NCBI GenBank assembly: GCA_948470755.1
Contig: CAOKPU010000008.1
Coordinates: 1-63,821 of the forward strand
DNA from: an uncultured Lachnospiraceae bacterium
Lineage (GTDB): Bacteria; Bacillota; Clostridia; Lachnospirales; Lachnospiraceae
Reading direction: 5' to 3'
Length of the DNA stretch: 63,821 nt
The position numbers were made by a program, and so were the translations under genes. Of this stretch, positions 1 through 63,821 are shown one piece after another. The notes beneath the pieces were generated by a model. It made no database searches and was not told the DNA's origin. It saw only the letters and a list, made by a program, of their open reading frames with translations. How positions within the stretch are numbered: the first letter of the stretch is position 1; each line of letters starts with the position of its first letter.

Positions 1-49
1 ATCTACACATGCACGAACACTCTTTCCCTACACGACGCTCTTCCGATCT
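1..49 (+). other. Illumina sequencing adapter (artefact)
   Basis: This is not genomic DNA. Bases 1-8 are the last eight bases of the P5 oligonucleotide, 9-16 (ATGCACGA) sit where the i5 index lies, and 17-49 match the complete 33-base Read 1 primer/adapter, ending CTTCCGATCT. The genome therefore begins at base 50. The artefact cuts truA and adds a false C-terminus to it. It should be trimmed before any downstream use. Confidence 0.98.
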
Positions 50-348
50 AAACGCTCCGGCATTTCCTGAATATGGGTCACAGCAATATCCTCCGGCAGA
101 TAACGGTTCATATAATCCATGATTTCCTGCAAACCCATCTCTGTCCTTACATGAAAATTGGCCGTCTGCCCATAAGCATGTACCCCGGCATCAGTCCTGC
201 CTGAACCAATCACCTCCACGTTTTCGCCGCACATTTTCGTAAGCAGGGCCTCCAGCTTCCCCTGTATGGTATTCCCTGTATGATCCTGTCTCTGCCAGCC
301 CTGATATTTTGTCCCTTCATATTGAAGTATTACTTTTATATTCCTCAA
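50..348 (-). CDS. truA: tRNA pseudouridine synthase A, 3' end missing
   Basis: TruA converts U38-U40 of the tRNA anticodon stem-loop to pseudouridine. Only the first 99 residues are genomic. They hold the N-terminal GTKYQGWQRQ motif and the catalytic GRTDAGVHA motif with Asp53. Full-length family members are about 245 residues. The frame runs on past base 50 into the adapter and ends at an adapter stop, giving a spurious tail LDRKSVV. The start is a TTG directly after the TAA stop of the dehydrogenase upstream, with a GGGAGG ribosome binding site 8 nt away inside that gene, so the pair is probably translationally coupled. Confidence 0.95.
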
Positions 349-1368
349 TTATACGACCTCCCAAGGATTTTTCTTTTGGCCTTCCCCCGGCTGCCCGGCG
401 CTTTTCCCCTTCCCTTCCATAAAAATCCGGCATCCTTCCAGAGAATCCCTCACTACCGTCTTTACACATTCGTCTGTATAAAACGCCATATGATGCGTTA
501 CCGTCACATTCGGAAACCCTCTAAGGACAGCCAGCTCCCGGTTATGGAGTACATCCGACTTCCTGTCATAATAATACAAATCGAATTCATCTTCCACCAC
601 ATCCAGCCCGGCTGCGCCGATCTTGCCGGATTCAATCCCTTCTATCAGCGCTTCGGAATCGATCAAAGCCCCTCTGGCCGTATTGATGACGACTACCCCA
701 TCCTTCAGTTTGCTAATCGTATCTTTTCCAATCATATGGAAACTATCATTGGTAAGAGGCGCGTGCAAGGTGATTACATCCGCCTGTTGCCAGATTTCTT
801 CCAACGCAACATATTCCGCATATTCTTTCACTTCTTCATTTTCCATCAGATCATATGCCAGCAGCTTCGCCCCAAAACCGGACAAATTACGGATCACTGT
901 CCTCCCAATCCTTCCCGTCCCGATCACCCCTACCGTCATATCTTTCAGTTCCCGGCCTTGCGCACCCCTCAAGGTATAATCCTGTATATTGGTGCGTTCT
1001 ATGATCCTTTTCATCTTCCGGATCGACATTAGGATCAACATCACCGCATAATCCGCGACTCCATGAGGGCCGTACGGTGCATTCGCTACGGTAATCCCTA
1101 ATCTTTTTGCCGCCTCAATATCAATATGATCATAACCTATGGTACGGGTCACCAGATAACGGACACCGGCTTCCCCAAATGCCCTGAGAAGTTCCTCCGT
1201 CATCGGAGTCGTTAAGATATCCATACAGTCGCTTCCCTCTGCCAGCCCTACATTTGCAAGGCTCGGCGCATCCGGGCATAAAACAAGTTCCAATCCAAGC
1301 TCCTTCCCATATTGAATGAACAATTCCTTTTCATCAAATTCCCTACAACTATATACCGTTACTTTCAT
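349..1368 (-). CDS. D-2-hydroxyacid (D-lactate type) dehydrogenase
   Basis: A cytosolic NAD-dependent dehydrogenase of the D-isomer-specific 2-hydroxyacid family, 339 aa, most like fermentative D-lactate dehydrogenases and VanH. A Rossmann motif GTGRIG lies at about 150-155. The catalytic triad is visible as Arg232 (NTARG), Glu259/261 (LDVVEDE) and the His of THHMAFYT near 292. MAFYT is typical of the lactate subgroup, which normally reads TPHMAFYT. The start was placed 11 codons inside the longest frame because GGAGG lies 7 nt before this ATG. Substrate cannot be fixed from sequence; fermentative pyruvate reduction is the inference. Confidence 0.9.
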   Translation of the reverse strand: MKVTVYSCREFDEKELFIQYGKELGLELVLCPDAPSLANVGLAEGSDCMDILTTPMTEELLRAFGEAGVRYLVTRTIGYDHIDIEAAKRLGITVANAPYGPHGVADYAVMLILMSIRKMKRIIERTNIQDYTLRGAQGRELKDMTVGVIGTGRIGRTVIRNLSGFGAKLLAYDLMENEEVKEYAEYVALEEIWQQADVITLHAPLTNDSFHMIGKDTISKLKDGVVVINTARGALIDSEALIEGIESGKIGAAGLDVVEDEFDLYYYDRKSDVLHNRELAVLRGFPNVTVTHHMAFYTDECVKTVVRDSLEGCRIFMEGKGKSAGQPGEGQKKNPWEVV

Positions 1369-1419
1369 TCCAATCCTCCATGATTTCCTGCAGGATTCCA
1401 AATCTCATGGCAGACAGGC

Positions 1420-2643
1420 TCATCTCTTCTTTTCCCTGTCCTGTCCCGTCTCTTTCAGCCCTCTGATTTTTTCCCGCTGATACTTTTCATATTCCTTTAC
1501 TACCGCCATGTCCTCTTCTTCCAGACGCCTGAAATGATTCACGCCGGCCAGTAATATGCGGATACTGTTCTTTGTCGTGTCGAATACACCTTCTTCATAC
1601 ATATTTGCAAAAATAATGCCGATAGGGACTGCGATAATCATACCGAAGACCCCCGCCGCTTTATAGCCGACGAACAGCAAAAACAACGTAGGGATAGGCG
1701 CTACCCCGATGGAATCCCCGACAATTTTCGGCTGGATGATCTGGCGCGCCAACTGACCGCCGCACCATATGATTAAAAGGCCTACCGCCATCTTATAGTC
1801 CGCGCTGAGAATTTTGATCACCGCCCACGGCATCAACACCGTTCCCGTCCCGAAGACAGGAAGGAAATCCAGAAACGCAATTCCAAGGGCAATTAAAAAA
1901 GCATAATTCACTTTCAAAATCCAAAGTCCGGCCACTAAAAGAAGATACATCCATATTTCAATTTTAAACTGGGCCTTGAAGTATCCGCCCACTGCGCGTT
2001 TAAAGCTTCGGGCCATCATATTCCAGCGGTATACTAAAGCCTCCGGCATATAGTCTTTGACATGCACCGACAGGTATTCCCTTTCCGCCACAAAAAAATA
2101 GGCGGATAACAGGCACATGATAATCCCGATCAGGATTGTGGGCAAGTTCTTGGCAAAGTTCCCTACGGCCTCTATGGTGGGAGTTCCCACACGGCCTACG
2201 AGATCCCCCACGAACCCTTCCATCTTTTCCCCCATGCCCGCAATCGCAACACGCACATCCTCCGGGAAACGGCTGTATAAAACATCCAGGTTTTTCCCGA
2301 TGGTCCGGAAATCTTCTTCCAAAGCATCCCACATTTTAGGCAGCTCGTTTATAAGGCCTATCGTTTCATTTACAATCTTAACCCCTATCAGGTATCCTGC
2401 CAGCACCACAAGGGCAATCACCGCGATGATCACAAAAGCGGTTCCCGCTTTTCTCCTGACTTTCAGTTTATCTTCAAAAAAATGCACAAGGGGATTGGCA
2501 ATCAAAGCGATGATCCAACCGATCACAAAAGGCATAAAAAATATAATTACTTTTGGCAGTAAAAAAACCAGAAGCAGCAGCAATATTACCGCAATCCCCA
2601 GATTCAACACTGCCTTTATATAAGTTTTGGGCAATGATCTCAT
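1420..2643 (-). CDS. AI-2E/YtvI family membrane protein
   Basis: A 407-aa polytopic membrane protein of the AI-2E transporter (UPF0118) family. Hydrophobic segments lie at about 12-35, 36-52, 68-95, 165-185 and in a block from 225 to 350. The C-terminal tail is charged and cytosolic-looking. The central stretch with FLPVFGTGTVLMPWA and GGQLARQIIQPKIVGDSIG is characteristic of the family. In Bacillus the paralogue YtvI acts in sporulation, which suits a spore former, but many members have no known substrate. The ATG overlaps the engB stop in an ATGA, with AGGAG 4 nt before it, so it is co-translated with engB. Confidence 0.85.
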   Translation of the reverse strand: MRSLPKTYIKAVLNLGIAVILLLLLVFLLPKVIIFFMPFVIGWIIALIANPLVHFFEDKLKVRRKAGTAFVIIAVIALVVLAGYLIGVKIVNETIGLINELPKMWDALEEDFRTIGKNLDVLYSRFPEDVRVAIAGMGEKMEGFVGDLVGRVGTPTIEAVGNFAKNLPTILIGIIMCLLSAYFFVAEREYLSVHVKDYMPEALVYRWNMMARSFKRAVGGYFKAQFKIEIWMYLLLVAGLWILKVNYAFLIALGIAFLDFLPVFGTGTVLMPWAVIKILSADYKMAVGLLIIWCGGQLARQIIQPKIVGDSIGVAPIPTLFLLFVGYKAAGVFGMIIAVPIGIIFANMYEEGVFDTTKNSIRILLAGVNHFRRLEEEDMAVVKEYEKYQREKIRGLKETGQDREKKR

Positions 2644-3245
2644 AAAGCTCCTGTTCCTTCTTCCTCCAGATATTTATCCAGCAGCGCATAGATTTCTTCC
2701 CTTCCTTCTTTCGTCATCGAAGAATAAGGGATGACTACCGCATCCTTTTTTACTTGTAACCCTGTTTTTATCATCTTAATATGCTTCTGCACCTGAGTCT
2801 TTTTAATCTTATCCAGCTTCGTCGCTATGATTATCGGCTCAAAACCGTAATGGACGATCCAATCATACATTGTTTTGTCGTTGGCAGAAGGCTCATGGCG
2901 GATGTCCACCAGAAGGAAGATCGCTTTGAGCATTTTAGTTTTGTGCAGATACCGTTCCACCATTTTGCCCCATTGTTCTTTGACCTTGACATTCGCCGTC
3001 GTGTAGCCATAACCCGGCAAATCCACAAAATAACACTGGTTATTGATATTGTAATAATTAATGGTCTGGGTCTTCCCCGGCTGGGCGCTGATCCTTGCCA
3101 GCGACTTACGGTTCATCAGCCCATTGATCAGGGAAGACTTTCCCACATTGCTCCTGCCTGCAAAGGCAAATTCCATATAAAGGCTTTGCGGTATCTTGCT
3201 TGTAATACCACAGACGGTTTCCAGATTCACATTTTTAATTACCAT
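2640..3245 (-). CDS. engB: ribosome biogenesis GTPase EngB/YsxC
   Basis: A 201-aa TRAFAC-class GTPase needed for late 50S subunit assembly. G1 GRSNVGKSSL lies at 30-39. It also shows the G3 motif DLPGYG, the G4 motif TKLDK and a SYSSMT-type G5 region near the C-terminus. Length and motifs match the family throughout. It lies 7 nt after lon, whose stop codon overlaps the engB ribosome binding site (GAGG). The lon-engB adjacency is widespread in Firmicutes. Confidence 0.96.
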   Translation of the reverse strand: MVIKNVNLETVCGITSKIPQSLYMEFAFAGRSNVGKSSLINGLMNRKSLARISAQPGKTQTINYYNINNQCYFVDLPGYGYTTANVKVKEQWGKMVERYLHKTKMLKAIFLLVDIRHEPSANDKTMYDWIVHYGFEPIIIATKLDKIKKTQVQKHIKMIKTGLQVKKDAVVIPYSSMTKEGREEIYALLDKYLEEEGTGAL

Positions 3246-3252
3246 ATTTCCC

Positions 3253-5616
3253 TCATTTCTGTGTCGTCTTCTTTGTTTTCTTTCCCTTTGATGATTTTGC
3301 TTTGGGTGGTTTGCCCGTCAAAGCATAATCCAATACCTCGTCCATATTTTCCACAAAATGGATAGACAGCCCGGCTTTTATCTCATTTGTGATTTCTTCC
3401 ATATCCTTTTCATTTTTTTTGGGTACAAGCACCGCCTTAATGCCCGCAGTCCTGGCCGCAAGGATCTTCTCCTTCAACCCTCCGATCGGCAGCACACGCC
3501 CACGCAATGTAATTTCCCCGGTCATTGCCAGATCCGCCCTGACCGGTATTTGTGTAATTGCAGATAAAAGCGCGGTGGCCATCGTAATGCCTGCGCTGGG
3601 GCCGTCCTTTGGCACTGCCCCTTCCGGGATATGTATGTGGAAATCATTTTCTTTGAAGATATCCTTCGGGATGTCATACTGCCCGCTTACAGAACGGACA
3701 TAGCTTAATCCCGTAATGGCCGATTCCTTCATCACATCCCCCATCTGCCCGGTCAGATCGATTTCCCCTTTTCCCGGCATCATATTCACTTCTACTTGTA
3801 AGGTCTCGCCGCCCACGCTCGTCCATGCCAGCCCCCTTACAATCCCCACTTCATCCTTTTCGTTGGCCATATTGGTGCTGTATTTTTCTTTTCCAAGATA
3901 TTTTCCCAGATTCTGGGCGGTCACCTTGATGCTCCCCTTTTTCTTCTGCAGGATCTCTTTCGCCGCCTTCCGGCAGATACTCCCGATCTTCCGCTCCAGA
4001 TCACGGACGCCCGCCTCCCTTGTGTAACATTCTATCATCTTTTTCAATGCACTGTCGCTAATGGAGAGCTGCCCGTCAGCCAAACCGTTTTTCTCAAACT
4101 GCTTTGCCGCCAAATGTTCCTTGGCAATGTGGAATTTCTCATTGGCCGTATAGCTGTTTACTTCAATAAGCTCCATACGGTCCAGCAAAGGCCTTGGGAT
4201 CGTGCTTGTGGAATTGGCGGTTGCGATAAAAAGCACCTCAGACAAATCCACCGGGATTTCCACATAATGATCCCTGAATTTACGATTCTGTTCCGCATCC
4301 AGCACTTCCAGCAAAGCCGACGAAGTATCCCCTTTATAATCGCTGCTCACTTTATCAATCTCATCTAAGAGCATTAACGGGTTTTTCACCCCTGCCTGCT
4401 TCAACCCGGCAATGATCCGCCCCGGCATAGCGCCCACATAAGTCCTTCTATGCCCTCTGATTTCCGCTTCATCCCGAATACCGCCCAAGCTGATTCTCAC
4501 ATATTTCTTATCCATTGCCTCCGCTACGCTCCTGGCAATGGATGTTTTCCCCGTCCCCGGAGGGCCCACCAGACAGATGATGGGCGCCTGGCCCTGCCTG
4601 GTCAGGCAGCGTACGGCCAAAGCCTCCAATACTCTTTCTTTCACTTGTTTTAAGCCATAATGATCCCTCTCCAGGATGGACTCCGCTTTCGTAATATCCA
4701 TATTATCTTTGGTGCATTTATTCCATGGCAGTTCCAGCAAAGTTTCGATATAGCCCCTTTCCACCGCGCTCTCCGAACTGTTTTGTGAGAGCCGCCGGTA
4801 ACGGGCAATTTCCTTGCCGATCTTTTCCTTTACTTCTTTGTCCGCTTTCAGTTTCTTCAATTCCTCTTCAAACTGCTGCACATCGGAAAGCGTATTATCT
4901 TCCCCCAGCTCTTCCCTGATAAACTGGAGCTGTTCCCGCAAAAGATATTCCTTCTGGTTCTTCTCTACCCTCCCCCTGATCTTCTCGGAAAGCTCTGTTT
5001 TGATCTTCGCCACTTCTGTTTCATTGGACAAAATCCCTGCAAGAACCTCATAACGTCCTTCCAGATCCACTGCGGAAAGCACACTTTGCTTGCTTTCGTA
5101 ATGGATGGGCATGTTGATGGTGATCTGATCCAGCAGGCAGCCCAGCTCGGTAATATCCTGGATATGACGCTCCAGGGCCGCTCCCGTCTTAGGATAAAAG
5201 ACCGCATAGCCGGCAAACAATTCCTTCATCTGCCTGACCATCGCTTCCTCCTGTACGGTGCCGGCCAAACCGGACGGCTCCTCAATCTCCTCTACTTCTC
5301 CTTCCAGATACGCTTCATTATCCGTAAAGGAATGCAGTTCACCTCTGGAAAGCCCTTCCACCATAACCCTTACTATGTGGTTAGGCATTTTAATCACCTG
5401 CTTTACAAGGGCGATCGTTCCTATATGATAAACATCCTCATAATCGGGATCATTTTTTTCAACTTCCTTTTGGCTCACAAGAAAAATCCGCTGGTTTTCC
5501 ACCATAGCTTGTTCCACAGCCGCTATGGATTTCTCCCTGCTCAAATCAAAATGAATAATCGTATGGGGAAGTATCGCCATTCCCCGCAATGCCACCGCCG
5601 GCATATTTAACTTCAT
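3253..5616 (-). CDS. lon: ATP-dependent protease LonA
   Basis: A soluble AAA+ serine protease that degrades misfolded and regulatory proteins, 787 aa. In order it has an N-terminal substrate-binding LON domain (MPAVALRGMAILPH), a coiled middle segment, an AAA+ module with Walker A GPPGTGKTS near 351, and a C-terminal protease domain with Ser in KDGPSAGITM (about 680) and Lys in GLKEKILAA (about 720). The frame opens 42 nt upstream, but that ATG has a poor ribosome binding site. The chosen ATG follows GAGAGG with normal spacing and gives the usual LonA N-terminus. The Lys/Ser-rich tail is longer than in Bacillus. Confidence 0.97.
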   Translation of the reverse strand: MKLNMPAVALRGMAILPHTIIHFDLSREKSIAAVEQAMVENQRIFLVSQKEVEKNDPDYEDVYHIGTIALVKQVIKMPNHIVRVMVEGLSRGELHSFTDNEAYLEGEVEEIEEPSGLAGTVQEEAMVRQMKELFAGYAVFYPKTGAALERHIQDITELGCLLDQITINMPIHYESKQSVLSAVDLEGRYEVLAGILSNETEVAKIKTELSEKIRGRVEKNQKEYLLREQLQFIREELGEDNTLSDVQQFEEELKKLKADKEVKEKIGKEIARYRRLSQNSSESAVERGYIETLLELPWNKCTKDNMDITKAESILERDHYGLKQVKERVLEALAVRCLTRQGQAPIICLVGPPGTGKTSIARSVAEAMDKKYVRISLGGIRDEAEIRGHRRTYVGAMPGRIIAGLKQAGVKNPLMLLDEIDKVSSDYKGDTSSALLEVLDAEQNRKFRDHYVEIPVDLSEVLFIATANSTSTIPRPLLDRMELIEVNSYTANEKFHIAKEHLAAKQFEKNGLADGQLSISDSALKKMIECYTREAGVRDLERKIGSICRKAAKEILQKKKGSIKVTAQNLGKYLGKEKYSTNMANEKDEVGIVRGLAWTSVGGETLQVEVNMMPGKGEIDLTGQMGDVMKESAITGLSYVRSVSGQYDIPKDIFKENDFHIHIPEGAVPKDGPSAGITMATALLSAITQIPVRADLAMTGEITLRGRVLPIGGLKEKILAARTAGIKAVLVPKKNEKDMEEITNEIKAGLSIHFVENMDEVLDYALTGKPPKAKSSKGKKTKKTTQK

Positions 5617-5671
5617 ATCTGTCCTCTCCATTCCAATATAAGGTATGTTTTCGTACATATCCTATCAGCAG

Positions 5672-5698
5672 AAAACGCCGCCTTTTTGGGCGACGTTT
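5672..5698 (-). terminator. stem-loop between clpX and lon
   Basis: Read on the minus strand, AAACGTCGCCC and GGCGGCGTTT pair around an AAAAA loop with one mismatch, and a short run of T follows. It lies between the clpX stop and the lon start, so it could act as a weak terminator or attenuator that lowers lon expression relative to clpX. Confidence 0.5.
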
Positions 5699-5713
5699 CT
5701 TCTTCCTATATTA

Positions 5714-6967
5714 CTATTTAGCTGGACGCATCGCTTCCCTATGAATAATCAAAGGTTCGCTGGTTCCTTCCACCGCCCCCTTCGTCACCACGCATTTGAT
5801 AATGGAGTCATCCGAAGGTATCCGGTACATAACATCCATCATAACGTCCTCCATAATGGAACGGAGCCCTCTTGCGCCCGTCTTACGCTCCAATGCCCTG
5901 TCCGCAATTGCCTCAATCGCATCCTCTTCAAAATCCAGCCTTACCGCGTCGAACTCAAACAATTTCTTATACTGCTTAATCAATGCGCTTTTCGGCTCTT
6001 TCAGGATCTTTACAAGAGCATCTTTATCCAGCCCCTGAAGGGTCACATTAATCGGCACACGCCCTACAAACTCAGGAATCAGGCCATATTTCACCAAATC
6101 CTGAGGCGTTACCTCCTTCAATAATTCCCCTATCCCCTTTGTCTGTTTGGAAGCCACTTCCGAATTAAAACCGATGCTGCTTCTGTCCAGACGGGATTCT
6201 ACGATTTTCTCAAGCCCGTCAAAAGCTCCTCCGCAGATAAACAGGATATTCGTCGTATCAATCTGGATCAGCTCCTGATGTGGATGCTTCCTTCCTCCCT
6301 GGGGCGGTACGCTTGCCACCGTGCCTTCTACGATCTTTAACAGCGCCTGTTGTACGCCTTCCCCCGAAACATCGCGGGTAATGGATACATTTTCACTCTT
6401 TTTCGTAATTTTGTCGATCTCATCAATATAAACGATGCCATATTGGGCGCGTTCCACATCATAATCAGCCGCCTGTATCAGTTTCAGCAAGATATTTTCC
6501 ACATCCTCGCCCACATAGCCAGCCTCCGTCAACGTAGTGGCGTCTGCAATGGCAAACGGCACATTAATGATCTTAGCCAAAGTCTGTGCCAGAAAAGTCT
6601 TGCCGGAGCCGGTCGGCCCCACCATAATTATATTGCTTTTCTGGAGTTCTATCCCATCGTCGTCCTTTGGCGCCATTACTCTTTTATAATGATTATATAC
6701 GGAAACAGCAAGCACCTTTTTCGCTTCTTCCTGTCCAATTACATAATCATCCAAAAACTCTTTGATTTCTACCGGCTTCAAAAGGTTGATATCAAATTCT
6801 TCCTCAACCGGTTCCTCCTCATACTCTTCTTCAATAATATCCGAACATATCTCTACGCATTCATCGCAGATATAAACGCCGGCCGGCCCGGCAATCAGTT
6901 TCTTTACCTGTTCCTGCCTTTTATTGCAAAAAGAGCATCTGATATCATCAGAATTCTTCCCCGCCAT
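5714..6967 (-). CDS. clpX: ClpXP unfoldase subunit ClpX
   Basis: The AAA+ unfoldase that feeds substrates to ClpP, 417 aa. The N-terminal zinc-binding domain has Cys11, Cys14, Cys34 and Cys37. Walker A GPTGSGKT is at 117-124, and the Walker B region reads YIDEIDK. The IGF loop that docks into ClpP is present (SSIGFNS), and sensor motifs follow. Length is normal. It lies 30 nt after clpP, with an AAGGAG ribosome binding site, so clpP and clpX probably share a transcript. Confidence 0.98.
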
Positions 6968-6997
6968 GTCTTCTCCTTGCTTTATTACATTTTACTA

Positions 6998-7594
6998 TCA
7001 TTTCTCAAAACTTCCATGATTCTCAATAATCTTATCGATCAAACCATAGCTCAATGCCTCTTCGGCAGTTTTCCAGTTATCCCTTTCCGTATCCGCCATG
7101 ATTACCTCGAAGTCCTGTCCTGTATTCTGCGCCATAATCCTTGCCATCTTTTCCTTTGTGGCAAGAATATGCTTTGCCGTAATTTCGATTTCCGTAGCCT
7201 GGCCCTGGGCGCCTCCCGCCGGCTGATGGATCATAACTTCCGCATTAGGAAGCGCAAAACGTTTGCCCTTCGCCCCTCCCGCAAGAAGGAATGCACCCAT
7301 GCTGGCCGCCATACCAATGCAAACCGTCGATACATCGCACTTGACGAAATTCATCGTATCATAAATAGCCATTCCGGCAGTGATCACGCCTCCCGGGCTA
7401 TTGATATATAAATGAATATCCTTTTCCGGGTCTTCCGATTCCAGGAACAGAAGCTGCGCCACGATAATGCTGGCGGAAGTATCGTTTACTTCCTCCCCTA
7501 AAAAAATGATCCTGTCCTTTAAAAGCCTTGAATAAATATCATAGGACCTTTCGCCCCTGCTCGTCTGTTCAATGACATAAGGCACTAAACTCAT
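6998..7594 (-). CDS. clpP: ATP-dependent Clp protease proteolytic subunit
   Basis: The 198-aa serine peptidase that assembles into a tetradecameric chamber with ClpX or ClpC. The catalytic triad is Ser98 (GMAASMGA), His123 (MIHQPAGG) and Asp172 (RDNW). The N-terminal [20 protein letters not shown] matches the mature start of processed ClpP enzymes, so little or no propeptide is expected. The ribosome binding site AAGGAGG is 6 nt from the ATG. It sits between tig and clpX in the classical order. Confidence 0.98.
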
Positions 7595-7682
7595 ATTGAC
7601 TCCTCCTTGCCGGACTGACCGGCCTTTCTTTCCCTAGGCTGACTTAATCATAGTCCATAAAAATCGTTTTTGCAATAAAACC

Positions 7683-7700
7683 ATCTCTGAATTAAGAGAT
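7683..7700. other. small inverted repeat between tig and clpP
   Basis: ATCTCT and AGAGAT pair around a GAATTA loop. The T-rich flank lies on the plus-strand side only. On the minus strand, where tig and clpP are transcribed, the tract is GGTTTTA. It may be a weak attenuator; the evidence is thin. Confidence 0.25.
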
Positions 7701-7721
7701 TTTTCATTTTTTAACAAGAAA

Positions 7722-9008
7722 TTATCCTTCTACCGCATTCTCCACCACGAACTCTACCGCCTTCTGAATGGCCAGATCCTGCATGATCTCCTTCTTTTCC
7801 TTTTCTCCCAGCATTTCCCTTACCTTTTCTGCTTCCATTTGGTAAACTTCAGCCATTCTTTCCGTTTCTTTCTCGTATTCTTCCCCGGAAGCTTCTATGT
7901 TTTCTTTTGCTACGACCGCTTCCAGTATCAGCCTGGATTTGATCCTTTTCTCCGCCTGGGGCCTTACCTGATCCAACAGCGCATCATAGCTGCTCCCGGT
8001 AAGCTGGAAATACTGCTCCATATTGATCCCCTGCATCTGCATCCTCTGGGCAAAATCTTCCACGATCCGTTCCTGCTGCGTCTTGATCATAGCATCCGGT
8101 ATTTCCATATCGGAATCGTTGATGATCGCATCAATGACAGCATCTTCTTTCCGGGCCTTCGCATCTTTCTCTTTTTTCTCCGCCAGGTTCTTCTTTACGT
8201 CCTCTTTATATTCCGCCAACGTATCGAACTCTGAAACCTCGCTTGCAAATTCATCGTCCAGCTCAGGAAGCTCCTTTTCCTTAATCTCCTTTACCGTGCA
8301 TTTAAATACGGCCGCTTTCCCTTTCAGTTCTTCCGCCTGATAGTTTTCAGGGAAAGTAACGTTGACTTCTACTTCCTCGCCGATGGAAGCGCCTACCAAT
8401 TGTTCTTCAAACCCGGGGATAAACGCGCCGGAACCGATTGTTAGAGGGTAGTTCTCCCCTTTGCCGCCTTCAAACGCAACGCCGTCTACAAACCCTTCAA
8501 AATCGAGGACGGTCATATCGCCATCTTTTACCGCCCGGTCTTCCACTGCAATATTCCTTGCGTTATTCTCACGTTCTTTGTCAATTTCAGCATCTACCTC
8601 TTCATCCGTAACTTCTATATTAATCTTATCAACCTTTACGCCTTTGTACTTACCAAGCCTTACTTCCGGCTTAAGCGCCACTTCTGCCGTAAAAATAAAA
8701 GGCTTGCCCGCTTCTATCTGCTCTACGTCAATCTTTGGGGAAGAAACGATTTCTTCTTCGCATTCCTCGACTGCTTTTTCATATGCTCCGGGAATCAGTT
8801 CGTTAATGGCATCATCGTAGAAAATTTCTTTTCCATACATTTTTTCTATCATCTGCCGCGGCACTTTCCCCTTCCGGAAGCCAGGAACGCTGATCTTTTT
8901 CTTATTTTTCCGGTATGCGTTATCAATTGCTTTTTCCAGCTCTTCGGCAGACACTTCAATTGTCAGCTTTGCCATGTTTTTCTCTAATTTTTCTACCTGT
9001 AAACTCAT
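7722..9008 (-). CDS. tig: trigger factor (ribosome-bound chaperone)
   Basis: A 428-aa chaperone and peptidyl-prolyl isomerase that binds the ribosome near L23 at the exit tunnel. The N-terminal ribosome-docking signature GFRKGKVP is at 43-50. The FKBP-type domain spans roughly 155-245, with the sequence DGDMTVLDFEGFVDGVAFEGG at its start. A long helical, acidic C-terminal domain follows. It is the first gene of the tig-clpP-clpX-lon-engB block. GGAGG lies 12 nt before the ATG, which is longer than usual. Confidence 0.97.
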   Translation of the reverse strand: MSLQVEKLEKNMAKLTIEVSAEELEKAIDNAYRKNKKKISVPGFRKGKVPRQMIEKMYGKEIFYDDAINELIPGAYEKAVEECEEEIVSSPKIDVEQIEAGKPFIFTAEVALKPEVRLGKYKGVKVDKINIEVTDEEVDAEIDKERENNARNIAVEDRAVKDGDMTVLDFEGFVDGVAFEGGKGENYPLTIGSGAFIPGFEEQLVGASIGEEVEVNVTFPENYQAEELKGKAAVFKCTVKEIKEKELPELDDEFASEVSEFDTLAEYKEDVKKNLAEKKEKDAKARKEDAVIDAIINDSDMEIPDAMIKTQQERIVEDFAQRMQMQGINMEQYFQLTGSSYDALLDQVRPQAEKRIKSRLILEAVVAKENIEASGEEYEKETERMAEVYQMEAEKVREMLGEKEKKEIMQDLAIQKAVEFVVENAVEG

Positions 9009-9103
9009 TTCTATTCGTTTCCTCCTTATATTAGGCGTTATCCGCTGATTTTCTTGCTGCGGGATCTTTGACTAAAAAAGCACACAATTACAGTCATTGT
9101 AGG

Positions 9104-9109
9104 ATTATA
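9104..9109 (-). promoter_or_regulatory. extended -10 promoter for tig
   Basis: On the minus strand TATAAT is preceded by TGC, forming an extended -10 (TGnTATAAT), about 95 nt before the tig start. No good -35 box lies 17 nt upstream, which is usual for extended -10 promoters. A single AGTCAAA heptad lies downstream of it, but the second half of a CtsR operator is missing. Confidence 0.55.
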
Positions 9110-9195
9110 GCACATCAAAAAGGAAAATTCCAGTATTTCTTTTGAAAAACATAGCCCAAAGACAAACTTCAGCCCAGCCGCTTCCTAACCATGCA

Positions 9196-9870
9196 TCACT
9201 TCGCTTCTATCTTCTCCCGGATCTGCTGCATCCTCCCATCCAACTGCGAAATCAGCTCCGCACAATAAAACAGTTCATCCGATATGCTCTCCGCCTTTTT
9301 AATATGCTTTTTATACTTCAATTTATGTTCCAGGCTGGCCCAGAAATCCATCGCTATCGTACGAAACTGCACTTCCACCCGGACCGCCCTTTTTTCATCC
9401 GTCAGGAAGATCGGCACTTCTATAATAAGATGGAGGCTTCTGTAACCGTTCGGTTTGGGGTTTTTTATGTAATCTTTTTTGGATACCAAGGTGATATCGT
9501 CCTGCGCCAGAAGACAGTCCGCCAGCATATAAATATCATCGGGAAATGAACAAATCACGCGGATCCCTGCAATATCGTTCAGATTTTTTTCCGCATTTTC
9601 GATGGTCAGCTTCAACCTGTTCCTTTCCAGCTTTTCCCTGATGCTTTGAGGGGACTTTATCCTGCACTTTATCGTTTCAAAAGGATTCCTCCTGTTCTGA
9701 AGGGAAAGCTCCGCATTCAGGACGTCCAGTTTTGTTTTGACTTCCAACATAGCGCATTGGTACTGCATGATCATCCGCCGGAACCGGTCCACCTCCCCTC
9801 CTTCCCTGAAAGCTTCCTCTATCACTTTCCAGTCCTGGATATCCTCCGTATCGCTTATATTTTTTTCCAT
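9196..9870 (-). CDS. small alarmone synthetase (RelQ/SAS1-like)
   Basis: A 224-aa single-domain GTP pyrophosphokinase that makes (p)ppGpp from ATP and GTP/GDP. Synthetase motifs are present: RIKSPQSIREKL (nucleotide binding, about 69-80), DIAGIRVICSF (acidic metal site), KPNGYRSLHL (G loop) and EVQFRTIAMDFWASLEHK (catalytic Glu and Gln). There is no HD hydrolase, TGS or ACT domain, so it is not a long RelA/SpoT. The helical C-terminus suits the tetramerising tail of RelQ enzymes. The ribosome binding site is weak (AAAGGG, 13 nt away). Confidence 0.92.
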   Translation of the reverse strand: MEKNISDTEDIQDWKVIEEAFREGGEVDRFRRMIMQYQCAMLEVKTKLDVLNAELSLQNRRNPFETIKCRIKSPQSIREKLERNRLKLTIENAEKNLNDIAGIRVICSFPDDIYMLADCLLAQDDITLVSKKDYIKNPKPNGYRSLHLIIEVPIFLTDEKRAVRVEVQFRTIAMDFWASLEHKLKYKKHIKKAESISDELFYCAELISQLDGRMQQIREKIEAK

Positions 9871-9910
9871 AACAGTTTACACACCCTTTCTTAAGCCTCC
9901 TGACTGACAA

Positions 9911-9940
9911 AACAGCCCGCCTGTTTCCAGGCGGGCTGTT
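9911..9940 (-). terminator. intrinsic terminator of the SASP gene
   Basis: A perfect 13-bp GC-rich stem (AACAGCCCGCCTG with its complement) around a four-base loop, followed on the minus strand by TTTTG. It lies just after the SASP stop codon and isolates that gene from the alarmone synthetase. Confidence 0.9.
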
Positions 9941-9949
9941 CCAGCTTTG

Positions 9950-10150
9950 TTATTTCATCTGCTCTTCCTGCTTCTTAATCATCCTACGGACCATTTCGCC
10001 GCCGATAGAACCTGCTTCTTTTGAAGTCAGGTCACCATTGTAACCCTCCTTCAAGTTCACGCCTAATTCAGAAGCAACCTCCGTCTTAAAACGATCCATA
10101 GCTGCCTTAGCTTCAGGAACTTCTACTCTATTAGATTTGCTGCTTGCCAT
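9950..10150 (-). CDS. alpha/beta-type small acid-soluble spore protein
   Basis: A 66-aa SASP that coats and protects DNA in dormant spores and is degraded by the GPR protease at germination. Family landmarks are the segment ASELGVNLKEGYNGDLTSKEAGSIGGEMVRRMI with the conserved GSIGGEMV near residue 47. The ribosome binding site is GGAGG, 9 nt before the ATG. It is the clearest direct sign in the window that the organism sporulates. Expression from a sigma-G promoter is expected from the family; a GCATA at a plausible -35 distance is present but the -10 is a poor match. Confidence 0.96.
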   Translation of the reverse strand: MASSKSNRVEVPEAKAAMDRFKTEVASELGVNLKEGYNGDLTSKEAGSIGGEMVRRMIKKQEEQMK

Positions 10151-10524
10151 CTTAATTCACCTCCAATTTCGTATTTCCGGCTTACGCCATCTATATTCGA
10201 GATAAGCACATTCCATCCTTATGCTTATCCCGGACATTGGGCGCGCCATCAAACACGCTTATATCTGGATTAAGCAAGAACCGAATCACTTATCTTGATG
10301 TTAGTATTTACGAAGATGAATTAAATATTAAGGTAAGTTTTGCCAAACAAAAATCATTTTAGCCAGCAACCTCAATACAAGCATACGAAGCGTCAAACAA
10401 GCAACGATGCAAGGCATCAAGGATATGGCCCTCGCGGCAGCCGCCAGGCTCCTGCAAGCAGTCGCTTGGCTCATTGCCCGCGGGAATCAAGGCTGCGCCC
10501 AAATCATGCCTGACATCCTCACGC
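10151..10524. other. intergenic region upstream of the SASP gene, with a dispersed repeat
   Basis: This 374-nt gap holds the leader of the SASP gene, an 8-bp inverted repeat GATAAGCA/TGCTTATC at about 10200-10229, an AT-rich stretch, and at 10425-10490 one copy of a dispersed repeat whose other copy lies at 29105-29180. The short frames here have no ribosome binding site and no familiar protein sequence. Confidence 0.6.
10425..10490. repeat. dispersed repeat D, copy 1
   Basis: The core CCTGCAAGCAGTCGCTTGGC at 10451-10470 matches 29141-29160 with one mismatch, and similarity continues on both sides (CGCGGCAGCC before, CGGGAATC after). Both copies lie just past the stop codon of a minus-strand gene. 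The function is unknown. Confidence 0.7.
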
Positions 10525-10950
10525 TTAGGCAAACACAGCTTCCTGTACCGCACATTTTCTCGTTAAGTATAGCATAACATCTTTTCTTGTAATAATACCT
10601 ATAAAACAGTCGCTGTCATCAATAACCGGAACGAAATTCTGATTCATTACTTTGTTTATAATGTCTTCCACATCCGCGTCTGCTTCCACCGGTTCGTTAT
10701 CTTTCTTCCTTCTTATATTGAGGATCGGCACATCTGCCACATCCCTGAAATTCAAATCGCATCTTTCTTTTATATCCCAGAGCAGATCGCCTTCCGTTAT
10801 CGTCCCTACATAAGTTCCATCTACATGACTGATGATCGGTATTGCCGTATACTTATTATACTCCATCTTTTCCAGCGTCTGCCATAATGTATCGTCGTCA
10901 TAAACATAATCAACTTCGCTTTTCGGCGTTAAAAAAAACAAAATATTCAT
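10525..10950 (-). CDS. CBS-pair domain protein
   Basis: A 141-aa soluble protein made of two CBS motifs (about 12-70 and 78-135), each ending in a G(T/I)ITxxDxxxY-like element (GTITEGDLLW, GIITRKDVMLYL). CBS pairs bind adenine nucleotides and sometimes cyclic di-AMP, as in DarB/CbpB, so a ligand-sensing role is likely, but no effector domain is attached. An in-frame GTG lies two codons upstream; the ATG is preferred because GGGAG lies 5 nt before it. Confidence 0.85.
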   Translation of the reverse strand: MNILFFLTPKSEVDYVYDDDTLWQTLEKMEYNKYTAIPIISHVDGTYVGTITEGDLLWDIKERCDLNFRDVADVPILNIRRKKDNEPVEADADVEDIINKVMNQNFVPVIDDSDCFIGIITRKDVMLYLTRKCAVQEAVFA

Positions 10951-10974
10951 AGACACTCCCTCATTTTTATCATA

Positions 10975-11556
10975 TTACAATCTCTCCTGATAATGCCCAT
11001 AGATAATCTTATCCGCCAGAGCCGCCGCCGCTTCTCTTCCCTGGAACTTCTCCACGATCGCCAGCCCAAAATCTACGGCACATCCCATCCCTCTGCTGGT
11101 AATAATAAAATCCGATATTTCCGCCGGTCCCTTCGTCACCTCAGCTCCTTCCAGATGGCTTTCAAACTCCGGGAAAGAACAGGCCTTCCTTCCCTTCAAC
11201 ATCCCCCGATGTCCCAGGATGCTGGGCGCCGCGCATATTGCGCCAATGCATTTTCTTTCTTTATAAAATCCATCCAGAGCCTCCATCAACGGCGCGCAAG
11301 CTTCCAGATTCTTCGTTCCCGGCATCCCGCCCGGTAAAACGATCATGTCTGTCGCCCCAAAATCTACTTCATGAAACAGTTTGTCCATCCGGACTGTTAC
11401 GCCATGAGAACCGGCTACTTCATACTCTCGCGTAACGGATACCATATCCGTATCGATTCCCGCCCTTCTGAGCAGGTCAACCACGGCAAGCGCCTCGATC
11501 TCCTCATACCCCGGTGCAAAAAACACACATACTTTTCCCAATTTCATCCCTCTCAT
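10975..11556 (-). CDS. DJ-1/PfpI family protein
   Basis: A cytosolic member of the DJ-1/PfpI/ThiJ superfamily, about 193 aa. The flavodoxin-like fold begins KVCVFFAPGYEEIEALAVVD, with the conserved Glu at the active site, and the nucleophile-elbow Cys lies in GAICAAPSILG. Family members act as deglycases, chaperones or oxidative-stress proteins; the exact activity is not predictable. The frame opens 26 codons further upstream, but family N-termini start at MRGMKLGK or the next Met. The ribosome binding site is weak for both, so the start is uncertain by three codons. Confidence 0.85.
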   Translation of the reverse strand: MRGMKLGKVCVFFAPGYEEIEALAVVDLLRRAGIDTDMVSVTREYEVAGSHGVTVRMDKLFHEVDFGATDMIVLPGGMPGTKNLEACAPLMEALDGFYKERKCIGAICAAPSILGHRGMLKGRKACSFPEFESHLEGAEVTKGPAEISDFIITSRGMGCAVDFGLAIVEKFQGREAAAALADKIIYGHYQERL

Positions 11557-11743
11557 TCTGCCGCTTTGTGCGGCCGTGCCACAATCTCCCCAGACGGAAG
11601 ATTCCTTCCTCTGTTTTTGTTTATATTTTACCACTTTATGGGGATTTTTAAAAGGAAATAAATCTTATAACAGTATTAAAAAACAATAAAATGTCAGACT
11701 ACAAAGCGAAGCATCAAAAACCCTATTCGTAACAGGACGGAAA

Positions 11744-11772
11744 TTGACTGTCGCACATAAGAATGATAAACT
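11744..11772 (+). promoter_or_regulatory. sigma-A promoter for the CYTH gene
   Basis: TTGACT at 11744-11749 and TAAACT at 11767-11772 are separated by exactly 17 nt on the plus strand. Transcription would start near 11779, giving a leader of about 270 nt that contains the whole structured repeat region before the CYTH start codon. Confidence 0.65.
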
Positions 11773-11783
11773 ATACCTATACT

Positions 11784-11879
11784 AATCTCCATTCCGGAGC
11801 GTTTACGCGACGGGGCGACGCAAATATCAGATTTGCGTCTGCCATCGGGGCTATTTGTGATGCTCCGGCACAAATAGCC
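11784..11879. repeat. pseudoknot-capable dispersed repeat A, copy 1
   Basis: It begins with a 21-nt border identical to 60718-60738 (AATCTCCATTCCGGAGCGTTT is the border; the count includes both ends). CCGGAGC at 11794-11800 can pair with GCTCCGG at 11862-11868, which itself lies in the loop of the 11-bp hairpin GGCTATTTGTG/CACAAATAGCC, giving an H-type pseudoknot. An inner hairpin ACGCAAAT/ATTTGCGT is an insertion absent from the 60.7-kb copy. Confidence 0.75.
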
Positions 11880-11927
11880 GATTGATAAAATCAGCTATCA
11901 AGCTGATTTTTCAATCTAATCCACCAT

Positions 11928-12008
11928 GTCAGAGCAGTTTACTGCGATGACACGCGTCGGAAATTTCAAATTTCCGACTGCGATCAGGGCAATTTGAGGC
12001 TCTGCTTT
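11928..12008. repeat. diverged tandem copy of repeat A
   Basis: The order of parts mirrors the preceding copy: CAGAGC, then GTTTACTGCGATGACACGC, an inner hairpin (GTCGGAAATTT with its complement), TGCGATCAGGGCAATTTGA, and GGCTCTG that can pair with CAGAGC. The outer stem and the inner hairpin have changed sequence while staying paired; the 3' CACAAAT arm is missing. Confidence 0.55.
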
Positions 12009-12051
12009 AATAGGCGGCCTTTTTCCGCCGGCCAACAGAAAGGACAATGCA

Positions 12052-12558
12052 ATGGAAATCGAAAGGAAATTTTTGATTATAGAACGCCCCTCCCTCTTAA
12101 GTTCTTACCCCGCTTACTGTATTGAACAGGCTTATTTAAATACGGACCCCGTCATCCGCATCCGTAAACAAGATGACGAATATTATCTGACCTATAAAGG
12201 AAAAGGGCTCCTTGCCAGGGAAGAATACAATCTTCCTCTCAACAAAGAGTCCTATGAACATTTGAAGCAAAAAGCGGACGGGACCGTTATTTCCAAAACC
12301 AGATACCTTATCCCTGTCGACAAACCGGAATTTTCCCCCGCCTTCCCGCTTACGCAACAGGAAGCCGGAACATCCCTGACGATTGAACTGGACGTTTTTA
12401 ACGAGCCATTCCGTCCCCTCATCCTTGCTGAGATAGAATTTCCTTCCGAAAACGTAGCCAACGCATTTCTTCCCCCTTCCTGGCTGGGAGAAGATGTTAC
12501 CTACGACCCCCGTTACCACAACTCATTCTTAAGCCGCACAAAAGGATATGTGTTTTAA
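12052..12558 (+). CDS. CYTH domain protein (triphosphate tunnel metalloenzyme)
   Basis: A 168-aa single-domain CYTH protein with the signature EIERKFLI at 2-9, followed by alternating basic and acidic strands (VIRIRKQDDEYYLTYKGKG, TIELDVF, LAEIEFPS) that line the triphosphate tunnel. Relatives hydrolyse inorganic triphosphate or thiamine triphosphate, or make cAMP; the substrate cannot be told from sequence. The ribosome binding site AAGGA is 7 nt before the ATG. It stands alone on the plus strand behind an unusually long structured leader. Confidence 0.9.
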   Translation: MEIERKFLIIERPSLLSSYPAYCIEQAYLNTDPVIRIRKQDDEYYLTYKGKGLLAREEYNLPLNKESYEHLKQKADGTVISKTRYLIPVDKPEFSPAFPLTQQEAGTSLTIELDVFNEPFRPLILAEIEFPSENVANAFLPPSWLGEDVTYDPRYHNSFLSRTKGYVF

Positions 12559-12635
12559 CGCACACCCTTACCCGGAATTCCTGGTAACACAGTTTTTGTC
12601 CCACGCGCTCCAGCGCGAGTATACAGACAGCCTCT

Positions 12636-13688
12636 TCAGGCTCCCTTCGGATGCAATACCGGCCCGCTGGAAGCCCGTATTGCCAATTCCGCAGGCAATA
12701 CGATGTGTTCGCATGTTTTTCTTCCTGCAATAATGTCAAACAGGAGCCTTATCGTTTTTTCCGCAATCTCCTTTACCGGCTGCTTTATCGTCGTTATGGC
12801 CGGATTATAGTATTTCCCCACATCAATTCCGTCATATCCGGTTACGGATACATCTTCCGGTATCCGGCAGCCGGCCTCTATCAACGCGCTGCAGGCTCCT
12901 ACTGCCAGAATATCCGCCGTCGCATAGACCGCCGTAAACTTTTCACCCGAAGCAATCAGTTCCTTTGTCGTAATATAACCGTTATCCATCGAATAATGTA
13001 CAAGATCTTCTTTTACGCAACGGACCAGGCTCCGGCGGAACGGCACCCCTTTCTCCTCCAGAGCCTCTTTGTAACCCTCCAGACGAAGCTGGCCTATACT
13101 GTTGATTTCCGTCTCCGCCGAAAGGATGGCAATATCCCTATGTCCCAATTCCAACAAATAAGAAGTCATAATATAGCTTTCCTTCCTGTCATCTACCGAA
13201 ACGCTGGAATACAATGCCCGATTCATATTCTCCGGAGTAGCTGCCCCTATAGTGCTGAATATATAAGGCACTGTCAGTTTGCTGATTTTCTCCTGGGAAT
13301 GGAAAAAATAGCCGCCCAGGAAAATAATGCCCCTCAGCCTCTTTTCCTTTACCAGTTCCAAAGCAACGTCCACTTCATCTTCATCATATTCCACATGCTT
13401 TAATACGAGGGAATACTTTTTCTTTTGTGTTTCCTCCTCAATTATTTGTATCATATTGCTGAAAAGAGGGTTGGAAATACCCTTTACAAGAACTGCAATA
13501 CATTTGGCGTCTGTCCGCTTTAAATTCCTGGCGCTGTTATTAGGCACAAATCCTACTTCCCGGATAACCTCCATAATCATATTCTTCGTTTCCTGATTGA
13601 TGTCCGGATGATTGTTCATTGCCCTTGAAACCGTACTCACCCCGACGCCGCATCTTTTGGCAATGTCCTTGATCGTTATTTCAGGCAT
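12636..13688 (-). CDS. LacI family regulator, probable maltodextrin repressor
   Basis: A 350-aa repressor. The helix-turn-helix and hinge helix occupy 1-60 (ITIKDIAKRCGVGVSTVSRAMN and NNSARNLKR), followed by a periplasmic-binding-type sensor domain (60-345) with GYDGIDVGKYYNPAITTIKQP typical of the family. It is the last gene of the malQ-permease-binding protein cluster. The best target is the array of four operators in front of the binding-protein gene at 18859-18906. The inducer would be maltose or maltodextrin by context. The ribosome binding site is GGGAG. Confidence 0.9.
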   Translation of the reverse strand: MPEITIKDIAKRCGVGVSTVSRAMNNHPDINQETKNMIMEVIREVGFVPNNSARNLKRTDAKCIAVLVKGISNPLFSNMIQIIEEETQKKKYSLVLKHVEYDEDEVDVALELVKEKRLRGIIFLGGYFFHSQEKISKLTVPYIFSTIGAATPENMNRALYSSVSVDDRKESYIMTSYLLELGHRDIAILSAETEINSIGQLRLEGYKEALEEKGVPFRRSLVRCVKEDLVHYSMDNGYITTKELIASGEKFTAVYATADILAVGACSALIEAGCRIPEDVSVTGYDGIDVGKYYNPAITTIKQPVKEIAEKTIRLLFDIIAGRKTCEHIVLPAELAIRASSGPVLHPKGA

Positions 13689-13795
13689 ATCTCCCTACCT
13701 CCCTTGTTACTATCCCATTTACCGGGGCTTTTCACATCATGCCGGCACAGTATGCGCACAGCCGTTTTTATGCTTCGTCCCCTTCGGAAGGTTCA

Positions 13796-13837
13796 TTTAT
13801 GGAATGGGAAACCCTTAAAGGATTCCCCATTCCATAA
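13796..13837. other. long stem-loop between malQ and the LacI gene
   Basis: TTTATGGAATGGG pairs with CCCATTCCATAAA across a 16-base loop that itself contains ACCCTTAAAGG. There is no T run after the stem in either direction, so it is not a standard terminator. It may separate or stabilise the malQ message. Confidence 0.5.
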
Positions 13838-13846
13838 AAACAGCTT

Positions 13847-15322
13847 CTATAATCTTCCATAAAGCTTTGTCATCTTCCGTATCCGTTCCGCCAGATTGCC
13901 ATCCAACTGGCCTTCTTCCAAGCGCCACTTCCAGTTATTCCCCAAAGTAGACGGCGTATTGATCCTCGCCTCCGACCCAAGCCCCAGATAATCCTGAATT
14001 GGGATGATTGCCGTATCCGCCACGCTCGCAAGAGCTGCGCGGATAAATTCCCAATGTATATCCTTTTTTGTTTTTATGCCAAGATAACTTTTTGCAAAAG
14101 CCTTATCCTTCCTATTAAAAGAGCGGTACCATCCCATCGTCGTATCATTATCATGGGTTCCTGTATAAACTACTGAATTGTTCGTATAATTGTGCGGCAG
14201 ATAGTCGCTCTCTTCCCTGGAATCAAAGGCAAACTGCAAAATCTTCATTCCCGGATACCCTGTCTTTTTCACCAGTTTGATTACCGTAGGCGTCAAAAAG
14301 CCCAAATCCTCCGCAATCACCGGCTTCTTGCCGATTTTCTCTTTCATTGCCTTAAAAATATCATAACCCGGACCTTTTTCCCAATGGCCGAATTCTGCCG
14401 TATCATCGCCATAAGGAATAAAATAATATTCGTCAAAACCTCTAAAATGATCGATCCGAACCACATCATACAAGCGGTAACAATAAGAAATCCTCCGCAT
14501 CCACCACTCGTACCCCGTTTTCTTATGATACTCCCATTTATAAAGCGGGTTACCCCAAAGCTGTCCCGTAGCGGAAAAAGAATCCGGCGGGCATCCCGCC
14601 ACGCCGATCGGCGTACATGTCTCATCCAACTGGAACAATTCAGGGGCCGCCCATGTATCGGCGCTGTCAAACGCCACATAAATCGGTATATCCCCTATTA
14701 TACTGATTTTCTTTTTATTGGCATACGCTTTGAGCGCAAACCACTGGACGGCAAAAAGATATTGCTGAAATTGATAAAATCCTATCTCATCGGCATATTT
14801 TTCTTTATAGTGTTCCATCGCATCCTGTCTGCGCAGCCTGATGCCCTCATCCCATTCTATCCAGCTTGCCCCGTCAAAAGAGTTCTTCACCGCCATATAC
14901 AGCGCATAATCATCCAGCCAGACGGCATTATCCTCTTTAAACTTCAAGAAATCCTCATTTTCCTGGATACCGCTTCTTTCATAAGCAATCTTAAGGATAC
15001 GGAACCGCGATAAGTATATCTTCTCATAATCTACATAATTGCTGCTGCTCCCGAAATCACAAGCGCCGCACTCTTCCTCTGTCAGCCACCCTTTTTCGAT
15101 CAGCGCTTCCAAATCAATATAATAAGGGTTCCCTGCAAAAGTTGAAAACGACTGGTAAGGGGAATCCCCATAACCTGTAGGCCCTAACGGGAGGATCTGC
15201 CAAAAGCTCTGGCCTGCGCTTTCTAAAAAATCCACAAATTCATATGCCTGTTTTGAGAATGTACCAATCCCATATTTTGATGGGATACTTGATACTGGTA
15301 ATAAAATGCCGCCTTTCCTCAT
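13847..15322 (-). CDS. malQ: 4-alpha-glucanotransferase (amylomaltase)
   Basis: A cytosolic GH77 enzyme, 491 aa, that disproportionates imported maltodextrins and releases glucose. It has the N-terminal motif SIPSKYGIGTFSKQAYEFVDFL, the nucleophile region VVRIDHFRGFDEYY, the acid/base region IAEDLGFLTPTV and the transition-state motif TGTHDNDTTMGW. Length is typical of the bacterial short form. It follows the two permease genes at a gap of 35 nt and would supply longer chains to the glycogen phosphorylase encoded at 25.4 kb. Confidence 0.96.
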   Translation of the reverse strand: MRKGGILLPVSSIPSKYGIGTFSKQAYEFVDFLESAGQSFWQILPLGPTGYGDSPYQSFSTFAGNPYYIDLEALIEKGWLTEEECGACDFGSSSNYVDYEKIYLSRFRILKIAYERSGIQENEDFLKFKEDNAVWLDDYALYMAVKNSFDGASWIEWDEGIRLRRQDAMEHYKEKYADEIGFYQFQQYLFAVQWFALKAYANKKKISIIGDIPIYVAFDSADTWAAPELFQLDETCTPIGVAGCPPDSFSATGQLWGNPLYKWEYHKKTGYEWWMRRISYCYRLYDVVRIDHFRGFDEYYFIPYGDDTAEFGHWEKGPGYDIFKAMKEKIGKKPVIAEDLGFLTPTVIKLVKKTGYPGMKILQFAFDSREESDYLPHNYTNNSVVYTGTHDNDTTMGWYRSFNRKDKAFAKSYLGIKTKKDIHWEFIRAALASVADTAIIPIQDYLGLGSEARINTPSTLGNNWKWRLEEGQLDGNLAERIRKMTKLYGRL

Positions 15323-15357
15323 TATTAAATTATACTCCTTTCAAGGCCTTCCTCCGG

Positions 15358-16203
15358 TCAGCCTTTCACCGCCCCGGCAACCACGCCCTCAATAATATAT
15401 TTCTGACATGTCAGATAGAAAATAATAATCGGGATGATGGATAGAACCAACATAGCCATCAACGCCCCCATATCCTTGTTGCCGTTAGACCCGACCAGCA
15501 TTTGTACTACGACGGGAATCGTTTTATACTTTGTGCTGATACCGATGACGAGGTAAGGCAGAAGGAAGTCATTCCATACATGCATTGCATCCAGGATCGC
15601 TACTGTAATTGCCGTCGGTTTCAAAATCGGGAACACCACCCCGAAGAAAGTCTGCAGCGGAGTACATCCATCGATCATAGCCGCTTCTTCAATCTCCAAA
15701 GGTATTGACTTTACAAATCCGGCAAACATAAATACAGAAAGCCCTGCATCAAACCCCAAATACAGTATACACATACCCAACGGATTACGCAAATGAAATC
15801 TGTCCGCAAGGCTGGTCATCGTAAACATAACCATCTGGAAAGGGACTACCATGGAAAATACAAACATATAGTAAAGCGCATTGGAATAAACCGATTTTAC
15901 CCTTGTTACATAGTAAGCCGTCATTGATGTAAAAAGCACAAGGAAAACAACGGAAACGATCGTTATAAAAAACGACCAGCCGATCGCGTTCAAAAGCCCT
16001 GTCTTCATAAGCCCGTTCGCATAGTTGGTAAGTCCTGCGAAGGTTTCCCCGTTCGGAAGCGAGAACGGGTCGGAACTGATAAAGAACTTTCCTTTAAAAG
16101 AGTTATTCAGGATGAATAATAAAGGATAAAGGATCGCCACTGCAAAAATTAATAAGAATACAAAAATAACTTTATTAGAAGCCTTGCTCTTTGCTGATAC
16201 CAT
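15358..16203 (-). CDS. maltodextrin ABC transporter permease (MalG type)
   Basis: A 281-aa inner membrane permease with six predicted transmembrane segments. The EAA loop that docks the ATPase reads EIEEAAMIDGCTPLQTFFGVVFPILKP near 190-215. The N-terminal segment and the extracellular FISSDPFSLPNG sequence are typical of MalG/carbohydrate type-2 permeases. Its ATG overlaps the malF-type stop by one base (TAATG). No ATPase gene is in the cluster; such systems commonly share one MsmX-type ATPase encoded elsewhere. Confidence 0.93.
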   Translation of the reverse strand: MVSAKSKASNKVIFVFLLIFAVAILYPLLFILNNSFKGKFFISSDPFSLPNGETFAGLTNYANGLMKTGLLNAIGWSFFITIVSVVFLVLFTSMTAYYVTRVKSVYSNALYYMFVFSMVVPFQMVMFTMTSLADRFHLRNPLGMCILYLGFDAGLSVFMFAGFVKSIPLEIEEAAMIDGCTPLQTFFGVVFPILKPTAITVAILDAMHVWNDFLLPYLVIGISTKYKTIPVVVQMLVGSNGNKDMGALMAMLVLSIIPIIIFYLTCQKYIIEGVVAGAVKG

Positions 16204-17048
16204 TATTGCTCTACCTCCTTACTCCTTGTAAAGGACAACTGTACTAAAGCAATTGCCACTACGATAATGAAGAATACTACTGCTTTTGCCTGGCCCACGC
16301 CTTCATATCCGGTCCTGCCGTAGAAGGTTTCATAAATATTCAAAGCCAGCATCTGCGTCTTCTTCATCGGCGCGCCATCCGTCAGCGCCTTATTCTGGTC
16401 GAACAGTTTGAAGCTGTTAGACAATGTCAGGAACATACAGATTGTAATGGATGACATTACCATAGGGACTTTAACCTTGATCAATGTCTGCCATGGAGTA
16501 GCTCCGTCAATCTTGGCGGCTTCGATCAATTCCGTAGGCACATTCTGAAGGCCCGCAATATAGATGATCATCATATACCCTACCATCTGCCAGTTCATCA
16601 AAAGCACCAAGCCCCAGAAACCGAATTTGGCGTTTGCTACAATCGTTGTTTCATATTTATATAAAACCGCATTGATCATTTGCTGCCATGTATAGCCAAG
16701 TACAATACCGCCGATCAGGTTCGGCATAAAAAATACGGTACGGAACACATTCGTCCCTTTTATCTTTCTTGTCAATAACAGGGCAATTGTGAAAGCTAAT
16801 AAATTGATCGTTATTACGCTGACTACCGTAAAAGATGCCGTGAACCCCAATGCGCTCATAAATCCCTGTCCGCCGGAAAAAGCGTCCTGATAGTTTTTGA
16901 GGCCTACCCACGTTGCGTTGCTGACTGTCGTAAACTTACAGAAAGACAAATACACGCCCTGCACAAAAGGGATAAGAAAAGCAAATGCGAATGCAATTAC
17001 TGTCGGCAGGGTAAAGATTAAAAAATATTTTTTTAATGTTTTTTCCAT
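16203..17048 (-). CDS. maltodextrin ABC transporter permease (MalF type)
   Basis: A 281-aa permease with six transmembrane segments and the EAA motif ELIEAAKIDGATPWQTLIKVKVPMV near 185-210. It is the partner of the MalG-type permease immediately downstream, and the two overlap by one base. It lacks the long periplasmic P2 loop of enterobacterial MalF, as usual in Firmicutes. Confidence 0.93.
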   Translation of the reverse strand: MEKTLKKYFLIFTLPTVIAFAFAFLIPFVQGVYLSFCKFTTVSNATWVGLKNYQDAFSGGQGFMSALGFTASFTVVSVITINLLAFTIALLLTRKIKGTNVFRTVFFMPNLIGGIVLGYTWQQMINAVLYKYETTIVANAKFGFWGLVLLMNWQMVGYMMIIYIAGLQNVPTELIEAAKIDGATPWQTLIKVKVPMVMSSITICMFLTLSNSFKLFDQNKALTDGAPMKKTQMLALNIYETFYGRTGYEGVGQAKAVVFFIIVVAIALVQLSFTRSKEVEQ

Positions 17049-17154
17049 TGCTCATTCTCCTTTTGAACTATATCTCCATTTCATGTGCGTCCCTTTTACG
17101 CACCCTCCTCTTCCAACTCCACCTTAGCGAACGCCTTCAACCTTCCTAAGGTAG

Positions 17155-17190
17155 AAAAACACTTCGCAGCCGAGACTGCGAAGTGTTTTC
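17155..17190 (-). terminator. terminator between the binding-protein and permease genes
   Basis: On the minus strand a stem of about 14 bp, AAAACACTTCGCAG with its complement, encloses a six-base loop and is followed by TTTTT. Placed after the binding-protein gene and before the permeases, it would make the binding protein more abundant than the membrane subunits, a common arrangement. Confidence 0.88.
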
Positions 17191-17302
17191 TTACTCAACT
17201 TGCTCATCAATCAATATTCATCAAAACATACTGCTTAACGATTATAGTTATATATTTTATCTTTCCGATACTGCCTATAGCTTTATTTTAACCAAAGCCT
17301 TC

Positions 17303-18733
17303 TTATTCAGCAGTAGCCGCCTTTTCTTCTGCCCATCTTGTCACTACAAGGTCCTTCACATCATCCCATGTCATATTGCCATTGCAGTATTCCAATAAAG
17401 CTGCGCCGAAATCATCCTTGAACGCCTGGCTCGGGAAGGTTGTAAAGTTCCATGTTACGCTGTTCTTGCCATTCTCCATATAACGGAACATTTCCATTGC
17501 AAGAGGATCGGAAGGTTTCTCATCATCGCCGAATGTGGAGAACGGGGCTGCATTTCCTAAAGACTGCACCATGTATTCCTTACCAGCGTCAGAAGAAATC
17601 ATCCAGTTTACAAAGTCAAGAGTTGCTTTCTGATCTGCTTCGGAAGCCTGACTGTTTACGCACCAGAAGTTTTCCGTACCTGTGCAAAGCCCCTGGTTTT
17701 CTTCGCCTGCAATACCTGTGTAAATAGGCATGAATTTAACATCTTCTTCTTTTACAGTGTTGCCTTCCACATCGGAGATCTGGCCCCATGCCCAGTTACC
17801 GTTCTGCACCATTGCGCACTGTCCAAGCGCAAACTCAGCCATAGAATCCGTTACGGCTTTGCTTCCTAACAATCCGGGAGCGCATGTGGAATTGTTGATG
17901 TACAGATCCCAGATGTTCTTGAAGTTATCGGAATATTTGAATGTGATTTCCGCCATATCGCCTACGTTGTTGTCTTTATATTCGTAGTAAACCGGAACGT
18001 TTGCAAGGTGTGTCTGCCATCTCCAGTCTTCGCCGGGAAGAAGGGATGTGGAAGCGAATACGCCCTGGATGCCCAGATCATCTTTCTTAGCCGTCATATC
18101 TTCCACTACTTCTTTTAATTTTGCGAAGCTGTTGATTTCGTCTACGCTTGCTGCCTTCGCGCCGTCTGTTGCGAAGTATGCCTGCATGATCGCATCATTG
18201 TAAATGATACCATAAGCTTCTACCGTATAAGGTACGCCGTATACGCCGCCGTCAGCCCCTGTTACTGCAAGGCCTTTATCGGACAATGCATTGTAAAGTT
18301 CGGAGTTGGTCAAGTCAAGGCAGTAGTCTTTCCAGTTCTGGTAACCTACCGGCCCATTGATCTGGAACAATGTAGGTGCATCTGTGCCAGCGATCTCAGA
18401 CCTGAGCACTTCTTCATATGTACCGCTTGCTGCGGTAACTACCTTTACTTCCACTCCGGTCTCTGCGGTATATGCTGCGGCAATCTCCTGCCACTGCGCA
18501 TCCACTTCCGGTTTGAAGTTCAAATAATATACTTTACCGCCGTCTGCAGATGCTGCCGGCGCTTCCGCTGCAGATTCCTCTGCTGCCGGCGCCTCTGCTG
18601 CAGGCGCTTCCGCTTCTCCTTCTGCCGCCGGCGCCTCTGCCGCAGGCGCTTCCGTTGCACCGCTTCCGCATCCAATAAGCATAGAGGAAACCATTGCTAC
18701 ACAAAGTAATGCACTAATCAGTTTCTTTTTCAT
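17303..18733 (-). CDS. maltodextrin-binding lipoprotein (family 1 solute-binding)
   Basis: A 476-aa extracellular binding lipoprotein. The signal peptide ends at LIGC with the lipidated Cys22. It is followed by a low-complexity Ala/Pro/Glu linker (about 27-64, repeats of EAPAAE) that tethers the binding lobe to the membrane. The remaining part is a family 1 extracellular solute-binding domain with GVYGVPYTVEAYGIIYND and AQNGNWAWGQI-like segments. Gene order with MalF/MalG permeases, MalQ and a LacI regulator supports maltodextrin as ligand. It is the first gene of the operon. Confidence 0.93.
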   Translation of the reverse strand: MKKKLISALLCVAMVSSMLIGCGSGATEAPAAEAPAAEGEAEAPAAEAPAAEESAAEAPAASADGGKVYYLNFKPEVDAQWQEIAAAYTAETGVEVKVVTAASGTYEEVLRSEIAGTDAPTLFQINGPVGYQNWKDYCLDLTNSELYNALSDKGLAVTGADGGVYGVPYTVEAYGIIYNDAIMQAYFATDGAKAASVDEINSFAKLKEVVEDMTAKKDDLGIQGVFASTSLLPGEDWRWQTHLANVPVYYEYKDNNVGDMAEITFKYSDNFKNIWDLYINNSTCAPGLLGSKAVTDSMAEFALGQCAMVQNGNWAWGQISDVEGNTVKEEDVKFMPIYTGIAGEENQGLCTGTENFWCVNSQASEADQKATLDFVNWMISSDAGKEYMVQSLGNAAPFSTFGDDEKPSDPLAMEMFRYMENGKNSVTWNFTTFPSQAFKDDFGAALLEYCNGNMTWDDVKDLVVTRWAEEKAATAE

Positions 18734-18858
18734 AATGAATACTCTCCTTTAAATAGTTTTGTGTTTCGTGGATCCATCCCGGAACCCGGGATATCCACAA
18801 GTTCCCGCAGTCATCTTTCCCGTTACCTTCCCGCTTCTTATCCGCCGCGGATATTGGA

Positions 18859-18906
18859 ACCGTTTTCGGTACCGTTATCGGCATCGTTCTCGGTAACGTT
18901 TCCGAC
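18859..18906. promoter_or_regulatory. four tandem 12-bp LacI-type operators
   Basis: Four contiguous 12-mers with no spacer: ACCGTTTTCGGT, ACCGTTATCGGC, ATCGTTCTCGGT and AACGTTTCCGAC (18859, 18871, 18883 and 18895). Each is a near palindrome of the type bound by LacI-family dimers. The array occupies roughly +3 to +50 of the predicted transcript of the binding-protein operon, where bound repressor would block RNA polymerase. Confidence 0.8.
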
Positions 18907-18915
18907 TGTAGTTGT

Positions 18916-18944
18916 ATAGTATCATTTCTCACCAATGTTTGCAA
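18916..18944 (-). promoter_or_regulatory. promoter of the maltodextrin operon
   Basis: On the minus strand TTGCAA (18939-18944) and TACTAT (18916-18921) are separated by 17 nt. The start point would fall near 18909, immediately before the operator array and about 175 nt before the binding-protein ATG. Confidence 0.65.
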
Positions 18945-19058
18945 GTGTTTTTTCGCGTTGTTTCGTAACTTTGGCAAAAATAGTAAAAATGAAATGTGCG
19001 GTTTTGTGCATTATTTATATTTTTGTTAATGCAAAATACGTTGACCGACAATTTCCAT

Positions 19059-19087
19059 TTGTCACAAGCCGTTATTTATGCTATACT
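19059..19087 (+). promoter_or_regulatory. promoter of the ABC-F gene
   Basis: TTGTCA at 19059-19064 and TATACT at 19082-19087, with a 17-nt spacer, about 65 nt before the ABC-F ATG. The leader is too short for a full attenuator with a leader peptide. Confidence 0.65.
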
Positions 19088-19151
19088 ACCCTTTGCTCAA
19101 TGGAGCCAGCTTACTCTCAAATTTACAGGCTGTGCAAGAACGGAGATTTTT

Positions 19152-20738
19152 ATGAGTATTTTAAATGTGGAAAACCTAACGCACGGTTTCGGCGACCGTG
19201 CTATTTTCGAGAATGTATCCTTCCGCCTGCTGAAAGGGGAGCATATCGGCTTAATCGGCGCAAACGGCGAAGGAAAATCTACCTTTATGAATATCATCAC
19301 CGGAAAACTAATGCCCGATGAAGGCAAAGTAGAATGGGCGAAGCATGTGCGGGTAGGCTACCTGGATCAACATGCAGCCCTGGAAAAGGGAATGACGATC
19401 CGCGATGTCCTTTCTTCCGCTTTCTCCTTCCTGTTTGAAATGGAAGCAAGAATGAACGAAATCTGCGATAAAATGGGATCTGCCGGCCCTGATGAACTGG
19501 AAGCATATATGGAAGAGCTCGGCTCCATACAGGATATGCTGTCCATGCATGATTTTTATATGATCGATGCGAAAATCGAAGAAATTTCCAAGGCGCTGGG
19601 GCTGGACGGCATCGGCCGGACCGAAGATTCTTCCATCCCATCCGGCCTTAGCAAGGACGTGGACGATTTAAGCGGGGGCCAGAGGACCAAAGTGCTGATG
19701 GCGAAACTTCTGTTGGAAAAACCGGATATCTTATTATTGGATGAGCCTACCAACTATCTGGATGCAGAGCATATTGAATGGCTCAAACGCTACTTGAATG
19801 AATACGAAAATGCCTTCATCCTCATTTCCCACGATATCCCCTTTTTAAACAGCGTGGTCAATATCATTTACCACATGGACAATCGGGAATTGAACCGTTA
19901 TGTAGGCAATTACGATAAATTTGAAGAAGTGTACGCCATGAAAAAATCCCAGCTAAAGGCCGCCTATCAAAAACAACAAAAAGAAATCGCAGATTTAAAA
20001 GACTTTGTAGCACGGAACAAGGCGCGGGTTGCCACCCGGAATATGGCAATGTCAAGACAAAAGAAACTGGATAAGATGGAAATCATCGAACTGGCTGTCG
20101 AACGGCCCAAACCGGAATTCCATTTTAAAGAGGCGCGCACTCCAGGAAGATACCTTTTCAAGACTGAAAAGCTTATCATTGGTTATGACAGCCCGTTGTC
20201 TTCCCCCCTTGACCTCTCCATGGAACGAGGACAGAAAATCGCCCTTACCGGAGCTAACGGAATCGGCAAATCCACTTTATTAAAAAGTATTCTTGCCCTG
20301 ATCCCGCCGCTTTCCGGATCCGTAGAACAAGGGGATTATCTGCATATCGGCTATTTTGAACAGGAAATGCCGCAGGATGTTCCCACCACATGCATCGAAG
20401 AGATCTGGCAGGAATTCCCTTCTTACACCCAGTACGAAGTGCGTTCCGCTTTAGCCAAGTGCGGGCTGACCACCAAACATATCGAAAGCAAAGTAAAAGT
20501 ATTGAGCGGCGGCGAACAAGCTAAGGTCAGGCTCTGCAAACTCATCAATCAGGAAACCAACCTCCTGTTGCTGGACGAGCCAACCAACCATTTGGATGCC
20601 GATGCCAAAGGGGAGTTAAGGCGCGCCCTTGCCTCCTACAAAGGCAGCTTTCTCCTCGTCTGCCATGAACCTGATTTTTATGAAGGTTTGGTTACGGATA
20701 TATGGGACTGCACAAAATGGACTACAAAAATTTTTTAA
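19152..20738 (+). CDS. ABC-F family ATPase
   Basis: A 528-aa soluble protein with two ABC domains and no membrane segment, which acts on the ribosome (translation factor or antibiotic protection). First domain: Walker A GANGEGKST (35-43), signature LSGGQRTKV, Walker B LLLDEPTNYLD. Then comes the charged interdomain linker (about 255-330). Second domain: GANGIGKST, LSGGEQAKV and LLLDEPTNHLD. The ATG at 19152 follows GGAG with 6-nt spacing; the frame is open 52 codons further upstream without a start signal. Whether it confers resistance cannot be told from these motifs. Confidence 0.93.
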   Translation: MSILNVENLTHGFGDRAIFENVSFRLLKGEHIGLIGANGEGKSTFMNIITGKLMPDEGKVEWAKHVRVGYLDQHAALEKGMTIRDVLSSAFSFLFEMEARMNEICDKMGSAGPDELEAYMEELGSIQDMLSMHDFYMIDAKIEEISKALGLDGIGRTEDSSIPSGLSKDVDDLSGGQRTKVLMAKLLLEKPDILLLDEPTNYLDAEHIEWLKRYLNEYENAFILISHDIPFLNSVVNIIYHMDNRELNRYVGNYDKFEEVYAMKKSQLKAAYQKQQKEIADLKDFVARNKARVATRNMAMSRQKKLDKMEIIELAVERPKPEFHFKEARTPGRYLFKTEKLIIGYDSPLSSPLDLSMERGQKIALTGANGIGKSTLLKSILALIPPLSGSVEQGDYLHIGYFEQEMPQDVPTTCIEEIWQEFPSYTQYEVRSALAKCGLTTKHIESKVKVLSGGEQAKVRLCKLINQETNLLLLDEPTNHLDADAKGELRRALASYKGSFLLVCHEPDFYEGLVTDIWDCTKWTTKIF

Positions 20739-20780
20739 AAAACAGGGCAGCGTTAATCCGCTGCCCGCTTCCTTGTTTTT
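20733..20780. terminator. bidirectional terminator, ABC-F and bglA
   Basis: GGGCAGCG and CGCTGCCC form an 8-bp GC stem around a six-base loop. The minus-strand side continues TGTTTTTT, a good terminator for bglA. The plus-strand side continues GCTTCCTTGTTTTT, a weaker one for the ABC-F gene. Confidence 0.85.
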
Positions 20781-20817
20781 CTTTTATCCGTTCCCCTTCT
20801 CAGCTTCACTGCCTGGT

Positions 20818-22281
<1,464 letters not shown>

Positions 22282-22297
22282 TTACGAAATTGCATTT

Positions 22298-24250
<1,953 letters not shown>

Positions 24251-25087
24251 TTAAGATTTTGTCGTCACCCGGCGGATATGGATGGTCAGATAAATCAATT
24301 CGTCCTCCGAAAGATCCTGTCCGAATTCCTTTCTCATATAATCCCTCACTTTTAATGCACATCGATACTCGTTGGGATACTGCTCTTTCAGCATCAAAAG
24401 AAAGCTCTTCTCATCATCATTGATTTCCATTCCGCTGAACACTCGCTGCACAAAAAATTTCAAATGAGTGATAAAACGCTCATAATGAAGGGAATATTCA
24501 TCCAGTTCCATCTGGAAATGATATTTCACAATGGTTAAAATCTGCTGGATAATTTTTGCAGCCTCCGCCGTCTGCTCCATCCCCGCAAAATCCATTGTCG
24601 CATTTACCAAATGAAGGGCGATAAACCCCGCCTCATCTTCCGGCAATACGACGCCAAGACGCTTTTCAATCATGGCAAGGGCTTCCTTTCCCACCAGATA
24701 CTCATGATTATAGAAGCGCTTGATTTCCCAGAGAAGTGCATTTTTCAGAGACAGCCCCTGCTGAATACGGCTAATGGCAAAGCTGACATGATCCGTGAGC
24801 GTCAAATAAATATTGTCATTCAGCTTTTTCCCCAGCGACGCCTTGGCATAACTAATGATATCGTTAGTCAATTGAATATGCTCCAAAGGCACCTTCTCCA
24901 ACAACTCGGTCAGCTTATTGGAAGTGGTCTTGTCGATATTGGTATAAATCTTCTCAATCAGAGAATCATCCACTTCATCCCCCTGCTTCTTCTTAAATCC
25001 AATGCCGCATCCCATAACCAGCACTTCCTGGTTTTTTGCATCATAAGATTTTATAATATTATTGTTGATGACCTTTACGACCTTCAT
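24251..25087 (-). CDS. licT: BglG/LicT family transcription antiterminator
   Basis: A 278-aa RNA-binding antiterminator. The N-terminal CAT domain begins MKVVKVINNNIIKSYD and binds the RAT hairpin. Two PTS regulation domains follow, with conserved His in LTDHVSFAI (PRD1), HERFITHLKFF and LTIHIRRV (PRD2). When the sugar is present, EII-dependent dephosphorylation activates it. It precedes bglP by 69 nt and lies behind its own RAT/terminator at 25268-25347, so it controls its own operon. Frames start up to 12 codons earlier, but family proteins begin at MKxxKVINNN. Confidence 0.93.
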   Translation of the reverse strand: MKVVKVINNNIIKSYDAKNQEVLVMGCGIGFKKKQGDEVDDSLIEKIYTNIDKTTSNKLTELLEKVPLEHIQLTNDIISYAKASLGKKLNDNIYLTLTDHVSFAISRIQQGLSLKNALLWEIKRFYNHEYLVGKEALAMIEKRLGVVLPEDEAGFIALHLVNATMDFAGMEQTAEAAKIIQQILTIVKYHFQMELDEYSLHYERFITHLKFFVQRVFSGMEINDDEKSFLLMLKEQYPNEYRCALKVRDYMRKEFGQDLSEDELIYLTIHIRRVTTKS

Positions 25088-25117
25088 TCCCATCTGCACC
25101 GCCGTTTCTTTGGGGTA

Positions 25118-25264
25118 GAACAAAATGCCTTCGGCATTGTGTTCAGAAGAACCTTCGGTTCTTCGTCAATTTATGTCCGTCTGACGACGGAATTTCCTAT
25201 AAAGGAACAAAATGCCTTCGGCATTGTGTTATTTATGACCGTCTGACGACGGGATTCCCTATGA
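25118..25264. repeat. tandem hairpin repeat in the licT leader
   Basis: Two units (25118-25204 and 25205-25264) share a 26-nt exact segment containing AATGCC-TTC-GGCATT, and a second segment built on CCGTC-TGAC-GACGG. The first unit carries an extra AGAACC-TTC-GGTTCT hairpin. The result is a row of five compact stem-loops between the terminator and the licT ribosome binding site. Confidence 0.8.
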
Positions 25265-25267
25265 TAC

Positions 25268-25327
25268 AAAAAAAGGCTATACCTTCCCTTGTATCGATCC
25301 TTCAATCGTTAAGAGAATGGTATAGCC
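25268..25327 (-). terminator. RAT-overlapping terminator
   Basis: On the minus strand GGCTATACC pairs with GGTATAGCC across a 35-nt loop and is followed by TTTTTTT. The 5' arm is shared with the RAT, so RAT formation and termination are mutually exclusive. Confidence 0.93.
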
Positions 25328-25347
25328 TGCCTCACCAGTAACAATCC
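25319..25347 (-). promoter_or_regulatory. ribonucleic antiterminator (RAT) for LicT
   Basis: The minus-strand 29-mer starts GGATTGTTACTG, continues GTGAGGCAGG and ends CTATACC. It matches the LicT/SacY family RAT consensus (GGATTGTTACTGN...GGCAGGCNNAACC). LicT binding stabilises this hairpin and prevents the overlapping terminator. Confidence 0.93.
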
Positions 25348-25365
25348 ATCTATATAACTATATGC

Positions 25366-25394
25366 ATTTTATCACATTATAGTTTTTCTGTCAA
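25366..25394 (-). promoter_or_regulatory. promoter of licT-bglP-bglA
   Basis: On the minus strand TTGACA (25389-25394) and TAAAAT (25366-25371) are separated by 17 nt, just upstream of the RAT. Confidence 0.88.
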
Positions 25395-25437
25395 TGATTA
25401 TTCTAACAGTTTGGCTTCCTTTTTAGTAAAAATCTTT

Positions 25438-27747
25438 TTATTTCAACTTCCAGATATCCCTGTTGTATTCCGCAATCGTCCGGTCGGATGAGAAGAACCC
25501 GGCTTTTGCAATATTGACAAGCATCATTTTCTTCCATTTCTGCCGGTCTTCATAATCCTTAAATATCCTGTCCTTAGCCGCTATATAATCTTCCAGATCC
25601 AACAAGGTCATAAACCAGTCTTTATTTAAAAGTTCTTTATACAACCTTTCCAGGTTTTCCTTATGCCCTGCCTTAAGCGCTTCTTTGCTTACGATGAAGT
25701 CAACCGCTTCCTTAATGACCGGGCTGTTTTCATAATATTCCTTGGAAACATAATCGGCTTTTGCATAATGCCCAATCACTGTTTCCGACTTCTCTCCAAA
25801 AATATAAATATTATCATCCCCAACCAATTCATGGATTTCCACATTCGCCCCATCGGACGTTCCAAGCGTTACCGCACCGTTTAACATAAATTTCATATTG
25901 CCCGTACCCGAAGCTTCCTTGGACGCCAATGAAATCTGTTCGGAAACATCGCAGGCCGGTATCAGCTTCTCCGCATAACTTACATTATAATTCTCTACCA
26001 TAAGCAATGTCATATAAGGGCTGACTTCCGGATCTTTATTGATTATCTCCTGCAGCACAAGCAGCAGATGGATAATATCCTGGGCTATCACATAAGCCGG
26101 GGCCGCTTTCGCCCCAAAGATAAAGGTAAGCGGCGTGGAAGGCTTCTTTCCGCCTTTGATTTCCAGATATTTGTGAATAATGTATAAAGCGTTCATCTGC
26201 TGCCGTTTATATTCGTGCAGCCTTTTTACCTGGATATCAAAAATCGAATCCGGATTCAGGACCACGCCCTCTGCATCCTTCACATAAGCAGCCAGCTCTT
26301 TCTTTTTCTCCGCCTTAATCTGCGCCAGTTTATCAAGAACCTCCTGATCATCGGCAAACTCTATCAGCTTCTCCAGTTTATCCGCGTCTTTCTTATAACC
26401 GTCGCCAATTGTAGCGGATAAAAACTCTGCCAATTCCCGGTTGCAGGACAACAGCCATCTGCGGAACGTGATGCCGTTTGTTTTATTATTAAATTTCTCC
26501 GGATATATCTTATAAAATGCGTGCAGTTCCGTATCCTTTAAAATATCCGTGTGGATAGCCGCCACCCCGTTTACCGAAAAACCATAATGGATATCTATAT
26601 GGGCCATGTGTACCCTGTCGTCTTCATCAATAATCTGTACTGTCTCATCCTCATATTTTTCACGGATCCTCTTATCCAGCTCCTTGATCACCGGCACAAG
26701 CTGAGGCACTACCTTTTCCAGATATTTTAACGGCCATTTTTCCAATGCCTCCGCAAGAATCGTATGATTCGTATACGCGCACGTCTTGGACACTACCTCA
26801 ATGGCCTCATCCATGGTAAATGCTTTTTCTTCCACAAGAATACGGATCAATTCCGGTATTACCATTGTTGGATGGGTATCATTGATCTGGATCACCGCAT
26901 GATCGTACATTTTTCTCAGATCGTATTTTTTTTCTTTCATTTCCCGTAAAATAAGCTGCGCCGCATTGCTGACCATAAAATACTGCTGATAAATACGCAG
27001 CAGATTGCCCGCTTCATCAGAATCATCCGGATAAAGGAATAACGTAAGGTTTTTTTCAATCTCTTCTTTATCGAAATCAATCCCTTCTTTTACAATGCTT
27101 TCATCCAACGACTCTATATCAAACAGGCGCAGTTTGTTTACTCCGTTGTCGTAACCTACGACATCAATATCATACAGCCGGGATGTGACCTTCTTCTTCC
27201 CGAAATGCACATCGAAGGTTATATCCGTCTTTGTCAGCCATGAGCGGTTTTCAATCCATTCATTTTTCTCCGCCGTCTGAAGCTTATCCTTGAATACCTG
27301 CTTAAACAAACCGTAATGATAATTCAGGCCAATGCCTTCCCCCGGAAGCCCCAGAGTTGCAATGGAATCCAGAAAACATGCCGCCAGCCGCCCAAGCCCG
27401 CCGTTGCCCAGCGAAGGTTCCGGTTCTATTTCCTCTATCCTGGCAATATCCTTTCCTTTCTCCTTCAGGATAGAAGCCGCCTTATCGTAAATCCCCAAAT
27501 TGATCAAATTGTTGGAAAGCAGCTTCCCAATCAGGAATTCTGCCGAGATATAATATATCTTCTTTTCCCCTTCAATATTTTTTGAAACGCTCATCAATCT
27601 CTTCGTAAACTCCAGCAGACAAAAGTAAACTTCCTTGTCTTCCAATTCTTCCAATGTTTTCCGGAACATATCGCCTGCCAGTTCTTCCAACTGCTGTTCC
27701 ATGTTCAAAACCAACACATCTTTCTGCATATTTGTTTGCTGTGACAT
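25438..27747 (-). CDS. glgP: glycogen/alpha-glucan phosphorylase
   Basis: A 769-aa GT35 phosphorylase that releases glucose-1-phosphate from glycogen or maltodextrin, using pyridoxal phosphate. The PLP lysine lies in [13 protein letters not shown], followed by [10 protein letters not shown]; the N-terminal dimer region and [12 protein letters not shown] are typical. The start is the ATG 8 nt after GGAGG; earlier Met codons have no binding site. A LacI-type operator (27886-27899) lies in its promoter, matching one in front of the LacI gene upstream, so that regulator probably controls it. Confidence 0.96.
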
Positions 27748-27885
27748 TTTTTGCTCCTCCTGCATACTAAAATAATGTTCCCGGCCATACAATCAGGCTG
27801 CGTTGGCCGTTAATAAAAATAATTTCATTCACTGCTGCCCATCCGCATCATTTGTTTATTCATCCCTATATAGTAAATTACCACA

Positions 27886-27899
27886 GGAAAACGTTTTCT
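27886..27899. promoter_or_regulatory. LacI-type operator in the glgP promoter
   Basis: GGAAAACGTTTTCT is an almost perfect palindrome with the central CG of LacI/CcpA-family operators. It lies 12 nt downstream of a minus-strand TATAAT at 27911-27916. It differs by one base from the site at 28980-28993. Confidence 0.75.
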
Positions 27900-27960
27900 A
27901 CAATCGTCAAATTATACATTTTTTTCTATATTTTTTGTGACATTTTTCTAAAATATGGAC

Positions 27961-28950
27961 TTAACATATGATATCCAAGTATTGCATACGGACGATACGA
28001 TAATCCAAAACCCTTTTTCTCCCCTCTCCCCCGTTTAAAAGGGAATAGAGTTCTTCCACCGCCGCCTCAGATATTTCTGCAAATCCCTGTCTTACCGTAT
28101 TCATTTGCTTTCCGGCATAGCCCATCAGGGTAATCCCGTCAAAGCCGCATACCGGGCGGAAAATATCCATCTCCATCAAGGCCCTCATGGCGCCGATGGC
28201 CATTAAATCGGAGGCGCATACCAAAACATCTTTTCCTTCCGCATAATCAAATGTGATCTCCCTCGCCTTCCGTTCGGAAAAATCACCCTCTTTGACGAGA
28301 AGCTCAAGATCCAGCTCCCTGGCCAATTCCCGGATGCCTTTTAACCGCTGCTCCGTCACATAACCGTTTTTTTTGCCTGCTATATAAAGAATGCTTTTAC
28401 ATTGATTATCCACAATCGTCTTCTTCGCCACCTCATACTGCGCCATCTCCTGATCTATGGATACGCATGAAGTATTCTCATTCACAATCGGCGCATCCAC
28501 CACGACCGCCTTAAATACCTGGGAATGGATCAGCCCTTGCAGTACGTTGTCGTTTTTGGATAAGCCATAGATGATAATGCCATGGATGCTCTGCGAATGC
28601 AGATAACGTATGATCTCCTCCTCCGACTGGCCTTCAAACATAGAAAAGAAAAATGTGTTCACATCTAATCCCAATTCCGCCGCTTTATTGATCGCACCGG
28701 AAAGATAACGCATATCAATTTCATCGATGGCCTGGGTGCGGGTATTCAAATTAATCAACAAAGCCACCCGCCCCGCCTGCTTGGAGGACAAGGCCGCCGC
28801 CACGGAATTAGGCAGGAAATTCAACTCTTTTACCGCATCGTTTACTTTCCTTTTCGTTTCCTCACTTACATTCGGATAATGATTGAGGACTTTTGAAACG
28901 GTAGATATCGCTACTCCGGCGTGCCTTGCCACATCTTTAATGGAAACCAT
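27961..28950 (-). CDS. LacI family regulator
   Basis: A 329-aa repressor with an N-terminal HTH (VSIKDVARHAGVAISTVSKVLN) and hinge LPNSVAAALSSKQ, then a sensor domain ending in CGFDGITLMGYAGKQMNTVRQGF. The start ATG follows GGAAG with 8-nt spacing; an in-frame GTG three codons earlier overlaps the binding site. An operator-like palindrome precedes its own gene and another precedes glgP downstream, which suggests autoregulation and control of glycogen phosphorylase. The effector is unknown. Confidence 0.9.
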   Translation of the reverse strand: MVSIKDVARHAGVAISTVSKVLNHYPNVSEETKRKVNDAVKELNFLPNSVAAALSSKQAGRVALLINLNTRTQAIDEIDMRYLSGAINKAAELGLDVNTFFFSMFEGQSEEEIIRYLHSQSIHGIIIYGLSKNDNVLQGLIHSQVFKAVVVDAPIVNENTSCVSIDQEMAQYEVAKKTIVDNQCKSILYIAGKKNGYVTEQRLKGIRELARELDLELLVKEGDFSERKAREITFDYAEGKDVLVCASDLMAIGAMRALMEMDIFRPVCGFDGITLMGYAGKQMNTVRQGFAEISEAAVEELYSLLNGGEGRKRVLDYRIVRMQYLDIIC

Positions 28951-28979
28951 CGGGAACACTTCCTTTTCTTTTTCTATTT

Positions 28980-28993
28980 GGAAATCGTTTTCT
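28980..28993. promoter_or_regulatory. LacI-type operator before the second LacI gene
   Basis: GGAAATCGTTTTCT, one base different from the glgP operator. It lies 7 nt downstream of a minus-strand TATAAT/TAATAT box at about 28999-29006, the same layout as in front of glgP. Confidence 0.7.
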
Positions 28994-29104
28994 TTACTAT
29001 ATTATAACAACCCCACGGAAATGTCCAGTGCTTTTTTACAGCTTCTTCCATATTTCACAAGCGTCCATCCCATCCGCTCCATTGCTATGCCAATGGAAGC
29101 AGGA

Positions 29105-29185
29105 CGCTCCAATCAACATGCCCGCGGCGGCAACCAAATGCCTGCAAGCAGCCGCTTGGCCCGTTGCTGTCGGGAATCGGCGTTC
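29105..29185. repeat. dispersed repeat D, copy 2
   Basis: It shares the core CCTGCAAGCAGCCGCTTGGC (29141-29160), the preceding CGCGGCGGCAACC and the following CGGGAATC with 10425-10490. It lies 28 nt past the stop codon of the minus-strand gene at 29213. Confidence 0.7.
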
Positions 29186-29212
29186 TGACGCCTGCATCAA
29201 AGGCAAAAATAC

Positions 29213-29995
29213 CTATATTGTTACATCTATGCTTCCGCCTTCCACCGTCGCAGGGACTTCCGGCATCCCCGCCTGTATTTCTATCCCTGCCAATTCCAGG
29301 GATACGCCGCTTTGCCCTTCCCGCCTTTCTTTTTCCAGTTCATTAAAAAGAGCTTTCAGATACTGCATATCCGCTTCCGTTATTTTCCTAAGTTCCTTTG
29401 CCCTATGTTTTTTCTTTAAAAGTTCCAGATCTTCAGGATCCATGTCTTCATAGGAGACGGCTGTCAATTCTTCCAGCTCTTCCAGGCTTTCCAATTCCTC
29501 CAAAGTCTCTTCCAGTTCTTCCATGAACCTTCTCATTTCTTCGCTGTCCATTTCCACACTGTCTGCAATTTCCATGTTCTCCTTACGGATTTCATCCCTA
29601 ATGCCGTCCTTATTCTCATCCTGTTCCCCTTCGCAAGGCCCTCCCTTTTTCCCCCGTTCTTCTTCCTGCAGATGCCTTACCTTTTTTCTGGCTACCTGCG
29701 CAATCTGCTCTGCATGCATGATCGCCCTTCTCACCTTATTTTCGTCATATTCGCCGCTTCTTAACTGACGGTAAAGTAAAGCCACCTTTTGAAACGCCCT
29801 GGCAGTTACCTGCTTTGCGCTCACAGATGTTTTCGCCCTGATTAACTGCCCTGATATTTCCCTGTGATTATATACCAGTTTTTTCTTTTTCTTCTTCTGC
29901 TGTTGGGAAGTTTTTACTGTTCTTGCTGCAGTTCCGTCTGCGCGCTTTGAAACAGCCGTTCCCATGCCAGCCCCGCCGATTCCCATCATTCCCAT
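29213..29995 (-). CDS. unknown charged coiled-coil protein
   Basis: A 260-aa protein that I do not recognise. The N-terminus is Gly/Met-rich (MGMMGIGGAGMG), followed by a Gln/Lys run (QQQKKKKKK) at about 32-40, a basic helical region, and then a strongly acidic heptad-like stretch (EELEETLEELESLEELEEL) at about 160-180. No signal peptide or membrane segment is seen. The ATG is preceded by AAGGAGG with 8-nt spacing, so it is translated. It stands alone between a LacI gene and an ABC permease gene. Confidence 0.75.
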   Translation of the reverse strand: MGMMGIGGAGMGTAVSKRADGTAARTVKTSQQQKKKKKKLVYNHREISGQLIRAKTSVSAKQVTARAFQKVALLYRQLRSGEYDENKVRRAIMHAEQIAQVARKKVRHLQEEERGKKGGPCEGEQDENKDGIRDEIRKENMEIADSVEMDSEEMRRFMEELEETLEELESLEELEELTAVSYEDMDPEDLELLKKKHRAKELRKITEADMQYLKALFNELEKERREGQSGVSLELAGIEIQAGMPEVPATVEGGSIDVTI

Positions 29996-30035
29996 ACGAC
30001 CATCCTCCTTGATTGCTACGGGCAGCAAGCTGCAC

Positions 30036-30164
30036 TGATATGCCTAACATCCCGACACTGCAATGCCTCCATCCCATAATGCCTCAATGCCGCAATTCCT
30101 CAACACTGCAATGTCCCGGCGCCGCAATCCCTCAATGCGGTAATGCCTCAACGCATCATATGCC
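30036..30164. repeat. 16-bp minisatellite, eight units
   Basis: On the minus strand eight successive 16-mers (the first is 17) follow the pattern GGCATTGCGGCATTGA, for example GGCATTACCGCATTGA, GGAATTGCGGCATTGA, GGCATTATGGGATGGA and GGCATTGCAGTGTCGG. The unit is not a multiple of three and lies in no gene. It sits just upstream of the unknown gene at 29213-29995. Confidence 0.8.
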
Positions 30165-30278
30165 AAACCTTCCTTTGGACAAAAGGGCGGCCGCCGCAAA
30201 GATGCATTCCTTACTGTTTACTATTATCTATATCGGCAGATTTTTCCTGTTTCATAATGGAAAACGGCTTATTAACGC

Positions 30279-32942
30279 CTAACCGTCCGCCCTGATACGT
30301 TCTACGATACTTTGTTTCTCCATCGGCTTTAACATAATCCCCGGAATGCATATGCCTGCCGTCAGAAGGATCGGAATAATGAATGCAAGCGGCCAAAGGG
30401 TAAAATGGTACGTAAAAAACCATAAGGCAGACAATATCCTTCCCGCTATGAGAAACGACATCCCTGCACCCAGGACAAGGGCGGCCGCCCCCGCCGCAGA
30501 AGTATAAAAAAACCCTTCCATAACCAACATTTTCCTTAACTGCCCTGCCGTCATGCCGACAGCCTGCAGGACCGCAAATTCCCTGCTCCTTGTAATTATG
30601 CCGGTAAGCATGGAATTTATAAAATTCAAAATGCCTATCAGCCCGATAATAAAGCTAAGCGCACCGCCTATCAAAAGTATCATATTCCTAAGTCCTTCAA
30701 ATTCAGCTTTGCTGGCTGCTTTTGAATGATAATTCATCATCGGCTCATCATTCCCGGTATAATCCTGTAAAAAGGATTCCATCCCTGCCTCCATCCCGTC
30801 CTGCACATTGAATACATAACTCATGATCCCGGGCCGGGCCGTCATTTGCAAATAAACTTCTGCCGGAAGATAAAAACTATAATTATAACCGACTCTGCAT
30901 GAATTGGTATAATACCCCACTTTTACTTTCGCCATTACTTCATATTCATAAGTCATTGGCTCGTTCTCACCGCGTATATCCGAAGTCCCTTTATAATTAT
31001 GAAGAATAACCTTATCCCCAATATTATAGTGGGAAGACTCCCAATACGGCTTCCCGTCATCATCACAGTTAATGCCTTCCAATATATACTTTCCCGTTTT
31101 TAGTTTTTCTATATCAATCTCTCCCTCAATCACTTCCAGATTCCCCAGCGGGAAATCTTCCATGCCGTAAACAGCGCACGGATCGGTCCCATCTGACAAT
31201 GGATTCTCCTGATACAAGGACGCCCCCTTTTCCACCGGTTCTACCGTAAAGGCCTCCGCATCCCTGATATTGCTATATATCCTGCCCCCTTCTTCTATCC
31301 CGGGGGCTTCCATAATGGCGTTAATCATACTTTCCGGCACGGACTCCTCAAAGCCGGAATACATATAATTAAAATAGGACACATGGGCCACCATAAAATC
31401 GCTGTCCAAAAACTTGGAAAGATATTTATCCATATCAAATCCAATGGAAAAAGTATAAATGGTATTGAACAGCACAAGGCTTAGCGCCATGGACAATACC
31501 ACGATCATCGTCCGTTTTTTATCCCTTCCAAGATTAGCGGCCGCCATGAAAGATATTCCGGAATGGAATAATACACGCTTTATGCCTCGCGCCCTGCTTC
31601 CATCCGGCAAAGCGGCATAATCGGCTTCTGTCCCTTTCTGCTTTTTTACGGCAGCTTCATTCCTGCCTTCTTTTTTCCCCCATCTAAGTCTGCGGCTTTG
31701 GACGCTGCCTCCTTCCGTATAACGCACCGCTTCCACCGGCGATACTTTTGCGGCTATTTTTCCCGGTTTTGCCGTACTGATCGCTACCGTAAAAAGGGAG
31801 AAGATGCCGCTTCCTATAAAAATCAAAGGGTTGGCTGACGTAAATGCCGCATAAGTCCCCCCGTCGGCTATGACCGCTTCCGTAATGACGGGTACCAGCC
31901 CGCAGCCGACCAGGTACCCGGCAAGCAGGCCGACAGGAATACCAATGCCGGCAAGCCGCAAAGCCTGCCTGCAGATTATCTTTTTCATCTGTTTTCCGGT
32001 AGCGCCTATGGTTTTTAATAAACCATAAAACCGGATGTCTCTTACTACGGAAATCTGGAAAATATTATATATGATCAGATATCCCGTTAAAACGATGAGC
32101 CCGGCCGCCGCCGCCATTGCCGCCGCCATGCCGGGATCCATATCGAAATTAGCTGAAATGTACGACCAGTTTACATTATTATTAATAAAATTGCCTGCAT
32201 TTTCATCCATGGAAAAACCGCTTTCCACAATAACCCTCTCCATCTTTTTCTCCAAATTCCAGGAATTGCGAAACATAATGTAGCTGTTGATCACCCCTGT
32301 CAATTCATAATTATCTTTATAACTGTTATAAAGTTCATCCATATGGGCATCCACATATGCCTTAGAGGTTACCATTATGGATATCTGAAAGACCGGGTCC
32401 GCCTCCCACCAGCCGGAAAGCACAAAATCCCGGCTCACTTCTTCCCCATGGATAAGCAGCCTCAAAGTAACCGGTGCGCCAACCTCCCGCCGGATGCCAA
32501 GCATTTGAATGGCCCTGGTATCCATCATAATTTCATTTTCCTTTTCCGGTTTACGCCCCTCTTCCGGTTCACAAAAACCAAGTTTTATACCGACATCATC
32601 CATATAATAAAGTTCCGCACGGCGTTTCAACAGTTCCTCATTGAGCACCTTATCGCTTAATATACGGTTATAGGAAATCTCTTCAATCAATCCATGATCT
32701 TTTACTTTTTCATACTCTTCATCGGTAATATATTTTAACGCCCCCATTCCATCGCCTCCGGCCTGTCGCATAGTCTGACGCTGGAAGTTTTCCACCATGC
32801 CGCTTCCAATCGTAAAAACTGCCGTAAACAAAACAGAAGTCAAAGCGATCGCGATTGCCGCAATCAAATTCCTCGTCCTGTTAGCGGTAAAGCTTCTGTC
32901 AGCAATCCGCCTGACTGCCTTTCTATTTTTTACCCGAAACAT
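30279..32942 (-). CDS. FtsX-family ABC transporter permease
   Basis: An 887-aa membrane protein with two FtsX/MacB-type permease units. A transmembrane segment near 25-50 is followed by a large extracellular domain (50-230), three segments (about 250-400), a linker, a second first-segment near 490-515, a second extracellular domain (515-745) and three C-terminal segments. Such proteins move lipids, lipoproteins or peptides, or sense cell-wall antibiotics, rather than importing sugars. The start is the ATG of MFRVKN; the frame is open 35 codons further into a dispersed repeat. It pairs with the ATPase 120 nt upstream. Confidence 0.9.
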   Translation of the reverse strand: MFRVKNRKAVRRIADRSFTANRTRNLIAAIAIALTSVLFTAVFTIGSGMVENFQRQTMRQAGGDGMGALKYITDEEYEKVKDHGLIEEISYNRILSDKVLNEELLKRRAELYYMDDVGIKLGFCEPEEGRKPEKENEIMMDTRAIQMLGIRREVGAPVTLRLLIHGEEVSRDFVLSGWWEADPVFQISIMVTSKAYVDAHMDELYNSYKDNYELTGVINSYIMFRNSWNLEKKMERVIVESGFSMDENAGNFINNNVNWSYISANFDMDPGMAAAMAAAAGLIVLTGYLIIYNIFQISVVRDIRFYGLLKTIGATGKQMKKIICRQALRLAGIGIPVGLLAGYLVGCGLVPVITEAVIADGGTYAAFTSANPLIFIGSGIFSLFTVAISTAKPGKIAAKVSPVEAVRYTEGGSVQSRRLRWGKKEGRNEAAVKKQKGTEADYAALPDGSRARGIKRVLFHSGISFMAAANLGRDKKRTMIVVLSMALSLVLFNTIYTFSIGFDMDKYLSKFLDSDFMVAHVSYFNYMYSGFEESVPESMINAIMEAPGIEEGGRIYSNIRDAEAFTVEPVEKGASLYQENPLSDGTDPCAVYGMEDFPLGNLEVIEGEIDIEKLKTGKYILEGINCDDDGKPYWESSHYNIGDKVILHNYKGTSDIRGENEPMTYEYEVMAKVKVGYYTNSCRVGYNYSFYLPAEVYLQMTARPGIMSYVFNVQDGMEAGMESFLQDYTGNDEPMMNYHSKAASKAEFEGLRNMILLIGGALSFIIGLIGILNFINSMLTGIITRSREFAVLQAVGMTAGQLRKMLVMEGFFYTSAAGAAALVLGAGMSFLIAGRILSALWFFTYHFTLWPLAFIIPILLTAGICIPGIMLKPMEKQSIVERIRADG

Positions 32943-33008
32943 AATACATCGGCCCCTTTCTTTTTTATTCCGCAAAAATATATGTTTTAACGTACGCTTA
33001 TGCCAAAA

Positions 33009-33049
33009 CGCAGCAACAGCCATCTTCCTTTCGCGTGTGGTGCGCATCC
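33009..33049. repeat. dispersed repeat C, copy 1
   Basis: 41 nt that align without gaps to 63675-63715, with most positions identical, including AGCCAT and TGCGCATCC. Both copies lie in the leader of a minus-strand operon gene (FtsX permease here, argC there). Confidence 0.6.
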
Positions 33050-33062
33050 CCCTTTGCGCCGC

Positions 33063-33734
33063 CTAACCTGCAATTTTCCCATCTTCAATACGGACGATAC
33101 GGTCCGCCATCTGTGCAATCTCCTCATTATGGGTTATCATTACCATCGTTTGTTTAAATTTTTCACTGGTAACTTTTAAAAACCCCATTACATCCTGGCT
33201 GGTCTTGCTATCCAGATTGCCCGTCGGTTCATCCGCCAACAAAATGGCCGGTTTGGAAGCCAATGCACGGGCAATCGCCACCCTCTGCTGCTGCCCTCCG
33301 GAAAGCTGGTTCGGCCTCCTGTCCGTCTTTCCCTCCAGCCCAAGCGTATGGATGATCCTATCCATATACTTTTTATCCGCTTCCTTTCCGTCCAGCTCTA
33401 TAGGCAGGACAATATTTTCGTAAACATTCAGTACCGGGACCAGATTATAACTTTGAAAAACAAACCCAATTTTCCTGCGCCTGAAAATAGCCAGGGCATC
33501 GTCTTTTAGGGAAAAAATATCCTTTCCCGCCACTTCCACGCTCCCGGCCGAAGGCCGGTCCAAGCCTCCAATCATATGCAAAAGCGTCGATTTTCCACTG
33601 CCGGAAGTCCCTACGACCGCCACAAATTCCCCGCTTTCTACTGAAAAGTCCACTCCGTCCAATGCTTTCACAGCCATTTCGCCGCTCCCGTAATATTTTT
33701 TTAAACCTTTTGTCCTTAGGATTTCCATAACCAT
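33063..33734 (-). CDS. ABC transporter ATPase (LolD/MacB type)
   Basis: A 223-aa ATPase. Walker A is GTSGSGKST (42-50), the Q-loop region reads [14 protein letters not shown], the signature is [14 protein letters not shown], Walker B is [12 protein letters not shown] and the H-loop is ITHNEE. GNLDSKT and the SYNLVP Q-loop are typical of ATPases that partner FtsX-like permeases. It is upstream of and co-directional with that permease. Confidence 0.95.
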
Positions 33735-33830
33735 CTTCCCTTCCTTTGGCTTTTTATCTTTTCATATGCCATTATACCCAGCGATTCTTTCCAGAATCTT
33801 TCCGGAATCTTTCAATTTTGAAAGAATTGC

Positions 33831-33867
33831 TCCGGATGGGCCTTTTGACGCCCGAATCCTATGATAT
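33831..33867. repeat. dispersed repeat B, copy 1
   Basis: CCGGATGGGCCTTTTGACGC followed by CCGAATCCTATGAT. Related copies lie at 37763, 49763 and, inverted, at 63760-63794. Confidence 0.65.
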
Positions 33868-33905
33868 AAAAACGCCAGGCATCTTATGATATTCTGATGC
33901 CTGGC
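33867..33905 (-). terminator. terminator after the histidine kinase gene
   Basis: On the minus strand GCCAGGCATC pairs with GATGCCTGGC around a 12-nt loop, followed by GTTTTTAT. It separates the two-component genes from the ABC transporter genes. Confidence 0.9.
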
Positions 33906-33914
33906 AGTCATCCA

Positions 33915-34820
33915 TTATAAATCAGACTTCGGAAGGAAGACCGAAAACAAGGAACCTTGTCCCAAGCGGGAATCGACCTTAATATAACCCCCTTCCCTGC
34001 TGAGAATCTCTCTGGCAAGATACAGCCCGATCCCCGCCCCGCTTTCCCCGCTCACCGCTGAGGAGCGGTAAAAACGGGTAAATATCTTCGCCGTTTCCTC
34101 CTCTTTCATCCCTATACCTGTATCTCTAACGTCAATGCGTACGAACATTTCATAATTCCTTACCGACACTTCCACCGTTCCGCCCTCGGGCGTATATTTT
34201 ATCGCATTATCCACGAGATTGGACACCGCTTCCAATGTCCATTTGAAATCGAAACACGCCTCAAACCCGGATGCATTCCCAAGCAGGAAGGATATCCCCT
34301 TTTGCTTCGCGGCCATATCAAAATCCAGTTTTTCCAACAAACTGTCTATCCTGTTTCTCTGCGGTTGCACCACTATCATACCGCTTTCCAGACGTGAAGT
34401 TTTTACAAGGAACTGAATCAGGAAGTTTAACTTCTTTACCTGTTCTTCTATCTGAAGCACAATATTTTCCGCCCCTTCATCCAATCCTCCGTTTTCTTCC
34501 AAAAGCTGCGTATAAAGCAGCATATTGGCTATCGGGGTTTTGGTCTGATGGGAAATATCGCTTATCAAAACTTTAATCTTTTCCCTCTCTTCTTCGATCT
34601 GCGCCCTCGCTGTCTCCCCGTAAGAAAGATACTGGAACATCTGGGCCTCCAAACGGGAAAGCCGTCCTTCATCATACACTGTTTCCGTAAACGTCCCCGT
34701 TTTTGCCGATTCAATCATATGTTCTATCCGGTTCCACGTCCTGTCCGCTTTATAATACAAAATGCCAAAAGCAAGCATAAATATACCGGCCGCACACATA
34801 CAGAAAAGAAACCTCCCCAA
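33915..34820 (-). CDS. sensor histidine kinase, short N-terminus
   Basis: A 301-aa membrane kinase with only one clear transmembrane segment (about 4-22) and almost no extracellular part. The phospho-acceptor is His91 in DISHQTKTPIANM. The ATP-binding boxes are NLVDNAIKYTPEGG, DTGIGM, FTRFYRSS and GAGIGLYLAREI. Kinases of this shape often depend on a partner FtsX-type transporter for sensing. The start is a TTG with AGGAGG 8 nt upstream. It follows its response regulator at 30 nt. Confidence 0.9.
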   Translation of the reverse strand: MGRFLFCMCAAGIFMLAFGILYYKADRTWNRIEHMIESAKTGTFTETVYDEGRLSRLEAQMFQYLSYGETARAQIEEEREKIKVLISDISHQTKTPIANMLLYTQLLEENGGLDEGAENIVLQIEEQVKKLNFLIQFLVKTSRLESGMIVVQPQRNRIDSLLEKLDFDMAAKQKGISFLLGNASGFEACFDFKWTLEAVSNLVDNAIKYTPEGGTVEVSVRNYEMFVRIDVRDTGIGMKEEETAKIFTRFYRSSAVSGESGAGIGLYLAREILSREGGYIKVDSRLGQGSLFSVFLPKSDL

Positions 34821-34850
34821 AATGCCGCCCTCCTTCCTTCGCCTTGAGTT

Positions 34851-35549
34851 TCACATATTGCAATCCTTTCCGTTTTCCCATACATACCCAATCCCGTACA
34901 CAGTCTTGATAGGAATGCCCGGGAGCTTGGAACGAAGACGGTTCACCGCCACCGATAACGCGTTCTCCTCCACAAATTCCGCACCGTCCGTCCAAATACG
35001 GTCAATCAACATTTCACGGGAAAGCGTAATCCCTTTATGGGATACGAGAAGCTTTAACAGCCTCTGTTCTGTCTTGCTCAATTCTACAGGATTCCCGTCC
35101 GCCAAAAAGACCATCTCCCCGAAGTCAAAGGAAAAACCATTTTGTTCAAAAAGCTCTTTCCTGCTTCCGTCCTGATACATACCGCTTTTCTCCTCCTGCC
35201 CGGGCTTTCTGCGCAGGATGGCGTTTACCCTGGCTCGGAGCACCATCAACGAGAAAGGCTTTGTAATATAATCATCCGCCCCTGTCTCCAGCCCTGCTAC
35301 AATATCAACCTCCATATCGTTGGCCGTCAGGAAGATAATGGCCACTTTACTCTTTTTACGTACTTCCCTGCAATAATCCAGGCCGCTCCCATCCGGCAGA
35401 TTGATATCCAAAATAATAAGGTCTATGCTTTCCTCAAACAGGCTGCGCGCCTCGGCGATGCTGAACGCCTGAAGGATATCCTCCCCGTGAAACGACAAGG
35501 CTATCCCATTATTCAAAGCATGGTCATCCTCTACAATAAGGATTTTCAT
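34851..35549 (-). CDS. OmpR family response regulator
   Basis: A 232-aa regulator. The receiver domain has the phospho-acceptor Asp48 (LIILDINLPDGSG), Thr of FLTAND and Lys of YITKPFS. A C-terminal winged helix (about 135-228) ends LPGIPIKTVYGIGYVWE. GGAGG lies 7 nt before the ATG. With the kinase downstream and the ABC genes beyond, it probably regulates the transporter in response to an envelope signal. Confidence 0.94.
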   Translation of the reverse strand: MKILIVEDDHALNNGIALSFHGEDILQAFSIAEARSLFEESIDLIILDINLPDGSGLDYCREVRKKSKVAIIFLTANDMEVDIVAGLETGADDYITKPFSLMVLRARVNAILRRKPGQEEKSGMYQDGSRKELFEQNGFSFDFGEMVFLADGNPVELSKTEQRLLKLLVSHKGITLSREMLIDRIWTDGAEFVEENALSVAVNRLRSKLPGIPIKTVYGIGYVWENGKDCNM

Positions 35550-35603
35550 TTCCGTTCCTCCTCTATTTCCCATTCGGCTCTAATAGACTTTAAAACCGTA
35601 AAG

Positions 35604-35633
35604 ACCCTTGTTTAGCTATTGCTCAACAAGGGT
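35604..35633. other. stem-loop between the GH3 and response-regulator genes
   Basis: ACCCTTGTT and AACAAGGGT pair around a 12-nt loop. The flanking T run is short (CTTTAC), so it is at most a weak terminator for the GH3 gene. Confidence 0.45.
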
Positions 35634-35674
35634 TCTTTGACAGTTCTGCCCCGCAGATTATTGCGGGATATTGT

Positions 35675-37039
35675 TTATCTTTCCGGATCCGAAATATTAT
35701 CCACCACATTTCCTTCCTGATCAATCCTGTCCCTGTATTTTACACGATAAATCCGTCTCAAAGATTCATTGATCCGGTCTTCCGTGATAACGCCGTCTCT
35801 TACCGCAGACAAAACGCCTTCATACGCCGCCTGAAAATCATCCGGCATTAAAATCATATCCGCTCCCGCCTGCAAAGCCATGACAGCCGCCTCTCCAGGT
35901 TCATAGCGTTCCGTAATCGCCGCCATATTCATTGCATCTGTAATCACAATCCCATTATACCCCATTTCCCCCCTCAACAAGTTTGTAATTACTTCCTCCG
36001 ATAATGAACACGGCCTGTCATCCCCTGAAAGGCCCGGCGCAGATACATGGCCTACCATGACAAGATGGGCTCCCGCATCAATCCCTGCACGGAATGGGAT
36101 AAATTCCGAAGCCCTAAAGTCATCCGCCGCCTTATCTAACGTTGCCGTTCCCTCATGAGTGTCTTCCTCCGCCGCCCCTATTCCGGGAAAATGCTTTAAA
36201 CAGGAACTGACCCCTGTATCCTGCAGCCCGCCGACCAAAGCGGAAACCATATCTCCTACCATGGCAGGGTCGCTTCCAAACGAGCGTTTTCCAATCGCAG
36301 AAGCAGATGCGTCTGTTACAATATCAGCCACCGGCGCAAAATCCAAGTTGAAACCAAGCTCATAAAGATAAGAAGCGATTTCAGCCCCTGCATGATAGGC
36401 TGCCATCGCATCCCCCCCGGCGCCGATATCTGCCATATCCCCTACCTGCGCCACCTCTAAGCTGCTCCCTATCCGCCTCACCGAACCGCCTTCTTCATCC
36501 ACAGCTAAAAAAATAGGATATTTGCTCATGCCGGCAGTTTTGGCCAGCATCCCTTTTAGCTGATCTTTATCAATAATATTCTGGGCAAAATAAACCAGTC
36601 CGCCCACTGCGTACTGGTTTAAAGCCTCCTGTGTCGTATCCCCTGCAGTAATGACTTTCCCCACTCCTGTGATAGATTCCGGAGTCACAATAAATAACCC
36701 GGCCACCCTGTCCTCCAAAGGCATTGGGGCAATTGCCGTCTCCACAATTTCTTCCAGCCAGTCCACTTCCGGCGCCGGTTCCCCCTCTACCTGCTCCGGA
36801 GGTTCCACCACTGCATTTTCATCCCCTGTCTGATCCATCTCTTCAAGCTGTTCCGATTCCTGCGACTGCTTCCGCTCCCCAAGTATCTCCATCAATTTCT
36901 TTGCCCCAATCACGGCTCCCACAACCAACGCTGCAAAAAAAACGCCCACTGTTATATAAGCTATGATTTGGTTCCTAATCCTTCTTCTTCTTCTGTACAA
37001 CCGTCTCTCATCAAATTCTCTATCTCTGCTTTCTTTCAT
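35675..37039 (-). CDS. membrane-anchored GH3 beta-N-acetylhexosaminidase
   Basis: A 454-aa NagZ-like glycosidase that removes N-acetylglucosamine from muropeptides. The N-terminus is strongly basic (RRRRRIR) and followed by one transmembrane anchor (about 25-47) and an acidic linker (50-95). The catalytic domain has LAVDEEGGSVRRI, KHFPGIGAAEEDTHEG with the acid/base His, and the nucleophile Asp in IVITDAMNM. The usual KHFPGHG reads KHFPGIG here. The anchor places it outside the membrane, as in other Firmicutes. Confidence 0.92.
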   Translation of the reverse strand: MKESRDREFDERRLYRRRRRIRNQIIAYITVGVFFAALVVGAVIGAKKLMEILGERKQSQESEQLEEMDQTGDENAVVEPPEQVEGEPAPEVDWLEEIVETAIAPMPLEDRVAGLFIVTPESITGVGKVITAGDTTQEALNQYAVGGLVYFAQNIIDKDQLKGMLAKTAGMSKYPIFLAVDEEGGSVRRIGSSLEVAQVGDMADIGAGGDAMAAYHAGAEIASYLYELGFNLDFAPVADIVTDASASAIGKRSFGSDPAMVGDMVSALVGGLQDTGVSSCLKHFPGIGAAEEDTHEGTATLDKAADDFRASEFIPFRAGIDAGAHLVMVGHVSAPGLSGDDRPCSLSEEVITNLLRGEMGYNGIVITDAMNMAAITERYEPGEAAVMALQAGADMILMPDDFQAAYEGVLSAVRDGVITEDRINESLRRIYRVKYRDRIDQEGNVVDNISDPER

Positions 37040-37138
37040 ACCTTACCCCGTAAAAACAATATATATCCTATCATAACCTATTTGCATGAAAATTTCCACA
37101 TATATTTCCAGACTTTTGCATCCAAGCAAATACCCATG

Positions 37139-37184
37139 AAAAAAATAAGAGAGGATATCAATCGTCCGATCAATATCCTCTCTT
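37139..37184 (-). terminator. terminator of the orphan transcript
   Basis: On the minus strand AAGAGAGGATAT pairs perfectly with ATATCCTCTCTT (12 bp, 14-nt loop) and is followed by ATTTTTTTC. No protein gene ends here, so it must terminate a transcript from the region to its right. Confidence 0.88.
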
Positions 37185-37501
37185 AAACTATGCTATCCAA
37201 TGGCCTTTTCCTCCATTCCTTATTTTTTATTCAGTTTTATTCATTTTTCTCTTTCGTACTTTTTCCATTTTTCTTTTGTACTGCCTGTACTGTAACGGCT
37301 GATAATCTTTTCTATCCAGTGCTTGCTGCCTCCTGCCATAGACTTTATCTTTTGTCCTTCGTTACCTTTTCTTATGTACTCAACTACGATATCTTTTGTT
37401 TACCCATTCTTTTGTACATCAAATGAATGAATCAGCTTAAGTTTTTGTTGGACCGTACCTCCCTTTCTTTTGTTTTATCTATGTAAATTTCTTTTGTTTA
37501 T
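37139..37501 (-). ncRNA. candidate small RNA with six ACAAAAGA motifs
   Basis: The unit is bounded by a perfect minus-strand promoter (-35 TTGACA, 17 nt, -10 TATAAT) and a strong intrinsic terminator, giving a transcript of about 360 nt. It is A-rich and contains ACAAAAGA six times (plus-strand positions 37272, 37348, 37392, 37408, 37466 and 37490). The longest decent frame encodes 32 residues starting MAGGSKHWIEK at about 37362, with no ribosome binding site at the right distance. It resembles none of 6S, tmRNA, RNase P or SRP RNA that I can recognise. Confidence 0.6.
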
Positions 37502-37507
37502 GGTCTT

Positions 37508-37536
37508 ATTATAACGAAGCAAATTTAATTTGTCAA
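37508..37536 (-). promoter_or_regulatory. perfect sigma-A promoter of the orphan transcript
   Basis: TTGACA (37531-37536) and TATAAT (37508-37513) on the minus strand with an exact 17-nt spacer. It is one of only two promoters in the window that match consensus at all twelve positions. Confidence 0.88.
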
Positions 37537-37762
37537 CACATTTTTTCAAAAAAATATAATTTTTTTCATATTTTTTCTTTTTATTCCATATTATGAAATT
37601 TTTATTTATTATACGACAAATTTAGACATCAATTATTGTCATATTTTGCCGGATAACAAGACGAAAGAATATGAAATCCTTCAGACAGCCCTCCAATGCC
37701 TGTTTCGCCGACGCACCTCTTCCATAGCAGCCCGGACGCGAAAAACCATCCACATTTATAAA

Positions 37763-37789
37763 GAGGGCTTTTGACACCTGAATCCGTAT
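37763..37789. repeat. dispersed repeat B, copy 2
   Basis: GAGGGCTTTTGACACCTGAA followed by TCCGTAT. It matches the repeat at 33831 and the inverted copy at 63794, and contributes the -35 box of the promoter at 37771-37799. Confidence 0.6.
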
Positions 37790-37799
37790 TTAGTATAAT
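37771..37799 (+). promoter_or_regulatory. perfect promoter for the ASKHA-LUD operon
   Basis: TTGACA at 37771-37776 and TATAAT at 37794-37799 with a 17-nt spacer. The -35 box is part of a dispersed repeat. Transcription would begin near 37806, about 78 nt before the predicted start of the downstream gene. Confidence 0.85.
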
Positions 37800-37883
37800 T
37801 AGGACAGATATTGCATAAATTCTAAACGCAGCCATACGAATCCGTACTGCTGACGCACTCTATATTTAAAGGAGGGATCCCTT

Positions 37884-38993
37884 ATTCATAATCCTTTTTT
37901 AGCCGGAGGCACTCTTAGCACAAATGCTTCCATCAATAAACTTATGATAGCAAAAATGCCGATATGTTCTGTTTCCCAGCCTCTTGCCGGGAAAAGCGCC
38001 CAAGACATTTTTTCCACCAGCTTATTTATCCGGGAAATCAAAAACTCTGCCGACAGGCTACAGCTTGATGTTTCCTCCCTTGAAGAAAAATCATTGCCGC
38101 TTTATCTGGAAAACAGCTTAGAAAGCAGCAGCCCTTATGTCCGGGCGGCAGCGCACGATATCTTGAAGCTTTTCGGGGAACGTCTCGCCGTCATTTTCCT
38201 TTGCTTAAAAGAAGGTTCCCCCGAGAACCGTATGGCCCGTCCCGACTGGACGGACAAAGAATGGGCATACTGGAATTCTTTAAAACGCATTATACTGGTA
38301 GGCGGGCTTGCCAGCCCTCCGCTTGGGGAGCATCTCAAATATTATGTGGAACAGGTCTTCAAATCTTCCGGCAAGCAGCCGTATGCTATCATCCTTGGCA
38401 AGGACTCCACTTATGCCGGCCTGCGCGGCTGTGCCACTTATTTAAGGAATTCCCCGGAGAACATACAAGATGGCGCCTTGGAAAACAGTCCTTCTTCTCA
38501 TGTGAATCTGATCTTCGATTATGGGCAAAGTTTTATCAAGAGAAGCTATGTAGTCATGGAAGGGCAGGAATTAAAAGATATCGTTATTTTAGGAAAAACC
38601 CTGTCCCGGCATGTGGACTGGGATATCCAGGATCCTGCACTGGAGGAGGCAGAGGCCCATGCCCTCAACCAATACTTCCTGGAAACCATCGACCGCACCG
38701 TCAGGGAAGTAGAAGCCCGCAGTCTGTCTATCCGTCCCCATATTATCCTAAGCATCGCCAATTATGTAAAAGACGGAAAGATTGCCAACCGGGGAGGCTA
38801 TGGGAAGCTGCGGCTGATCGCGCCTGACTATGCCAGCTATCTTTCTTCATGTCTCAAAGAATATTTCGGCAGGGATTTTTACTTTACATTGCTTCACGAT
38901 GGAACCGCCATGGCCGCCGGATATGCCGACTATCAACAGTCCGCCTGCATTTCCCTTGGTACCGCCTTTGGCGTGGGGTTCCCGGAAACTTAA
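37884..38993 (+). CDS. ROK-like ASKHA-fold protein, apparently permuted
   Basis: Not recognised as a named family. Phosphate-binding and adenosine motifs of sugar kinases appear: FDYGQSFIK (phosphate 1), LHDGTAMAAG (phosphate 2) and ISLGTAFGVG (adenosine), in the last 190 residues. The segment normally at the end of ROK kinases (FGERLAVIFLCLKE, then RIILVGGLASPPLGEHL) comes before them, so the two halves look swapped. There is no ATG, GTG or TTG between the strong GGAGG at 37871 and the first in-frame ATG at 37944. An ATT at 37884 has correct spacing and protein-like sequence follows it, so a rare AUU start is proposed. Confidence 0.6.
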   Translation: MHNPFLAGGTLSTNASINKLMIAKMPICSVSQPLAGKSAQDIFSTSLFIREIKNSADRLQLDVSSLEEKSLPLYLENSLESSSPYVRAAAHDILKLFGERLAVIFLCLKEGSPENRMARPDWTDKEWAYWNSLKRIILVGGLASPPLGEHLKYYVEQVFKSSGKQPYAIILGKDSTYAGLRGCATYLRNSPENIQDGALENSPSSHVNLIFDYGQSFIKRSYVVMEGQELKDIVILGKTLSRHVDWDIQDPALEEAEAHALNQYFLETIDRTVREVEARSLSIRPHIILSIANYVKDGKIANRGGYGKLRLIAPDYASYLSSCLKEYFGRDFYFTLLHDGTAMAAGYADYQQSACISLGTAFGVGFPET

Positions 38994-39019
38994 GAAAACA
39001 TGGAATAGGAGGTATCCAT

Positions 39020-39655
39020 ATGACACACAGACAAGCTGCCTTTGCAGCATCAACAGAAACCATTATTAAAAATCTGGAAAAACGGGGGATGGAAGGATAT
39101 TTTTTTGAAGATTCCGCATCCTGCACCGATGCTATCCTCGCCTCCATACCAGAAAACAGCACCATCTCATGGGGAGGCAGTGAATCTATCAAGCAAGCCG
39201 GCCTGATGGATAAGATACGCCAGGGAAATTACAGGCTCATCGACCGTTTCAGCGCTCCTTCCCCGGAAGAAGCGAGAAATCTGTATGCCCAATCGGTGCT
39301 TTCCGACTATTATCTCATGAGTTCTAATGCAGTAACATTAAACGGGGAGTTGGTCAACATAGACGGCAGCGGCAATCGTGTGGCCTGCCTGATCCACGGA
39401 CCCAAGAATGTGATCGTAATAGCCGGGATGAATAAAATAGTCACGGATATCAATTCCGGCATTGACAGAGTGCGCAACTTTGCGGCCCCTCCCAACGCCG
39501 TCCGCTTAAACCGCCAGACGCCATGCCATACTACCGGCATGTGCGGCGACTGCCTTTCCCCCGACTGCATGTGCAGCCAGATCGTCATTACCCGCCGCAG
39601 CGGCATCAAAGGAAGGATTAAAGTCTACTTCGTCGCACAAGAACTGGGGTATTGA
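39020..39655 (+). CDS. LUD domain protein (LutC/YkgG-like)
   Basis: A 211-aa member of the LUD (DUF162) family, whose best-known members, LutB and LutC, belong to the lactate oxidation complex. SWGGSESIKQAGLMDKI, SSNAVTLNGELVNIDGSGNRVA and GPKNVIVIAGMNKIV are typical. The Cys-rich tail CHTTGMCGDCLSPDCMCSQI suggests a metal or Fe-S site. LutA and LutB genes are absent, so lactate use is not implied; stand-alone members are common in anaerobes. AGGAGG lies 7 nt before the ATG, 26 nt after the ASKHA gene. Confidence 0.88.
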   Translation: MTHRQAAFAASTETIIKNLEKRGMEGYFFEDSASCTDAILASIPENSTISWGGSESIKQAGLMDKIRQGNYRLIDRFSAPSPEEARNLYAQSVLSDYYLMSSNAVTLNGELVNIDGSGNRVACLIHGPKNVIVIAGMNKIVTDINSGIDRVRNFAAPPNAVRLNRQTPCHTTGMCGDCLSPDCMCSQIVITRRSGIKGRIKVYFVAQELGY

Positions 39656-39663
39656 CCCATACC

Positions 39664-39697
39664 ATAAAAGAGTGTGCGTAAAAGCGCACACTCTCAT
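39664..39697. terminator. terminator between the LUD gene and glyA
   Basis: AGAGTGTGCG pairs with CGCACACTCT around a 6-nt loop. On the minus strand it is followed by TTTTATGG, which suits glyA. On the plus strand the tail is CATTTAAA, which is weaker, so it serves the convergent pair. Confidence 0.82.
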
Positions 39698-39741
39698 TTA
39701 AAATCCCTGGCCGCCCATCCCGTCCGGCAGACCGGGTTCTT

Positions 39742-40980
39742 TTATTTTAACGGATATCGATCCGTCAACTCCTGCACAATCGCCCTTGCCTCCGGTATCT
39801 TTGCTTCCCCGCCTTTTATTACAAGGGAAATCGCTTCCGCAATCCTGTCCATATCCGCCACTCCCATTCCCCTGGAAGTCACGGCCGGCGTCCCAAGACG
39901 GATACCGCTTGTCACAAAAGGGGATTTGGGGTCATTCGGAATCGTGTTCTTATTTGCAGTAATATGCGCTTCGTCCAAAAGCTTCTCCACCGCTTTCCCC
40001 GTTAAATCAAAGTTCGTCAAATCAACCAGCATCAGATGATTATCCGTGCCGCCGGATACAATCTTCACGCCTCTTTCCATCAGGCCCCTGCACAGCGCCT
40101 GTGCATTGTCGACAATCCCCTTCTGATATTCCTTAAACTCATCCGTCAAAGCCTCTTTAAAACATACGGCTTTCGCCGCAATGACATGCATCAGGGGGCC
40201 GCCCTGGATTCCAGGGAAAATCGCTTTGTTGAAATTAAACTTATCCGCCGCTTCCTGATTGCACAAGATCAGGCCGCCCCTCGGCCCACGCAGCGTTTTA
40301 TGGGTCGTTGTGGTCACCACATCCGCATAAGGTATCGGGCTTGGATGAAGCTTTGCCGCCACAAGCCCGGCAATATGCGCCATATCCACCATCAACACCG
40401 CACCTGTTTCATCAGCCACTTCCTTAAATTTCTTAAAATCAATCGTCCTTGCATAAGCAGAAGCGCCTGCAATGATCATTTTCGGCTTCGCCTCTAAAGC
40501 GATATCCCGTAATTGGTCATAATCAATAAAGCCTTCGTCGTTCACTCCATAAGGGACAATTTTAAAATATTTCCCGGAAATATTTACCGGGCTGCCATGA
40601 GTCAAATGCCCGCCGTGATCCAGATTCATCCCCATAATAGTATCCCCCGGGCTGCAGACGGCAAATTGGACGGCAAGGTTTGCCTGTGCGCCGGAATGGG
40701 GCTGCACATTGGCATAATCACAGCCAAACAACTCCTTTGCCCTTTCAATTGCAAGATTTTCCACAACATCTACGCATTCGCATCCGCCATAATATCTCTT
40801 CCCCGGATACCCTTCCGCATATTTATTCGTAAGCGGGCTGCCCATCGCAGCCATAACCGCCTTACTCACCCAGTTTTCCGATGCGATCAGCTCAATATGG
40901 CTGTCCTGCCTGTCCTGCTCATCCACAATTGCCTGGGCAATTTCAGGGTCTACCTTTTTTACATCATCCAATGAATACAT
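39742..40980 (-). CDS. glyA: serine hydroxymethyltransferase
   Basis: A 412-aa cytosolic PLP enzyme that converts serine and tetrahydrofolate to glycine and methylene-THF. [25 protein letters not shown], the PLP lysine in [14 protein letters not shown] and [18 protein letters not shown] are diagnostic. The start is the ATG 9 nt after GGAGG; the frame extends 32 codons further without signals. It is monocistronic, between its own promoter and the terminator at 39664. Confidence 0.98.
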
Positions 40981-41066
40981 TCCCAATATCCTCCATTTTT
41001 TTATTCCCGCAGGCCAAAAACCAATTAATGCCTGCATAGGCATTTCAATATCTGACAATTGTATAA

Positions 41067-41095
41067 AGTATATCATAGTTCCCGATGAATGAAAA
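41067..41095 (-). promoter_or_regulatory. promoter of glyA
   Basis: TTTTCA (41090-41095) and TATACT (41067-41072) on the minus strand, with a 17-nt spacer, about 85 nt before the glyA start. No riboswitch-like leader is visible. Confidence 0.65.
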
Positions 41096-41163
41096 CTATA
41101 TAAAAAGAATATATTTTAAAGAATTTTTAAGAATTTTTATACATTATATTAAGTGAAGTTTTC

Positions 41164-41192
41164 TTTACATCATGATAAAATACTGCTAAAAT
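41164..41192 (+). promoter_or_regulatory. promoter of the lipid kinase-PAP2 operon
   Basis: TTTACA (41164-41169) and TAAAAT (41187-41192) with a 17-nt spacer, on the plus strand and divergent from glyA. Confidence 0.7.
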
Positions 41193-41253
41193 GATGGTTG
41201 GTTAAAATACAAAAGAGGTCATGCGCAGGCAAAACTGCGGCTGGAGGATATTT

Positions 41254-42231
41254 ATGTACTATGTCATCGTCAATCCGGCGTCCAAGTCAGGCAAAGGCCG
41301 CGCTATTTGGGCAAGCCTGGAACCAATATTCAAAGAAAAAGACGTCCCATACAAAGTCCTTTATTCAAAAGGCGCCGGGCATGTTACCGAAGCGGTGGCA
41401 AAGCTGACCGGAACGGATAAAAACGAACAAGGGCATCAGCCGGTAAAACTAATTATTCTGGGCGGTGACGGCACGATAAACGAAGCTCTCCAGGGCATCC
41501 GGGATTTTGACCGGATCCTTCTTGGCTATATCCCCACCGGCTCCAGCAATGATCTGGCAAGAGATCTCAAGCTCCCAAAGGATCCTAAGATCCTTCTGGA
41601 AAGGATTTTAGAAGGAAAGATTATACGTACTATGGATCTTGGGCTTCTTACCTATGCGGATCCTCCAACAGGGCGCTCACGAATAAAGACGGACGAAATC
41701 GCACGCCAAAGATATTTTGCCGTCAGCAGCGGCATCGGTTTTGACGCTGCTGTTTGCGAAGAAGCTTTGGCTTCACGTTTTAAAAACACTTTAAATAAAC
41801 TAGGGCTTGGCAAATTGACTTATCTCGCCATTGCCCTGCGGCAGCTCATCGCCGCTAAGTCGGTTTCCTGCGACATCTATCTGGATAAAGAAAAAACGCC
41901 TGTTCATCTGAACCGTTTCTTATTTACCGCATTTATGATCCATAAATATGAAGGCGGCGGGTTTCAATTCTGCCCTATGGCAGACGAAAACGACGGGAAG
42001 CTTGATTTATGCGTTGTAGGCAAGATTCCAAAACCCGTTATTATGGCCGCCCTCCCCACTGCCTTTTGGGGAAAACATTATATGTTTTCCGCCATCAGAC
42101 ATTATACCGCCACGAAAGTAACCTTTCAGACATCCGCACCTTTATGGGTGCATACGGACGGGGAAGTATACCGGAAATCCAACAACATTACGATTTCCTG
42201 CTTGCCGCAGAAAATAAAACTGATGATGTAA
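41254..42231 (+). CDS. diacylglycerol/lipid kinase family protein
   Basis: A 325-aa enzyme of the DAGK catalytic (DgkB/YegS) family, which phosphorylates diacylglycerol or a related lipid. VNPASKSGKG (7-16), the nucleotide motif GGDGT (70-74), IPTGSSNDLARDL and the C-terminal WVHTDGE are all family landmarks. The ATG with GGAGG 6 nt upstream was chosen over one 11 codons earlier. The next gene encodes a PAP2 phosphatase, so the pair may interconvert a lipid and its phosphate. Confidence 0.92.
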   Translation: MYYVIVNPASKSGKGRAIWASLEPIFKEKDVPYKVLYSKGAGHVTEAVAKLTGTDKNEQGHQPVKLIILGGDGTINEALQGIRDFDRILLGYIPTGSSNDLARDLKLPKDPKILLERILEGKIIRTMDLGLLTYADPPTGRSRIKTDEIARQRYFAVSSGIGFDAAVCEEALASRFKNTLNKLGLGKLTYLAIALRQLIAAKSVSCDIYLDKEKTPVHLNRFLFTAFMIHKYEGGGFQFCPMADENDGKLDLCVVGKIPKPVIMAALPTAFWGKHYMFSAIRHYTATKVTFQTSAPLWVHTDGEVYRKSNNITISCLPQKIKLMM

Positions 42232-42314
42232 GCAATAAATGCAGCATATCTTTAAAAATACGGACGGCTGGCTGCATGCTGCTCTGACATAGGGGATTAG
42301 AATGGAGGATGAAA

Positions 42315-43007
42315 ATGACAAAACAAGCGCTTAAATATTATTATGAAAAATACAAACATGCCATACCGCTGCTTCTTTATGGTATTCTTTATTTAACCTG
42401 GTTTGTTTATCTGGAACGGAAAGTTACAAAAGATTACACCATAATCCATGTGGCGCTGGACGACCGCATCCCTTTTTGCGAAGCATTCGTTATCCCTTAT
42501 TTTTTATGGTTTGCTTATGTTTCTGCGGTGGTCGTCTATCTGTTTTTTAAAGATAAGGATGATTATTACAGGACGTGTATTTTTCTTTTTACCGGGATGA
42601 CCATTTTTTTAATCATTTCCACCCTGTTCCCCAACGGCCAGCACTTGCGTCCTAGAGTAATGCCGCGGGATAATATTTTCACTTGGATGCTGACTTTCCT
42701 TTACAGCACAGACACGCCTACCAATTTGTGGCCGAGCATCCACGTATATAATTCCCTGGCAGCACATTTTGCGCTGATGAAAACCAAAAGCCTTTCCGGA
42801 AGGAAATGGCTTCTTACGGCATCCTTTATTCTTTGCATTTCCATCATATTGTCCACTATGTTCATTAAACAACACTCGGTTTTTGACGTAGTTACAGCAT
42901 TTATTATGGCTGCTGTTATGTACGGGATCGTCTATAAATATGATATCTTAACGGCTCACAGGACGCATAAAAATAAAGCCGGGACAAGGACGCCTCAAAT
43001 TAACTAA
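42315..43007 (+). CDS. PAP2 family membrane phosphatase
   Basis: A 230-aa protein with about six membrane segments. PSIHVYNSLAAHFAL and KQHSVFDVVTAF match the second and third PAP2 phosphatase motifs, including the catalytic His pair. The first motif (usually KxxxxxxRP) is weak, as in inositol-phosphotransferase-like members. It follows the lipid kinase by 83 nt. GGAGG is 7 nt before the second of two closely spaced ATGs, which is taken as the start. Confidence 0.85.
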   Translation: MTKQALKYYYEKYKHAIPLLLYGILYLTWFVYLERKVTKDYTIIHVALDDRIPFCEAFVIPYFLWFAYVSAVVVYLFFKDKDDYYRTCIFLFTGMTIFLIISTLFPNGQHLRPRVMPRDNIFTWMLTFLYSTDTPTNLWPSIHVYNSLAAHFALMKTKSLSGRKWLLTASFILCISIILSTMFIKQHSVFDVVTAFIMAAVMYGIVYKYDILTAHRTHKNKAGTRTPQIN

Positions 43008-43037
43008 CGTAAATGCCCGTATTTTTGGCATTCTTCT

Positions 43038-43122
43038 GCGTGAAGAGCGGTTCGCTGCGCGAACCCTAGATGTTCTTGGCGAAACAGCCGCTGCTGTTGA
43101 GCCTTAGAACTTCTCTTCACGC
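43038..43122 (-). ncRNA. three-way-junction 3' element, copy 1
   Basis: It begins at the last base of the glycosyltransferase stop codon. Outer stem P1: GCGTGAAGAG (43038-43047) with CTCTTCACGC (43113-43122). P2: GGTTCG/CGAACC (43049-43065). P3 (43072-43110): GTTCT/AGAAC, GGC/GCC, a tandem GA/GA mismatch, and AACAGC/GCTGTT closed by CGCT. Related copies lie at 45968 and 47963. There is no T run, so it is not a plain terminator. Confidence 0.75.
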
Positions 43123-44147
43123 TAATTAAATTTGAAGAACCTCTGGCAGATCCGGTATCCTTCGATGGAGATCTTCCTTCCCCCTTTTCCGGGTAAATTC
43201 ATGGAACTCCCTAAAATCCCATACCTTAAACGCATATACAGCATCTTATCCTTTTGTTTGATATATTTCCAAAGCTCCTTTTTTTTCTGCAAATGCTCTT
43301 CCGTCCCCCCTCGGATGAGAAGCACAGAGGAAACCGTAGTAATGATTTCGAGGTAATTCACCATATAATTACGCATCTTGCGGTTTCCTTTCATCTTCTG
43401 TTTATTTTCCACCATATAATCCACCATGATCTTATTGACCTTAATCTGCTGGTCAATCCTGGAAATCATGATTGTCTCATTTACGGACTGGCCCTCCCGC
43501 CCGATATAATAACGGTAAAAATTCACATCCATATAATACATGTTTTTTACATAAAGCAATGGTTCAAATACAAATAGATTATCCACATAAAATGTATTTT
43601 CCGGCAGTTTCAGCCCGCACTCCCGCAGAAGCTTTGTCCTGAAAATCACGGAATGCATCAATATATACTGCCCCTTTCGGAAATGCTTTACCTGTTTCCA
43701 CGTGAAGATCTCATCTTTCGGCAGGGCATGGCGGTAACGCATCACTTTATTTTTCTTTTCCCCCTGCTTTTCATATACAAAATTGCTTACCAGCATATCC
43801 AGCGTCTTTCCGTCCCCGGCCGCTTCCTTAAGAAGTCCCAGTATTTTCCGGTATTCGCTTTCTTTCACCCAGTCATCACTGTCCACCACTTTAAAAAACA
43901 GCCCGGAAGCATTCTCCATTCCGGTATTTACCGCCGACCCATGGCCGCCGTTTTCCTTATGGATAACTTTTACAATAGACGGATATTCCTCCGCATACTT
44001 GTCCGCAATTTCCGCCGTATTGTCCACAGACCCATCATCCACTATGATCAGCTCCACATCCTCCCCTCCGGTCAACAGGGACTCAATACATTTTTCCATA
44101 TAATCTTCTGAATTGTAGCATGGTATTGTTACGGTTAATAATTTCAT
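43122..44147 (-). CDS. family 2 glycosyltransferase
   Basis: A 341-aa GT-A transferase, probably cytosolic or membrane-associated, that adds a sugar to a cell-envelope acceptor. The N-terminus has TIPCYNSEDYMEKCIESLL, the nucleotide-binding VDDGSVDNTAEIA and ENGGHGSAVNTGMENA. The metal-binding DxD region reads VVDSDDWVK. No membrane helix is obvious. Its ATG overlaps the SfsA-MutY stop by four bases (ATGA). Confidence 0.9.
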   Translation of the reverse strand: MKLLTVTIPCYNSEDYMEKCIESLLTGGEDVELIIVDDGSVDNTAEIADKYAEEYPSIVKVIHKENGGHGSAVNTGMENASGLFFKVVDSDDWVKESEYRKILGLLKEAAGDGKTLDMLVSNFVYEKQGEKKNKVMRYRHALPKDEIFTWKQVKHFRKGQYILMHSVIFRTKLLRECGLKLPENTFYVDNLFVFEPLLYVKNMYYMDVNFYRYYIGREGQSVNETIMISRIDQQIKVNKIMVDYMVENKQKMKGNRKMRNYMVNYLEIITTVSSVLLIRGGTEEHLQKKKELWKYIKQKDKMLYMRLRYGILGSSMNLPGKGGRKISIEGYRICQRFFKFN

Positions 44148-45919
44148 TGTTTTTCCACTCCTAGTTGAATATCCAGATATTTCGCATACAACGCATATGC
44201 AGAGGGTATTGGGCAGCGTTCCCTTGCTTCATCTTTGTCAATGAAAATCCAATCTTGTAAAAAACCCCCCTTTTGGGGCCGTTCCAATTCATCCACCCGT
44301 ACCGCGTACCCCGACATATGCCATTCTTTATGGGAAAAAATATGTTTCGCATCCCCAATATGCTTTATATGAAGCACCTTCAACCCCATCCTGCGCAAAG
44401 ACGCAAGCACTTCATCCCCCGTCAACCGGCCCTCCAGCGCCGGGAATTCATACATTCCTGCCAACAACCCCTTTGGGGGCCGTTTCCGGAAAGCGGCTTT
44501 TTCTTCGTCACGGATAACAAGTATTGTTTTCTCTTCGATTTTTCTTGCCTTTTTTGCCTTCTTTTTTGGGAATTGAGCCGCCTGCCCCAGAAGATGCGCC
44601 CGACAGAATGCTCCCCATGGGCATTCCCCGCATCTCGGCTCCCCATTGGGAAGGCAAACCACAGCCCCCAGCTCCATCAATGCCTGATTAAAATCACCGG
44701 GCCTTGTTTCCGGTATAATCGCTGCCAGTTCCCTTTCTACTCTCGCCTTTGTTTTTTGAGATAAGATATCCTCCCCATCCATCCGCAGCCGCGAAAGCAC
44801 CCTAAGCACATTCCCGTCCACGGCAGGCACTGCTTTTCCATAAGCAATGGACGCGATGGCGCCAGCCGTATAACTGCCGATACCCGGCAATCTTACTAAC
44901 TCTTCGTATTCCGAAGGCATCCTTCCCCCGTATTCCTCCATAATCACTTTTGCCGCCTTCTGCAGATTCCTAACCCGGTTATAATATCCCAGCCCTTCCC
45001 ATAATTTGACCAGCCGATCCTCTTCCATCCCGGCCAGCGTACGGATATCCGGCACGCTTTTCAGAAAGCGGTCGAAATAAGGCTTGACCGCCTCCACTCT
45101 GGTCTGCTGCAACATGATTTCCGACAGCCACACATAATAAGGCCGGGGATCCTCCCTCCACGGCAGTATGCGCCTGCCTTTGTCATACCACTCAAGAAGA
45201 GGGGCCGCAATCCGTCCCATCAACGGCTGTCCTTCTTTTTCCAGCCTTACCGGTACCGGATCTCTTATCTCCATAGAATCCGGCGTTACCTCACAATCGT
45301 ATGCAAGGATCACCACCCCTTCCGCCTTCGCCTTTCTAAGCATCTGTGCAAAAGCCGGATGGGTTTCTTCATTAGGCGAAAAAAAAGCGGCCCCTTTCAT
45401 TTGGATGACAAACAGTATATAAGCTTTATAGCCCTCCTTTATCGACTCCATCAGTTCTTCCACATGTTTCAGGGCCCGTTCGGACGGGGCGTCCGGAAAA
45501 TATGCCCCCATCTCCCTCTCCAGAGTCACTCCTTTTACTTCCAGAAAGATCTTTTCGTTTTCTGTCTCCACATAAAAATCGAACCGGGAATTTTTATAAG
45601 TTTTCTCGGCCCGGATCTCCTTTAACGATGGGAATAGCCCTTTTTTCAAAAGCCATTCCCCGACTGCCTGATTGGGGGCATTGGAATCCATATTGATAAG
45701 GCGCTCCCCCTTTTTGACCGCCACGAGATCATAAGCGGTAGCCCTTCCTTCATTTGCCGCCTTTTCCAGATATACGACCGCTCCGGGTACAAGAAGCTCC
45801 CTGCATCTTCCGGTATTCTTCACATGCGCTTTTTCCTGCTTGCCGCCGATATCGACATAAGCCGCAAAACGGTTCGGCCTGCTTAAAAATCTTCCTTCTA
45901 TGATCTGTCCGTATTCCAT
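44144..45919 (-). CDS. SfsA nuclease-MutY adenine glycosylase fusion
   Basis: A 591-aa single frame holding two normally separate proteins. Residues 1-225 are SfsA-like: KAHVKNTGRCRELLVPGA and the nuclease motif SRFDFYV...IFLEVKG. Residues 230-590 are a complete MutY that removes A from 8-oxoG:A pairs: catalytic Glu in SEIMLQQT, LPGIGSYTAGAIA, Asp in AVDGNVLRVLSR, the iron-sulphur Cys set CLPNGEPRCGECPWGAFC, and a C-terminal 8-oxoG recognition domain (HIFSHKEWHMSGY). All key residues are present in both halves. The start is the Met of MEYGQ, by SfsA alignment. Confidence 0.93.
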   Translation of the reverse strand: MEYGQIIEGRFLSRPNRFAAYVDIGGKQEKAHVKNTGRCRELLVPGAVVYLEKAANEGRATAYDLVAVKKGERLINMDSNAPNQAVGEWLLKKGLFPSLKEIRAEKTYKNSRFDFYVETENEKIFLEVKGVTLEREMGAYFPDAPSERALKHVEELMESIKEGYKAYILFVIQMKGAAFFSPNEETHPAFAQMLRKAKAEGVVILAYDCEVTPDSMEIRDPVPVRLEKEGQPLMGRIAAPLLEWYDKGRRILPWREDPRPYYVWLSEIMLQQTRVEAVKPYFDRFLKSVPDIRTLAGMEEDRLVKLWEGLGYYNRVRNLQKAAKVIMEEYGGRMPSEYEELVRLPGIGSYTAGAIASIAYGKAVPAVDGNVLRVLSRLRMDGEDILSQKTKARVERELAAIIPETRPGDFNQALMELGAVVCLPNGEPRCGECPWGAFCRAHLLGQAAQFPKKKAKKARKIEEKTILVIRDEEKAAFRKRPPKGLLAGMYEFPALEGRLTGDEVLASLRRMGLKVLHIKHIGDAKHIFSHKEWHMSGYAVRVDELERPQKGGFLQDWIFIDKDEARERCPIPSAYALYAKYLDIQLGVEKQ

Positions 45920-45967
45920 CGTCCCACTAACCCTCCATGCCGCCCTTCGCGGAATCTCAAAGCAGAA

Positions 45968-46031
45968 GCGTGAAGGTAATGTCCTTGGCGGGACATCCAT
46001 TGCCTTTGAGCCTTAGGACTTCCCTTCACGC
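45968..46031 (-). ncRNA. three-way-junction 3' element, copy 2 (short form)
   Basis: It begins at the DUF1653-gene stop codon. P1: GCGTGAAGG/CCTTCACGC, extendable by two pairs into the stop codon itself. P2 is absent, replaced by TAAT. P3: GTCCT/AGGAC and GGC/GCC at the same spacing as copy 1, with T-A changed to C-G. It lies between the DUF1653 gene and the SfsA-MutY gene. Confidence 0.7.
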
Positions 46032-46568
46032 TTACCGCAGCCTATTACATTCAAACCTTTCCATCAGGGCCAGGCAGCTTCTGAATTCCGCATACCGTTC
46101 CTCGATATTTCCCGGCTTAACTTCTATGTCCATGGCTGTTGACATAATATTTATCATATCATCGGTAATTTTATGATGAAGGCCGGAAAGAATATTCAAA
46201 CGCTCTTCATGGCTGGATGCATCCAAAAATCCCATTACCATCGGGTCGATATGCACTGCCTCTTCTTCACTTTGTTCTTCTTTTGCATCCCCATCCTTAT
46301 CCGGCCCGTCTTCCGCTTCATTTTTTGTGATTTCCCCCTTATCCAACCGCTCAAAACGATATTCCTGTCTTGCTTTAGGATATTTTTCCCTATCAATTTT
46401 TTCCAAAAACATAGACAAGGGACGCACGTAAGTCTCAAAGCTGCCATAAAGAGCCTGATAAACCACCATCGCTTCCCCTGTTTCCGAATGTTGCGCTACT
46501 GTTACAATCTGATAAAGCCCCCCTTTAAAATGTCTGTAAATTTCCTGTGGAACAGGCAGTTTCCGCAT
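46032..46568 (-). CDS. DUF1653 domain protein
   Basis: A 178-aa protein. Residues 1-65 are a DUF1653 domain (YRHFKGGLYQIVTVAQHSETG and VYQALYGSFETYVRPLSMFLEKID); these domains are small beta-rich modules of unknown role, often in nucleotide-related contexts. The middle (85-108) is acidic and low in complexity, and the C-terminal 70 residues are helical and unrecognised. It is the first gene of an operon with SfsA-MutY and the glycosyltransferase. GGGAGG lies 8 nt before the ATG. Confidence 0.82.
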   Translation of the reverse strand: MRKLPVPQEIYRHFKGGLYQIVTVAQHSETGEAMVVYQALYGSFETYVRPLSMFLEKIDREKYPKARQEYRFERLDKGEITKNEAEDGPDKDGDAKEEQSEEEAVHIDPMVMGFLDASSHEERLNILSGLHHKITDDMINIMSTAMDIEVKPGNIEERYAEFRSCLALMERFECNRLR

Positions 46569-46648
46569 ATAAAATACCTCCCGTTAATACGGACTTTAAA
46601 ATCCGCCTTATACTTTGCCCTGGCTGTGCGGCAAAATAATTATTTATT

Positions 46649-46677
46649 ATTATAATACCCACGTACCACGTTGTCAT
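46649..46677 (-). promoter_or_regulatory. promoter of the DUF1653-SfsA/MutY-GT operon
   Basis: ATGACA (46672-46677) and TATAAT (46649-46654) on the minus strand with a 17-nt spacer, about 80 nt before the DUF1653 start. Confidence 0.75.
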
Positions 46678-46711
46678 GCCTTTCTTTCTTAAGCATTTAT
46701 TAAAACAAGCC

Positions 46712-47689
46712 TTATCGGCTATAACGCACTATTAAAAGCTCCACGCTCATGATATCATTCATCCTCCCCGTCTTTACGGATTCTTCCGCTTCGATACATG
46801 CTTCCAAAGCCTCGCGCAGATAGGGGCCTGGGAATTTGGCGGCCTGAGCAATGTATTTTCCTGCAATGAACGGGGAAAGCCCTATTTTTGCGCCGATTAT
46901 TTTATTGTCATAGCCCTTTGCCTTCAATTCCTTGACTTGCATCAACATATTAAACTGCCTTGTAATCAGGAAAAGTATGCGCATAGCCGGTTCTTTTAAC
47001 GCCAGAAGGTCATAATACAAATCCAATGCTTTTTTCTGTTGTTTATCCGCAATGGCATTGATCATATCAAAAATATGGCTGCTGACCCTTTTCGTGCAGA
47101 TCTCTTCAATATCCTGTTCCAGAACGGCATCCTTTCCCAGACAGTAACACATTAATTTTTCCAGCTCTTTACGAATATTCTCCATATCCGTTCCCGTCTT
47201 TTCCAGAAAATAGTTAAGCGCCGGCCCGGTAATCTGTTTCCCCTCTTTTTTTATCATTCCCAGAATCCACTTTTTTAAAGTAGCTTCGCCCTGCACGGGA
47301 AATTCCACTACCGTCCCTTTCAAAGATGCTATTTTAAACAGTTTGCTGCGTCTGTCCACTTCCGTCTCCACAAAAATAAAATATGCGCTTTGTGCAGGAG
47401 CGGATAAATATTCCGCCAACTGCTCCCCGCCATGCTTAAAAAGGCCGCTGTCTTCTAAGATGATCACTCTTTTATCCGCAAAAAAAGGAAGCGTTTCCGC
47501 AAGGTCGATCACGGCTCCCTGAGAAATGCCTTTTCCTTCAAAATAACTATAATTCATCGTATCCCCGGCTTCTGTCATAGCCGCCCTTAATCTGTCCCTA
47601 TACTGCTTTCGCAGATAGGCTTCTTCGCCGTAAAGAAGATAAATCTGCCTGAACTCCCCGCTTTTAATATCCCCGTTAATCCTCTGCAT
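46712..47689 (-). CDS. holA: DNA polymerase III delta subunit
   Basis: The 325-aa clamp-loader subunit that opens the beta clamp. The family pattern is clear: IYLLYGEEAYLRKQYRDRL at the N-terminus, LPFFADKRVIILEDSGLF, then domains with GTDMENIRKELEKLMCYC and the C-terminal FITRQFNMLMQVKELKAKGYDNKIIGAKIGL-type helices. Like other delta subunits it lacks a functional Walker A motif. Length is typical. Confidence 0.95.
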   Translation of the reverse strand: MQRINGDIKSGEFRQIYLLYGEEAYLRKQYRDRLRAAMTEAGDTMNYSYFEGKGISQGAVIDLAETLPFFADKRVIILEDSGLFKHGGEQLAEYLSAPAQSAYFIFVETEVDRRSKLFKIASLKGTVVEFPVQGEATLKKWILGMIKKEGKQITGPALNYFLEKTGTDMENIRKELEKLMCYCLGKDAVLEQDIEEICTKRVSSHIFDMINAIADKQQKKALDLYYDLLALKEPAMRILFLITRQFNMLMQVKELKAKGYDNKIIGAKIGLSPFIAGKYIAQAAKFPGPYLREALEACIEAEESVKTGRMNDIMSVELLIVRYSR

Positions 47690-47803
47690 CCTAACCCCCG
47701 TCCATTTCCCCGCCTTATTCTTTTCATTTGGATCTTACATTGTAAGGATAACATAACAGGAACCGGTATGGCAAGGAAAGCGTATCCGGAAGGGTTTATT
47801 TCA

Positions 47804-47851
47804 GAAAAAAACAGACCCGGGAACCCGTCTCTTTCCGATTCCTGGATCTGT
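47804..47851 (-). terminator. terminator of the unknown-gene pair
   Basis: On the minus strand ACAGATCCAGGAA pairs with TTCCCGGGTCTGT with two mismatches across a 15-nt loop, followed by TTTTTTTC. It ends the transcript from 48046-49712 and places the structured element inside that message. Confidence 0.8.
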
Positions 47852-47886
47852 ACAATTATCGTTTTTCACCAATTAAGCCGAAGCAT

Positions 47887-47901
47887 TCACACTAATCCCC
47901 A
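47887..47901. repeat. 15-bp direct repeat of the gene end
   Basis: TCACACTAATCCCCA is identical to 48041-48055, which contains the stop codon of the gene at 48046. The two copies flank the hairpin and the three-way-junction element and are 154 nt apart, which resembles a target-site duplication or a tandem duplication scar. Confidence 0.7.
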
Positions 47902-47962
47902 TGCCGCTGCTTCGCAGCGGCGCAAATCCTGATGAAAAATGCCGCATTCCAGGCATTTTTCG

Positions 47963-48046
47963 GTGTGAGAAAGACTTGCAAAGCAAGTCGTAGAACTTCT
48001 TGGCGAAACAGCCTCTGCTGCGAGTGGTTAGAAGCACTTCTCACAC
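47963..48046 (-). ncRNA. three-way-junction 3' element, copy 3
   Basis: P1: GTGTGAGAA/TTCTCACAC (47963-47971 with 48038-48046), reaching the last base of the stop codon. P2: GACTTGC-AAA-GCAAGTC (47973-47989). P3: CTTCT/AGAAG (47996-48000 with 48030-48034) and CAGC/GCTG with a CTCT loop. On the minus strand the 17-mer GGCTGTTTCGCCAAGAA is identical to copy 1. Confidence 0.75.
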
Positions 48047-48879
48047 TAATCCCCAAACAACTGTCCATAAACATCGCTAATGTCGGGAACTGTCCATTGC
48101 TTTTCTTCCGTTCCTTCCGTTTCCTCCTGTTCGTTTGGCAGCTTTGTTGGTTTGGAAAGTTCTATACTGGATGTGGATAATATCCCTCCCATCATCCTTG
48201 TCATCACCAATACCCTAGAGCCATCTGGATTTACGTGAATATCCGTCTCTACTTTGGATTCCTGCTCACTTTCCCCTTGTTCTTTTTTCCCGTTTTTTTC
48301 TTTCTCCTCTATCAAAACGCTTAAGAATTTTTTGTATTCCAGATAACCTTGCAGATTCCCGGCATTATATTGCATCTTCATGACTTTTTCTATGATTTCC
48401 AGCCAGTTCACTTTATCGGAGAGATTATCCGCCCCATATTCCCCTCGCATATCTTTGTGGTGTGCATGGGCCATCATAAATTTTGTCAGCGCATCCGGAC
48501 ATTTCCCGCTCTTACTTAGATAAGCGGAATATGCATACATCTCGACGGTATCGCAGTTGCCCGGATCCACTTTGGACACATCCACCATTCGTTCCGTCAC
48601 GTTGCCATTGGCATCCCATACTTTCACTTTATAAACAGGATGCGCCGGGTCAAAGCCCTTTGGCTGGTAAACCGTCATGGAAGTATGATCCGTCACACAA
48701 GCCCATGCTGTAACAACTTTGCCATCCTCCTCCGATTCCTCGCCGTGCAACACCATATCGTGATTCTGCGCTTTTACCGTCCACGACGTATCCGCCGTAT
48801 GGCCCGCCTGGCTTCTTTCTGCTTTTCCCGCTCTGTAATCCGCCGGATAACCGTTTACTCCAATTGCATTTACTCCCAT
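48046..48879 (-). CDS. unknown protein, MGVNAIGVNGYP type
   Basis: A 277-aa protein that I cannot assign. It has no signal peptide or membrane segment. The N-terminus is Gly/Asn-rich (MGVNAIGVNGYPADYRAGK). The middle has a TAWACVTDHTSMTVYQPKGFDP stretch followed by VYKVKVWDANGNVTERMVDVS, which looks like a beta-rich module with a metal-like DANGN turn. Residues 190-215 are Lys/Glu-rich. GGAGG lies 8 nt before this ATG. It follows another unknown gene with a 2-nt gap, so the two are probably made together. Confidence 0.75.
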   Translation of the reverse strand: MGVNAIGVNGYPADYRAGKAERSQAGHTADTSWTVKAQNHDMVLHGEESEEDGKVVTAWACVTDHTSMTVYQPKGFDPAHPVYKVKVWDANGNVTERMVDVSKVDPGNCDTVEMYAYSAYLSKSGKCPDALTKFMMAHAHHKDMRGEYGADNLSDKVNWLEIIEKVMKMQYNAGNLQGYLEYKKFLSVLIEEKEKNGKKEQGESEQESKVETDIHVNPDGSRVLVMTRMMGGILSTSSIELSKPTKLPNEQEETEGTEEKQWTVPDISDVYGQLFGD

Positions 48880-48881
48880 AT

Positions 48882-49712
48882 TCAGCCCCTCCATTTTCGG
48901 TTAGATGTATGTGTATGTGCAGCATTTTTCTTATTCTGCGCAGTGTTCCGGTATGCATTTACCATATTGTCCCATGTTCCCGGCAAAGCGGCATATCCTA
49001 AGCCCCCAAACCCTCCCGTCGATAATCCTGACCGTTCCAGAAGCCCATTCGCCAACAATATGGAGGAAGAAAGGTTTCCCTGGGATATACGATTTGCCGA
49101 CAACGCCCGATTGGCAAAGCTATTTTGCAAACCTATCATCCAGCTATAACTCTTAATTGGAATAGACGCGCCGTAACACTCTTCCTTCGTTCCTCCAATT
49201 ACCTGGTACTTTACATCCGGCCCATAAACAGATAGCTCCTTGGAAAAATCCTCTTGCAGCATACGGATCACCTCTTCCTCATAGGCCGGATCGCTTTTCA
49301 TCTTTTCAAATGCTTCTTCTTTAAAAATCAATATGCCCGAACGGCATAACCGCATACTGTCGCTGACCGGCAAGGCTGAGATTCTATTGCAAATCCACTG
49401 CTTGTACTCATCCAATGTCAATTCTTCCCTGGCCTTGTTCTTATCCACCTTATAATTCGTGCGATATGCCGGAGGATTGGACATTACCACATCTTCCCCC
49501 GCCGGGAATATTTCATTTTCTTTCCGCACCGCATCGTCCATGCATTCCTGAAAGGACGCCACTCTATCCTGTCCCGTCTCTATCCCGCTGCTTACTTTGC
49601 CGGCATCTGCTCTCACGGCCAGCCCTTTGTTACCATACCATTCTTCTTTATCCCGGCGGATCTCTGCAGCCTTATCCATCACCGCCATGCCGGAAACGGT
49701 CATATTCGCCAT
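48882..49712 (-). CDS. unknown protein paired with the downstream gene
   Basis: A 276-aa protein that I do not recognise. It shows no clear signal peptide. Residues 85-180 include LTLDEYKQWICNRISALPVSD and ILIFKEEAFEKMKSDPAYEEEVIRML, an alpha-helical segment, followed by YQVIGGTKEECYGASIPI. The C-terminus is Gly/Ser/Asn-rich and ends with a basic patch. AGGAG lies 6 nt before the ATG. It ends 2 nt before its partner's start codon. Confidence 0.75.
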   Translation of the reverse strand: MANMTVSGMAVMDKAAEIRRDKEEWYGNKGLAVRADAGKVSSGIETGQDRVASFQECMDDAVRKENEIFPAGEDVVMSNPPAYRTNYKVDKNKAREELTLDEYKQWICNRISALPVSDSMRLCRSGILIFKEEAFEKMKSDPAYEEEVIRMLQEDFSKELSVYGPDVKYQVIGGTKEECYGASIPIKSYSWMIGLQNSFANRALSANRISQGNLSSSILLANGLLERSGLSTGGFGGLGYAALPGTWDNMVNAYRNTAQNKKNAAHTHTSNRKWRG

Positions 49713-49762
49713 ATTTTTCTCCTAATCCGATTCAAACATCAAAAACCTTATCCGATATAGGG

Positions 49763-49790
49763 CCGGATGAGCCTTTTGACGCCGAATTCT
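49763..49790. repeat. dispersed repeat B, copy 3
   Basis: CCGGATGAGCCTTTTGACGC followed by CGAATTCT, matching 33831-33860 with few differences. It lies upstream of the unknown-gene pair. Confidence 0.6.
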
Positions 49791-49909
49791 AATCCCTGTC
49801 AATCAGAACATCTTCCCTTTAATAAATGTACGATTCAGAAGCGGGAAAAGTTTCATAAAATCACCGGAATTCCTGTTTTCGTTCCTTTTTCTTATATATG
49901 GTTCCGTCA

Positions 49910-52261
49910 TCAGCCGCCGCCTTGCTGCCGGAAACTGCTTATTTGCAACGTTTTTCCATGCATATTCAGTGTCACCGCCCCGCATTCCGGCGTGGTATAG
50001 ACATGGCTTCCCACGCTTTCCAGCCGTTCCAACAGATCTTTATGAGGATGCCCGTAACGGTTATCTTTTCCGCAGGATATGAGCGACAAGCGGGGAAGAA
50101 GTGTTCCGAGCATTTCCCTGCCAGTGGAACGGCCGGATCCATGATGAGCGACTTTCAATACCGTCAGGCCGCCCACATTCCCTTTTTCTTTCATGTATTC
50201 CCATGCCTCCTCCTCTCCCTTGCCCTCCACATCCCCGGTAAACAGCCCCAAAAAGCTTTTATAAGACAGGCGCAGCACCAAAGAATATTCATTCTTTTCT
50301 TCCGTGTCATATCCGCGATAAGGATGCATACAGGCAATGCGCATATCCCCGTCCACCGTCTGCTGACCCCGGCTCATATAGTCCACCCCTATGCCCTTTT
50401 CCCAGGCAAGCCTTTCCAATTCCTTATATTGTTCATCGGCATTTCTTTCACCAATATCCGGCAGGACAAGCCTGCCCACCGTCAGCCCTTGTAACGGATA
50501 TCCTTTTAAGAGACTCAAGATCCCATTACAATGATCGCTGTCCGGATGGGTTATGAACACGGCCTCCAAATGCCTTACCCCCATATATTTCAAATAGGGA
50601 AGGATTTGATATTCCATCACTTTCCCTTTTGTGGAACTCCCTCCATCTATCAGATAACTTTTTCCTCTGCCGCTTCTTATATAAATACAATCTCCCTGCC
50701 CCACATCCAGCATCGTTACCTGAAACCCGTTTCCCGTATTCATGAAAAGAATGCAGAAAGCGGCCAAAATCCACTGACACTTCAAAAAAACCGGCAGCTT
50801 TCCCTTCGCTTTTTTCCCATATGCCACGGCCAAAATGAGCAACAAGAAATAAACCAGTATCTTCCAGCCCTCCGGCCTTCCGTTGACCCATGTGCCATAG
50901 GGAATCTTTCCTCCCAGCAGGCAGCACTTTTCATAGAACCATAAAACAGCCCTGGGTATCCATGCCGCCCCTTTGGCTGCCATTGGAAAAAAGCCGCCCA
51001 AAACCATACAAAACAGGCCGGCTCCCATCACTACCGCCATCAACGGTATAACGGCCAGGTTCAACAAAATGGAATAAACCGGGAACTGAAAGCCGAACCA
51101 AAGATGAACGGGAAGCGTTCCTAATGTTACCGCTATTCCTCCCGCTGCCGCCTGTTTTATCTTTCTAAGAACCATTTCCTGAAATTTAGGTTTTTGTTCC
51201 CCTGCCCCTTTCTTCCCACCCTTTTGCCGGAAGGCCTTTTCCCGGCAGGAAACCCCTAAGAGATCTTCTACAAACGGGCTAAAAATCCCCAGTGAAGCCA
51301 CCGCGCCAAACGAAAACAAGAATCCGCTATGTCCTATATACCCTGGCTGTTTTACCAAAACCAGCACAGCCGCCAGCATTAACGCAGTCGCCACATCATA
51401 TGTACGCCCTGTCATATCCGCCAGGAGATGAAGCGCAAACATAATAATCGCCCTTACCGAAGACATACTCATTCCCGTCATCATCCCATAACCTAAAACC
51501 ATGACAATGGAACTTATGGCCGCAGGCCGTAATCCCATGCCCATCTTCCTTAAGCCATGGTATATCCCCATCCCGATCATGGAAATATGCAGGCCGGAAA
51601 TACTTAGAATATGAATGATCGAACTTTGCCGGTACAACTCTTTTATCTCCGCATCCAGCCCGTTTTTCTCTCCTAACAATATAGCTTTCATTACAGAAGC
51701 TTCCTTGTCGGGAAAAACTTCTTCCAACACATGAACGAAATACCTCTTTACCCGGTACAACCCTTCCCGCACACGCCATGCTTTTCCCCCCTGCGCCCGG
51801 ATGCAGGTTTGATCCAGGCGGAAAGAAATGTTCATCATGCGGTAATAGGTCTGCATGTCAAATTCACCCGGATTGCCCGCCTGTGCAAAACTGCGCGCTT
51901 CTCCTTCCAGGCAAACCCTGCTTCCTAATTCCGGCTCCTTATAGCCTTCCTCTTCCATATAACAAATAATATTCTTTATCTCATTTATGGGATTTTGTTT
52001 TGAAGGATCCCTTTGCAGATATTCGGAATCCCCGGATCCATCAATGGACCCATTCAAGATATGCACTGATTTTAAATAAATGACCGGAATATCCCCGAAG
52101 CCTGTACGCTCCTTATATTCCTTCCGGTATACGTTCCCTTCCACCCTGATCCGCCGCCCGTCCAGACTGCCATAATCCGGTACGGGCATAGGCATGATCC
52201 GCAGGCACAAGGCAAGTACAGCCGCAAATGCCGCACATAAAAGACATAATGGCCTTTTCAT
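49910..52261 (-). CDS. comEC: DNA uptake channel ComEC/Rec2
   Basis: A 783-aa protein with the full architecture: two N-terminal membrane segments around a DUF4131/OB region (1-190), the multi-spanning Competence domain (about 205-500) with LSISGLHISMIGMGIYHGLRK, and a C-terminal metallo-beta-lactamase-like nuclease domain (about 530-783) with DVGQGDCIYI, THPDSDHCNGI and KVAHHGSGRST. It carries single-stranded DNA across the membrane. It lies in a cluster with comEA, separated by a two-component system and a GerMN lipoprotein. Confidence 0.95.
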   Translation of the reverse strand: MKRPLCLLCAAFAAVLALCLRIMPMPVPDYGSLDGRRIRVEGNVYRKEYKERTGFGDIPVIYLKSVHILNGSIDGSGDSEYLQRDPSKQNPINEIKNIICYMEEEGYKEPELGSRVCLEGEARSFAQAGNPGEFDMQTYYRMMNISFRLDQTCIRAQGGKAWRVREGLYRVKRYFVHVLEEVFPDKEASVMKAILLGEKNGLDAEIKELYRQSSIIHILSISGLHISMIGMGIYHGLRKMGMGLRPAAISSIVMVLGYGMMTGMSMSSVRAIIMFALHLLADMTGRTYDVATALMLAAVLVLVKQPGYIGHSGFLFSFGAVASLGIFSPFVEDLLGVSCREKAFRQKGGKKGAGEQKPKFQEMVLRKIKQAAAGGIAVTLGTLPVHLWFGFQFPVYSILLNLAVIPLMAVVMGAGLFCMVLGGFFPMAAKGAAWIPRAVLWFYEKCCLLGGKIPYGTWVNGRPEGWKILVYFLLLILAVAYGKKAKGKLPVFLKCQWILAAFCILFMNTGNGFQVTMLDVGQGDCIYIRSGRGKSYLIDGGSSTKGKVMEYQILPYLKYMGVRHLEAVFITHPDSDHCNGILSLLKGYPLQGLTVGRLVLPDIGERNADEQYKELERLAWEKGIGVDYMSRGQQTVDGDMRIACMHPYRGYDTEEKNEYSLVLRLSYKSFLGLFTGDVEGKGEEEAWEYMKEKGNVGGLTVLKVAHHGSGRSTGREMLGTLLPRLSLISCGKDNRYGHPHKDLLERLESVGSHVYTTPECGAVTLNMHGKTLQISSFRQQGGG

Positions 52262-52346
52262 ATATCCCTCTCTTTCCTATTATCTTTCCGTCCTTCCTCC
52301 TTCCGGCATCCACATACCCACAGGAAACATTCCGTCCAAATCCATC

Positions 52347-53288
52347 CTAATCCGCCGCCGTTATCAAATCCAAGTTCCTTTCATATGTCACAGACAGGCT
52401 TACACTATCCCGGAACATCACATTGCTGTCTCCATCGACCGCTATCTGTACCCGGTTCACGTTGGGAAGTTCCACAAGGGAATTCACAAGAGAATAAATA
52501 GCCACATCGGAACTCACGTTATAAATCTGAGTTAAAAAATTCTCATTTAAATTAACATAACATGTGCCGTCTTTTACCGTAACCCCTATCACTCTTGTCT
52601 CGGGGTTCATTGTCGGATACACCTTGTCTTTCACCTGTTCGCTTGGTCCGCCGATCAACTGCTCCACCACCAGCCTTTCCATGGAAAGATTCGTGCTGTA
52701 TCTGCTATATTCCAATGTACGGTTCGTCTCTATCAGCTTATCGCCTTCTTCATTGGCAAAATACAGCCGTATTTTTACCCTTTCCCTCGAATTCATCTCG
52801 CTTTCCGTGTTATCGATGAACATATCCGCCGACATGCTGCCGACCACGTTGCCCGCCGTATCCAGCAAAGGGCTGGAACGCACCTGAAAAGAAACATAAT
52901 CAACCCCTTTTATCTGCGTTAAAGTCCTAACTGCCGCCGCCCGGGCAAGCACTTCCGTCGTCGGCGGCTGGGCTTTATATTGCTCGTCAAAGTTTAAAAT
53001 AAGCTGCCCTTCTTCCAGCGAATAGCCAAGTAATTTAAAATTGCCGGAAAGAGGAGCCTTATACTCCATTCTTTCCGGGGCAGTGGTAAGCTGTTCCAGC
53101 AGTTCTTCTATAACTTCTTCCCGGCTTGCTCCTGCCGCCGCATACTCATTCGCCCAAATCTTCGTTTCTTCTTTATTCATCACATATATATTATAAACCT
53201 GGCTCTTGTCCGCTGTTTCCTCGCTTCCGCAGGAAACGGCGGACAGCAGGGATAAAAACATGCCTAACCACAATATCTTTTTTTTCAT
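52347..53288 (-). CDS. GerMN domain lipoprotein
   Basis: A 313-aa lipoprotein with lipidated Cys20 (LSAVSCGSEE) and two GerMN domains (about 35-160 and 185-300). The second contains VKDGTCYVNLNENFLTQ, a family hallmark. GerM acts in spore cortex synthesis in Bacillus, and related proteins sit next to envelope sensor kinases such as LpqB/MtrB. Here it follows a histidine kinase gene by 35 nt, which favours a role with that sensor. The start is the ATG 6 nt after GGAG; the frame opens 11 codons earlier. Confidence 0.88.
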   Translation of the reverse strand: MKKKILWLGMFLSLLSAVSCGSEETADKSQVYNIYVMNKEETKIWANEYAAAGASREEVIEELLEQLTTAPERMEYKAPLSGNFKLLGYSLEEGQLILNFDEQYKAQPPTTEVLARAAAVRTLTQIKGVDYVSFQVRSSPLLDTAGNVVGSMSADMFIDNTESEMNSRERVKIRLYFANEEGDKLIETNRTLEYSRYSTNLSMERLVVEQLIGGPSEQVKDKVYPTMNPETRVIGVTVKDGTCYVNLNENFLTQIYNVSSDVAIYSLVNSLVELPNVNRVQIAVDGDSNVMFRDSVSLSVTYERNLDLITAAD

Positions 53289-53323
53289 TGCATTCTCCAA
53301 ACTTACTTTATGTAATGGCATAA

Positions 53324-54820
53324 TTATGTCATTACATAGTTCAAAGGGATCTTAACCGTAAACGTAGAGCCTTCCCCTTCCGTACTCGATACTTTGATGG
53401 AACCCCTGTGCATCAGCACCGCGTTCCTTGTAATGGCAAGCCCCAGCCCGGTACCTCCAATCTCCCTCGAATGGGATTTGTCCACACGGTAAAACCTTTC
53501 ATAAATATGCTCCAGGGAATCCGCAGGAATGCCGATTCCGGAATCCATAATCTCCAGGGTGAAAAACTGATGGTCTGCATCCAGCACCACTTTTACCCAA
53601 CCCTGTTCTTTATTGTATTTAATGGCGTTTTCCACCAGATTAGTGATAATCAGCGTTAATTTAACCTCGTCCGCCTCCGCAGTCACCGCCCTCCTGCTTT
53701 CAAACACGACCTCAATATCGCGCTTTCTGGCAATAGGGCGCAGCCTTTTTAGTATAATCTCCGTCAGGGCGTTTACATCCACCACTCCGACATTCATTGT
53801 CGCCACCGTCCTGTCCATTTTAACCATGGACAGAAGATCATTGATGATCTTGTCCTCCCGCTCGATCTCCTCCGCAATATCCACCATGAATTCCCGATAC
53901 AGCTCCGCCGGCACATCCTCCTGGGCCAGCAGGGAATCCGCCAGGACTTTCACGGAAGTAATCGGCGTCTTCAATTCATGGGACACATTGGCCACAAATT
54001 CCTGCCTGGAAGTATCCAACACCCTCATCCGGTTCTGCAACTGGTTAAAAGCGTCTACAATATGCTCCGTTTCCAGATAATCCGGCACCGAAATAGGCTC
54101 ATCCTTATATCCTTCCTTCACCTCGCTGATCGCTTTTGCCACACGCTCAAACGGCTTCATCAGCACATTGGAAAGTACAAGGGCGATGGCAAAAATCGCA
54201 AGCAGCATCAGGATTTCCAACAACAGCGCCCGCCTGCTCAAAATATCCAGCGTGGTATTGATGCTTTCCGTGGACACGCTGGTCAGCATCACGCCTCTGA
54301 CAACGTCATTCTTTTTCTCCGCAGACGCAGGGACCCCATTATTCGCAACCGGCGCCGCCGCCGTCTCAATGATAGGAGTCGTAATCTCTATATAACCATA
54401 TTCATAATCATAGTTCGATCCCCCTGTCCCTTCCTTCATGCATTTAATGACCGCCTCTGTAATCACCGTTTTCCCTTCGCTCGTCCCATAAGTATCCTTG
54501 ATTACTTTCAGGCCGGAATTAACGATCATTACACGTCCGTCATACAGGTTGGACAACTGTTCAAGCTCCGCACTGATTACCTCCGATGATGTATCCGACA
54601 AATAATTGTAAGTAATCAGATGGTTTGCTATGATATTCAACTGATTCTGCATATCAGAAGTCCTAAGGCTGACCGCCCGGTCCTCATAGTTTTCCAATAT
54701 CCCGTAACGAAGGACAATGCTGGGGATAATGCCGGTCAAAAAGACAATAATGAAAATACGGGCTTTCAGGCTCCTTAGAAATTTAAATTTATTCCAAATA
54801 TTTTTTATCTTGACATTCAT
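53324..54820 (-). CDS. membrane sensor histidine kinase with HAMP domain
   Basis: A 498-aa kinase. Transmembrane segments lie at about 21-40 and 198-220 around a 155-residue extracellular sensor. A HAMP domain (220-272) is followed by the phospho-acceptor His281 (VSHELKTPI), and then NLVENAIKYNK, DSGIGIP, YERFYRVDKSHSRE and GTGLGLAITRNAV. The layout resembles WalK/PhoR-type kinases without a PAS domain. It is transcribed with the response regulator upstream and the GerMN lipoprotein downstream. Confidence 0.94.
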   Translation of the reverse strand: MNVKIKNIWNKFKFLRSLKARIFIIVFLTGIIPSIVLRYGILENYEDRAVSLRTSDMQNQLNIIANHLITYNYLSDTSSEVISAELEQLSNLYDGRVMIVNSGLKVIKDTYGTSEGKTVITEAVIKCMKEGTGGSNYDYEYGYIEITTPIIETAAAPVANNGVPASAEKKNDVVRGVMLTSVSTESINTTLDILSRRALLLEILMLLAIFAIALVLSNVLMKPFERVAKAISEVKEGYKDEPISVPDYLETEHIVDAFNQLQNRMRVLDTSRQEFVANVSHELKTPITSVKVLADSLLAQEDVPAELYREFMVDIAEEIEREDKIINDLLSMVKMDRTVATMNVGVVDVNALTEIILKRLRPIARKRDIEVVFESRRAVTAEADEVKLTLIITNLVENAIKYNKEQGWVKVVLDADHQFFTLEIMDSGIGIPADSLEHIYERFYRVDKSHSREIGGTGLGLAITRNAVLMHRGSIKVSSTEGEGSTFTVKIPLNYVMT

Positions 54821-54874
54821 TTGCAGGCACCGCCGTTTGCCGCCGCACCGTTTTTCCGTCCGGCGCGGGATCCT

Positions 54875-55561
54875 TTACGCATAATAATATCCAACCCCCC
54901 ATTTTGTGTGTACATATTTCGGCTCGCTGGGATTGGCTTCTATTTTTTCTCGCAGCCGCCTGATATGCACGTCAACCGTACGCACATCCCCGGGATAATC
55001 GCTGCCCCATACCAGTTTTAAAAGATTCTCCCTGCCATACACTTTATTGGGGTTAAGCATCAAAAGCTCCAGCACCTCAAATTCCTTTGCCGTCAGGTTG
55101 ATTTCCCTGCCGCTGATGTATACACGCCGCCCTTCCCGGTCCAGCTTCATATCCTTCCCTTCGATGACGCTTCCTTCCTCTTTCTTTTTTTCCTTACGGT
55201 TTGTGCGGCGCATGATCGCTTTCAGCCTGGCCTTCACCTCCAGGATATTAAAGGGCTTTGTAATATAATCATCCGCACCATATTCCAGCCCCAGGATTTT
55301 ATCCATATCCTCCCCTTTAGCCGTCAGCATCACCACCGGTACATTGGAAAACTCCCGTATCTGCTGGCATACCTCAAACCCCGTCAGTTTCGGCAGCATT
55401 ACGTCCAACAGGATAATATCATATTCCTTCTCCCTGGCCTTCTGCAAAGCCTCTTCGCCGTCGTAAGCGCAATCCACCTCCATCCCGTCCTGTTCTAAAC
55501 TGAAACGGATGCCCTTCACGATCAATTTTTCATCATCAACAACCAGCACTTTCCTGCTCAT
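54875..55561 (-). CDS. OmpR family response regulator
   Basis: A 228-aa regulator with receiver Asp53 (ILLDVMLPKLTG), LTAKGEDMDK, ITKPFN and a C-terminal winged helix ending YVHTKWGVGYYYA. Its ATG overlaps the comEA stop in an ATGA, so translation is coupled to comEA. AGAGG lies 6 nt upstream. The kinase partner follows at 54 nt. Confidence 0.95.
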   Translation of the reverse strand: MSRKVLVVDDEKLIVKGIRFSLEQDGMEVDCAYDGEEALQKAREKEYDIILLDVMLPKLTGFEVCQQIREFSNVPVVMLTAKGEDMDKILGLEYGADDYITKPFNILEVKARLKAIMRRTNRKEKKKEEGSVIEGKDMKLDREGRRVYISGREINLTAKEFEVLELLMLNPNKVYGRENLLKLVWGSDYPGDVRTVDVHIRRLREKIEANPSEPKYVHTKWGVGYYYA

Positions 55562-56226
55562 TCCACACCTCTGACACAAATTTTATCTTTCATCTTTTCA
55601 AACATACCTTCTTTGATACCTTCTACTTTCATAATATCCTCTATCCTGGAAAAGCCGCCGTTTTTCTCCCTATAAGCAATAATACCCTGCGCCCGGCTCG
55701 CCCCTACTCCCGGCAGCGTCATAAGCTCCTCTTTTGCCGCCGTATTCAGATCCACCAGCCCGTCGCCCTTTCCTCCCTGCATCCCTTGGGGGCCTGCCGC
55801 CGTTATCCCAAAATCCGCACCCGCAAAAACATCCGCTGATGCGCCAATCGCCGGAATCTCTATTTTCCAGCCGTCCTCCAGCACATACGCAAGATTCACA
55901 TAATCCGGCGCCGCTTCTTCCGTAAGTCCCCCTGCTTTTTCCACTGCTTCATAGACCCTGCTCCCCTTAGGAAGTTCATACACGCCAGGGTTCTCCACTT
56001 CTCCGCAAATATGTACAAACAAGGTGGATTCCTCCACCCGTTCCGGCGCCGCTTCCCTGTCCGGGGGGACAATCCCTTCTTCCGTCCGCCCCTCCATCTC
56101 AACCAGATCCTCCGTCTCCAGCAGGATCGTCTCCTTCCTGCTGCAGCCCGCCGTTCCTATCAGCATCCAAAGCAGGCCGGCTAAGATCAACGCCTTCTTC
56201 GCCTTGCTAAAATTCCTCATAACCAT
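55558..56226 (-). CDS. comEA: ComEA-like DNA-binding lipoprotein
   Basis: A 222-aa surface protein. The signal sequence ends in GTAGC, so Cys28 is probably lipidated, whereas Bacillus ComEA is anchored by a transmembrane helix. An SLBB-type domain (about 70-130, VHICGEVENPGVYELPKGSRVYEAV) is followed by a double helix-hairpin-helix DNA-binding region (155-222, VDLNTAAKEELMTLPGVGASRAQGI). It binds incoming DNA and hands it to ComEC. The third Met of the frame has the best spaced GGGAG. Confidence 0.92.
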   Translation of the reverse strand: MVMRNFSKAKKALILAGLLWMLIGTAGCSRKETILLETEDLVEMEGRTEEGIVPPDREAAPERVEESTLFVHICGEVENPGVYELPKGSRVYEAVEKAGGLTEEAAPDYVNLAYVLEDGWKIEIPAIGASADVFAGADFGITAAGPQGMQGGKGDGLVDLNTAAKEELMTLPGVGASRAQGIIAYREKNGGFSRIEDIMKVEGIKEGMFEKMKDKICVRGVE

Positions 56227-56339
56227 CCGCATAGCTCCCTTTCTTTCAATTTACCGCAGGCGATAAAACCGCTTTACAAACAAAACCATGCTGCTTTTAC
56301 CTGCAGTACGGAAGACCCCTCTATGCGACTTGCTATTTT

Positions 56340-56368
56340 ATTGTAAAGTAATTATCCTGCTTTTACAA
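56340..56368 (-). promoter_or_regulatory. promoter of the comEA operon
   Basis: TTGTAA (56363-56368) and TACAAT (56340-56345) on the minus strand with a 17-nt spacer, about 115 nt before comEA. It would serve comEA, the two-component pair, the gerMN gene and possibly comEC. Confidence 0.6.
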
Positions 56369-56381
56369 GTGCCTTTTCGTC

Positions 56382-56813
56382 CTATTTCCACTTAAAAATG
56401 ATAACCCCTGCAATCGCAATTGCCATCCCGATTATCTTCCTCCATTCCAGCGGCTGCCTGTCTGTGCCGAACCATCCAAGCAATTCTATAACATAAGCCA
56501 CGATCAACTGCGCGATTACAATCAGCATGACCGCCTTCGCCGGACCCAGCATCTCCATGCTTTTAATAACGGTATAAGTGATAAACGCCCCAATCACGCC
56601 GCCAAGAAGCATATACTTAGGTTCCACCTTAAGCAGCGCACCAAAAGACGACCTGTCCGTAACCATCCAGGCTCCTAAGCAGACTAAAAGCGCTGTAAAC
56701 TGGACAAACGCATTTGCCACCCAAATTCCCGATGTTTTTGTCACCTGTGTGTTGAATACTCCCTGGACACTCATCAAAGCCCCGGATATAAGCGCAATAA
56801 AAAATCCAATCAT
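56382..56813 (-). CDS. YdcZ/DUF606-type DMT transporter
   Basis: A 143-aa integral membrane protein with five hydrophobic segments, ending KIIGMAIAIAGVIIFKWK. SGALMSVQGVFNTQ and the central GGVIGAFITYTV are typical of the DUF606 subgroup of the drug/metabolite transporter superfamily. At half the length of ordinary DMT proteins it must work as a dimer. The substrate is unknown. It stands alone between comEA and the arginine operon tail. Confidence 0.88.
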   Translation of the reverse strand: MIGFFIALISGALMSVQGVFNTQVTKTSGIWVANAFVQFTALLVCLGAWMVTDRSSFGALLKVEPKYMLLGGVIGAFITYTVIKSMEMLGPAKAVMLIVIAQLIVAYVIELLGWFGTDRQPLEWRKIIGMAIAIAGVIIFKWK

Positions 56814-56944
56814 ATGGGTCCTCCAAATATCTTTTTTTCGCTGCGCAGCCCGGAAAAACTTCAGCTACGCCTTACTATTTTTACCCATATGACTGGAAAA
56901 GTATTCAATTATTTATAATATTTAAAAAGAGTTTGCTGAAAATA

Positions 56945-58501
56945 TTAAAAACTCTCCTCCCCTTCCTGCGCCTCCCTGCGCAGTTCTTCTTCGTCCAGAT
57001 ACTCCATCTCCTGCATCGTTTCTTCCTCTTCCTCGATTACAGTTTCCGTATACGGCTGCCCGGTTATCTGGGTCATGATCTGTTCCGACAGGCTGCGCAG
57101 CCTGTCATTGGCATTAGCCCCGTCCCAGATTTGAGCAAAAGCAATCTCCAACTCCACCCAAAAGTTGCTTGTTTCTACCATTTTGGGCATTGGCACCGAT
57201 ATTTCATATTCATTCACAAACTCCTGCAGGTTCATATTGCCATAATCCACCCCATAACGTGCCGCCACTTTCCCCGTCCTGGAATATAAGGCATCTGTAT
57301 ATTCACAAGTCAGAAAACGCGCAAAATCCTCCGCTTTGTCCTGTTTTTCCGAATAACCGTTTACCACTATGCAGTTAGTTACCGATAAACTCCTTGTCAG
57401 CAGTCCTTCATTAATGTCCGGAACCGGGGCAATACCGTATTCATAAGAAAAATCCCCGTTTTCCTTTGCATTTTCCAACTTAGCCACAGCATCCGTGGTC
57501 GCCACGGTATAGACGATCTTCCCTTCCATAAAATCATTCAGCACTTTATCATAGCTGATCTCTTTCGTATCGATGGAAAAAAACTGGTTCAGATCCTGAT
57601 ATACTTTCAGGCATTCAATAGCGTCTTTATTATAAATATTCATATTTTCCGTATTATCCCCGGCCGCCCCGCCTACGATCATGTAATTGCCTGCAAAGAA
57701 ATAATTGTAGAAAATATCCGTCACATCCCATTTAAATACGGCTTCCACCTGCTCCGGGGCGTTATATTCATTAGCAAAGCCCAGAATATCATCAATGGTA
57801 GAAGGAAGGATCTCTTTTACCCTTTTATTTATAAGAGCCTGCAATCCCTCATCCACCCTGCCTTCCTGCCCCTCTTCTTCCAATGCGTCCGGCATATCCC
57901 CTTCTTCCGCTTCCTCCGGCTCATTTCCCTCCAACATAGCCATCGCCGCTTCCCCTTCGGCCGCATCTTTTTCCGCTTCAATCTGGCTTTTAGCAAACTC
58001 CTCCAGATAGGTCCTGTTGTAAAGCAAAGAGCTTGTCTCAAAGTAGAACGGGTATCCAATCGTCTTATTTTTATAGGTAACGGCAAGGCGCGCCGCATCC
58101 GGATAACCTTCTTTGATTTCTCCCCATCCCTCTTCCTCCACGCTGGAAGCCAGTCCTGCCAAAAAGGCCTTTTCCAGGGAATCATTGCTGATAATATATA
58201 AATCCGGAGGATTCTCCGACCGGATGGAAGCCCTGTTGATCTCCTCCAAATATTCCAGCCCGGAAACAAGCACAGGGATCACGCGTACGTCTTTGGCCTC
58301 CCCATAAGCCACCGCCGCGCTTCCCAGATAATCCGTCAGCGCCTCATCCGTATACCAGAAATAAAGCGTATCTTTGCTTTTTGTAAAAACCGTTTCTTCC
58401 TGTTGCCGGCTGACCGACATCCCCGATAAGCCCACTGCCGCTACAACCGCTGCCGCAAAGAGAATCGCAGCCATCGTAAAAAGCCTTTTCTTAAGACCCA
58501 T
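56945..58501 (-). CDS. orphan family 1 solute-binding protein
   Basis: A 518-aa exported binding protein with an uncleaved-looking N-terminal membrane segment (about 8-28) and no lipobox Cys. The binding domain has TLYFWYTDEALTDYLG, GYPFYFETSSLLYNRTYLEEF and a strongly acidic insertion (about 175-215). The C-terminus is very Glu-rich. No permease or ATPase gene is nearby. It starts 18 nt after argD with AGGAG, so it is probably transcribed with the arginine operon. It may sense a ligand or use a remote permease. Confidence 0.85.
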   Translation of the reverse strand: MGLKKRLFTMAAILFAAAVVAAVGLSGMSVSRQQEETVFTKSKDTLYFWYTDEALTDYLGSAAVAYGEAKDVRVIPVLVSGLEYLEEINRASIRSENPPDLYIISNDSLEKAFLAGLASSVEEEGWGEIKEGYPDAARLAVTYKNKTIGYPFYFETSSLLYNRTYLEEFAKSQIEAEKDAAEGEAAMAMLEGNEPEEAEEGDMPDALEEEGQEGRVDEGLQALINKRVKEILPSTIDDILGFANEYNAPEQVEAVFKWDVTDIFYNYFFAGNYMIVGGAAGDNTENMNIYNKDAIECLKVYQDLNQFFSIDTKEISYDKVLNDFMEGKIVYTVATTDAVAKLENAKENGDFSYEYGIAPVPDINEGLLTRSLSVTNCIVVNGYSEKQDKAEDFARFLTCEYTDALYSRTGKVAARYGVDYGNMNLQEFVNEYEISVPMPKMVETSNFWVELEIAFAQIWDGANANDRLRSLSEQIMTQITGQPYTETVIEEEEETMQEMEYLDEEELRREAQEGEESF

Positions 58502-58519
58502 AATCCTCTCCTAACTTTT

Positions 58520-59713
58520 TTATCCCTGAACCGGAAGGCATTTTTCCAAGATCGCAGCCATCTCATCCACATGCTCCTTTGTGATGACTAACGGAGGCAC
58601 CAGACGGATGATCCCGCTTCCTGCATTGATCAATATCAAACCATGATCCAATGCTTTGCTTATCACATCCCCTACGGCGCCTTTACAGACCAGGCCCTGC
58701 ATCAGCCCAATCCCCCGCCTTCCTTCTATAAAATCATACTTTTCCGCCAACGAATCCAGTTTATCCTCCAAATAAGGGGCCACTGCATTCACATTTTCTA
58801 TTATATGGTCCTCTTCAAATAAATCAAGCACTTTATTCACCGCCGCCGCCGCCAAAGGGTTGCCGCCGTACGTCGTCCCATGATCGCCGCTTGTCAGGGA
58901 ATGGGCCGCCACATGTTCCGTCATAAGGAATGCGCCCACCGGTATACCACAGCCAAGGGCTTTCGCCGTAGTCATAATATCCGGCATAACGCCGTATCTT
59001 TGCCATGCATACATCGTACCGGTGCGTCCCATGCCGCATTGGATCTCATCCAGGATAAGGAGGATATCCTTTTCCTCGCACAGTGCTTTTACCCCTTCCA
59101 TAAACTCTTTCCCGGCGGGATATATCCCTCCTTCTCCCTGTATGGTTTCAAATAAGATTGCACATGTCTTTTCCGTCACCAATTCTTTCACACTGTCCAA
59201 ATCGTTCATTTTGGCAAATTTAATATTTCCGATCATCGGTTCAAAGGCTTCCCTGTATTTAGGGTTTCCCGTCACCGACAAGGCTCCCATCGTCCTTCCG
59301 TGAAAAGAATGCTCCATGGCGATGATCTCATGATCCGTACGCCCGTCTTTCAGATAAGCGTATTTTCTCGCCGCTTTTATTGCACCTTCCACCGCTTCCG
59401 CCCCACTGTTGGTAAAAAATACCCGATCCATGCCGGAGGCTTTTTTCAACTTTTTCGCCGCTTCCACAGCCGGCACATTATAATAATAATTGGAGGTATG
59501 GATCAGCTTATCGATCTGTTCTTTCAGTGCATTATTATACTCCTCATTATGGTACCCCAAGGCAAAAACGGCGATCCCGGAAGCAAAATCCAGATATTTT
59601 TTTCCTTCAATATCGTATAGATATACCCCTTCCCCCTTATCCAAAACAATCTGATATCTGTTATATGTATGGAGAAGCGCCTTTTCCGCTTCTTCGATAT
59701 ACTCCTTCATCAT
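58520..59713 (-). CDS. argD: acetylornithine aminotransferase
   Basis: A 397-aa PLP enzyme, class III, that converts N-acetylglutamate semialdehyde to N-acetylornithine. FTNSGAEAVEGAIKAARKYA, HSFHGRTMGALSVTG, LLILDEIQCGMGRTG and the PLP lysine in TTAKALGCGIPVGAF are diagnostic, and DHGTTYGGNPLAAAA binds the phosphate. AGGA lies 7 nt before the ATG. It is the last biosynthetic gene of the operon. Confidence 0.95.
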   Translation of the reverse strand: MMKEYIEEAEKALLHTYNRYQIVLDKGEGVYLYDIEGKKYLDFASGIAVFALGYHNEEYNNALKEQIDKLIHTSNYYYNVPAVEAAKKLKKASGMDRVFFTNSGAEAVEGAIKAARKYAYLKDGRTDHEIIAMEHSFHGRTMGALSVTGNPKYREAFEPMIGNIKFAKMNDLDSVKELVTEKTCAILFETIQGEGGIYPAGKEFMEGVKALCEEKDILLILDEIQCGMGRTGTMYAWQRYGVMPDIMTTAKALGCGIPVGAFLMTEHVAAHSLTSGDHGTTYGGNPLAAAAVNKVLDLFEEDHIIENVNAVAPYLEDKLDSLAEKYDFIEGRRGIGLMQGLVCKGAVGDVISKALDHGLILINAGSGIIRLVPPLVITKEHVDEMAAILEKCLPVQG

Positions 59714-59820
59714 TGTCTTTTCCTTTCCGCCCTTTTCCCGCGGGCAGCGGATATCCTTTATCTATGCCCGTACTTCTGACCGGCATGTTTTTCATTTTAT
59801 AAACCTTCTGGGAATCCTGC

Positions 59821-60714
59821 CTACGGACTGCTGATCACATCATCATCTTTCAGAAAAACAGTCCCAATCCCATGATCCGTGAAGATCTCCAGCAACAGGC
59901 AATGGGGGATGCGCCCATCCAGGATATGCACCCTGCTTACCCCTTCGCGGATCGCGCTCGTACAGTTTGCCAGCTTCGGAAGCATACCGCCCCCGATATA
60001 GCCCTCTGCAATCAGCTTTTCCGCTTCGGAGGCTTTCAATCTGGATATAAAGGAAGATTTATCGTTGATATCTTTATAAAGGCCTTCAATATCCGTAAGG
60101 AACGCCAGTTTTTCCGCATGGACTGCTTTTGCAATGGCACAGGCCGCATCGTCCGCATTAATGTTATAAGTCCTGAAATCATCATCCAATCCAACAGGGG
60201 CTACAATAGGCAGGAAGTCTTTCTCCAACAGATCATAAAGGATCTTTGGATCCACTTTCCTCACATCTCCTACAAAACCGATATCCCTGCCGTCGGAATA
60301 TTTCCTTTCCACTGTAAGCAGCCCGCCGTCCTTCCCGCTGATCCCGACGGCCTTTACCCCCAGTTCCTGCACCATGGTGACAAGATCCTTGTTTACCCTG
60401 GAAAGGACCATTTCCGCAATTTCCATCGTTTCCTCATCGGTCACCCGCAGCCCGTTTACAAACTCGGGTTCTTTCCCTACTTTTCCAACCCAGCGGCTGA
60501 TTTCCTTCCCGCCGCCATGGACGATGATCGGCTTGAACCCTACTAATTTCAGCAGCGTAACATCCTTTATCACATTTTTCTGCAATTCCTCATTGCTCAT
60601 CGCACTGCCGCCGTATTTCACCACTATGATCTTCCGGTTGAATTTCTGTATATAAGGAAGAGCCTCTATCAGGACTTCCGCTTTTTTTAACACTTCCGTC
60701 ATATTCTTATCCAT
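59821..60714 (-). CDS. argB: acetylglutamate kinase
   Basis: A 297-aa amino acid kinase that phosphorylates N-acetylglutamate, the second step of arginine synthesis. The N-terminal helix [21 protein letters not shown] marks the hexameric, arginine-inhibited form. [16 protein letters not shown], and [10 protein letters not shown] are active-site segments, and [14 protein letters not shown] binds the substrate. The frame is open far upstream into argJ. The ATG chosen follows GGAG, which is supplied by the border of dispersed repeat A. Confidence 0.93.
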
Positions 60715-60717
60715 TTT

Positions 60718-60775
60718 AATCTCCATTCCGGAGCGTTTCCCCGACGGGGTCGTCAGGGCTATTTGTAGCGCTCCC
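60718..60775. repeat. pseudoknot-capable dispersed repeat A, copy 2 (short)
   Basis: It starts with the 21-nt border shared exactly with 11784. GGAGCG can pair with CGCTCC 40 nt on, which lies in the loop of ATTTGT/ACAAAT; an inner CCCC-GAC-GGGG hairpin replaces the larger one of copy 1. It lies in the 91-nt gap between argJ and argB and provides argB's ribosome binding site. Confidence 0.75.
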
Positions 60776-60805
60776 GTACAAATCATCAAAAAACGCCCAT
60801 CCCTT

Positions 60806-62035
60806 TTATGAACGGTAATCCGCATTGATCTTCACATAGTCATAAGTCAGGTCGCAGCCCCATGCGCAAGCCTCAAAATCCCCCATTTTCATATCCACCA
60901 CAACCCTTACTTCCGGTTCGGAAAGGATCTTTGCAGCTTCTTCCTCGCTGTAATCTGCCGCCGCCCCATCTTTGTAAATCTGTACCCTTCCATTTTCCCC
61001 TTCAAAAAACAGTTCTATCTTCTCCGGATCAAATTGTACTCCGGCATAGCCTAACGCGCAAAGGATCCTTCCCCAGTTAGCGTCATGCCCGAAAATAGCC
61101 GCCTTTGTCAGACTGGAACAAATAACGGATTTGCTCAAAGCCCTTGCCTCCTCCTTCGTCCGGGCATGGATTACCTTTGTCTCAAACAGGGCCGTCGCCC
61201 CTTCCCCGTCCCCTGCCATCATTTTGGCCAACGTCTCATTAATGATATGGAGAGCTTCCGCAAATCGGTAATAATTATCATCCTTGCTTATGATTTCTTC
61301 ATTCCCCGCCATGCCGTTTGCCAGCACAAGAAGGGTATCGTTCGTGGAAGTATCGCCATCCACCGAAATCATATTAAACGTATCCTGCACATCCGCACGC
61401 AGAGCTTCCTGTAAAAGCTCCTTGGAAATAGCAATATCCGTCGTTACAAACCCCAGCATAGTCCCCATATTGGGATGGATCATGCCCGATCCTTTGCACA
61501 TCCCCCCAACAGTCACCATCCTCCCGTCTATTTCAAACTGCACCGCCGCTTCCTTCGATATGGTATCCGTAGTCATAATCGCTTCCGCCGCCGCCGTACC
61601 GGCTCCTAGATCCGCAGACTTTCTTTTTACCAGTTCATCTATCCCGGCCGTAATCCTCTCTACCGGGATCTGCATCCCGATTACCCCTGTCGACGCCACC
61701 AGCACTGCTTCCACCGGGATATCCAGTTTCTCCGCCGCGCACTCCGCCGTCCTTTTACAACATTCATACCCCGCCGTTCCCGTACACGCATTGGCAATCC
61801 CTGAATTCACGATTACCGCCTGTGCATAAGAAGAATGCTCCACCGCATTCCTGTCCCAAAGCACCGGGGCCGCTTTCACCACATTGGAAGTAAAGACTCC
61901 TGCCGCCCTGCAAGGCGTCCGGCTGTAAACGATCGCCATATCCTTCCTGTCCTTATATTTTACTCCGGCCGCTACGCCCGCCGCCTCAAACCCTTCTGCC
62001 GCGGTTACCCCGCCATTTATCTTCCTTATTTCCAT
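60806..62035 (-). CDS. argJ: bifunctional ornithine acetyltransferase/glutamate N-acetyltransferase
   Basis: A 409-aa enzyme that recycles the acetyl group from acetylornithine to glutamate. The precursor cleaves itself before the nucleophile Thr192, inside [16 protein letters not shown]; the residue before it is Gly rather than the more usual Ala. [21 protein letters not shown] and [19 protein letters not shown] are family landmarks. It follows the GNAT gene by 109 nt. Acetyl recycling means that only a small supply of N-acetylglutamate is needed from elsewhere. Confidence 0.96.
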
Positions 62036-62144
62036 CTCCTTTTCTCCTTTCCTTATACCGTCAATTCCCTTTTGCAGTCCGCAGATTCATCGGAATATTC
62101 CCTACAATAAAACGCACACAAATTTATGCGCAATCTGCCTTCTC

Positions 62145-62588
62145 TTATTGATTAAAAGCCACAATATTCCCCTCATCCAGGACAAAGTCATAATAATTCA
62201 AGTCTTCTCTCTTCGTCCACCCAATCCGGTTCCAGAATGCATTCCCTACATCATTTTTGGTAAAGGCAATCAATGAAATCTTACTGATCTTTTCCTTTTT
62301 CAACGCTTCCATGGCAAACACCACCATGGCCTTCCCAATCCCTTTCATACGATAATCCTCGTGTACGCACACATGGTACATACACCCTCTTCTCCCGTCA
62401 TGGCCGCAAAGGATCGCCCCCACTATCTTCCCGTCTTCCAAAGCCACCACGCTGGTCCCGGGATTCCTTGTAAGAAAACGCTCCACTCCTTCCTTAGAGT
62501 CGTCAATGCTGCGCATGGCAAAACCTTTTATGCTCATCCAAAGGGAGTATACCCCTTCATAATCCCCGGCCGTCATCGTCCGTATCAT
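62145..62588 (-). CDS. GNAT acetyltransferase in the arginine operon
   Basis: A 147-aa single-domain GNAT enzyme. The acetyl-CoA pyrophosphate loop reads HEDYRMKGIGKAMV (about 92-105), preceded by AILCGHDGRRGCMYHVCV, a pattern shared with YpeA-like proteins. Its place between argC and argJ suggests it could make N-acetylglutamate to prime the cycle, but this is inference. The start is the ATG 6 nt after GAGG; an earlier ATG overlaps the argC stop. Confidence 0.85.
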   Translation of the reverse strand: MIRTMTAGDYEGVYSLWMSIKGFAMRSIDDSKEGVERFLTRNPGTSVVALEDGKIVGAILCGHDGRRGCMYHVCVHEDYRMKGIGKAMVVFAMEALKKEKISKISLIAFTKNDVGNAFWNRIGWTKREDLNYYDFVLDEGNIVAFNQ

Positions 62589-62616
62589 TATATTCCTCAC
62601 TTCCCGCCATCCGGCC

Positions 62617-63567
62617 TTATACATTTAACCCTTTATCTTCTTCGCATCCCATCATCAGGTTCAGACACTGCACCGCAGCGCCGGATGCCCCTTTTCCGAG
62701 ATTATCAAATTGGGCTGTCAGGACCATTCTGTCCGCATTCCCCGTCACAAATATTTTTAACCCGTCAAAGCCGGAACAGCCGTTGCCCGCCATCATACCG
62801 CCCTCCAGCTTTTCTTCCGCCCCGGCCTCCATTACCCGGATAAGTTTCTGCCCCTGATAAAAATCTTCGTAAAACTCCCTAAGCTTTCCCGGCTCCCGAT
62901 ACTTCTTCAGGAATTCCCCGTATACCGGGACCGAAACCACCATTCCGCTATAATAATCCGCCACAATTGGCGAAAACAAAGGCTCCCTTGCCAGCCCGGC
63001 AATCTTCTTCATCTCTTTTAAATGTTTATGGTTCTGGGAAAGGGCGTACTCCCGGGGTGCATCCAATTCCCGTTTCCTCCCTTCCCCTTCATACTGGCCG
63101 ATCATCTTTTTTCCGCCGCCGCTGTATCCTGTAAGGGAAAATGCGGAAAACGGATAATCTTCCGGCAAGATCCCATGGGCCGTCAAAGGATAGGCCAAAG
63201 AGATAAAACCGGTGGCATGGCATCCCGGCACTGCTACTCTCTTCCCCGACCTGACGGCTTCCTTATGCCCCAAGGAGAGTTCCGGAAATCCATAAGCCCA
63301 TCCTTCCTGCGTCCTGTGAGCGGTGGAAGTATCAATGATCCTGACCGATTCGTTTTCCACAAGCCCGGCCGATTCCCTGGCCGCCGCATCCGGCAGGCAT
63401 AATAAAACGATATCCGCAGAATTGATCAGCCGTTTCCTTTCTTGCACATCTTTCCTCAATTCCGGCGCAATCGGTAGTAATTCTATATCTTCACGTCCCT
63501 CAAACCGTTCATGTATCCTTAAGCCTGTGGTTCCTTCGCTTCCATCAATGAATATCTTCGTTTTCAT
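62617..63567 (-). CDS. argC: N-acetyl-gamma-glutamyl-phosphate reductase, short type
   Basis: A 316-aa NADPH-dependent reductase, the third step of arginine synthesis. It belongs to the shorter type-2 ArgC group: an N-terminal FIDGSEGTTGLRIHERF nucleotide site and the catalytic Cys116 in AVPGCHATGF. Other landmarks are SLTGYSGGGKKMI and ALSQNHKHLKEM. GGGAG lies 6 nt before the ATG. It is the first gene of the arginine operon. Confidence 0.94.
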   Translation of the reverse strand: MKTKIFIDGSEGTTGLRIHERFEGREDIELLPIAPELRKDVQERKRLINSADIVLLCLPDAAARESAGLVENESVRIIDTSTAHRTQEGWAYGFPELSLGHKEAVRSGKRVAVPGCHATGFISLAYPLTAHGILPEDYPFSAFSLTGYSGGGKKMIGQYEGEGRKRELDAPREYALSQNHKHLKEMKKIAGLAREPLFSPIVADYYSGMVVSVPVYGEFLKKYREPGKLREFYEDFYQGQKLIRVMEAGAEEKLEGGMMAGNGCSGFDGLKIFVTGNADRMVLTAQFDNLGKGASGAAVQCLNLMMGCEEDKGLNV

Positions 63568-63629
63568 TTTCTTCTCCCTTAACATCCATTTCCTTTTCAG
63601 GACTTATCTTTTTAGCACATATCTTATCC

Positions 63630-63658
63630 ATCATACACTCTCCCCCGGAAAATCTCAA
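63630..63658 (-). promoter_or_regulatory. promoter of the arginine operon
   Basis: TTGAGA (63653-63658) and TATGAT (63630-63635) on the minus strand with a 17-nt spacer, about 60 nt before argC. I see no convincing ArgR box or T-box leader. Confidence 0.65.
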
Positions 63659-63674
63659 TCATTTTATTCGCGGC

Positions 63675-63715
63675 TGCGACAGCAGCCATTTCCCTCTTGC
63701 GCGCAGTGCGCATCC
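63675..63715. repeat. dispersed repeat C, copy 2
   Basis: 41 nt aligning without gaps to 33009-33049, sharing AGCCAT and TGCGCATCC. It lies immediately upstream of the arginine operon promoter. Confidence 0.6.
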
Positions 63716-63731
63716 TCCCGGAGGGTTTTCG

Positions 63732-63821
63732 TATCATAGGAAATTGCAAAGCAATTTCCTATGATAGATTCGGGTGTCAAAAGGCCCATCCGGCGGCCCC
63801 GTCTGGCAGATGGCACAAAAG
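63732..63821. repeat. palindrome and inverted repeat B at the contig end
   Basis: TATCATAGGAAATTGC pairs perfectly with its complement around an AAA loop (63732-63766). It is followed by an inverted copy of repeat B (63760-63794). The contig stops 27 nt later, consistent with an assembly break in a dispersed repeat. The region 63568-63821 contains no gene. Confidence 0.75.

Follow-up and report, generated by a model that had tools for sequence, protein, structure and literature searches.

Elements of the window

The window analysed here, a stretch of 63,821 nt from an uncultured Lachnospiraceae bacterium (contig CAOKPU010000008.1), carries three related elements, all on the minus strand and at the positions given in a preliminary description. 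Each begins on the stop codon of its own gene (TAG, TAA, and TAG, respectively). The features are as follows, with both hairpins B and the tail of the copy-2 unit read from the sequence.

43036..43124, minus strand: element copy 1, 89 nt, P2-bearing subtype GGTTCGC, E = 2.1e-30, stop offset 0
43122-44147, minus strand: GT2 glycosyltransferase gene, host of copy 1; its TAG stop is the first 3 nt of the element
43049..43065, minus strand: P2 arm of copy 1, perfect palindrome GGTTCGC-GCA-GCGAACC, an exchangeable module
43012..43032 (approximate limits), minus strand: hairpin B after copy 1, AATGCC...GGCATT type
45966..46033, minus strand: element copy 2, 68 nt, without P2, E = 1.0e-7, stop offset -1
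46032-46568, minus strand: DUF1653 gene, host of copy 2, which begins inside its TAA stop
45920..45965, minus strand: tail of the copy-2 unit, a hairpin D remnant and a Shine-Dalgarno-like end, CATGGAGGG
47961..48048, minus strand: element copy 3, 88 nt, P2 subtype GACTTGC, E = 1.4e-24, stop offset 0
48046-48894, minus strand: gene for a 282-aa protein, host of copy 3; its TAG stop is the first 3 nt of the element
47973..47989, minus strand: P2 arm of copy 3, palindrome GACTTGC-TTT-GCAAGTC
47935..47960, minus strand: hairpin B after copy 3, AAAAATGCCTGGAATGCGGCATTTTT
47887..47921, minus strand: hairpin D (GCCGCTGCGAAGCAGCGGC) and unit end ATGGGGATTAGTGTGA after copy 3, upstream of a holA-type gene

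Hairpin B of copy 1 falls within the gap separating two convergent genes, the tail of the copy-2 unit lies upstream of the ATG (45917-45919) of an SfsA/MutY-domain ORF, and the 282-aa protein has no Pfam match. With filters off, a covariance model gave E < 0.01 in the window for only these three copies, and its next-best matches stood at E = 0.23 and 0.45. Compared with dinucleotide shuffles, the gene strands of copies 1, 2, and 3 fold at z = -5.5, -4.9, and -2.1, with 0, 0, and 6 of every 200 shuffles folding equally well, and the plus strand folds as well as the gene strand. In the alignment, the left half of copy 3 matches the 70-nt subtype and the right half the GACTTGC subtype; copy 3 is apparently a chimera of the two, an origin that its weak fold would fit. 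The preliminary description knew of no described family with this layout, and Rfam 15 gave 0 matches in the window at the gathering score and five sub-threshold hits (E up to 5), none of which overlaps the elements. Nor did a survey of mostly open-access literature bring up a recognisable description of the family.

Architecture, dispersal, and base pairing

The basic form of the element is a bulged hairpin, and P2 is an optional, exchanged arm. An outer stem of 8 bp is kept by structure only, an inner stem of 9 bp (AGAANTTCT) is kept in sequence as well, and a variable tip and the optional P2 arm complete the element, which spans roughly 62-107 nt overall. In this genome hairpin B mostly comes next, and hairpin D and a Shine-Dalgarno-like end frequently follow. 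The three-way junction that was initially taken as the hallmark has to be given up, because many copies are too short for P2: 26 of the 90 copies in this genome measure 66-72 nt, and 61 of the 88 copies read from named genomes measure 68-71 nt, leaving P2 no room. The P2 sequences GGTTCG/CGAACC and GACTTGC/GCAAGTC, at first read as compensatory change, do not differ pair by pair but are ready-made palindromes swapped as blocks, and three such palindromes occur inside the elements of this genome (P2a in 25, P2b in 9, and P2c in 10). A tandem GA/GA mismatch ascribed to copy 1 exists only when the plus strand is read; by eye, the loop on the gene strand is UC/UC.

A search for further copies placed the three elements in a large dispersed family. 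The covariance model found 113 matches in this genome, 90 of which were kept; 65 of these are distinct, and one 70-mer is identical at 10 places. Identical copies stand behind unrelated genes, and tandem arrays are also present. With the genome itself counted in both sets, 13 of the 16 genus genomes had matches, as did, under strict filters, 15 of 150 sampled members of the family (135 without a match), while a class-wide sample of 146 other genomes gave none. A plasmid and phage search with copy 1 returned nothing, and a 14-mer scan of viral contigs gave matches that look like chance.

Pairing is kept through two-sided changes across many species, as had been proposed from the three copies. 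Among 31 diverse copies chosen by the analyst, both sides have changed in 14 of 24 pairs, including all 8 pairs of the outer stem, and in this set the covariation score was 0.345 against 0.135 in shuffled alignments, with 0 of 500 shuffles reaching it. The count of further pair types did not rise above the shuffles (297/500 reached it). A structured RNA acting on the sense strand would be expected to tolerate G-U more than A-C. Over three helices, G-U pairs numbered 61 and A-C mismatches 45 (p 0.14), which is no clear RNA signature; the outer stem had 20 and 24, respectively, and the inner stem alone 23 and 9 (p 0.02), an excess of G-U that may reflect selection at the RNA level.

These results bear on the original choice between a structured RNA and a structured mobile repeat. 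That the family is structured and sits on stop codons is upheld, and a mobile repeat fits at least as well as an RNA because pairing is almost purely Watson-Crick, G-U and A-C counts are similar, arms are exchanged as blocks, and identical copies are dispersed. It is possible, though rather unlikely in our estimation, that the family is a class of cis-acting structured RNAs selected at the stop codon, as a termination/reinitiation switch or a ribosome-coupled attenuator, and spread because it is useful. The two-sided changes throughout the outer stem and the G-U excess of the inner stem favour such a class. The G-U and A-C counts of the outer stem, the identical copies behind unrelated genes, the tandem arrays, the block exchange of P2 arms, and the many family members without a match argue against it.

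Placement on stop codons

Many of the additional copies also abut stop codons, an outcome that the preliminary description had named as support for its proposal. Of 197 elements, 109 have a co-oriented ORF that terminates at offset -3, -1, 0, or +5, which makes 109 of the 149 with an upstream ORF of at least 100 codons; in 40 of the 197 the upstream ORF ends at other offsets, and 48 have none by a crude ORF rule. On the opposite strand, offsets -3, -1, and 0 occur in 0 of 199 elements and offset +5 in 16 of 199; therefore, some of the +5 cases may simply result from a palindrome with TGA at both ends. The stop codon at offset 0 is TAG in 46 of 52 cases over all sets; in this genome all 13 such stops are TAG, compared with 33 of 161 among the other long ORFs (Fisher p 7e-9). 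This locking to the stop codon and to one orientation speaks for the REP/BIME-like reading set out below and also for the structured RNA class.

The gene downstream is co-directional for 162 of 195 elements and opposite for 18, as raw counts. Such a count weighs against the view that the elements are intrinsic transcription terminators or 3' end signals, as does the T-run, which is shorter than 4 in 87 of the 112 B hairpins found (4 or longer in 25); most B hairpins are not intrinsic terminators. Although the elements sit after genes, and hairpin B in the loci of one genus relative (G005; L175) reads like a bidirectional terminator, we regard the terminator explanation as extremely unlikely.

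Comparison with element-less orthologues was based on 14 pairs, 9 of 23 having been left out. Ten of the 14 end at the same residue and 13 within 2 residues, and 2 of these "empty" orthologues have other hairpins after the stop. Since several orthologues without the element keep the same C-terminus, the element was added at native stop codons. For 8 queries every orthologue found was filled; the element thus accompanies some genes in more than one species, a point in favour of a structured RNA. In the 140-190 nt after the DUF1653 gene, the element is absent in 14 of 15 genus relatives, and the relative G005 has its own variant there.

At the other end of the unit, the distance from hairpin D to the next start codon is exactly 12 nt in 12 of the 33 units that have a start within range, out of 60 units inspected; this spacing likewise favours the structured RNA class. 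A cassette running from stop to start was rejected as a general rule: a ribosome-binding site at the unit end directly precedes the next ORF in only 15 of the 158 elements or arrays that have one, 7 of which also abut an upstream stop, and thus such a cassette is claimed for a subset only. Coding potential was also set aside; a frame is open through some units of this genome, but the subtypes differ in length by 1 nt (CTCAACAGC vs CTCACAGC), which, as read by eye, interrupts it.

Relation to known repeats and possible mechanism

Repetitive extragenic palindromes (REPs) are described (PMC3733652, PMC8266576) as high-copy, extragenic, mainly downstream of coding regions, clustered, and in some cases bulged in the stem. 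The family resembles REP/BIME repeats of the GTAG and CGTC super-families in being high in copy, extragenic, mainly downstream of genes, clustered, and plausibly transcribed, and it lies mainly between co-directional or convergent ORFs as REPs do. Unlike REPs of about 20-50 nt, it is a longer bulged hairpin, its stem foot often stands on the stop codon itself, P2 arms can be exchanged, hairpins B and D are attached, and the unit has an RBS-like end. A consistent GTAG/CGTC tag is also lacking: counted at the foot, the tetranucleotide is TTAG in 76, ATAG in 34, and GTAG in 25 of 211, with the G (the last letter) paired. Y1_Tnp and RVT_1 profiles had 0 matches in this genome (92.5% complete), Y1 counts show no relation to element counts over 16 genus genomes, and one of these (G011) has 10 Y1 matches and 0 elements. 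RAYT and reverse transcriptase are thus unsupported as movers by these searches. A REP of the classic kind, moved by a RAYT/TnpA_REP tyrosine transposase, which the bulged, clustered palindromes downstream of coding regions would suit, is very improbable given the missing Y1_Tnp match, the foot, and the length.

Bacterial MITEs such as ERIC, RUP, and NEMIS, as characterised in PMC3733652, are short repeats, dispersed and non-coding, whose transcripts fold, and the family shares these traits. The element foot is palindromic and the whole unit is not; by eye, neither terminal inverted repeats around the whole unit nor a clear target duplication was seen, and the empty-site orthologues are too diverged for a target-site duplication to be read.

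The attC site of integrons is a single-strand hairpin recognised by its shape, placed just after an ORF, in which letters change while structure stays. The elements are alike in these respects. Unlike attC sites, they carry no cassette genes, their neighbours look chromosomal (DUF1653, holA-type, threonine synthase, and recF-type), and attC motifs were not seen by eye. Repeat units without a conserved ORF, arranged in arrays unit after unit as ...GGGGG-TTAG..., would suit either a DDE-transposon MITE or a cassette of the integron attC kind; given the differences above, we consider the probability of either close to nil.

We consider it probable that the elements form a family of palindromic, non-autonomous repeats dispersed in Lachnospiraceae genomes, similar to REP/BIME, that sit on stop codons between genes and tune termination, recycling, or mRNA decay. 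Support for this reading comes from the dispersed copies, the covariation score, the stop offsets with their TAG excess, the ends of the empty orthologues, the co-directional downstream genes, and the short T-runs of hairpin B. Against it weigh the 0 matches for a mover in this genome, the lack of a readable target-site duplication, the G-U excess of the inner stem, the elements whose upstream ORF ends at other offsets or is missing, the +5 offsets on the opposite strand, the hairpins after two "empty" orthologues, and the count of further pair types. Copies would spread at the DNA level, with a putative helper acting on the folded single strand, and their seating on stop codons may reflect target preference, selection, or both. 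In an mRNA bearing the element, a stable hairpin would stand in the path of the terminating ribosome; the most likely effect would be to tune termination and recycling, to curb run-through as well as coupling with the following cistron, and to protect the message upstream of it from 3' decay. In E. coli, ribosomes reportedly stall at REPs that lie no more than 15 nt from a stop codon (PMC12306157). REPs of this species are also reported to lower translation only when near the stop codon.

It is also conceivable, though distinctly unlikely, that the family is mobile with true stop-codon targeting, in which copying or insertion finds ORF ends, perhaps via the terminating ribosome or the mRNA, and installs an intercistronic cassette. 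Such a cassette would extend from the UAG stop through the hairpins and sometimes to the RBS of the next gene. The family, present in many gut Lachnospiraceae and frequently seated right on the stop codon, raises the question of what machinery or selection positions a repeat at the end of an ORF with single-nucleotide precision. It also offers natural pairs with and without the element for studying how a stop-codon hairpin affects termination, recycling, and downstream initiation. We also note that the repeats occur at many contig ends of this assembly, and that the family is present even between a recF-type and a gyrB-type gene.

The window elements and their copies in the genome

The three structured elements proposed in the preliminary description are real, each seated on the stop codon of a different gene (GT2 glycosyltransferase, DUF1653 and a 282-aa gene, respectively).

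Elements in the window (basis for each: folding against shuffles, and the covariance model)
43036-43124, minus strand, element copy 1
45966-46033, minus strand, element copy 2
47961-48048, minus strand, element copy 3

Folding was much better than that of shuffled sequences for copies 1 and 2 and moderately better for copy 3, and these three were the only significant matches of the covariance model in the window. In the whole genome (G000; 3.0 Mb, 114 contigs), copy 1 as blastn query found 52 matches (E up to 10), and R1, a covariance model built from 13 copies bearing the palindromic arm P2, found 113 (E up to 1). Weak hits, antisense echoes of palindromic sequence and copies truncated by a contig end, 23 in all, were set aside, and the other 90 matches, forming 71 arrays, were retained for the analysis of context. 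One 70-mer is present identically at 10 places, and some units (an element with the hairpin modules 3' of it) are repeated in tandem with a period of 154 nt. Ends of contigs C2, C10, C26, C57, C58, C72, C73, C80, C84 and C90 lie inside or adjoin elements, and thus the repeat probably breaks the G000 assembly.

Seating on stop codons

The novel and testable part of this description is the exact seating on the stop codon. The set used for placement comprised 211 elements. It combined the leading element of every array in this genome (71) with 88 of 99 hits from named loci (excluding truncated copies, antisense copies and a few others) and 52 of 64 hits from three genus relatives and other genera (with the same exclusions, and without a viral contig). 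The upstream ORF was defined as the longest co-oriented ORF of at least 100 codons ending between -120 and +40 relative to the element start, and 197 elements had the required 330 nt or more of upstream sequence. The expected adjacency of further copies to stop codons was borne out, as the ORF ended at offset -3, -1, 0 or +5 in 109 of the 197 elements (109 of the 149 with such an ORF).

Elements with an ORF end at offset -3, -1, 0 or +5
This genome, 24/62
Named loci, 47/83
Genus relatives, 31/40
Other genera, 7/12

None of 199 elements had an offset of -3, -1 or 0 on the opposite strand, and +5 occurred there in 16 of 199 because the palindromic foot has TGA on both strands. Across all sets, the stop at offset 0 was TAG in 46 of 52 elements; in this genome it was TAG in 13/13, against 33/161 for other ORFs of at least 200 codons in the sequence around elements (Fisher p 7e-9). 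Some ORFs enter the element and end at its TGA in -LA or -LV (G000 C1:49844, C11:38994, C11:54389, C18:6351 and C34:20761).

Pairing, modules and neighboring genes

In the gene direction, 5' to 3', an element of the basic form spans about 70 nt and reads TA-G[8-bp outer stem][AGAANTTCT]AA[variable tip]A[AGAANTTCT]A(AG)[outer stem], the TAG stop usually supplying the first G of this stem. Covariation was assessed in 31 copies picked for diversity (27 of about 70 nt and 4 with a shorter tip), all retrieved with a pattern or model that presupposes this layout, which favors paired copies. Within this set, pairing is indeed kept through two-sided change at all 8 outer-stem pairs, with every cell paired, while the inner stem keeps its sequence too and has four pair types at its middle pair. 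Score, paired cells and double changes were above 500/500 shuffles; the count of further pair types was not, being reached by 297/500.

The basic form, without P2, is not the three-way junction initially described; that junction arises when P2 occupies the 3' bulge. In this genome P2 is one of three palindromes, found inside elements in 25/26, 9/9 and 10/10 occurrences within 244 kb. Because these 244 kb were fetched around elements, the figure is hardly informative about other parts of the genome. The two P2 sequences first read as compensatory change are instead swapped modules. In the same 244 kb, 62 of 67 matches to hairpin B lie at most 160 nt 3' of an element; the order is hairpin B, sometimes hairpin C (9), hairpin D and a CATGGRGG-like end. 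A smaller module (e.g. G000 C3:58291-58370) begins TAG-NN-TGA, contains AAATCAGCTTGATAGCTGATTT, a core with 10 occurrences in these 244 kb, and shares with the element its arrangement of a stop codon and a bulged hairpin.

The next gene, counted in 195 elements after exclusion of 16 whose flanks were short, is co-directional in 162, opposite in 18 and absent within 300 nt in 15, counts not set against a genome-wide baseline. A perfect-stem B hairpin occurs in 112 of the 195, and 87 of these 112 lack a T-run of 4. Unlike most B hairpins elsewhere, that of the genus relative G005 (locus L175 and others), AAAAACGCC...GGCGTTTTT, looks like a bidirectional terminator. The start codon of an ORF of at least 60 codons is in range in 33 of 60 distinct units that contain hairpin D, and in 12 of these it lies exactly 12 nt on; the unit end lies directly before the next ORF in 15 of 158 elements or arrays with a next ORF. 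In this subset of units only, the unit's own end may serve as the ribosome-binding site for the next gene. By analogy with E. coli REPs within 15 nt of a stop codon, which are reported to stall ribosomes (PMC12306157), we infer that the element would influence the ribosome at termination and the decay of the mRNA. A 618-aa ORF in the window (44144-46000, minus strand) combines SfsA domains with MutY-type HhH-GPD and NUDIX_4 domains, an apparent SfsA-MutY fusion.

Empty sites, mode of copying and distribution

Most orthologues without the element end at the same residue. In 14 of 15 genus relatives, no element was present in the 140-190 nt displayed 3' of the DUF1653 gene, and the position of the protein's C-terminus is unchanged; G005 has its own element variant, one residue later. 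The recF-type protein (so named on inspection by eye and a Pfam match below threshold) has the same terminal residue in the closest relatives, and the 200 nt displayed contain no element in any of the 12 relatives found. In this genome a unit comes after the stop, and the spacer up to the gyrB-type gene (named by eye) is still like that of the relatives. For threonine synthase, the C-terminus in 14 relatives is shifted by no more than one or two residues, and all 14 lack an element in the 200 nt displayed. A wider comparison among collected loci gave 23 pairs, from which we dropped five with an orthologue filled by a variant missed by the pattern (L407, L414 twice, L408, L180), three with elements slightly further downstream (L196, L207, L019) and one self-match (L439). 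In the 14 remaining empty-site pairs, the terminal residue is the same in 10 and within two in 13; the last pair, with 52% identity, differs by eight. Other hairpins lie 3' of the stop in two of the empty orthologues (L287, L282). For eight queries every orthologue found was filled, so that some sites are either common to several genomes or have been hit more than once.

RNA selected on the sense strand is expected to show a clear G-U preference. Pairing is nearly all Watson-Crick: the outer stem, inner stem and hairpin B together comprise 3908 cells, of which 61 are G-U and 45 A-C mismatches (p 0.14). The three helices were counted in about 142, 183 and 125, respectively, of 195 distinct elements, and only where at least 6/8 or 7/9 pairs were Watson-Crick, which restricts both mismatch kinds. 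The inner stem alone, with 23 G-U vs 9 A-C (p 0.02), hints at RNA-level selection there only. The near-pure Watson-Crick pairing, the block exchange of arms, the apparently chimeric copy 3 and the identical copies speak for copying at the DNA level; once inserted, the element may still affect the mRNA. Y1_Tnp and RVT_1 were not detected in this genome, which is 92.5% complete, so that absence is not proof, and Y1 matches do not track element copy number across the genus. In the way it works, the family resembles REP/BIME repeats, yet it departs from REPs in three defining features, namely size, tag and transposase; we rate it as a variant of REP/BIME-type repeats and not as a REP by definition.

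R1 matches were found in 13 of 16 genomes of the genus, this one included, with 36 in G004, at least 55 in G005, 28 in G015 and one or two in four genomes. R2, a covariance model of the basic form, matched 15 of 150 sampled family genomes (one per genus, this one included) and, in the class-wide sample, this genome and none of the others (1/147), under stricter filters by which weak matches are lost. A pattern scan of named genomes found at least 104 stretches. Among the 80 listed, 59 are titled Lachnospiraceae, 10 bear the genus names Roseburia, Lachnoclostridium, Blautia, Acetatifactor or Ruminococcus, and 11 come from three assemblies titled just 'bacterium' or 'Bacillota'. Two copies lie near the end of the viral contig IMGVR_UViG_3300035424_000360 (L389; 9504-9591 and 9677-9746, minus strand), which also encodes a phage lysozyme and has an ORF of 910 aa with a match to the RdRP family of Pfam.
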